Below, in pieces: positions 1 to 32,969 of a stretch of 32,969 bases of DNA (within the stretch, counting starts at the first letter, position 1; each line of letters starts with the position of its first letter). The stretch is from assembly GCA_016780745.1 (NCBI GenBank), contig JADHLJ010000002.1, positions 1 through 32,969 of the forward strand, written 5' to 3'. This stretch comes from Alphaproteobacteria bacterium. Lineage in GTDB: Bacteria > Pseudomonadota > Alphaproteobacteria > Thalassobaculales > Thalassobaculaceae. The position numbers and the translations under genes were made by a program. Below the pieces are notes generated by a model. The model did no database searches, was not told where the DNA came from, and worked only from the letters and a program-made list of their open reading frames with translations.

Positions 1-769
1 GATGATGCGGGTCGGGAAACGAGACCATCAGGAAGAAAGGTTGGTCGTCCCCGGCGTGGCGTTCGATGAACGCCGCCGCGCGCTCGCCGATATAGCGGCT
101 TGAATAGAGCTCCTCGGGGACTGCCGTGCGCACCGCCTGTGGGCAGGTATAGTCGTGCGCCAATTGGTTCTCCGCGCCGATCAACGAAGCCGGGTCCGAA
201 TGGCGCTCCGCCAGCCATCGGGCATAGTCGCCGCCGACACCGTCGCCGTGGCCGGTCACCAACTCGACATGATCGAAGCCGTAAAACGGCGTGGCGACGC
301 GGCGTGACGGATCGCTCCAGAAGGCGGGGCTTTCCTGCTCGTAGATCGGGGCCTTGTTGTCGCCACGTATCGCCCTGGCGTTCTCGGGCGAGGGCGTTCG
401 TAGGCCCGCGTCACCGCCTTCATCGGGGGCGAGCGGTGCTCGGCCGGTGAAGTTCTGCAGGTGGCTTTTGCCGATGAGACCGGTCGCGTAGCCGGCGTCG
501 CGCAGCAGATCGACGAAGGTGACGGCGTCGACCGACAGCGGGATGCCGTTGGACCTGACACCATGCACCGAGGGCATCCGACCGGTCATCAGGCTGGCGC
601 GGTTGGGCATGCAGACCGGGCTCGAGACGTGGAATTGGTCAAAGCATGTCCCCGCCGCCGCGATCGCGTCGATATGCGGTGTCTTGACCAGCGGATGACC
701 CTGACAGCCGAGGAAATCGGCGTGATGCTGATCGGTGATGAACAGGATGAAGTTCGGTTGTCGCGCCAC
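1..769 (-). CDS. Type I sulfatase / alkaline phosphatase superfamily hydrolase (partial, C-terminus outside window)
   Basis: The first 256 codons of a sulfatase-fold hydrolase, which would cleave sulfate (or phosphate/phosphonate) esters. The reading frame opens at a GTG (769-767), 7 bases after the stop of the SMP-30 gene, and stays open to the window edge. The N-terminus shows NFILFITDQHHADFLG, with Asp13 as the expected metal ligand. Residues 53-57 read C-M-P-N-R inside SSPVCMPNRASLMTGR, which fits the C-x-P-x-R signature whose Cys becomes formylglycine. A GKSHLQ segment follows, as is usual in this family. No signal peptide is visible, so a cytoplasmic enzyme is likely. It is the last visible gene of the long minus-strand cluster. 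Family assignment is firm; substrate is unknown, and a phosphonate monoester hydrolase-like activity cannot be excluded. Confidence 0.88.
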   Translation of the reverse strand, partial: MARQPNFILFITDQHHADFLGCQGHPLVKTPHIDAIAAAGTCFDQFHVSSPVCMPNRASLMTGRMPSVHGVRSNGIPLSVDAVTFVDLLRDAGYATGLIGKSHLQNFTGRAPLAPDEGGDAGLRTPSPENARAIRGDNKAPIYEQESPAFWSDPSRRVATPFYGFDHVELVTGHGDGVGGDYARWLAERHSDPASLIGAENQLAHDYTCPQAVRTAVPEELYSSRYIGERAAAFIERHAGDDQPFFLMVSFPDPHH

Positions 770-776
770 GATCGGG

Positions 777-1706
777 TCAGGCTTTGGGATTCAGGAAATG
801 CAGCGGCAGACCGGGTCGCGGCCAATCCATGGCGACCAGACGCCCGGTATTGGACAGCGTGATGAACGCGGTTTTCAGGTCCGGGCCGCCGAAACAGATA
901 TTGGTCGGGAACAGGTCCGGCATCTCGATGCTCTCCTCGGATTTCCCGTCCGGCGAGAACACGGCGATCGCGTTGGGCAAAGAGCCGACGCAGACATTGC
1001 CGGCGCCATCGACCGCCAGGGAATCGAACAGATGGTAACCAGAGGGCGCGCCGATCAGCCGGCCTCGCTCCCAGGGAACCGGACCTCGGGTACGCTTGAT
1101 TTTGCCGGGCCCCTCGATTTCGAAGGCCCAGACGCGGCCGCTATGGGTCTCGGCGACGTAGAGCTCGGTCCCATCGGGTGACAGACCAATACCGTTCGGT
1201 CCGTCCATCGGCGCGACGACCGCGGTAATGAACGAGCCGTCGGGTTTGGCGTAATAGACGCCGCCCCGGTCCCGGTCCCGGCGGCGTGTGTGGCCATGGT
1301 CGGTGAACCACAAACCGCCCTCGGCGTCGAAGACGATGTCGTTGGGCCCGATTAGCGGATGGCCGTCACATTCCCGGTACAGCACCTCGCTTTTCCCGGT
1401 TTCCAGATCCACCACCTCGATCCATCCATGAGGCACGTCGGGCGTGGAAAGGCTCGGGTAGTATTTGCCGTCCTTCTCGAAGAATGGCATGCCGCCATTG
1501 TTGCAGACATAGCAACGCCCATCCGGGCCGATCGCGAGGCCGTTGGGACCGCCGCCGGTTTCCGCGACCAGGCTTTTGGTGCCATCGGCGGCGACGCGGG
1601 TGAGGCATCCCGCCGCGATCTCGACGAGCAGGATCGAGCCGTCGGGCATGGCGATCGGCCCCTCGGGGAACCGAAGCCCGCTGGTGATCTCGCGAAGCTC
1701 AACCAT
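777..1706 (-). CDS. SMP-30/gluconolactonase/LRE family protein
   Basis: A protein of about 309 residues with the repeating beta-propeller phrases of the SMP-30/gluconolactonase family: LRFPEGPIAMPDGSILLVEI near the start, GGGPNGLAIGPDGRCYVCNN, LIGPNDIVFDAEGGLWFTD, DGPNGIGLSPDGTELYVAETH and a final GGPDLKTAFITLSNTGR. The glutamate of FPEGP and the asparagines of GPNG, GPND and GPNG match the usual metal-binding positions of the fold. Members hydrolyse sugar lactones or other lactones/esters with a divalent metal. The ATG at 1706 follows a GGGGTGA-type ribosome site; an in-frame GTG lies one codon upstream. It sits 4 bases after the flavin oxidoreductase and 7 before the sulfatase, so co-translation is likely. 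Substrate unknown. Confidence 0.87.
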   Translation of the reverse strand: MVELREITSGLRFPEGPIAMPDGSILLVEIAAGCLTRVAADGTKSLVAETGGGPNGLAIGPDGRCYVCNNGGMPFFEKDGKYYPSLSTPDVPHGWIEVVDLETGKSEVLYRECDGHPLIGPNDIVFDAEGGLWFTDHGHTRRRDRDRGGVYYAKPDGSFITAVVAPMDGPNGIGLSPDGTELYVAETHSGRVWAFEIEGPGKIKRTRGPVPWERGRLIGAPSGYHLFDSLAVDGAGNVCVGSLPNAIAVFSPDGKSEESIEMPDLFPTNICFGGPDLKTAFITLSNTGRLVAMDWPRPGLPLHFLNPKA

Positions 1707-1710
1707 CACG

Positions 1711-2772
1711 TCACCCCGCCGCGGTCTTCATTTCGCGCAAGTGCGGTAACACTTCCTTGGCGAAAAGCCGCAGCATGTCGAGTGTCTGCTCCAGTCCGTA
1801 GTAGGGCGGGTAATGGACCATGATCGAAGTGGCGCCTATATCGCGGAACGCCTCGATCTTGCGGATCACGGTTTCCGGCGAGCCATGCAGGATCGTGTTC
1901 TCGGCGAGGTAGTCGTAGGAGAGCTGATCCTCCTTGGCTCCCCCGGTGACGTCGCCAAGATAGCTTCCCGCCTGCCCGAAAGCTTTCATGTGGTGAGTGA
2001 TGCCGGCCTCGCTTTGCTCTCGCGCCAGGGCATCGGTGGGGGCGACATAGACCATGCGGACCACGTCGACGCGCCCGAAAGCCGGGTTCTGGTTAAGCGG
2101 CGCCGGCGCCGACTTCATGTGTTTGCGATAGTGTTGGATATGTTCGCCGATGACCTCAAGCGGGGGGAGAGTCGATTGCATCAAGCCAAAGCCGTGCTCG
2201 GCGGCGAATTGCATGGACTCATCCGTACCGGCGCCCATGAAGAAGGGCGGATGCGGTTTCTGGATCGGATGCGGGAAGATCTCGTATTGCTCGTCCATCT
2301 TGAACTTGAAGTGCTTCCCGTCGGCGTTCACCCGCTTGTCGTGAAATCCTTGCAGGATGAGCGGGATGGCTTCCTGCTGAATTTCCCGGCGCTGCTCATA
2401 GCTCATGCCCAGGCCTTCGAACTCGTAGGGCCGGTACCCCGAGCCGAGGCCAAGCTGAAAGCGCCCATCACTCAGAATGTCGATGAAGGCGGCATTCTCG
2501 ACGATGCGCATGGGATGGTGCAGCGGTACCACCATCACCGCCGCGCCAAGCTTGATCCGGGTGGTTTTGGCGGCGAGATAGGCGAGGTAGCTGAATGGGT
2601 CGGGGAGAATGCCGTAGGTGTTGGAGAAGTGATGCTCGGCGATCCAGACACTGTCGAAACCCAGCGCCTCGGCCTCCAGGATCTCGCGGGTCACCCGCTC
2701 GTGGATTGTCTGGTGCGGATAGGGTTCGGTCTTTGGGTCCGGGTGCGAGGTGAAGAGAATTCCGACTTCCAC
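1711..2772 (-). CDS. LLM-class flavin-dependent oxidoreductase (luciferase-like monooxygenase)
   Basis: A 353-residue protein of the bacterial luciferase-like family, which uses reduced FMN/F420-type cofactors to oxygenate or reduce small substrates. Family phrases run in order: MEVGILFTSHPDP, LEAEALGFDSVWIAEHHF (residues ~33-50), AAKTTRIKLGAAVMVVPLHHP, DGRFQLGLGSGYRPYEF, KPHPPFFMGAGTDESMQFAAEHGFGL and a C-terminal GSPETVIRKIEAF. Length is normal. GTG start at 2772 with an AAGGGAG ribosome site 8 bases upstream. It lies 91 bases after the cysteine desulfurase and is tightly followed by the SMP-30 gene, so these two plus the sulfatase look like one module. No sequence feature fixes the substrate. 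It is not close to RutA by any motif I can see. Confidence 0.88.
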   Translation of the reverse strand: MEVGILFTSHPDPKTEPYPHQTIHERVTREILEAEALGFDSVWIAEHHFSNTYGILPDPFSYLAYLAAKTTRIKLGAAVMVVPLHHPMRIVENAAFIDILSDGRFQLGLGSGYRPYEFEGLGMSYEQRREIQQEAIPLILQGFHDKRVNADGKHFKFKMDEQYEIFPHPIQKPHPPFFMGAGTDESMQFAAEHGFGLMQSTLPPLEVIGEHIQHYRKHMKSAPAPLNQNPAFGRVDVVRMVYVAPTDALAREQSEAGITHHMKAFGQAGSYLGDVTGGAKEDQLSYDYLAENTILHGSPETVIRKIEAFRDIGATSIMVHYPPYYGLEQTLDMLRLFAKEVLPHLREMKTAAG

Positions 2773-2863
2773 GGCAAGGGCTCCCTTGAGGCTAGCGTTC
2801 GCGTCAGACTAGCACCGCGGTTCCGTCGGTAAACGGTGCGCGGTCTTGAAATCATGGGGCGGA

Positions 2864-3952
2864 TTAGGCGGTGGTCTGATGTCGCCACGCGGCGATCATG
2901 GCTTCGGCGGCTGTGCCCACGTCCTCGGCGGTTGTGAAGCGACCGAGGCATAGTCGGATTGAGCGTGCGGCGGCGTCTGGGTCGAGCCCAAGCGCGGCCA
3001 GCACCGGAGAGGGTGCGTTCGATCCGCTGGCACAGGCGGACCCGGCGGAGATCGCGATATCCGGCATGGCGAGGATGAAGTCCTCGGCGTCTACCTTCGG
3101 TAGGGTCAGGTTCAGATTTCCGGCGATCCGCGCGGTCATAGATCCGTTGATGACAAGGCCCGGGATGCCAGCCCGCAGCTGGGCGAGCAAACCATCCCTT
3201 AGCCCGGTGAGGCGTTCGCGTTCGGATTCAAGGTCCTCGCGCGCAATAGCGGCGGCGGTCGCGAAACCAACCACAAGGGGAAGCGGCACGGTACCCGCGC
3301 GCAACCCCATTTCCTGACTACCGCCTCTCATCAGCGGTTCGAGCTCGATTCCGGTGCGAATGAAAAGCGCGCCGACACCCATCGGGCCATGGGCCTTATG
3401 GGCGGAGAAGCTCGCGAGATCGATGCCGAGGGCTTTGACATCCACGGCGACCTTGCCCAGGGCTTGCGCGCAATCGACATGCAGCAGCACATCCCTCGCG
3501 TGGCAGATTTCGGCGATCGCGGCGATGGGTTGAATGATCCCGATTTCATGGTTCACCAGGGCGATCGAGACTAAACGCGTGCTGGGTTCGATGGCGACGG
3601 CGAGGCGATCGGGATCGATCAAACCATCACCATCAACGGCAAGGATGGTGACATCACGCGCTTTCAAGACGCTGGGATGCTCGATTGATGATACCAGCAC
3701 ATCGTCCGTAACTCCGCGCAGCGCCATGTTGTTGGCCTCGGTCGCGCCCGAGGTGAAGATGATTTCGCTCGCCCCCGCACCGACGGCCTCGGCGAGATCC
3801 TGGCGGGCCTTCTCAACCGCCTCGCCGGCGCGCCAGCCAATGGCGTGATCACGGGAATGCGGATTGCCGAAACCGCCCTCGAAATAGGGCCACATCTCCG
3901 CCAGCACCCGAGGGTCGAGTGGCGTCGTCGCGTGATGATCCAGATAGATCAC
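2864..3952 (-). CDS. Cysteine desulfurase (NifS/IscS-type, candidate molybdenum-cofactor sulfur donor)
   Basis: A PLP enzyme of 362 residues that removes sulfur from cysteine to form an enzyme persulfide. It has the opening YLDHHATTPLDPRVL, the TSGATEANNMAL motif (~68-78), the PLP lysine Lys186 in SFSAHKAHGPMGVGAL and the persulfide cysteine Cys307 in SAGSACASGSN. GTG start at 3952, only 3 bases after the adenine deaminase stop, so the two are translationally linked. No IscU, IscA, SufE or other Fe-S assembly gene is nearby. Its place in an operon with xdhABC suggests it sulfurates the XDH molybdenum cofactor through XdhC, as reported for the NifS4 protein of Rhodobacter capsulatus. Enzyme class is seen directly; the dedicated role is inference. 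Confidence 0.93.
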   Translation of the reverse strand: MIYLDHHATTPLDPRVLAEMWPYFEGGFGNPHSRDHAIGWRAGEAVEKARQDLAEAVGAGASEIIFTSGATEANNMALRGVTDDVLVSSIEHPSVLKARDVTILAVDGDGLIDPDRLAVAIEPSTRLVSIALVNHEIGIIQPIAAIAEICHARDVLLHVDCAQALGKVAVDVKALGIDLASFSAHKAHGPMGVGALFIRTGIELEPLMRGGSQEMGLRAGTVPLPLVVGFATAAAIAREDLESERERLTGLRDGLLAQLRAGIPGLVINGSMTARIAGNLNLTLPKVDAEDFILAMPDIAISAGSACASGSNAPSPVLAALGLDPDAAARSIRLCLGRFTTAEDVGTAAEAMIAAWRHQTTA

Positions 3953-3955
3953 CGA

Positions 3956-4960
3956 TCACCCCGCCGCCTCGGCCAGCCGCGCGAGAGCCCGGGCTTTCTC
4001 GTCCGGCGCGATGAAAGCGGCCTCGAAGCTGTTACGGGCGAGAGCGATGACTTCGTCGTCGGTCAGATCGAGCGCCGTGTCTAGGGCCTGGAAGTTCTCA
4101 TTCACATAACCGCCGAAATACGCCGGGTCATCGGAATTCACGGTCGCGATCAGCCCGGCCTCCAGCATGCGCCGGATCGGGTGCTCCCTCATGTCGTCGA
4201 TCACGCATAGCCGAAGATTGGACAGTGGACAGACGGTGAGCGGGATCTTGTCCCGAGCGATCCGGAGGACCAATTCCCTGTCCTCGAGCGCCCGGTTGCC
4301 GTGGTCGATCCGATCCACGCCGAGGATCTCGATCGCTTCCCAGACATAATCCGGCGGTCCTTCCTCGCCGGCATGGGCGACGAGATGAAATCCTTGATCG
4401 CGGGCGCGTCTGAAGACGTTTTTAAATTTGCGCGGCGGGTGACCGAGTTCCGAGCTGTCCAACCCGATGCCGATGATCCGATCCTTGTGGGCGAGCGCCA
4501 AGTCCAGCATGCGCTCGGCGTCGACCTCATCGAGATGCCGCAGAAAGCACATTATCAGGTGGCCGGAGATCCCGAGATTGCGCGCGGCGTCATCAAGCGC
4601 GTCATTGAGGCCGCCAAGGACGTCATCGAAAGCGACACCGCGCGGCAAATGGCCTTGCGGGTCGAAGAATATCTCCACGTGTTTGACGTTATCCGCGGCC
4701 GCGCGGGCGAGATAAGCGGTTGCCAGATCGCGAAAATCAACCCGGCTTCGCAGTACCGACATACCTTGGTAATAGAGGTTGAGAAAATCCTGGAGCTGGT
4801 CGAATTGATAGGCCGCGAGCACCTCTTCGCGCGAGCTAAAGGGCAGGCTCACGTTGTTACGGGTCGCCAGGTCCAGCATCAACGAGGGCTCCAGGCTGCC
4901 TTCGATGTGGATGTGTAACTCGGCCTTGGGAAGGGCATTGATCAATCCCGCGCGCGCCAT
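3956..4960 (-). CDS. Adenine deaminase of the ADA family (annotation pipelines may say adenosine deaminase)
   Basis: A 334-residue zinc amidohydrolase. Metal ligands are visible as His16 and His18 in PKAELHIHIEGSLEP, His196 in HLVAHAGEEGPPDY (with Glu199 as proton shuttle), His220 in DRIDHGNRAL and Asp277/Asp278 in NSDDPAYFGGYV. The phrases LDSSELGHPP, VCPLSNLRLCV and NSDDPAYFGGYVNENF are, from memory of the family, typical of the adenine deaminase (type 2) branch rather than of adenosine deaminases. The expected reaction is adenine to hypoxanthine plus ammonia, feeding XdhAB. ATG at 4960 has an AGGGAGA ribosome site. It is separated from the binding-protein gene by 131 bases with a hairpin, and followed at 3 bases by the cysteine desulfurase. 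Confidence 0.9.
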   Translation of the reverse strand: MARAGLINALPKAELHIHIEGSLEPSLMLDLATRNNVSLPFSSREEVLAAYQFDQLQDFLNLYYQGMSVLRSRVDFRDLATAYLARAAADNVKHVEIFFDPQGHLPRGVAFDDVLGGLNDALDDAARNLGISGHLIMCFLRHLDEVDAERMLDLALAHKDRIIGIGLDSSELGHPPRKFKNVFRRARDQGFHLVAHAGEEGPPDYVWEAIEILGVDRIDHGNRALEDRELVLRIARDKIPLTVCPLSNLRLCVIDDMREHPIRRMLEAGLIATVNSDDPAYFGGYVNENFQALDTALDLTDDEVIALARNSFEAAFIAPDEKARALARLAEAAG

Positions 4961-4996
4961 GTGTCGTTCTCCCTGAAAACAACCTTGAAAACGAAC

Positions 4997-5028
4997 GCCC
5001 CGCTCCGGCCAGGAGGGCGGAACGGGGC
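4997..5028 (-). terminator. Likely intrinsic terminator or attenuator after the BMP-family gene
   Basis: On the minus strand GCCCCGTTCCG and CGGAGCGGGGC form an 11-pair stem with one G-U wobble around a 10-base loop, followed by the T-rich GTTCGTTTTCAAGGTTGTTTTC. The T tract is interrupted, so termination may be partial. It lies 63 bases past the BMP gene stop and 37 bases before the adenine deaminase start, and could reduce read-through from the transporter genes. Confidence 0.55.
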
Positions 5029-5091
5029 TTCGATGGAAGATCCGGGTAGGTCCGGATATCCGCGCGTTACGCGGGCACTTACTTTGCCAAC

Positions 5092-6171
5092 TTATTTGGG
5101 CAGCGAGCCCTCGACGCCCTCGACATAGAAATTCATGCCGAGAAGCATACCCGCGTCGGCGACCTTGCCGGCCTCGACCACGACCTTGCCGGACTGATCC
5201 TTGATCGGTCCCGCGAAGGGATGCAGCTTGCCGCTACGGATCGCTTCCTCGGTCTCTTTCGCCAGTTTGGCGACATCGGCCGGCATGTTCTTATACGGTG
5301 CCATCTGAACCATGCCTTCCTTCAGGCCATACCAGACGTCCTGGGATTTCCAGGTGCCGTCGATCACCGCGCGGGTCCGCTCCACGTAGTACGGGTTCCA
5401 GTCATCGATGATCGCCGAGAGCTGAGCCTTGGGGGCGAAATGCTCCATGTCAGAGGCCTGCCCGAAGCCCTTCACGCCGCGGTTCTCGGCGACCTGAAGC
5501 GGGGCGGGGGAATCGGTGTGCTGGGTGATGATGTCGGCGCCTTGGTCAATCAGGGCTTTGGCGGCATCACCTTCCTTGCCGGGGTCGTACCAGCTGTTCA
5601 CCCAGACCACGCTAATGGACATGGCCGGATTAACCGAGCGCGCGCCAAGCAGGAAGGCGTTGATGCCACGCACCACCTCGGGAATCGGGAAGGAAGCGAC
5701 ATAGCCGATCTTGTTGGTCTTGGACGTCTTGCCCGCGATCACGCCGGCGATGTAGCGACCCTCGTAGAAGCGCCCGCTATAGGTCGCGACGTTCTTGTCC
5801 TGCTTATAGCCGGTGGCATGCTCGAACTTCACGTTGGGGAAGCGCTTGGCGACCTTGATCGTCGGGTTCATGAAGCCGAAGGACGTGGTGAAGATCAGGT
5901 CATGTCCCGACGCGGCGAGCTGGCGGATCACCCGCTCTGAATCCGGACCTTCCTTGACGCTTTCGACAAAGGTGGTCTTCACCTTGTCGCCGAATTCCTT
6001 CTCGATCGCGAGACGGCCTTGGTCATGCCGGTAGGTCCAGCCATGGTCGCCGATGGGGCCGACATAGACAAAGCCGACCTTGGTTTGCGCCGACGCGGAC
6101 GCCATGCCGGCGGCAAGGATGCCCACGGAAAGCGCGCTGGCGAGCGCCTTGAAAACGGTTCTTCTCTTCAT
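5092..6171 (-). CDS. BMP family ABC transporter substrate-binding protein (putative purine base/nucleoside receptor)
   Basis: A 359-residue periplasmic binding protein. Residues 1-29 are a Sec signal peptide (KRR, a hydrophobic run, then ASASA-Q, cleavage near 29). No lipobox cysteine is present, so the mature protein should be free in the periplasm. The mature part opens KVGFVYVGPIGDHGWTYRHD and contains ERVIRQLAASGHDLIFTTSFG, GYVASFPIPEVVRGINAF and DQGADIITQHTDSPAPLQVA, which match the BMP/Med family. BMP proteins pair with permeases of the kind encoded just upstream and in characterised cases bind nucleosides or nucleobases. ATG at 6171 has a GGGGGATC ribosome site. The binding protein is encoded last of the transporter genes, 80 bases after the permease, before a hairpin. 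Confidence 0.92.
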   Translation of the reverse strand: MKRRTVFKALASALSVGILAAGMASASAQTKVGFVYVGPIGDHGWTYRHDQGRLAIEKEFGDKVKTTFVESVKEGPDSERVIRQLAASGHDLIFTTSFGFMNPTIKVAKRFPNVKFEHATGYKQDKNVATYSGRFYEGRYIAGVIAGKTSKTNKIGYVASFPIPEVVRGINAFLLGARSVNPAMSISVVWVNSWYDPGKEGDAAKALIDQGADIITQHTDSPAPLQVAENRGVKGFGQASDMEHFAPKAQLSAIIDDWNPYYVERTRAVIDGTWKSQDVWYGLKEGMVQMAPYKNMPADVAKLAKETEEAIRSGKLHPFAGPIKDQSGKVVVEAGKVADAGMLLGMNFYVEGVEGSLPK

Positions 6172-6251
6172 ATTCGATCCCCCGATGTCAGGATTGAGTT
6201 GCGATTATCGATGTTCTCCCGGATCAATCCATCGATGCCGCCGCGATTTTA

Positions 6252-7169
6252 TCAATGAGCGGCATGGAAGACCTTTCCGATACATTGCGGCGCGTTGAGC
6301 CGGATTTTCGTTTTGTCTCTCGAAATTAACACCAATACCAGGATTGTCGCGAGATAGGGCAGCATCGACATGAATTGGGAGGCGATCTCGATGCCCCAAC
6401 CCTGGGCATGCAGTTGCAGGATCGTGATGGCACCGAACATATAGGCGCCGAGGACTACCCGGCCAGGTCTCCAAGTGGCGAAAACCACCAGGGCCAGCGC
6501 GATCCAGCCTCGTCCCGCCGTCATGTTTTCGGCCCAAAGCGGGGTGTAGGCAAGCGAGAGATAAGCCCCGGCGAGGCCGCTCATCGCGCCGCCGAAAAGC
6601 ACCGCGGCATAGCGAATCGCGATGACGGGATAACCGAGCGCATGCGCCGAATCGTGGCTCTCGCCGACGGCTTTCAAGATTAGTCCCGGGCGGGTGCGCG
6701 AGAGAAACCAGGCGACGGCGAGTATCATCACGAAGGAGAGATAGACCAGGATATCCTGTCCGAACAGGATCGGGCCGATCACCGGGATGTCCGAAATCAC
6801 CGGGATCGCCAGTTTCGGCAAAGGCTCCAACGCGAAGCCGACGAAACCCGCGCCGATCAGCGCGCTGATGCCGATCCCGAAGATCGTCAGCGCCAGGCCG
6901 GTCGCCACTTGGTTGGCGAGCATGGTCAGTGTCAGAAACGCGAAGACCGAGGCCATCACCGTGCCGGCGGCGGCGCCGGCGACGATCCCGGCGAGGCCGC
7001 TGCCGGTGGTGCTGGCGACCGCGAAGGCTGCGATCGCGCCGACCAGCATCATGCCCTCGACGCCGAGATTGAGAACCCCGGACTTCTCGGTGACGAGCTC
7101 ACCGGTGGCGGCGAAGAGCAGCGGCGTGGAGGCGGTGATGACGGTCAGGATAACAGGAACGAAATCCAT
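6252..7169 (-). CDS. ABC transporter permease, BMP/nucleoside-type (second permease)
   Basis: An integral membrane protein of 305 residues with about eight hydrophobic segments. The opening TVITASTPLLFAATGELVTE followed by KSGVLNLGVEGMMLVGAIAA is the hallmark of the NupQ-like permease branch (BPD_transp_2 family). Near the C-terminus GRGWIALALVVFATWRPGR carries the conserved coupling-helix region that contacts the ATPase. It forms a heterodimeric channel with the preceding permease and moves the ligand of the BMP protein across the inner membrane. ATG at 7169, 3 bases after the other permease's stop. Given the purine enzymes on both sides, purine bases or nucleosides are the likely cargo (inference). 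Confidence 0.92.
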   Translation of the reverse strand: MDFVPVILTVITASTPLLFAATGELVTEKSGVLNLGVEGMMLVGAIAAFAVASTTGSGLAGIVAGAAAGTVMASVFAFLTLTMLANQVATGLALTIFGIGISALIGAGFVGFALEPLPKLAIPVISDIPVIGPILFGQDILVYLSFVMILAVAWFLSRTRPGLILKAVGESHDSAHALGYPVIAIRYAAVLFGGAMSGLAGAYLSLAYTPLWAENMTAGRGWIALALVVFATWRPGRVVLGAYMFGAITILQLHAQGWGIEIASQFMSMLPYLATILVLVLISRDKTKIRLNAPQCIGKVFHAAH

Positions 7170-7172
7170 GGC

Positions 7173-8249
7173 TCAGCTCCCCCTTGCCCGGCCCGGGGCG
7201 CCGAAACGGATGCGATAATGGGTCAGCACGTCACAGCCCAGCAGGAAGAACAAGAGAATGCCCTGAAACAGACCGGTAACGGCCGCCGGCAGTCCGATCT
7301 CGATCTGCGCCACCTCGCCGCCGATATAGGACAGCGCCATGATCAGGCCCGCCAGCAGGACGCCGACTGGGTGCAACCGTCCCAGAAAGGCGACGATGAT
7401 AGCGGTAAAGCCATAGCCCGGCGAAATCGACGGCAGGAGCTGGCCGATCGTACCCGCGACCTCGGCCACGCCGGCCAGCCCCGCGAGGCCACCGCCAAGG
7501 AGAAGCGAGAACCAGATCAGCTTGTTCTGGCTGAACCCCGCGTGCTTGGCCGCCGCCGGGGCTTGGCCGACGACCCGCAACTGGAAGCCGATGACGGCAC
7601 GGGACAGGATTACCCAGCCCCCGACCACCGCGAGCACCGCCAGGGCGGCACCGAGATGCAAGCGGCTGTCTTCCCAGAGCACCGGCATCATCGCCGCCGC
7701 CGGAAACAACCGACTTTCCGGAAAGTTGTAGCCGTCGGGATCGCGCCACGGCCCATGCACCAGGTAACTGAGCAGGAGGACCGCCACATAGGTCAGCATC
7801 AGGCTGGTGAGGATTTCGTTCGCGTTGAAGCGGGTCTTCAGAAACGCCGGCACCGCCCCCCAAGCCATGCCGCCCAGGATGCCGCCGATCATCACCACGG
7901 GAAGCAGCAGGAAATTGTCGCTGTCGTGAAAGGCGATGGCGATGCCGCCGCCGACGATGGCCCCGATGGTGAATTGCCCCTCCGCCCCGATATTCCAGAC
8001 ATTGGCGCGAAACCCAATGGAAAGCCCGATACCGATCAGTACCAGCGGCGTTGCCTTGACCAGAAGCTCGGTAACGCCGAAGGCCGTGGTCAGTGGCTGG
8101 ACGAAATAGGTATAGAGCGCGAGGCCGGGATCCTTGCCCATGGCCGAGAATATGACGACGCCGCTTATCAGGGTCAGCACGATCGCCACGACCGGGGAGA
8201 GCAAACTCCAGGCTCGCGAGACATCGCCTCGAGATTCCAGCCTAACCAT
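7173..8249 (-). CDS. ABC transporter permease, BMP/nucleoside-type (first permease)
   Basis: A 358-residue membrane protein of the NupP-like branch. It begins with a short cytoplasmic tail, then a first membrane segment at ~15-38 (LLSPVVAIVLTLISGVVIFS). TPLVLIGIGLSIGFRANVWN, GAEGQFTIGAIVGG and LKTRFNANEILTSLMLTYVA are family phrases, and GYGFTAIIVAFLGRLHPVGV is the expected coupling-helix region. Its ATG overlaps the end of the ATPase gene by 8 bases and it is followed 3 bases later by the second permease, so the three are surely one translational unit. Length and topology are ordinary for the family. Confidence 0.92.
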   Translation of the reverse strand: MVRLESRGDVSRAWSLLSPVVAIVLTLISGVVIFSAMGKDPGLALYTYFVQPLTTAFGVTELLVKATPLVLIGIGLSIGFRANVWNIGAEGQFTIGAIVGGGIAIAFHDSDNFLLLPVVMIGGILGGMAWGAVPAFLKTRFNANEILTSLMLTYVAVLLLSYLVHGPWRDPDGYNFPESRLFPAAAMMPVLWEDSRLHLGAALAVLAVVGGWVILSRAVIGFQLRVVGQAPAAAKHAGFSQNKLIWFSLLLGGGLAGLAGVAEVAGTIGQLLPSISPGYGFTAIIVAFLGRLHPVGVLLAGLIMALSYIGGEVAQIEIGLPAAVTGLFQGILLFFLLGCDVLTHYRIRFGAPGRARGS

Positions 8250-9843
8250 TGGCCCGGCCCTCCGATCCCACGGTGTCGGCGAGGTCGTGCAACCCGCCCA
8301 TCAGGAGGCCGACTTCCTCAACGGTAATAGCTTCGATATCGCGGGGCTCGGAGACCATGCCTTCGGAAATTACCACGATGCGGTCACAGATCTCGAAGAT
8401 CTCGTCCAAGTCCTGGGAAATCACGAGCACCGCGCAGCCGCGCCGGGCGAGATCCATCAGTGCTTGGCGAATGGTTGCCGCCGCGCCCGCGTCGACGCCC
8501 CAAGTCGGCTGAGAGATAATGAGGATGCCCGGCTCCTGCAGGATTTCGCGCCCGACGATATATTTCTGCAGATTGCCGCCCGAAAGACTCCCGGCCGCCG
8601 CCTCGGCGCCGGTGGTGCGAACATCGAAGGCCGAGATCACCTTGTCGGCGAAACTCCGGATCTCACCATGGCGCATCATACCGTTGGCCATCAATTTCAT
8701 GCGGGTCGCGGCGGTCAGGAAGGCGTTGTCCGAGAGACTCATATCCTTGACGGCGGCGTGGCCATTGCGCTCTTCCGGTACGAAATTAGCGCCCAGCGCG
8801 CGCCTTTCCGCGGGGTTGAGCGAGCCGACCGACAATCCGTCGAAACGGATACTGTCGGGCTGCCGTCGGTTCTGGATCTCTCCGGACAGAGCCGACATAA
8901 GCTCGGTCTGTCCGTTTCCCGCCACGCCCGCGACCCCAAGGATCTCGCCACGTCGGACCTTGAAGGATATTTCGCGCAGGTCGATACCGAATTGGTCCTC
9001 CGACGCGATGCTAAGCCGCGAGACCATGATGCGATCGGTTCGCGAAACCTCGCCCCCGTCACGCCGGGTCGGGGTCAATTTCTGGCCGATCATCAGCTCG
9101 GCCATGCCCTGCGCGGTTTCCTGGCGTGGGTCGCAGGTCGCCACGACCTTGCCGCCGCGCAGGATCGTCGCCGCTTCGCACAGCGCCTTCACCTCGTCCA
9201 GCTTGTGACTGATATAGAGGATCGCGCAGCCCTCGTCGGAAAGTTGGCGCAGGGTCTCGAATAGTTTCTCGGCTTCCTGGGGTGTCAGCACCGATGTCGG
9301 CTCGTCCAGGATCAGCAGCTTCGGATTCTGCAGCAGACAGCGCACGATCTCGATCCGCTGTCGCTCGCCCACCGAGAGCGAATGCACATGCCGGTCCGGG
9401 TCAAGCGGCAGGCCATAGCTGGTCGACACTTCGATCACCCGTTGCTTCAGCGCCGTCATGTCGCGCTGATCGTTCATGGCGAGGCCGATGTTTTCCAGCA
9501 CCGTCATCGCCTCGAATAGCGAGAAGTGCTGGAACACCATGCCGATCCCCAGATCACGGGCCGCGGCCGGGCCGGGAATGGCGGTCGGCGCGCCGTTCCA
9601 GGAGAGCGTCCCGCTATCAGCGCCGAGCACGCCGTAGATGATCTTCACCAGGGTTGATTTGCCGGCGCCGTTCTCGCCGAGAAGTGCGTGAATCTCGCCG
9701 GGCTTGATCTGGAAGCTGATCGAATCGTTGGCGACGATGCCGGGGAAGGCCTTGGTGATCCGGTCCAGCGCAAGCAGCGGCGCGGCGTCTGGAACTTCGC
9801 CGCCGTCTTGCTTTTCCGCCATCTCGTCGCTCTGTTGCGTCAC
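8242..9843 (-). CDS. ABC transporter ATP-binding protein with two ABC domains (BMP/nucleoside-type importer)
   Basis: A 533-residue fused tandem ATPase. The N-terminal domain has Walker A GENGAGKST (~56-64), signature LSVGERQRIEIVR and Walker B LLILDEPTSVLTPQE. The C-terminal domain has a degenerate P-loop (GVAGNGQTELMSAL), signature SLSGGNLQKYIVGRE and a Walker B-like ILIISQPTWGVDAGAA in which the usual Asp-Glu pair is replaced by Ser-Gln. That asymmetry is typical of sugar/nucleoside importers of this type, so only one site is expected to be fully hydrolytic. GTG start at 9843 with a GAGGAAGAG-type ribosome site; an internal ATG at codon 8 is possible. It follows guaD by 40 bases and overlaps the first permease. 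Confidence 0.94.
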   Translation of the reverse strand: MTQQSDEMAEKQDGGEVPDAAPLLALDRITKAFPGIVANDSISFQIKPGEIHALLGENGAGKSTLVKIIYGVLGADSGTLSWNGAPTAIPGPAAARDLGIGMVFQHFSLFEAMTVLENIGLAMNDQRDMTALKQRVIEVSTSYGLPLDPDRHVHSLSVGERQRIEIVRCLLQNPKLLILDEPTSVLTPQEAEKLFETLRQLSDEGCAILYISHKLDEVKALCEAATILRGGKVVATCDPRQETAQGMAELMIGQKLTPTRRDGGEVSRTDRIMVSRLSIASEDQFGIDLREISFKVRRGEILGVAGVAGNGQTELMSALSGEIQNRRQPDSIRFDGLSVGSLNPAERRALGANFVPEERNGHAAVKDMSLSDNAFLTAATRMKLMANGMMRHGEIRSFADKVISAFDVRTTGAEAAAGSLSGGNLQKYIVGREILQEPGILIISQPTWGVDAGAAATIRQALMDLARRGCAVLVISQDLDEIFEICDRIVVISEGMVSEPRDIEAITVEEVGLLMGGLHDLADTVGSEGRANG

Positions 9844-9883
9844 GGTCTCTTCCTCGTCGGCGGCCTTGGCCGCTTTTGCCCAA

Positions 9884-10357
9884 TCAATAGGGTATCTTGT
9901 CTTCCTTATCGCGCCATTCCTGAAAAATCGATCCGGCCTCGGGCGAAGGCAGATGAATCAGCGGAAGAGAGCGTTGGGCGATGGGTTTCGCCACTTCATC
10001 ATACAGGAACGAATCGTCGAAGCCGATCCGCGCGGCATCCTCGCGGTCATTGGCGAAATAGGCCTTGTCGATACGTGCCCAATAGATCGAGGCCAGACAC
10101 ATCGGACAGGGCTCGCAGCTTGCGTAAAGCTCGCAACCGGCGAGCGAGAAGGTGCCGAGGTTCCGGCAGGCTTCGCGGATCGCGACGACCTCGGCATGGG
10201 CGGTGGGATCGTTGCTGGAGGTTACCTGGTTGGCGCCCTCGCCGACGATCTCGCCATCCTTGACGACGACCGCGCCGAAAGGGCCGCCCAACCCCTTGCG
10301 CATATGTTCGCCCGAGATGGCGACGGCCCGGGCCATGAAACTCTCTGGAGTGCTCAT
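9884..10357 (-). CDS. guaD: Guanine deaminase, cytidine/deoxycytidylate deaminase fold (GuaD-type)
   Basis: A 157-residue zinc deaminase expected to convert guanine to xanthine plus ammonia. The zinc site is complete: His54 and catalytic Glu56 in TAHAEVVAIREAC, and Cys84/Cys87 in SCEPCPMCLASIYWAR. The region DREDAARIGFDDSFLYDE and the aromatic tail ending DKIPY resemble the Bacillus subtilis GuaD pattern, which separates it from tRNA-adenosine deaminases (TadA). ATG at 10357 has GGGAG about 8 bases upstream. It sits 16 bases after xdhC, and xanthine, its product, is the substrate of XdhAB encoded in the same operon. A broader nucleoside/purine deaminase specificity is possible. Confidence 0.9.
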   Translation of the reverse strand: MSTPESFMARAVAISGEHMRKGLGGPFGAVVVKDGEIVGEGANQVTSSNDPTAHAEVVAIREACRNLGTFSLAGCELYASCEPCPMCLASIYWARIDKAYFANDREDAARIGFDDSFLYDEVAKPIAQRSLPLIHLPSPEAGSIFQEWRDKEDKIPY

Positions 10358-10373
10358 CCTTCTCGCTCCCCGT

Positions 10374-11228
10374 CTAGCCGGACAATGACATTGGCGCGCC
10401 GCGTTCCGCCAGCGCTTGTTCGCGATATCGCAGAATTTGCGCCGTCACCGAGGCGGCGATCACCGCCGGTTGCTTGCCGTCGATACCGTCGATGCCGATC
10501 GGACAAACCAGTCGCGAGAGCGCCTGGTCGTTGTGCCCGCGTGCCTTGAGCCGGGCGATGAAGCGGGCCCGCTTGGTGGCGCTACCGATCAAGCCGACGA
10601 AAGGGAGATCGACGCGCCCAAGAGCCGCGTTCACGATGTCGAAATCCTGGGCATGGCTGTGCGTCATCACCAAGAGCATCGCGCCCGAGGGAATGTTCGC
10701 AACCTCAAGGTGCGGCGCGCGTGAGGGCAGGGGCTGGGTGTTGCCGCCTCCGCCATCGACCATTTCGGGGCGGCTGTCCACCCAGGTGATGTCGGTCTCC
10801 AGCGGCTCCAGCGCGCGAACCACCGCCTGACCGACATGGCCGGCACCGAACAACCACAGGGTCGCGCGTTCCGCCTCCACGGTCGCCAGCCATTGCTCCA
10901 GCGGCCTCGTGTTCCCGGCGTTGAGCGTTTGGTAGCGCAATCGTACCGAGCCGCCACAACATTGTCCGATCGCCGGACCCAGCGGGATGGTCTCGGTGTC
11001 CGGTAGCGTCCGATGATCCAGCATGCCGGCGCGGGCCCGGGTGATCGCACCATGTTCCAGCGCGCCGCCGCCGATGGTGCCGATGATGTCGCGCGCGAAG
11101 ACCAGCATCGCCGCATCGCCATCTCGCGGCGCCGAGCCGGCGGCTGCCTCAATGGCAACCAGCACGGCCGTCTCGCCGAGCGCCAGCCGCTCTTTCGCGG
11201 CATGGATCTGGCCCGAGAGCCCAGTCAT
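10374..11228 (-). CDS. xdhC: Xanthine dehydrogenase accessory protein XdhC
   Basis: A 284-residue XdhC/CoxI-family chaperone that binds the molybdenum cofactor, promotes addition of its terminal sulfido ligand and hands it to XdhB. Visible features are the N-terminal GSAPRDGDAAMLVF and GTIGGGALEH (XdhC_CoxI domain), QCCGGSVRLRYQ (~93-104), and the C-terminal Rossmann-like part with LWLFGAGHVGQAVVRAL and TWVDSRPEM, then VMTHSHAQDFDIV and LPFVGLIGSATKRARF. The C-terminal end PIGIDGIDGKQPAVIAASV is also typical. The ATG overlaps the xdhB stop by 4 bases (ATGA), showing translational coupling with the enzyme it matures. Confidence 0.95.
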   Translation of the reverse strand: MTGLSGQIHAAKERLALGETAVLVAIEAAAGSAPRDGDAAMLVFARDIIGTIGGGALEHGAITRARAGMLDHRTLPDTETIPLGPAIGQCCGGSVRLRYQTLNAGNTRPLEQWLATVEAERATLWLFGAGHVGQAVVRALEPLETDITWVDSRPEMVDGGGGNTQPLPSRAPHLEVANIPSGAMLLVMTHSHAQDFDIVNAALGRVDLPFVGLIGSATKRARFIARLKARGHNDQALSRLVCPIGIDGIDGKQPAVIAASVTAQILRYREQALAERGAPMSLSG

Positions 11229-13564
11229 GTCGTGCTCTCCCGGGCCCTCGTATCCTCAACCGCGGCGAGGACGCGCTCGGGTGTCGCCGGCATGTCGAGA
11301 TTGGCGAGCAGTCGCCCGCCGGACAGGCTTGAAATCGCGTCGGAGATTGCGTGCGGGACGGAGATCGCCAGCATCAAGGGTGGCTCTCCCACCGCCTTGG
11401 ATCGGTGAATGGTTTCCTCGACATTCTCACCCCGTTCCCACAGCGTGACCGTGAAGTGCTCGGGCCGGTCGCCGCAGGTCGGGATCTTGTAGGTCGATGG
11501 CGCATGGGTCGCGAGACGCCCCTCGTTATTCCAGAAGAGCTCCTCGGTGGTGAGCCACCCCATGCCTTGGATAAACCCTCCCTCGACCTGGCCGAGATCG
11601 ATCACCGGGTTAAGCGACTTGCCAACGTCATGCAGGATATCAACCGCCAAGACCTTGGACTCGCCGGTCAGCGTGTCGATCGCGACCTCGGTTACCGCCG
11701 CGCCATAAGCGAAGTAATAGAAGGGTCTTCCCGACGCGGTCTCGCGGTCGTATTGGATCTTCGGCGTCCGATAAAATCCGGTCGCCGACAATTGCACCCG
11801 GTCGAGATAGGCGAGTTTCACCAACTCGGCGAAGGACAACTCATGATCGCCGGCTCTAACGCGATTGGCGCGGAAGGTCACATCGCTCTCGGCGACCCCG
11901 AAACGTCGCGCGGCGAACGCGACCAATCGCTCGCGGATGGTCCGAGCCGCCGCCAACGCCGCCATGCCGTTCATGTCCGATCCCGATGAGGCCGCCGTCG
12001 CCGAGGTGTTCGGCACCTTGCCGGTATTGGTGGCGCTGATCTTGATCCGGTCGAGATCGATCTGAAATTCCTCGGCCACGACCTGGGCGACCTTGATGAA
12101 CAGGCCTTGGCCCATCTCGGTACCGCCGTGATTCAGATGCACGCTGCCATCGGTATAGACGTGGATCAGCGCACCGGCCTGGTTCAGGAAGGTGGTGGTG
12201 AAGGAAATCCCGAACTTCACCGGGGTCAGCGCGATGCCGCGTTTCAAAATCAGGCTTTTCGCATTGAAGGTTTCGATCTCGGCCCGCCGTTCGACATAGC
12301 GGGCGCTGGCGGACAATTCATCGATCAATTGATCGGCGACATTATCCTCGACGGTCATGTGATAGGGCGTGACGTCCCGGCCGGGCCCACCATAGAGATT
12401 GCGCCGCCGCACCTCCAGCGGATCAAGGCCTAACGCGCGGGCGATCGCTTCGATGACACGTTCTATCACCACCATGCCCTGGGGCCCGCCGAAGCCGCGA
12501 AAGGCCGTGTTCGAGACCGTGTTGGTCCGACATCGATGCGCGGTGATCTCGACATTATCCAGGTAATAGCAATTGTCGGCGTGAAACATCGCCCGGTCGA
12601 CGATCGCGCCCGAAAGATCCGCCGAGAAGCCGCAACGCGCGGCCATGTCGATGGCCAGTCCTTGGATCACTCCATCCTCGCCGAAGCCGACATCGTAATC
12701 GGCGAGGAAGTCGTGGCGCTTGCCGGTCATGATCATGTCGTCGTCGCGATCGAGGCGCATCTTCGCGGCCCGCCCGGTCTTGACCGCCGCCAGCGCGGCC
12801 AGGGCCGCCCATTGCGAGGCCTGGGTCTCCTTGCCGCCAAAGCCGCCCCCCATGCGCCGGACCTCGACGGTGACCGCGTTATCGGGGCGGCCCAGGACCT
12901 TGGCGACGTTGTGCTGAACCTCCGAGGGGTGTTGGGTCGAACAATGCACCAGGACGTCGCCATCCTCGCCCGGGATCGCCAGCGAGACTTGACCTTCGAG
13001 ATAGAAATGATCCTGGCCCCCGATCTCTATCCGTCCCTTGAGGCGCTTCGGCGCCGTCTCGAGGGCGCTATCAGGTTCCCCCCGGCGCATGGTGTGCGGG
13101 TCGAGGACGAAGGATTTCTTGGCCAGCGCGTCCTCGATGGTAAGGATCGCGTCCAGCGGCTCAATCTCGACCTCGGCGAGGCCGATGGCGGCGCGCGCCT
13201 GCTCGATGGTTTCCGCCGCGACGGCGAATAGCGGCTGGCCTTGGAAATGCACGACCCCGTCGGCAAGGCAAGGATCGTCATTAGTACCGGTTGGGCTGAC
13301 ATCGTTCTGGCCCGGAATATCGGTCGCCGTCAAAACACAAGCGACGCCGGGTGCCTCGCGTGCCTGTGACACATTAAGCTTGATGATCCGGCCATGGGCG
13401 ATGGTCGATTTCGCGGCCACGACGTGCAGGCAACCCAACGGCTCGACGATATCGTCGATATAGAACGCCTCTCCGGTGACATGCTTGGCGCCGCTGTCAT
13501 GGGGAAGCTTTTCGCGGACCCCGCCCTGGATCCGCGCGCTTGTAAAGGTTTGCGCCTCAAACAC
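11225..13564 (-). CDS. xdhB: Xanthine dehydrogenase molybdopterin-binding subunit XdhB
   Basis: The 779-residue large subunit that binds the molybdenum cofactor and oxidises hypoxanthine to xanthine and xanthine to urate. GGGFGGKETQ at 239-248, TAFRGFGGPQG near 350, GGTEMGQGLFIKVAQV and SATNTGKVPNTSATAASSG mark cofactor contacts. The catalytic glutamate is Glu727 in VGEPPLMLAISV. Length is standard for a bacterial XdhB and no domain is missing. The GTG start at 13564 has GGAGG 6 bases upstream and overlaps the xdhA stop by 8 bases. Coupling to xdhA before and xdhC after gives the common xdhABC order. The holoenzyme is cytoplasmic, an (AB)2 complex in characterised relatives. Confidence 0.97.
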   Translation of the reverse strand: MFEAQTFTSARIQGGVREKLPHDSGAKHVTGEAFYIDDIVEPLGCLHVVAAKSTIAHGRIIKLNVSQAREAPGVACVLTATDIPGQNDVSPTGTNDDPCLADGVVHFQGQPLFAVAAETIEQARAAIGLAEVEIEPLDAILTIEDALAKKSFVLDPHTMRRGEPDSALETAPKRLKGRIEIGGQDHFYLEGQVSLAIPGEDGDVLVHCSTQHPSEVQHNVAKVLGRPDNAVTVEVRRMGGGFGGKETQASQWAALAALAAVKTGRAAKMRLDRDDDMIMTGKRHDFLADYDVGFGEDGVIQGLAIDMAARCGFSADLSGAIVDRAMFHADNCYYLDNVEITAHRCRTNTVSNTAFRGFGGPQGMVVIERVIEAIARALGLDPLEVRRRNLYGGPGRDVTPYHMTVEDNVADQLIDELSASARYVERRAEIETFNAKSLILKRGIALTPVKFGISFTTTFLNQAGALIHVYTDGSVHLNHGGTEMGQGLFIKVAQVVAEEFQIDLDRIKISATNTGKVPNTSATAASSGSDMNGMAALAAARTIRERLVAFAARRFGVAESDVTFRANRVRAGDHELSFAELVKLAYLDRVQLSATGFYRTPKIQYDRETASGRPFYYFAYGAAVTEVAIDTLTGESKVLAVDILHDVGKSLNPVIDLGQVEGGFIQGMGWLTTEELFWNNEGRLATHAPSTYKIPTCGDRPEHFTVTLWERGENVEETIHRSKAVGEPPLMLAISVPHAISDAISSLSGGRLLANLDMPATPERVLAAVEDTRARESTT

Positions 13565-15044
13565 GCGTGCCTCCGTCCGCCGAGTCCAGGGCCAGCGCGC
13601 CAGGCCCGATGAGCCGGGTTTGGGTTTCCGCTTGCGTCGTTTCGATGAAGGCCTTGGTGAGCAGGTTGCGAGCCACGGAGAGGCGATAATCCGCCGAAGC
13701 GCGCATGTCCGAGATCGGTTGAAACTCCTCGGTCAGGGCATCTCGCGCGGCGGCGAGCGTGATCTCGTTCCAGGGTTTGCCGATCAGGGCCGCTTCGCAG
13801 GCCCGGGCGCGTTTCGGTGTTGCGGCCATGCCGCCGAAGCAGATCCGCGCCGATTGGAGCCGACCATTGGTGACGCTCAGATTGAAGGCCCCGAGCACGG
13901 CGGTGATGTCTTGGTCGAAACGTTTGGAGATTTTGTAACAGCGCAACCGTCCCGCCTGGGAGAGCGGCACACGAACCTTCTCCACGAATTCGCCGGGCTC
14001 CAGGTCCTGTTTGCCATAGGCGATGAAGAAATCCTCCAGCGGGATTTCTCGACTATTCTCGCCACGGCGAAGCACGAGGCGCGCGTCGAGCGCGATCAAC
14101 GCCGGCGGCATATCTCCGATGGGAGAGCCATTGGCGATATTGCCGCCGATGGTGCCGGCGTTGCGGATCTGGCGGGACCCGATGCGCCGTATCAACTCGC
14201 CAAGATCCGGCGCGTGCTCGGCGATCGCCTCCAGGGCGTCCTCGTAGGTGACGCCGGCGCCGATCTCGAGTTCGCCATTCGTTATCGTCAGGCGCTTCAG
14301 GTCGTCGATCGCACCGAGATAGATCACCGGATCAAGGCGGCGGTGCTGTTTGGTGACCCAGAGCCCGACATCCGTCGCGCCCGCGAGCAGACAAGCCTCT
14401 GGATAGTCTCCCAGCAACTGAGAAAGATCGTCGATGCTTGTCGGCGCGAAGTAGCGGGTGCCGTCGGATACCAGCGCCAAGGCCCCGTCGGGTCCGATCG
14501 CGGCGAGACGCTCGGCGATGGAATCGCGGTCCAAAGGTCCGCCTTTAAGCGCCTGGGAAGGGCCCATCTTTCGAGCCGCCTCGATGATCGGGCCGTAACC
14601 GGTGCAGCGACAGAGATTGCCGGCCAGCGCGTCGTCGATCCGCCCGCGGTCCATCGCGCCGCCCTCTGCTTGCAAGGCGACCATCGACATCACGAAGCCC
14701 GGCGTGCAGAACCCGCATTGCGAGCCATGCGCCTCGACCATGGCGGTTTGCACCGGATGCGGCGCGCCATCCGCGGCTTTCAGGTGCTCGACCGTCAGGA
14801 GTTGCTTGCCGTTGAGGGTTGGCAGGAACTGGATGCAGGCATTGACGGCGCGATACCGCATGGCCCCATCCGAAAGCTCGCCCAGGACCACGGTGCAGGC
14901 GCCGCAATCGCCCTCGGCGCAACCTTCCTTGGTGCCGGTCAGGCGTTCCTCGCGACGGAGGTAATTCAGGACCGTCATGGTCGGATCGATATCGGAGATC
15001 CGGCGTTCTTCGTCTCCCAACAGAAAGCGGATCTCATCTCTCAC
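13557..15044 (-). CDS. xdhA: Xanthine dehydrogenase small subunit XdhA (2Fe-2S and FAD)
   Basis: A 495-residue subunit that carries electrons from the molybdenum site to NAD+. Two [2Fe-2S] clusters are readable: the plant-ferredoxin type with Cys42, Cys47 and Cys50 in KEGCAEGDCGACTVVL plus Cys70, and the second with Cys110, Cys113, Cys145 and Cys147 (QCGFCTPGF and NLCRCTGYGP). The FAD domain follows with LLAGATDVGLWVTKQHR, GTIGGNIANGSPIGD and the C-terminal CO-dehydrogenase flavin domain. GTG start at 15044, with GGGAG 7-8 bases upstream; the nearby ATG is out of frame. It follows hiuH by 12 bases. Confidence 0.97.
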   Translation of the reverse strand: MRDEIRFLLGDEERRISDIDPTMTVLNYLRREERLTGTKEGCAEGDCGACTVVLGELSDGAMRYRAVNACIQFLPTLNGKQLLTVEHLKAADGAPHPVQTAMVEAHGSQCGFCTPGFVMSMVALQAEGGAMDRGRIDDALAGNLCRCTGYGPIIEAARKMGPSQALKGGPLDRDSIAERLAAIGPDGALALVSDGTRYFAPTSIDDLSQLLGDYPEACLLAGATDVGLWVTKQHRRLDPVIYLGAIDDLKRLTITNGELEIGAGVTYEDALEAIAEHAPDLGELIRRIGSRQIRNAGTIGGNIANGSPIGDMPPALIALDARLVLRRGENSREIPLEDFFIAYGKQDLEPGEFVEKVRVPLSQAGRLRCYKISKRFDQDITAVLGAFNLSVTNGRLQSARICFGGMAATPKRARACEAALIGKPWNEITLAAARDALTEEFQPISDMRASADYRLSVARNLLTKAFIETTQAETQTRLIGPGALALDSADGGTRV

Positions 15045-15056
15045 CGGCTGGCTCCC

Positions 15057-15407
15057 TTAGCTTCCACGATAAGTGGAATAGCCGTAGGGCGAAAGCAGCA
15101 ACGGCACATGATAGTGCGAGCCCGGCTCGGCGATCCCGAAACGGATCATCACCTCGTCCAGAAACGCCGGATCGGGGATCTCGATCCCTTGCGCCCGGAA
15201 ATAGTCACCAGCGTGAAAAACCAGCTCGTACCGCCCGACGCGAAAAACGTCCTGATCCATTAACGGCGCGTCGCAGCGCCCGTCGTGATTGGTGACGGTA
15301 TCGACCAGCGGCTCGCGTTCCTGGGAGAGGTCAAATAATTCGATCCGAACACCACTCGCCGGACGCCCCGAGGTTGTGTCGAGCACATGCGTCGTCAAGC
15401 GGCCCAT
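15057..15407 (-). CDS. hiuH: 5-hydroxyisourate hydrolase (transthyretin-like)
   Basis: A 116-residue HIUase that hydrolyses 5-hydroxyisourate, the product of urate oxidation, to OHCU. All signature residues are present: His7 in [14 protein letters not shown], Arg44 in [10 protein letters not shown], His98 in [18 protein letters not shown] and the C-terminal YRGS. I chose the ATG at 15407 because it has GGGAGA 7-9 bases upstream and gives the family's usual length; the open frame extends to 15491 but adds an unrelated 28-residue tail. It is the first gene of the purine cluster and so lies next to its likely promoter. Its presence implies urate oxidation in this cell, although no uricase gene is seen in this window. 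Confidence 0.95.
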
Positions 15408-15472
15408 CGCACTCTCCCAATCTGTCTTCAACTTGTCGGGCTGTTGTATCGAAGGAGACGGTCGCATGGCTA

Positions 15473-15521
15473 AGATTATCAGGAAATCCACGATAATTCG
15501 GAAATACTATCAAAATTATCG
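15473..15521. promoter_or_regulatory. Candidate operator/promoter zone of the purine operon
   Basis: This AT-rich patch stands out in GC-rich DNA, about 65 bases before hiuH. It holds a perfect inverted repeat, CGATAATT at 15491-15498 and AATTATCG at 15514-15521, with 15 bases between and about 23 bases centre to centre, or two helical turns. A related AGATTATC lies at 15473-15480. A dimeric or LysR/TetR-like regulator could bind here. No convincing -35/-10 pair was found, and no regulator gene is in the window. The role is inference. Confidence 0.35.
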
Positions 15522-15556
15522 AGAAGGTGTGGCGGGGGAAGTCAATCCCCATTCCC

Positions 15557-16060
15557 GTATCCCTGGGCTTGACCCAGGGCCTCTTCCGCCGTTGGTTCCG
15601 TCTGACGCGGTGGGTCGAGCCCGGTTGGCCGGGGGGGCGGGGTCCTTCGACCATTTTGGAACTGGTGAAGGCCGGTGGAGGCGGCCCTGGCTTTCGCCAG
15701 GGATACGCGGAGGGTCGTATCCCTGGGCTTGACCCAGGGCCCCTTCCGCTGGCGGTTCCGCAAGGCGGGGTGGGGCGAGCCCGGTTGGTGGGGCGGGCGG
15801 GGTCCTTCGACCATATTGGAACCGGTGAAGGCCGGCGGAGGCGGCCCTGGCTTTCGCCAGGGATACGCGGAGGGTCGTATCCCTGGGCTTGACCCAGGGC
15901 CCCTTCCGCTGGCGGTTCCGCAAGGCGGGGTGGGCGGGGTCCTTCGACCATTTTGGAACTGGTGAAGGCCGGCGGAGGCGGCCCTGGCTTTCGCCAGGGA
16001 TACGCGGAGGGTCGTATCCCTGGGCTTGACCCAGGGCCGCTTCCGCCGTCGGTTCCGCTT
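15557..16060. repeat. Tandem array of ~160-base hairpin-ended repeat units (three full, one partial)
   Basis: Units run 15557-15716 (160 bases), 15717-15876 (160), 15877-16013 (137, with an internal 23-base deletion) and a partial unit from 16014. Each begins GTATCCCTGGGCTTGACCCAG, a 7-pair stem with a CTTGA loop, and ends with CCCTGGCTTTCGCCAGGG, a 7-pair stem with a TTTC loop, followed by ATACGCGGAGGGTC. The two ends are inverted copies of each other over GTATCCCTGG, so each unit resembles a small non-autonomous element or a REP/BIME pair. Units 2 and 3 are nearly identical apart from the deletion; unit 1 is more diverged. Open frames through the array encode only repeated Pro/Gly/Arg strings and are not taken as genes. 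Confidence 0.93.
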
Positions 16061-16156
16061 GGCCTTGCGGCGGCTTTGGAAGGCGGTGTTCATGGCGACG
16101 GGTTCCGTGCGAATATTTCCAACATCACGCCCCATCCGACCCTGGAGACATTCCCG

Positions 16157-17029
16157 ATGCATCCGATCACCGAAATCACCCACCACCACGCCGAGTTGGG
16201 CGAGGTGATGCTGCACTATGTGACGGCGGGGGAAGGGCCTCCGGTTGTGCTGCTTCATGGCTGGCCGCAGACCTGGTGGGAATGGCGACATGTGATTCCG
16301 GCACTGGCCGAGCATTACACCGTGATCGCGCCGGATATGCGCGGCCTTGGCGACAGCTCTCGGCCGCTCGGCGGTTATGACAAGAAGACCGTCGCCGATG
16401 ACATCTGGCGCCTGGTCAATGGGGAGATGGGCCACGAGACTTTCTATCTCGTCGGTCATGATTGGGGCGGGCCGACCGCTTATGCGCTGGCGGCGGCGCA
16501 CCCCGACGCGGTGACCAAGCTGGTGATCCTGGATGTCACGGTCCCCGGTTGCGGCGGAGATTTCTCCGAGGGCGGGCGGCGCTGGCATCATCAATTCCAT
16601 ATGACACCGGATCTGCCCGAGGCGCTGATCGAGGGGCGCGAGGAGATTTATCTCGCCTGGTTCTACCGCACCTTCGCCTACCGGGCCGATGCGATTACCG
16701 AGGATGATCTGGCGGAGTATCTGCGCACCTATACCCAGCCCGGCGCGATGCGGGCCGGGTTCTCGTATTACCGCGAGATGCTTCGCGATGCCCGCGAGAA
16801 CGCCGAGATCATCGCGCGGTTCAAGCTGCCGATGCCGGTGCTGGCGATCGGCGGCGGCGTCAGCTACCCACATGGCCGGGGGCGCGGTGCCCAGGCGGGG
16901 GAGTCGTTGAGGCGGGTCGCGGTTAATGTTCAATCCGAGGTCTTCGAGGCCTGTGGGCACTTCATTCCCGAGGAGGCGCCAGATCGTTTGAACCGACGCC
17001 TGCTTGAATTCTTCGCGGAAAAAGCCTGA
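16157..17029 (+). CDS. Epoxide hydrolase-like alpha/beta hydrolase
   Basis: A 290-residue alpha/beta-fold enzyme. HGWPQ (34-38) is the oxyanion-hole motif, Asp102 in VGHDWGGPTAYALA is the nucleophile expected of epoxide hydrolases and haloalkane dehalogenases, and His268 in EACGHFIPEEAPD is the catalytic base. The ATG at 16157 has GGAGA 8 bases upstream and gives the normal length; the open frame extends back into the repeat array but that part is not protein-like. The gene ends in TGATG, overlapping the MmgE/PrpD start by one base. It is the first gene of a four-gene plus-strand cluster. A fluoroacetate dehalogenase-type activity is a possible alternative, but epoxide hydrolase is the better fit. 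Confidence 0.88.
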   Translation: MHPITEITHHHAELGEVMLHYVTAGEGPPVVLLHGWPQTWWEWRHVIPALAEHYTVIAPDMRGLGDSSRPLGGYDKKTVADDIWRLVNGEMGHETFYLVGHDWGGPTAYALAAAHPDAVTKLVILDVTVPGCGGDFSEGGRRWHHQFHMTPDLPEALIEGREEIYLAWFYRTFAYRADAITEDDLAEYLRTYTQPGAMRAGFSYYREMLRDARENAEIIARFKLPMPVLAIGGGVSYPHGRGRGAQAGESLRRVAVNVQSEVFEACGHFIPEEAPDRLNRRLLEFFAEKA

Positions 17030-18390
17030 TGGTGGTTGATTCGGAGACCGTATCCCAGGCCCTCGCGGGTTTCGTCGCGGCGTCGCGCTGGGAGGACATG
17101 CCGGAACGGGTCAAGCACGAGGCCAAGCGGTCGCTGTTGAACTGCTTCGCCACCGCCTTCGCCGGTTGCCGCGATGACGCGGTGGAGATCAGCCTAGCAT
17201 CGTTTGGGAGTTTCGGCGCGGCGGGCCAGGCGAGCTTGATTGGTCGCTCGGAGAGGGTCGACCCCTTGACCGCGGCGTTTCTCAACGCGGCGGCGGCCAA
17301 TGTTCACGACTTCGACGACACGCATCTGCGCACGGTGATACATCCGGCGGCTCCCGTCGCGCCGGCCTTGTTGGCGTTGTCTGAAAAACGCCTGGTGAGC
17401 GGCCCGGCGCTGATCCAGGCGCTGGCGCTGGGCATCGAGGTGACCTGCCGGATCGGCAACGCGATCTCGCCAGGGCATTACGCCCGTGGCTGGCATATTA
17501 CCTCGACTTGCGGGGTATTCGGCGCGGCGCTGGCGGCGGGCAAGGTCCTGGGGTTGGACGCGAGGCGGCTGGTCTGGGCACTTGGGAATGCGTCGGCCCA
17601 GGCCTCGGGGCTGGTGGAAACTCTCGGGTTCATGGCCAAGAGCGTCGGCGTTGGTGGCGCGGCTCGCGGCGGCTTGCTCGCGGCGGATCTGGCGGCGCGC
17701 GGCCATGACGGACCCGCCGCGCCGCTTGAGGGCACGCGTGGGTTTCTCAATGTGACCGGTGAAGCACCGGCTCTGGACGAGATCACCGAGGGGCTAGGGA
17801 CTCGTTGGGAGGTGCTTTCCAACATTCACAAACCCTATCCCTGCGGCATCGTTCTGAATGCGGTTATCGACGCCTGCCTTGAGTTGCGCGGGAAAGGCCT
17901 AGCGCCGATCAAGGCCGTTGACACGATTACCCTGCACGGCCATCCCCTGTTGCGCCAACGCGCCGATCGCCCGGATGTCGCGACAGGCCGGGAGTCTCAG
18001 GTCAGTGCCCAGCACGCGGTGGCGATCACCTTGCTACGCGGGAAGCCCGGCCTCGCCGCCTTTACCGATGCAGCGGTCAACGACCCAGCGACCCTCGCGT
18101 TGCGCGAGACCGTGCGGCTGGTTGATGACCCCGATGGCGCAGTACCAGGGGTTCGGGTCGTGGTGGCCCTGAAGGATGGTTCGGAGCACGAGCTCATCAT
18201 CGACCATGCGCGCGGCACCGATGAACGACCGCTCACGGATGGAGAGTTGGAAGAGAAATTTCGCGCGCTGGTCGCCGAGAAATCTCCGGCATGTGGCGAG
18301 GCGGATAAACTGATCGACGCGATCTGGAATTTGGACGGGCGCGAGGATGCGAGCACGCTGCTCCATTTTGCGCGTCCGACGACCCCATAA
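17029..18390 (+). CDS. MmgE/PrpD family protein
   Basis: A 453-residue protein of the 2-methylcitrate dehydratase/cis-aconitate decarboxylase family. Key phrases are LLNCFATAFAGC near residue 40, AAAANVHDFDDTHLRTVIHP (~88-107, with the conserved Asp-Asp and His), GWHITSTCGVFGAALAAGKV (~150) and NIHKPYPCGIVLNAVIDACL (~265, with the conserved Lys-Pro-Tyr-Pro-Cys-Gly). The ATG overlaps the epoxide hydrolase stop by one base. Many family members are of unknown substrate, and the absence of prpB or prpC nearby argues against a methylcitrate-cycle role. Dehydration, decarboxylation or isomerisation of a di/tricarboxylic acid is the general expectation. Confidence 0.9.
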   Translation: MVVDSETVSQALAGFVAASRWEDMPERVKHEAKRSLLNCFATAFAGCRDDAVEISLASFGSFGAAGQASLIGRSERVDPLTAAFLNAAAANVHDFDDTHLRTVIHPAAPVAPALLALSEKRLVSGPALIQALALGIEVTCRIGNAISPGHYARGWHITSTCGVFGAALAAGKVLGLDARRLVWALGNASAQASGLVETLGFMAKSVGVGGAARGGLLAADLAARGHDGPAAPLEGTRGFLNVTGEAPALDEITEGLGTRWEVLSNIHKPYPCGIVLNAVIDACLELRGKGLAPIKAVDTITLHGHPLLRQRADRPDVATGRESQVSAQHAVAITLLRGKPGLAAFTDAAVNDPATLALRETVRLVDDPDGAVPGVRVVVALKDGSEHELIIDHARGTDERPLTDGELEEKFRALVAEKSPACGEADKLIDAIWNLDGREDASTLLHFARPTTP

Positions 18391-18419
18391 CAAGATCCGA
18401 TGGAAAGGATGGCGAGGCC

Positions 18420-18839
18420 ATGGCGATTGAAATCACCCAGCTCATGCATGCCGGTATCCGTATTGGTCCGACCGAGGATGATGTCGAGAAGGCCAACGGT
18501 TTTTATGGCGGCTTGCTTGGCCTGCAGCGCGATGGGGAGCGCCCACATATTCCCTCGATCCCCGGTTTCTGGGTCAATGTGAAGGACGGTGACCGGGGCC
18601 AACAGATCCACATCATGGGCGCCGAGGGAATGTCCGCCGCGGCACGCTCGGAAAAGCACGACCCGACACGCCAGCACCTGGCTTTCGCGGTGCGGGATCT
18701 CGAAGCCGCGCGAAGCGAACTTGAAAACCAGGGTATCGAGTTCTGGGTCTATGAGGGCCTGGTGGGCCGTGGCTCCGACCAAGTATTTTTCGAGGACCCG
18801 TTCGGCAATGTCATCGAACTGCAACAGGATCCCGGCTGA
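18420..18839 (+). CDS. VOC family protein (glyoxalase/dioxygenase superfamily)
   Basis: A 139-residue protein with one pair of beta-alpha-beta-beta-beta modules. Module one starts LMHAGIRIGPTEDDVEKANGFYGGLLGL; module two contains QHLAFAVRDLEAARSELENQ and DQVFFEDPFGNVIEL. His10 and the final Glu of NVIEL are the usual metal-ligand positions. The ATG at 18420 follows GGAAAGGATGG with good spacing, 29 bases after the PrpD-like gene. Members act as lyases, isomerases, epimerases or fosfomycin-type resistance proteins. Operon position suggests a step in the same unknown carboxylic/CoA-ester pathway rather than methylglyoxal detoxification. Confidence 0.85.
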   Translation: MAIEITQLMHAGIRIGPTEDDVEKANGFYGGLLGLQRDGERPHIPSIPGFWVNVKDGDRGQQIHIMGAEGMSAAARSEKHDPTRQHLAFAVRDLEAARSELENQGIEFWVYEGLVGRGSDQVFFEDPFGNVIELQQDPG

Positions 18840-18877
18840 TCGAGGGGCGCGGAGTTGAATGATAACGTGGAGAAGCT

Positions 18878-21220
18878 ATGACTAGCGTCGAAGGAATAGG
18901 GGCGGCGCTGGCCGGCATTCGCGTGCTTGAGATCGGCGGCGGTGTCGCGGGCGCTTATTGCGCCAAGCTCCTCGCCGATATGGGCGCGGCCGTGTCGCGG
19001 GTCGAGCCCGAGGGCGGTGACCCACTCGGCGAAATCATGCTTGATCCGAAGGAGCCGTCGACGCGTGGGCTTTATCTCGACTATCTGAGCGCCGGCAAGA
19101 AACGCATCTCCCGCGCCGAAGAGACCGGTGGCTATGATCTGCTGGTACTCGGCGAGTCGGCGGGCCGCCCCGAGGGACTCGCGACCCCGACCATCGCGAC
19201 CCTTGATGTCAGCTGGTTCGGGCTCGACGGGCCTTACGCGGATTGGGCCGGAGGAGATCTCGTCGCGCAGGCGCTTGCGGGCCTCATCCAACCCGTTGGT
19301 CCGGTCGAGGGGCCGCCCTGCTTTCCCGGCGAGCACCAAGCCGCCTTGATCGGCGGGCTGTCGGCTTACTGCGCCGGTCTTTCGGCCTTGATCGGAGGGC
19401 GCCGCGAGGCACCGTTGCATTTCGAGGTGAGCATCCTGGAAGCCATCCTGATCAACGCGGATCTTCAAATCTGTCAGACCGTGGCCATGGGCGCGCCGGT
19501 ACCGAGGATCGGCGTGAACCGGTTCGTGCCGACCAGCCCGGTCAGCATTCATCGTTGCAAGGAAGGGTGGATCGGGATCACCCCGCTGACCCCGGCGCAA
19601 TGGCGGGCGTTCTGCGTCATCATCGGGCTGCCGGAGTTCGCCGATGACCCGGATCTCGCGCCGCAGCGTTCCCGCTATCCCCATGGCGATCGGATGGAGG
19701 CGGCCTTTGATGCGCGTTTTCCCCTCAAGACCGCCGTGGACTGGGCCGCGATGGGCCGCGAGGCCAAGGTGCCGATGGTCGTCGTGCCGGACGCGATCGG
19801 CATTCTCGAGCATCCGGTCTTCAACGCGCGAGACTCGCTCGCTGAATTCGCGATCGACGGCAAGACCTACCGCGTGCCCCGGACACCGTTTCGCTTGGAG
19901 AAGACATCACCGCGCTTGGACCTTGACGGCCCCGCGCCGAAATCCGACCTGACCGTGCCCGAGAGCGCCACGTTGCCGGACGCGCCGCTTGCGGGGATCC
20001 GGGTGGCGGATTTTTCCATGGGCTGGGCCGGGCCTCTGACCACCCGGATGCTGGCGGATTTCGGCGCCGAGGTGATTAAGATCGAGGCCGGACGCTATCC
20101 CGACTGGTGGCGTCATGTGGACTGGTCGCCGCAAGCAATCGCCGACAAGCAATTCGAGAGAAGCGAGCGTTTCTCGATGCTCAACCGGGGCAAGCAAAGC
20201 GTCAGCCTGGACCTGACCAATGCCGAGGGCCGAGATCTAGCGCGGAACCTGGTTTCGGGCAGCGATATCGTGATCGAGAACCAGGCTGCTGGCGTGATGG
20301 CGCGACTGGGCCTCGGTTACGCGGATCTCTCGGCGGGCCGGGATGATCTGATCATGCTGTCGATGTCGGCTTTCGGGGACGGCAATGTCTGGTCGGATAC
20401 CCGGGCCTACGGATCGGTCCTGGAGCAAGGGTCGGGCATTCCGAGTTTCGCCGGGCGTCCGGAATGGCCGCCGACCATGGCGCATATCGCCTATGGTGAT
20501 CCGATCGGCGGCATATACGGCGCGGCCTCGGTGCTGACCGCGCTGTTTCATCGCCGGCGCACCGGGGCGGGGCAGTGGATCAACAACACCCAGATCGAGG
20601 CGATGCTGCCGTTTACCACCCCGGCGCTTCTGATCCGCCAAGCGACCGGCCACGAACCAGTCCGGCGCGGCAATCGGCACCCCTCGATGGTTCCGCATGG
20701 GGTATTCCCAAGCGCCGGCGAGGATCGATGGGTCGCGATAGCGGTCTCTGGGCCGAAAGCCTGGCGCGGCCTGGCCAAAATACTGAGCCGAGAGGATTGG
20801 GCTGTTGACGCGCGTTTGACGAGCCTCGAAGCGCGCCGGGACATTGAGGACGAGATCGAGGCGGCGATTGTCGCCTGGTCCCGCACCCGCGATGGCGCCG
20901 AGGCAGCCCAGATCCTGCAGGCCGAAGGCGTGGCCGCGGCGCCGTTGCTCTGGATGGACCAGGTAACCGAGGACCAGCACCTGCGCGCGCGATCTTTCTT
21001 TTACGAGGTCGAACGCGACCATGTTGGCCATCAATGGCAGACCGGTCTGCCCTTGCGCCTTGACGGCGCGCGCTATCCCATGCGCGGCTTGGCCCCGTTT
21101 CTCGGGGGTGACAGCGAGGCGATCTTGACCGGGCTTTTGGACGTTAACGACGAGGATTATCGCCGCTTGATAGACGCGGGCGTTGTGAGTTTCGCGCCGA
21201 CACAGCTTCGCGGCGGGTGA
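18878..21220 (+). CDS. Double-domain CaiB/BaiF (type III) CoA-transferase
   Basis: At 780 residues this is about twice the usual 390-430. It contains two CaiB/BaiF modules: LAGIRVLEIGGGVAGAYCAK (from ~10) and LAGIRVADFSMGWAGPLTTR (from ~370). The second module has the expected catalytic Asp541 in YGDPIGGIYGAASVLTALF and the GQWINNTQIEAM segment. At the matching place the first module reads FPGEHQAALIGG (residues ~150-161), with no aspartate, so the N-half is probably inactive or structural. The enzyme would move CoA between carboxylic acids. It lies 38 bases after the VOC gene and ends the operon. It could be annotated as acyl-CoA transferase, formyl-CoA-transferase-like or racemase-like; substrate unknown. 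Confidence 0.9.
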   Translation: MTSVEGIGAALAGIRVLEIGGGVAGAYCAKLLADMGAAVSRVEPEGGDPLGEIMLDPKEPSTRGLYLDYLSAGKKRISRAEETGGYDLLVLGESAGRPEGLATPTIATLDVSWFGLDGPYADWAGGDLVAQALAGLIQPVGPVEGPPCFPGEHQAALIGGLSAYCAGLSALIGGRREAPLHFEVSILEAILINADLQICQTVAMGAPVPRIGVNRFVPTSPVSIHRCKEGWIGITPLTPAQWRAFCVIIGLPEFADDPDLAPQRSRYPHGDRMEAAFDARFPLKTAVDWAAMGREAKVPMVVVPDAIGILEHPVFNARDSLAEFAIDGKTYRVPRTPFRLEKTSPRLDLDGPAPKSDLTVPESATLPDAPLAGIRVADFSMGWAGPLTTRMLADFGAEVIKIEAGRYPDWWRHVDWSPQAIADKQFERSERFSMLNRGKQSVSLDLTNAEGRDLARNLVSGSDIVIENQAAGVMARLGLGYADLSAGRDDLIMLSMSAFGDGNVWSDTRAYGSVLEQGSGIPSFAGRPEWPPTMAHIAYGDPIGGIYGAASVLTALFHRRRTGAGQWINNTQIEAMLPFTTPALLIRQATGHEPVRRGNRHPSMVPHGVFPSAGEDRWVAIAVSGPKAWRGLAKILSREDWAVDARLTSLEARRDIEDEIEAAIVAWSRTRDGAEAAQILQAEGVAAAPLLWMDQVTEDQHLRARSFFYEVERDHVGHQWQTGLPLRLDGARYPMRGLAPFLGGDSEAILTGLLDVNDEDYRRLIDAGVVSFAPTQLRGG

Positions 21221-21254
21221 CTGGGCTTGAATTTGATCGCGGGGAGCCGCGGGA

Positions 21255-21875
21255 TCATTTCGAGAGGCAATGGATAATCCCGGCGACCGCCTCTTCGAGA
21301 TTTTGCGAGTGAGTGCGCCCGGATTTCTTGCGAGGCGCGAGGTCGTGGTTGCCGTCGCCGAGCCACTGAACCTCGATCGTGTCCGCAAGGTCATAGCCGT
21401 CGACCTCCGCCTTGGTGCCAAACGGGTCTCGTTCGCCCTGGAGAATGAGCGTGGGCGTTTGCATGGTCGCTAGATGCTCTGTGCGAAGCCGGTCCGGTTT
21501 GCCCGGTGGATGAAAGGGATAGCCGAGGCAAACGAGGCTCGTAGCCCCAACCTCGTCGGCGATCAGCGAGGCCATGCGACCGCCCATCGACTTGCCGCCA
21601 ATCGCGATCCGCGCCGAGGTAGCGGATGAGAACACCGCGCGCCAGGTCTCCAGCAGCGCTGGCTGACGGTCGGGCGGACGGCGTTTGCCGTCTTCCCGTC
21701 GGCGCATCATATACGGAAACTCGAAGCGGATGACGGCGATACCCGCCTCGGCGACTCCCTTGGCAATGGTGTCCATGAAGGGGGTGTCCATCGGCGCGCC
21801 GGCGCCATGCGCCAGGATCAGTGTGGTTGCCGCGTCGTCTGGTCCGTTCCGAAGCAGGTCAATCTCCTGGGTCAT
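21255..21875 (-). CDS. Small alpha/beta hydrolase (KANL3/Tex30-like family)
   Basis: A 206-residue hydrolase with a complete apparent triad: Ser96 in AIGGKSMGGRMASLIA, Asp150 in LILQGERDPFG and His177 in LGDGNHDLAP. The opening TLILAHGAGAPMDTPFMD provides the oxyanion-hole region, and RFEFPYMMRRREDGKRRPPD is typical of this compact family of predicted hydrolases, for which I know no firm substrate. The ATG overlaps the aminotransferase stop by 4 bases, so the two are translationally coupled. The stop faces that of the CoA-transferase, 34 bases away. Confidence 0.86.
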   Translation of the reverse strand: MTQEIDLLRNGPDDAATTLILAHGAGAPMDTPFMDTIAKGVAEAGIAVIRFEFPYMMRRREDGKRRPPDRQPALLETWRAVFSSATSARIAIGGKSMGGRMASLIADEVGATSLVCLGYPFHPPGKPDRLRTEHLATMQTPTLILQGERDPFGTKAEVDGYDLADTIEVQWLGDGNHDLAPRKKSGRTHSQNLEEAVAGIIHCLSK

Positions 21876-23176
21876 CGGATATCCCGAAGCGTATCGGCGA
21901 AGGCTTGCGCCAGCCCGTCGATCTCGGCATCCGTCATGACCGAGGAGAGGAAGCCGGAGCAGCGCGGCGAGAAGATGTATCCCCGATCGAGCATGCCTCG
22001 ATGCACCCGTTTCGCGAGCGCGGCCTCCGCCGGCGCGGTGAAGGCGCTGCGATAATCGGTCATCGGGCGATCGTGGAAATGGATCTGGAACATCGCGCCG
22101 ACGCCGGTTACCTGGCCCGGGCGGCCAGTGGTCTCGAAAGCTTGGCGCAGGCCAGCCCGGGCGCGTTCTCCCATGATCTCCAGACGTTGATAGATCTCCG
22201 GTGTCATCGCGGTCATGGTCGCCAGGCCCGCCGCCATGCTGACCGGATTGCCGGTAAAGGTGCCGCTGGAGGGATTCAGTGGCGCGCCGTCCTCGTGGCT
22301 AAAGACCGACATCGCGTCATCGGTGCCGGTGATCGCGCCGACGGGATAGCCGCCGCCGATGATCTTGGCGAAGGTCGAGAGATCCGGCTTGATGCCGAAC
22401 CGTGCCTGGGCGCCGTGATAGTCGAGGCGAAAGGCGATAACCTCGTCGATGATGATCAGCGCGCCGATCTCGCGGGCCACGGCTTGGATCGCGTCGATGA
22501 ATTCCGGGGTCATCTCGACCATGCCGATCTGGGTCGGGACCGGGTCGATCAGGATCGCCGCCAGGGTGCCCGCGTTGGCGCGGACCAGACGCGCGGCCTC
22601 CTCCGGCTGGTTGAGCGGCAGGACCAGCGTATCCTCCAGCACCGCCGGCGGGGTGCCGTGCACATGCGGCGTCGAGGCCGGCGCGTTACCCCAATTCTCG
22701 GGCGTTGAATCCAGGCTGACCTCGGCGTGGTCATACATGCCGTGATAGGCGCCCTCGATCTTGGCGATCCGATGCCGGCCGGTCCGCGCCCGCGCCGCCT
22801 TCAGCGCGATCATCACCGCCTCGGTGCCGCTGTTGCAGAAGCGGACTTTCTCCGACGCCTCAATACGTTCGCAAATCAACTCGGCGAGCTGGATTTCCAA
22901 CTCCGTCGGAAAAGCGAAACAGGAGCCATTCGCGATCGCCGCGCCCACCGCCTCGACCACCGGGGGATAGGCGTGCCCATGGATAAGCGAGGCGAAGTTG
23001 TTCATCAGATCAAGGCGCCGAACTCCGTCGACATCCTCGATATAGGCGCCGACCCCGCGCTTGGCGTAGATCGGATAGGGATCGACCCAGGTCAGTAGCC
23101 GCGAGATCCCTCCCGGCAGTACCTGCTTAGCGCGGGCGAAGATCCCGGCGGAATTCGAGGTGTCTGATGGCCACAT
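21872..23176 (-). CDS. Class III aminotransferase, glutamate-1-semialdehyde aminomutase-like
   Basis: A 434-residue PLP enzyme. It has FCNSGTEAVMIALKAARA (~113-130, phosphate binding), EGAYHGMYDHAEVS, Asp244 in LIIIDEVIAFRLDYHGAQ, the PLP lysine Lys271 in FAKIIGGGYPVGAI and GTFTGNPVSMAAGLATM. The overall pattern is closest to GSA aminomutase-like proteins. The ATG at 23176 has GGGGAG 8 bases upstream; the open frame extends 19 codons further but without a better site. Alphaproteobacteria normally make 5-aminolevulinate by the HemA/ALAS route, so a role as HemL is unlikely and an omega-amino acid or other transaminase is the safer reading. Paired with the alpha/beta hydrolase downstream. Confidence 0.88.
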   Translation of the reverse strand: MWPSDTSNSAGIFARAKQVLPGGISRLLTWVDPYPIYAKRGVGAYIEDVDGVRRLDLMNNFASLIHGHAYPPVVEAVGAAIANGSCFAFPTELEIQLAELICERIEASEKVRFCNSGTEAVMIALKAARARTGRHRIAKIEGAYHGMYDHAEVSLDSTPENWGNAPASTPHVHGTPPAVLEDTLVLPLNQPEEAARLVRANAGTLAAILIDPVPTQIGMVEMTPEFIDAIQAVAREIGALIIIDEVIAFRLDYHGAQARFGIKPDLSTFAKIIGGGYPVGAITGTDDAMSVFSHEDGAPLNPSSGTFTGNPVSMAAGLATMTAMTPEIYQRLEIMGERARAGLRQAFETTGRPGQVTGVGAMFQIHFHDRPMTDYRSAFTAPAEAALAKRVHRGMLDRGYIFSPRCSGFLSSVMTDAEIDGLAQAFADTLRDIR

Positions 23177-23301
23177 ATTGATTGCTCCCCATTCGCGACG
23201 GACAAGCATGGCAAAGAGCCGGGGCGGGCGCAATTCAGTCCAACGGGTTTAAGAGCTCCTCGATGCAGTCTTCGATGGGATAATACGTTTCTCTCTTCCA
23301 T

Positions 23302-23449
23302 CGTCATCCCGCGCTTGACGCGGGACCCACGCCTGAGAATTCCCACGTGAACACCATCCGGCAAGCAAACGAGATGTCACGTCGCGCTCCGCCACCCGTC
23401 ACACGCCGCCGTCTCAGGCGTCGGCCCCGCGTCGAGCGCGGGGTGACGG
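23302..23449. repeat. 148-base inverted-repeat element made of two facing palindromes
   Basis: The left arm 23302-23338 and right arm 23412-23449 are inverted copies of each other with several mismatches, each ending in GCCTGAGA or its complement, around a 73-base centre. Each arm is itself a hairpin: CCCGCGCTTGACGCGGG (loop CTTGA, 23308-23324) and CCCCGCGTCGAGCGCGGGG (23425-23443). The left-hand loop is identical to that of the 15.6-16.0 kb array. It lies in the 342-base gap 23177-23518 between the fumarase and aminotransferase genes, where no gene is seen. It could stabilise or terminate fumarase mRNA. Confidence 0.88.
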
Positions 23450-23518
23450 AAAAAGCGGGGGTAAGTCTCTTGGACGGATGGCAATGGAAGGGAGAAACGC
23501 GAAGCGTCCGTATATCCC

Positions 23519-25129
<1,611 letters not shown>

Positions 25130-25203
25130 GACGATCTCTCGCGTGCGCTACGTCGTGGGGCCGCCGCGCGATCGTGGCGTGACGGGTCGGCCGTCCTGGC
25201 CGG

Positions 25204-25698
25204 TTACTGCTTTTTACGGAACTGATCGAGGGAGACGACCTCGCCCGACCCCTTGGGAGTCTCACCGTCATTCTCGGCATCGGGATCCTCGATTTCGACC
25301 TGCGGGCCAAAGTCGTCGGTTTGAAGTCCCGGGGATTCTTCCGCCGCGGACTGGAACTGCAGGCCGAATTTGACAGAGGGGTCCGCGAAGCCGGTGAGCG
25401 CGGCGAAGGGGATGAACAGCCGTTCCCGCTTGTCGTTGAAGCTCAGCATGACCTCGAAGTTTTCCTCGCGGACCTCAAGATCCCAGAACTGGTATTGCAG
25501 GACGATGGTCATCTCGTCCGGATATTTCTCGGTCAGATAGACCGGTACATCAACCTCGGGATGCCGTGTCTTGAAGGTGATGTAAAAGTGATGATTCCCC
25601 GGCAGACCATGGGCGCCCGCCTGACGCAGCGCCTTGCGGACGACTCCGCGTAGCGCTTCTTCCACCATCATGTCGTACTTGAAGGCCTGTTCCGACAT
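25204..25698 (-). CDS. sspB: SspB-family ClpXP adaptor (alphaproteobacterial type)
   Basis: A 164-residue adaptor that tethers ssrA-tagged proteins to the ClpXP protease. The folded domain (~1-120) includes YDMMVEEALRGVVRKALRQA, LPGNHHFYITFKTRHPEVDV, LTEKYPDEMTIVLQYQFWDL and a segment with VMLSFNDKRERLFIPFAALT, matching the alphaproteobacterial SspB domain. An acidic flexible linker (~125-150) leads to a C-terminal EVVSLDQFRKKQ tail, the place where a ClpX-docking tail is expected. ATG at 25698. It lies about 72 bases after the predicted 3' end of the tmRNA coding piece on the same strand, so tag and adaptor genes are neighbours. Confidence 0.93.
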   Translation of the reverse strand: MSEQAFKYDMMVEEALRGVVRKALRQAGAHGLPGNHHFYITFKTRHPEVDVPVYLTEKYPDEMTIVLQYQFWDLEVREENFEVMLSFNDKRERLFIPFAALTGFADPSVKFGLQFQSAAEESPGLQTDDFGPQVEIEDPDAENDGETPKGSGEVVSLDQFRKKQ

Positions 25699-25769
25699 GT
25701 TTCCCCTCGACCTCTAGTTTCCGATACCCCGGCGTCGCCGGCGGAAGCGGGACGCTTCTGTTGCCAGGT

Positions 25770-26100
25770 GCGCCCCAAACCCCGCCATACGGTGCAAACC
25801 GCATGGACTTAATTAAGGCTACCCGACTGCTTACGCAGCGAGGCGCGCCTCAGCATAGTTGTCATTCGCAACTACAATATGGCCCGATATCGGTGGTACC
25901 ATGCCGAGCGAAAGCTACATCTTTACCACGCGCGTCGATCCTATTTCGCCCCCTCGGGTTCCGCCGGAAAACCGTTCCGCCGGAGAGTTGGTGGAGGCGC
26001 CGGGTACCGCCCCCGGGTCCGCAACGCTTATTCCATGCTCCATTTATCGCCATAGTCGGCAAGCCGACGCCTAAACTTACAGGTACAAGGGGGGGCTTGA
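25770..26100 (-). ncRNA. ssrA: Circularly permuted two-piece tmRNA gene (alphaproteobacterial ssrA)
   Basis: On the minus strand the acceptor piece comes first, ending in CGCCTCCACCA with the encoded CCA at 25991-25989, after a T-arm-like GGACCCGGGGGCGGTACCCG. After a ~35-base intervening spacer the coding piece begins GGGGGCGAAATAGGATCGAC at 25953. GGGGGCG pairs with CGCCTCC to rebuild the acceptor stem. The tag frame GCG..TAA runs 25869-25831 and encodes ANDNYAEARLAA, preceded by TGTAGTT as expected upstream of a resume codon. A CCATGCGGT/ACCGTATGG hairpin (25806-25785) follows the tag. The 5' and 3' outer ends are estimates. tmRNA rescues stalled ribosomes and marks products for ClpXP. Confidence 0.95.
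25831..25869 (-). other. tmRNA proteolysis-tag reading frame (ANDNYAEARLAA)
   Basis: Twelve codons plus TAA within the coding piece: Ala resume codon GCG, then AAT GAC AAC TAT GCT GAG GCG CGC CTC GCT GCG. The C-terminal LAA is the ClpX-recognised end, and the N-terminal AND-N-Y part is where an SspB adaptor is expected to bind. Confidence 0.95.
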
Positions 26101-26131
26101 AAAGGTCTCGCGCGCGGCGAGTACATTCAGG

Positions 26132-27664
26132 CTAATCGTCGGCCCGTCCGAGCCAGGCCAGGACCCGCCGCCGGGCCTCGCGAAAGACCCAGTCCCAGTC
26201 GCCTTGATCGGGCGGAAACACGCGCTCGGTGGCGCTTAGAATGGCTTCCTTGTCGCCGATCATCGGTGGCCAGGACCGGGTGCGATCAACGATCACGGTT
26301 CTGGTACCCAACGCCGAGGCAAGATTGGCCGTCGTGGTCGACGGCGCCACCACGCCGTCGAGCACGCGACACAGTGCCGCGAGCTGCTCGAAATCGTTTC
26401 TAAGGTCGATGCCGTCCAGCTTGACGATCTCGGCGCCGAACAGGGTTTTCGCTTTTTCGATATCCTCGCGGTCATCATCGAATTGCAGACTGACAAAACA
26501 GCATTCCTTGATCGACAGCACCGGACCCCAGTACTCGATGATGGGGTAGAATCGGGCTCGGCTCGGCGTGATCAGGCCACTGCGCCAGAACAGGCCGATT
26601 ACCGGTCGGCCTTGGGCGATTCGGGAAAGTTGCTCGCTCCAGGTTGATACCTGATCGGCGTCGGCCATTAGATATCCGCCCGGCGCGACTGGTTCCCGGT
26701 GATCTTCATCGAAGGCATGCGGCAGACTGGCGAGTTCGATATGGCAATTGGGGGAATTTTCGTCCCGGGAGAGCCAGGCGTAATTGAAATGCGGATGCTG
26801 ACCAACGACCCGACGCGAGTAGGCGGAGATGGTGGCGTCCGGGAGTGAGCGCGCGAACAACGTCACCAACCTGGGGTCGGTCTCGATGGTCACCGCCGCC
26901 GCCTCGCGGATCAGACGCGGGAGATACGCGCCGAAAAAGAACTGGTCGCCGACGCCTTGCTCGCTGCAGACCAAAATGTGTTTGTCGGCCAGCGGCTCGC
27001 CTTGCCAGCGTGGCAGCGTGAGGTTGCGTTTCGGGGAATCCGGAATTGCCGGATCCAGGCGCGCCTCGTAAGCGGCCCAACCTTCGCGGTAGCGGCCAAG
27101 CGCCAACAAGGTGAAAGCGCGATTGAGCCGAAGCTGGGCCGTGTTCGGATCCAGTGCGATGGCTTGGTCCATGTAAACCAGCGCCTCGGCCTCGCGCTGC
27201 AATTCCGCCAACGCTTCGGCAATATTGGCGAGGACCGAGGCATCGCCGGACGCAAGCCGTGTCAAATGCTGGTTGAGGCGGATGGCGGTCTCGAATTCAT
27301 GCTCGAAATGCGCAAGTCCCGCGAGCTCGGCGAGGAGCCGCGGATTGCCGGGCGCCAGCGCGAGGCCGCGCTTCAAGACCCGGATGGAGGCGTTGGATTC
27401 GCCCAGGTCGCGCAGCGCGCGGGCCCAGCCGATCGCAGCGATGTCCAATGCCGGCAGCCGCGTGGAGATCTCCGCGAACAAGTCCGCCGCCTCGTTAAAC
27501 CGCCCAGCCGCGTGATGCGCGCCGGCGAGATGCAGCTGGATCTCCGGATCGCCCGGATGATCGGCCAGCAACCGCGCCAGTCGCGCCCGCGCCTCGCCCA
27601 GCCGTCCACGACCAAGCAGGTTAAGCGCCGCGTCGAGTTTCGGCCTTTCGCTCGCGGGTATCAT
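26132..27664 (-). CDS. Tetratricopeptide-repeat protein with glycosyltransferase-like C-terminal domain
   Basis: A 510-residue protein. Residues ~1-215 are TPR-type helices, e.g. ARLLADHPGDPEIQLHLAGA, LKRGLALAPGNPRLLAELAG, MDQAIALDPNTAQLRLNRAF and the closing LGRYREGWAAYEARL. After a linker (LPRWQGEPLADKHILVCSEQ) a second domain of ~280 residues shows GVGDQFFFGAYLPRL, GRPVIGLFWRSG and a late segment with VLDGVVAPSTTTANLASALG, the arrangement seen in TPR proteins fused to a GT-B/GT9-like fold. The catalytic role is not established. I prefer the ATG at 27664 with AGGTGA upstream over a TTG six codons earlier. It ends 32 bases before the tmRNA, and is divergent from thyA. Confidence 0.82.
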   Translation of the reverse strand: MIPASERPKLDAALNLLGRGRLGEARARLARLLADHPGDPEIQLHLAGAHHAAGRFNEAADLFAEISTRLPALDIAAIGWARALRDLGESNASIRVLKRGLALAPGNPRLLAELAGLAHFEHEFETAIRLNQHLTRLASGDASVLANIAEALAELQREAEALVYMDQAIALDPNTAQLRLNRAFTLLALGRYREGWAAYEARLDPAIPDSPKRNLTLPRWQGEPLADKHILVCSEQGVGDQFFFGAYLPRLIREAAAVTIETDPRLVTLFARSLPDATISAYSRRVVGQHPHFNYAWLSRDENSPNCHIELASLPHAFDEDHREPVAPGGYLMADADQVSTWSEQLSRIAQGRPVIGLFWRSGLITPSRARFYPIIEYWGPVLSIKECCFVSLQFDDDREDIEKAKTLFGAEIVKLDGIDLRNDFEQLAALCRVLDGVVAPSTTTANLASALGTRTVIVDRTRSWPPMIGDKEAILSATERVFPPDQGDWDWVFREARRRVLAWLGRADD

Positions 27665-27829
27665 TCGGGTTTCACCTGGCAAGAGACGAGATCATGACAA
27701 GATATAGTGGCTGAAAACGTCTAAATCACAAATTTTAGCGTATCGATGCTTGCGATCAGGCGTTACTCATTAGAGAATGCCAGGCGTGTTTCGCGGCGAA
27801 TTCAGCCTAGGATTAGACAGAGGTTACAG

Positions 27830-28624
27830 GTGCGGCAATATCTCGACCTGATGCGATTGGTGTTGGAGACCGGCGCGGACCGGGAGGACCGGACGGGTAC
27901 CGGCACTCGCTCGATTTTCGGCCATCAGATGCGCTTTTATCTGGCCGAGGGATTTCCCTTGTTGACCACCAAGAAGCTGCATCTGAAATCGATCATCCAC
28001 GAGCTGCTCTGGTTTCTTTCGGGGGATACCAATATCCGCTATCTCCAGGATAACGGCGTGCGGATCTGGAACGAGTGGGCGGACGAGAACGGCGATCTTG
28101 GTCCGGTCTATGGGGCGCAATGGCGCTCTTGGCCGACGCCGGATGGCGGCACGGTCGATCAGATCCAAAACCTTATCGCCGACATCAAGCGCTCGCCGAC
28201 CTCGCGCCGCCATATCGTTACCGCTTGGAACCCCGGCGACATGCCGGACATGGCGCTGGCGCCCTGTCATTGTCTGTTTCAGTTCTACGTCGCCAACGGC
28301 AAGCTTTCCTGTCAGCTCTACCAGCGCAGCGCCGATATCTTTCTCGGCGTGCCGTTCAATATCGCGTCCTACGCGCTGTTGACGATGATGGTCGCGCGGG
28401 TCTGCGGGCTGCAACCCGGCGAGTTCATCCATACCCTCGGCGACGCGCATCTCTACAGCAACCATCTCGACCAGGCACGCTTGCAGCTGGAACGCGCGCC
28501 GCGGGAATTGCCGGCGATGGCGATTGACCCGACGATCGATGACATCTTCGACTTTGCCTACGAGAGTTTCGACCTCCTTGGCTACGATCCCTATCCGCAT
28601 ATCCCCGCCAAGGTCGCGGTCTGA
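27830..28624 (+). CDS. thyA: Thymidylate synthase
   Basis: The 264-residue folate-dependent enzyme that methylates dUMP to dTMP. The catalytic cysteine is Cys146 in [14 protein letters not shown]. Also visible are [69 protein letters not shown] and the C-terminal [10 protein letters not shown] chose the GTG at 27830 because AGAGG lies 6 bases upstream and the length then equals the E. coli protein; an upstream in-frame start at 27746 would add a 28-residue tail rich in arginine that the family lacks. It lies 17 bases before folA, so methylene-folate consumption and dihydrofolate recycling are encoded together. Confidence 0.97.
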
Positions 28625-28641
28625 GAAACCGGATACCCATC

Positions 28642-29160
28642 ATGTCGATCAACGCTCCCGCCATCGTCATCGTTGTCGCGGTCGCCGATAACGGCGTGAT
28701 CGGGGCGGATGGAGGCATGCCTTGGCGCCTGTCGGGTGATCTCAGGCGGGTGAAGGCGCTGACCATGGGCAAGCCGCTGATCATGGGGCGGCGCACCTAT
28801 GAGTCGATTGGCCGTCCGCTTCCCGGTCGCAAGACAATCGTGCTGACCAGCGATCCCGCGTTTGATGTCGAGGGTGTGACCGTCGTGGCGGATTTCGACG
28901 CGGCGTTGGACGCGGCGAGAATGGCGGCGGCGGAAATGGGAACGGATGAGATCATCGCCTTCGGCGGGGCCGGGATCTATGCGCTCGCTCTTCCGGTGGC
29001 GGAGCGTATTGAGTTGACCGAGATCCACGCCCGTCCCGAGGGCGATACGCTGTTCCCGGAATTCGAGCGTCAGGAGTGGCGGGAGGTGTCTCGCGAGACC
29101 CACCCCGGCGGTTCGGACGAGCCGCCACATGACTACGTCACCTTGGCTCGGGGCGTTTAG
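28642..29160 (+). CDS. folA: Dihydrofolate reductase
   Basis: A 172-residue NADPH-dependent enzyme that regenerates tetrahydrofolate from the dihydrofolate made by ThyA. It shows VVAVADNGVIGADGGMPWRL, the catalytic acid Asp33 in RLSGDLRRVKALTMG, KPLIMGRRTYESIGRPLPGR and the NADPH-binding AFGGAGIYALALPVAERIEL. A C-terminal stretch RETHPGGSDEPPHDYVTLAR completes the fold. ATG at 28642, 17 bases after thyA. The arrangement is a common bacterial pair. Confidence 0.96.
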   Translation: MSINAPAIVIVVAVADNGVIGADGGMPWRLSGDLRRVKALTMGKPLIMGRRTYESIGRPLPGRKTIVLTSDPAFDVEGVTVVADFDAALDAARMAAAEMGTDEIIAFGGAGIYALALPVAERIELTEIHARPEGDTLFPEFERQEWREVSRETHPGGSDEPPHDYVTLARGV

Positions 29161-29187
29161 CGCGGGCAATTGGCGGGAGGGCTACCG

Positions 29188-29748
29188 GTGAGTGACGGCG
29201 GGCGAGGCGAGACACCAACCATCCGGGCAATGCGCGAGAGTGATGGCGGGCCTGTCTTCGAGATCTATCGTCAGGGTATCGCGACCGGACACGCGACCTT
29301 CGAGAAGGATATTCCGGCGGATTGGGTGACCTGGTTCGCCTCGCGTTTGCCCCATGGTCGGCTGGTCGCGGAAAGCGCGGGCCGGATTGTCGGGTGGTCG
29401 GCGCTCTCACCGGTTTCCGCCCGCGCCGTCTATGTCGGGATTGGCGAGGTCAGTGTCTATGTCGCCGACGGGGCGCATGGCCTGGGTGTCGGGCGCGCTT
29501 TGCTCGGTGCCCTGGTCGAGGCTTCCGAGGTCGCCGGCATGTGGACCCTGCAAGCCAGTATCTTTCCAGAGAATCAGGCCAGCGTGGGTCTGCACGAGCG
29601 TTTCGGTTTCCGCCATATGGGCACCCGCCGGCGGATCGCCTGGATGAGCTATGGCCCGATGGCCAACCAATGGCGAGACACTGTCATCCTGGAGCGCCGC
29701 AGCGTCGTCGCGGGGATCGAACCACCCCATGTCGAGGGATCGCGTTAA
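29188..29748 (+). CDS. GNAT family N-acetyltransferase (phosphinothricin acetyltransferase-like)
   Basis: A 186-residue acetyl-CoA-dependent acetyltransferase. The start of the fold TIRAMRESDGGPVFEIYRQG, then IATGHATFEKDIP, VAESAGRIVGWSALSP, the acetyl-CoA loop GAHGLGVGRALLGALVEA and a C-terminal NQASVGLHERFGFRHMGTRR follow the Pat/Bar (PPT acetyltransferase) pattern. Characterised relatives acetylate phosphinothricin, methionine sulfoximine or similar amines; the true substrate here is unknown. I chose the GTG at 29188 because GGGAGG lies 7 bases upstream; a TTG at 29170 is the alternative. It follows folA by 27 bases and faces the methyltransferase gene. Confidence 0.87.
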   Translation: MSDGGRGETPTIRAMRESDGGPVFEIYRQGIATGHATFEKDIPADWVTWFASRLPHGRLVAESAGRIVGWSALSPVSARAVYVGIGEVSVYVADGAHGLGVGRALLGALVEASEVAGMWTLQASIFPENQASVGLHERFGFRHMGTRRRIAWMSYGPMANQWRDTVILERRSVVAGIEPPHVEGSR

Positions 29749-29771
29749 GCCGTTGGAAGACGCGGCTGGGA

Positions 29772-30542
29772 TTAATCGGTGTCGCGTCGCGCCATGGAAG
29801 AGCTGCGTGTGGATGTCGCGGGAGCACGGCCCGCCGCCGCCGGAAGCAGCGCGCGAGCGCGGGCGCGGAGCGGGCGGGGCTTGGTGGTGGCGTAAATTTG
29901 CTTGCTGGCCTCGATGATCACCACGCCGCCGAGCTGTTTGAACCAGCGGGCGCCGATATCCTCGATCCCATAGGCCGAGCGCTGCACGATGCGCCAGGGA
30001 TAAGGCGGCACATAGAGCGCCCGCGTGGTTAGGGTCGGGGTGAACATATTGGCCCGGAGCAAACGCGAAAGTTGGAACGATGAATAGGGATGGCCGTGGC
30101 CGAAGGGTGTCCGCTCAAGCCGCGCCCAGAGCCCGGCCCGGTTTGGTACCACGACCAGCAGGCGGCCATTGCCGGTCAGGACCCGCCAGATCTCGTGCAG
30201 CATCGGGCGGAGTTGCTCGCTGCATTCAAGACCGTGAACCAGCAGAACCCGGTCGACCGACACATCCTCGAGAGGCAGCTCGCCCTCCTCGGCGAGCGCG
30301 ACGAGGCCTCGCCCTTCGCTTGGCCAGTGCAGGACGCCCTGCTGGGCCGGCATCAGCGCGAAGAGTCGTTCCGCCTCGTCCCGGAACGGTCGCAGATACG
30401 GCGTTGCGTAGCCCAAGCCGAGCATGGTCATGCCACCGACATTCGGCCAGATCCCGCGAATGCGCCGGCGAATCAGGCGCCGTGCCACTTGGCCCAGCGG
30501 GCTGCCGTAAAAATCCCAGAGATCGACGGCATCGTTATACAT
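29772..30542 (-). CDS. Class I SAM-dependent methyltransferase-like protein
   Basis: A 256-residue protein resembling the methyltransferase often found near gloB in alphaproteobacteria (from memory). The opening MYNDAVDLWDFYGSPLGQVA leads to motif I-like TMLGLGYATPYLRPF, then DVSVDRVLLVHGLECSEQLR and MLHEIWRVLTGNGRLLVVVP, which correspond to motifs II-III. The glycine motif is short and degenerate. The last ~40 residues are rich in Ala, Arg and Ser and look disordered. ATG at 30542 has GGAG 6 bases upstream. It lies 25 bases after the enolase-superfamily gene on the same strand. Substrate unknown. Confidence 0.8.
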   Translation of the reverse strand: MYNDAVDLWDFYGSPLGQVARRLIRRRIRGIWPNVGGMTMLGLGYATPYLRPFRDEAERLFALMPAQQGVLHWPSEGRGLVALAEEGELPLEDVSVDRVLLVHGLECSEQLRPMLHEIWRVLTGNGRLLVVVPNRAGLWARLERTPFGHGHPYSSFQLSRLLRANMFTPTLTTRALYVPPYPWRIVQRSAYGIEDIGARWFKQLGGVVIIEASKQIYATTKPRPLRARARALLPAAAGRAPATSTRSSSMARRDTD

Positions 30543-30567
30543 ATCGGCTCCGTCGCGGCGGGTCGCC

Positions 30568-31662
30568 TCAGACCCGATAAGTCTTGATCAGATCCGGATC
30601 CGGCTCGATCCCGAGGCCCGGCCCGGACGGCACGCCGAAGACGCCGTCGACCGGGTCATAGACACCGGGATAGAAATCGGCCTCGGGGGTGATGAAGATC
30701 CGCTCGATCAGGCCGGGATTGGGCAGCGCTTGGGCGAGATGCAGGGTGGCCAGGAAACCAGGGCCGAAATACGGCGAATGCGGCATGATCTGCACGCCGA
30801 ACGACTCGCACAACGCCGCGACCTTGCGAAACTCTGTGATGCCGCCGACCTTGGTGACGCTGGGCTGGGCATAGTCGACGGCGCCGGCCTCCAGCATGTT
30901 GCGAAACTCAAAGCCGGTGCAGGCGTTCTCCCCCGCCGCGACGGCCACGCCGGTATCCTCGCGCAGCTGGGCCAGGGCTCGGAAATCCTCCGGCGGGTTG
31001 ATCGGCTCCTCGATCCAATGCAGGTCGTATTCGGCGAAGGCCAGGGTCATCTCCCGCGCCTTCTCCGGCGTCCAGGGACAGTTGGTATCGACCATAATCT
31101 TCAGATCCTCGCCGCCGGCCTCGCGGGCGGCCCGCACCTCGGGCACCGCGATCTCATGCAGCTTTGCGAGGCCATATCCAAGGCTGGTCGCGTGATTGAC
31201 CCGATCGGCGACAAGCTCCGGATCCTCATAGCGGAACAGGCTGGCATAGGCCGGGACCTTGGTATCGCCCGAGGCGCCGAGCATCTGATACAGCGGTATC
31301 CCCGCCGCCTTCGAGGCGATATCCCAGAGCGCGATATCCATGCCGGAAATCGCGAACATGGTGATCCCGTAGCGCCCGAATATGTGCAAGGCCCGCTGCA
31401 GGTCATGGCTGATCCGAGCGATGTCCCGGGGGTCGCGGCCGATCACCCGGGGCGCGACCATGTGCTTGACCGCCTCGGCGACGGCACGGCGGCATTGAAA
31501 CGAGAACGCGTCGCCCCAGCCTGTGATGCCGGCGTCGGTTTCCACCTTGATCAGACAGAAATCAAGCTTGCCCCAGTTGAGGAACCCCACCTCGCCCTGC
31601 TTGGAAACACCCCGATCAAAGGGCATTTCGAGCTCGATAACCTCCACATTTGTAATCTTCAT
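30568..31662 (-). CDS. Mandelate racemase/muconate lactonizing enzyme family protein (enolase superfamily)
   Basis: A 364-residue enolase-superfamily enzyme that would start catalysis by removing a proton next to a carboxylate. Metal ligands are Asp192 in IMVDTNCPWT, Glu218 or Glu219 in WIEEPINPPEDF and Glu245 in AAGENACTGFEF. The strand-2 base motif reads K167-L-H169 rather than the usual K-x-K, and QPSVTKVGGITE has Ser268 where many mandelate racemase-type enzymes have Asp before the His dyad partner (His295 in MPHSPYFGPG). The ATG at 31662 has GGAGG 8 bases upstream; the longer open frame adds 54 unlikely residues. Dehydratase or epimerase of a sugar acid or amino acid derivative; substrate unknown. 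Confidence 0.9.
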   Translation of the reverse strand: MKITNVEVIELEMPFDRGVSKQGEVGFLNWGKLDFCLIKVETDAGITGWGDAFSFQCRRAVAEAVKHMVAPRVIGRDPRDIARISHDLQRALHIFGRYGITMFAISGMDIALWDIASKAAGIPLYQMLGASGDTKVPAYASLFRYEDPELVADRVNHATSLGYGLAKLHEIAVPEVRAAREAGGEDLKIMVDTNCPWTPEKAREMTLAFAEYDLHWIEEPINPPEDFRALAQLREDTGVAVAAGENACTGFEFRNMLEAGAVDYAQPSVTKVGGITEFRKVAALCESFGVQIMPHSPYFGPGFLATLHLAQALPNPGLIERIFITPEADFYPGVYDPVDGVFGVPSGPGLGIEPDPDLIKTYRV

Positions 31663-31780
31663 GTCTCTCGCCTCCGCTAAGTCCGCCGGATCATAGCCCC
31701 GGCCCTGGTCGATGCGAAAGGTTGATGCTAGGTTGCCGCTCCCGTCAGAGACCGCCCGCGAAACTAACGGAGAGAGCCAC

Positions 31781-32551
31781 ATGGCCCCGTTCGAGATCAT
31801 TCTGGTTCCCGCGATGTCCGACAATTACGTCTATCTGGCGCATGACGCCGATACGGGCGTGACCGCCGTCGTCGACCCCTCGGAAGCAGAGCCCGTGGAA
31901 GCCGCGTTGACGGCCCGGGGCTGGAAGCTGACCCATATTCTCAACACCCATCATCATCTCGATCACACCGGCGGCAATGCCTGGCTGGCCGAGAAATACG
32001 GCGCCACTCTGATCGGTCCGAAGTCGGAAACCGCGCGGATCGCCAACATGGATATCACCGTTGTCGAGGGCGATACCGTCGATGTCGGTGGCCATAAGGG
32101 CGCGGTCTACGAGACGCCGGGTCATACCAAAGGCCATATCGCGTTCTGGTTCGCGGATTCCGACGCGCTGTTTTGCGGCGACACTTTGTTCGCGCTGGGT
32201 TGCGGGCGGGTCTTCGAAGGCACCATGGAGCAGATGTGGGACTCGATGTTGAAGCTGCGCGCGGTGCCGGGGACCGCGCAAGTTTATTGTGGTCATGAAT
32301 ACACACTCTCGAACGCGCGTTTCGCGCTCAGCGTCGACCCCGACAACACGCGCTTGCAGGCCCGTGTCCACGAATTCGAGGTCATGCGCGAGCGCGGCCA
32401 ACCGACGATCCCGACGGTCCTGGCGGATGAGTTGGACACCAACCCGTTCCTGCGGGCCGACGACCCGACGCTCGCCGCCGCGATCGGTATGCCTGGCGCC
32501 GACCCCGTCGCGGTGTTTGGCGAGGTGCGTACCCGCAAGGACAATTTCTGA
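31781..32551 (+). CDS. gloB: Hydroxyacylglutathione hydrolase (glyoxalase II)
   Basis: A 257-residue metallo-beta-lactamase-fold enzyme that hydrolyses S-lactoylglutathione to lactate and glutathione. The zinc-binding motif is NTHHHLDHTGGN (55-66, with His57, His59, Asp61 and His62). ETPGHTKGHIAFWF, ALFCGDTLFALGCGRVFEGT and VYCGHEYTLSNARFAL carry the remaining metal and glutathione contacts, and the C-terminal domain contains PTVLADELDTNPFLRADDP. ATG at 31781 follows GGAGAG. The neighbouring GST gene suits a glutathione-linked role. The 118 bases to the divergent enolase-superfamily gene must hold both promoters. Confidence 0.95.
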   Translation: MAPFEIILVPAMSDNYVYLAHDADTGVTAVVDPSEAEPVEAALTARGWKLTHILNTHHHLDHTGGNAWLAEKYGATLIGPKSETARIANMDITVVEGDTVDVGGHKGAVYETPGHTKGHIAFWFADSDALFCGDTLFALGCGRVFEGTMEQMWDSMLKLRAVPGTAQVYCGHEYTLSNARFALSVDPDNTRLQARVHEFEVMRERGQPTIPTVLADELDTNPFLRADDPTLAAAIGMPGADPVAVFGEVRTRKDNF

Positions 32552-32622
32552 TTTAAGGCCAGCGCGATCCGGGCATTGTGTCCGGCATCCAATCCAACCC
32601 GTATCTTTTAGAGGCACGCGTG

Positions 32623-32969
32623 ATGAAACTCTTCCATGGTGGCGGCTCGCCCTTTGTTCGCAAGGTGATGGTGGTGGCCCACGAGACCGGCCAGGTCGAC
32701 AAGTTGGAGCTGCTGAATGGCGGCACCACGCCGATCGAGCCCAACCCGGAGCTGACCAAACGGAACCCGATCGGCAAGATCCCGGCATTGATCCTCGATG
32801 ACGGCACCGCGCTGTCGAACTCGCCGGTGATTTGCGAGTATCTCGACAGCCAGCATTCCGGCGCCAAGATGCTTCCGGCCTCCGGCGCGGCGCGTTGGGA
32901 GGCTCTGCGGCTCCAGGCGATCTGCGACGGCCTGATGGATGCCGCGGTGAACAACCGCTACGAGACCAT
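32623..32969 (+). CDS. Glutathione S-transferase family protein (partial, C-terminus outside window)
   Basis: The first 115 codons. The thioredoxin-like N-domain is readable: MKLFHGGGSPFVRKVMVVAH, RNPIGKIPALILDDGTALSN (cis-Pro loop) and SPVICEYLDSQHSG, followed by the start of the helical domain (ARWEALRLQAICDGLMDAAV). Ser9 in GSPFVRKV is in the place of the usual catalytic Ser/Cys. ATG at 32623 has GAGG 8 bases upstream; an in-frame GTG lies one codon earlier. It follows gloB by 71 bases. Confidence 0.88.
   Translation, partial: MKLFHGGGSPFVRKVMVVAHETGQVDKLELLNGGTTPIEPNPELTKRNPIGKIPALILDDGTALSNSPVICEYLDSQHSGAKMLPASGAARWEALRLQAICDGLMDAAVNNRYET

Follow-up and report, generated by a model that had tools for sequence, protein, structure and literature searches.

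A tandem array of head-to-head REP pairs between divergent genes in an alphaproteobacterial MAG

The array described here spans positions 15556-16058 of a 32,969-nucleotide stretch of DNA (the window), which is contig 89 of an alphaproteobacterial MAG of 4.09 Mb and 378 contigs with a completeness of 84.9% (G000), and it lies between two divergent genes. Its unit is a head-to-head REP pair of the REPIN/BIME-like kind, and the whole is probably a tandem cluster of such pairs that was copied in place, either by slippage or template switching or by unequal exchange, and that probably has no dedicated function. Arrays of this kind are known from other bacteria, and the one in the window is real but largely ordinary.

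The units and their neighbors are listed in Table 1. The starts of the first three units are spaced by exactly 160 nt, and the third unit is reduced to 137 nt by one 23-nt deletion in its spacer. Each unit consists of two inverted tagged hairpins, with the tag CGTAT directed outward and a spacer of 105 or 82 nt; the left hairpin is CCCTGGG-CTTGA-CCCAGGG and the right one CCCTGGC-TTTC-GCCAGGG, and CGTAT and ATACG flank them on the outside as inverted copies. Since the tags are outside, the units are head-to-head in the sense in which a passage of PMC3733652 uses the term. Alignment and TRF (scores 646 and 496) confirmed what the original prediction had described, that is, three units at 160-base steps, the third with a single deletion and a truncated fourth, as well as two distinct hairpins per unit, with a CTTGA loop at the left and a TTTC loop at the right, whose outer parts are inverted copies. 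The array as such stood; its limits, which had been set at 15557-16060, were corrected. In 100 mononucleotide shuffles of 15401-16200, TRF reported no array with a period of at least 60 nt. Units 1 and 2 are identical at 144 of 160 positions (16 differences), units 2 and 3 at 135 of 137 aligned positions, and in both differences between the latter two the letter of unit 3 is that of unit 1, as is expected of exchange between units. Over its 46 nt, the partial fourth unit has three differences from the start of each of the other units.

Table 1. Location of the array units, the flanking genes and two arrays of the sister family
Feature	Position	Strand	Description
HIUase/transthyretin family gene (PF00576)	15057..15407	-	directed away from the array
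Unit 1	15556..15715	+	REP+ 15556-15579; 105-nt spacer; REP- 15685-15707; 8-nt junction CGGAGGGT 15708-15715
Unit 2	15716..15875	+	REP+ 15716-15739; REP- 15845-15867; 8-nt junction CGGAGGGT
Unit 3	15876..16012	+	REP+ 15876-15899; REP- 15982-16004; 82-nt spacer
Partial unit 4	16013..16058 (46 nt)	+	lone REP+ 16013-16036 with tail
Alpha/beta hydrolase gene (PF00561)	16157..17029	+	directed away from the array
Sister-family array L220 (contig C205)	2242-2707		CGTC tag, tandem
Sister-family array L236 (contig C365)	6069-6492		CGTC tag, tandem

Other classes of repeat were considered and rejected. Unit lengths of 160 and 137 nt, neither of which is a multiple of three, speak against a coding repeat, and the spacers inside the array repeat one another, against what a CRISPR-like array would present. 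A structured RNA family was discarded as well, since the three Rfam matches obtained for 15300-16300 at E values up to 1 were all far under the gathering score. The literature text search for the hairpin string returned unrelated work only.

Compared with shuffled sequences, the predicted single-strand DNA folds of unit 1, unit 3 and a unit junction gave z values of -3.33, -4.04 and -4.05, respectively, and the predicted RNA fold of unit 2 one of -3.28, whereas a lone partial REP reached only -1.82 as single-strand DNA. Where two units meet, the right hairpin of the first can also pair with the left hairpin of the second, in a perfect stem of 11 bp around an 8-nt loop.

The genome-wide search for the unit showed that the tagged hairpin belongs to a dispersed family, with 70 exact matches in the genome against none for the reversed-pattern control; without the tag, the hairpin was found at 78 sites and the control at two. 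The search expression fixed the five inner pairs of the stem and allowed C/T-G/A at the outermost one, the seventh pair being the main test. This seventh pair was standard in all 73 copies of G000 (G-C in 11, C-G in 49 and A-T in 13), a count in which copies that share an array are not independent, and also in 22 of 22 copies of the congener G002 (four of them G-T) and in the three copies of the congener G001 (one of them G-T). The pairing of the hairpin is thus maintained through sequence change. Two types of tail, GCTTCCGCCGG-like and CATGCCGTGATG-like, are present in the family, and of 51 candidate head-to-head pairs 34 were kept, the 17 dropped being tail-facing pairs, misreads and one partial pair in L015. 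When the tagged pattern was searched in 61 genomes (the own genome and 60 relatives), the own genome had 70 occurrences, G002 had 25, G001 three, and G017, G020 and G034 one each, and the pattern was absent from the other 55. A sister family in the same genome bears the CGTC tag proper; its hairpins pair CGTCGTCCTGGCGNAAGGCAGGACC with CGTCGCCCTGGCGNACGGCAGGGCC, and it gave 65 matches at up to three mismatches and none for the control.

Tandem organization is not restricted to the window. Self-similar tandem stretches of 90 nt or more were observed at nine of the 25 window-family loci read (the window, L009-L028 and L116-L119), namely the window and L009-L016. In the sister family, arrays were present at 10 of 17 loci (L220, L236, L286-L291, L293 and L299, 73% identity), a fraction that is likely above the true share, as these loci were on 17 of the 24 contigs matched and contigs with several hits were taken first. 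The periods are specific to each locus, from 119 to 317 nt, and in the sister family from about 119 to 214 nt. At the two-copy loci L014 and L015 the pair is repeated and the DNA between pairs is not; where three copies are present, as in L009 and L011, the DNA in between is repeated too, and the repeats of L013 and L290 take in flanking sequence outside the pairs. In a less biased sample of 40 contigs (421,282 bases), TRF found four arrays with a period of at least 60 nt, and three of them are hairpin-pair repeats of related types (L204, L220 and L236); L204, at positions 1-483 of C25, that is, at a contig start, presents a third type of hairpin, with a period of 94 nt, 5.1 copies and a 96% match. 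The fourth array of this sample, L214 (C115, 804-1248), is a 144-nt repeat of 3.1 copies with 94% matches, and it is probably coding, 144 being a multiple of three. The congener G002 also carries arrays of these REPs (L102, L103 and L111). The same TRF test found no array with a period of at least 60 nt in 381,893 bases of the congener G001, and in 400,000 bases of the family member G022 it gave 14 rows, all of them in a single coding-looking piece of 20 kb.

These arrays at other loci and in a second MAG also bear on the question of whether the array could be an artefact of assembly. The MAG is fragmented, and seven of the 24 REP clusters classified by gene context lie at contig ends (those of L010, L018, L019, L021, L024, L025 and L116), so the assembly probably breaks at such clusters and larger arrays may be missing; in the window, too, the true copy number of the unit may differ from the one in this assembly of 378 contigs. 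However, a false array would hardly combine 16 substitutions between units 1 and 2 with a 23-nt deletion private to unit 3, and we regard an assembly artefact as extremely improbable.

The boundaries and contents of the arrays were also compared. Array ends coincided with REP edges in 27 of 35 cases, against 9.3 expected under a crude uniform-phase null, with which not one of 200,000 simulations came up to 27. An end was counted as coincident if it lay no more than 15 nt beyond or 5 nt within the edge of a REP, a tolerance chosen after the ends had been seen. The sample comprised 18 arrays, nine per family, less one left end that a contig edge had cut off. L204, L299, the arrays of G002 and the second short repeat in L010 were omitted from it, and some REP intervals were filled by hand. 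Among the eight ends that fell off REP edges is that of the window array on its right side, where the tail of the lone fourth REP stops, 22 nt beyond the palindrome. It should be noted that conserved stretches attract the ends of BLAST alignments, and the coincidence is supportive rather than a proof. The spacer cores compared within loci had a median score of 68 (19 pairs, minimum 17), against a median of 14 and a median z of 0.3 for the 542 pairs compared between loci, which suggests that the spacers are mostly locus-specific. One or more of the within-locus pairs, at the minimum score of 17, were no better than background, and 11 of the 542 between-locus pairs, two of them from one contig, reached a z of at least 5, so whole pairs may also have moved from locus to locus. 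Some of the spacers appear by eye to share a short GGTTGATC-like motif.

We propose that at the window locus one REP pair beside a lone REP would have been copied in place. The copying could have proceeded through slippage or a switch of template where the hairpins fold, or else through unequal exchange between REPs of like orientation; units 2 and 3 would derive from a later exchange or slippage between whole units, and unit 3 would then have been shortened by the loss of 23 nt in its G-rich spacer. These duplication steps are inferred, since no one-copy allele of the window locus was found. The original prediction had offered two readings, a small element that duplicated in place or the slippage expansion of one REP pair, and both fit the REP pair, the stacks elsewhere, the near-identity of units 2 and 3 and the divergence of unit 1. 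On a broader scale, and much more tentatively, REP pairs of this genus might grow into tandem stacks at dozens of sites with no RAYT involved, the long hairpin of the pair, or some other factor, defining the segment to be copied, so that the stacks would be bounded by REP edges and their content would be local DNA.

A different origin would be a non-autonomous transposon, either a REPIN that a Y1 transposase of the RAYT type mobilized or a MITE of another transposase, in which the 150-nt pair was inserted repeatedly, also beside itself. The transposon-like inverted ends of the pairs are consistent with it, and so are L014 and L015, where the pair recurs with unrepeated DNA in between. Furthermore, at C30 and C279 the orthologous intergenic regions of G001 are short, with the aligned flanks about 75 and 54 nt apart as compared with 673 and 580 nt, and by eye they contain no REP, with junctions that are not clean; at C205, G001 has one decayed REP in the place of the array of G000. 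On the other hand, no target duplication was readable in this comparison of G000 with G001, and the spacers of different loci are mostly unrelated, unlike copies of one mobile pair. In addition, the host transposase with matching ends that the original prediction had envisaged was not encountered: the PF01797 (Y1/RAYT) profile gave no match in the three congeneric MAGs G000, G001 and G002, each of them 81-87% complete, whereas it matched in eight of the 36 genomes of the same search and in five of 14 control genomes. An element driven by a RAYT was rejected on this result, which comes from three incomplete MAGs, and a transposon in general seems to us unlikely as the origin of the array. Copying in place accounts better for the array, which is probably neutral or selfish DNA between genes and could have an incidental influence on the local DNA structure.

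The genomic context was evaluated with regard to a possible role in gene expression, and it gave no support to the effect on divergent transcription that the original prediction had thought possible. The window array lies between the divergent HIUase and hydrolase genes, and the frame of the latter is open upstream into the array, which we take as an over-long ORF. The placement between two promoters given in the original prediction was right as to the divergent genes, and its promoters would follow from gene direction; the scan of 15380-16200 found no sigma-70-like promoter and no terminator, and an intrinsic terminator was accordingly rejected for the array. Upstream of the HIUase gene, an A+T-rich stretch at 15491-15521 contains an 8-nt perfect inverted repeat (CGATAATT...AATTATCG), a candidate operator judging from its sequence. 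Among the 24 clusters classified, on 23 loci, seven are between convergent genes, six between genes in the same direction, four between divergent genes and seven at a contig end; divergent genes thus flank four of the 17 clusters having genes on both sides, the window cluster among them, and none of the 24 is inside a predicted gene. L117 and L119 were left out of this count, as they failed the strict orientation rule, and the right neighbor of the window cluster was named by the script as the next gene, owing to the over-long ORF, with no effect on its divergent class.

The comparison with the congener G001 showed another arrangement of these genes. There, the hydrolase directly follows a luciferase-like gene; the region upstream of the hydrolase was not matched to the window by blastn at an E value of 1e-5, and no hairpin of the window family was found in it (L115). 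No HIUase match was obtained in any of the five relatives searched, and this, together with the adjacency of hydrolase and luciferase-like genes in G001, places the window array at a synteny junction. A link between the array and the rearrangement was not retained, as it would rest on a single case in which nothing ties one to the other. In the window, genes apparently involved in purine salvage and breakdown (adenosine deaminase, a PnrA-like binding protein, xanthine dehydrogenase subunits and the HIUase) occupy 2864-15407, between the luciferase-like gene and the hydrolase that are adjacent in G001. A regulatory or insulating element kept by selection between the HIUase and hydrolase genes would agree with the position of the array between two divergent genes and with the different, hairpin-free upstream region in G001. 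However, such a position is atypical among the clusters classified, the scan for promoters and terminators was empty, and the 23-nt deletion and the divergence of the units have been tolerated; we consider selected regulation very unlikely.

The array was also compared with known systems. The features of REPs and BIMEs in general are present, that is, a palindrome of 20-40 nt tagged on one side, in many copies and located between genes, and as in REPINs two inverted REPs are able to form one long hairpin, as indicated by the 34 pairs and the folds of the window unit; a genomic RAYT transposase, which is also part of the REPIN definition, was not found in G000, G001 or G002, all of them incomplete. 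The BIME-2 arrays of Escherichia coli are intergenic arrays of alternating REPs, like the window array, but these REPs are of the GTAG type and differ in sequence and tag from the window family, in which the GTAG terminal motif is absent. E. coli has a TnpA-REP (PMC8266576). Tandem REPIN clusters including flanking DNA have been described before, as passages of PMC3116915 and PMC3733652 indicate, and those of Pseudomonas fluorescens SBW25 are ordered tandem clusters that resemble the window array in having near-identical REP pairs in tandem together with their flanks (PMC3116915). They differ in that RAYT genes lie beside them, in contrast to the genus of the window, where no Y1 gene was found in the three incomplete congeneric MAGs; moreover, a section of PMC3733652 files the REPs of P. 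fluorescens as GTAG-1, while the window tag is CGTAT.

The window genome adds to these examples an alphaproteobacterial genus with frequent tandem stacks of REP pairs at the loci read and no Y1 transposase found. If this absence holds in a closed genome, it would be a natural case for studying whether replication or recombination alone can make REP arrays grow. The stacks could also serve as variable-number typing markers. The window family resembles the CGTC REPs of alphaproteobacteria, for which passages of PMC3733652 describe head-to-head dimers, loops of 4-5 nt, alphaproteobacterial hosts and the lack of a dedicated transposase, features that recur here, where no Y1 transposase was found in the three incomplete congeneric MAGs. 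The sister family carries the terminal motif CGTC itself. The window family departs from the superfamily in its tag, CGTA (CGTAT in the window), and in its stem: instead of 8-9 bp starting with A-T pairs, the window copies have 7 bp, and the family as a whole mostly a 7-bp stem without closing A-T pairs. The tails differ as well, with CCTC, CCCC and CCGC in the window, and CCCATGCC or TCCATGCC in some other copies, in place of CCA. Finally, according to a table in PMC3733652, clusters seldom occur in the CGTC families, whereas many of the loci read here carry tandem stacks.
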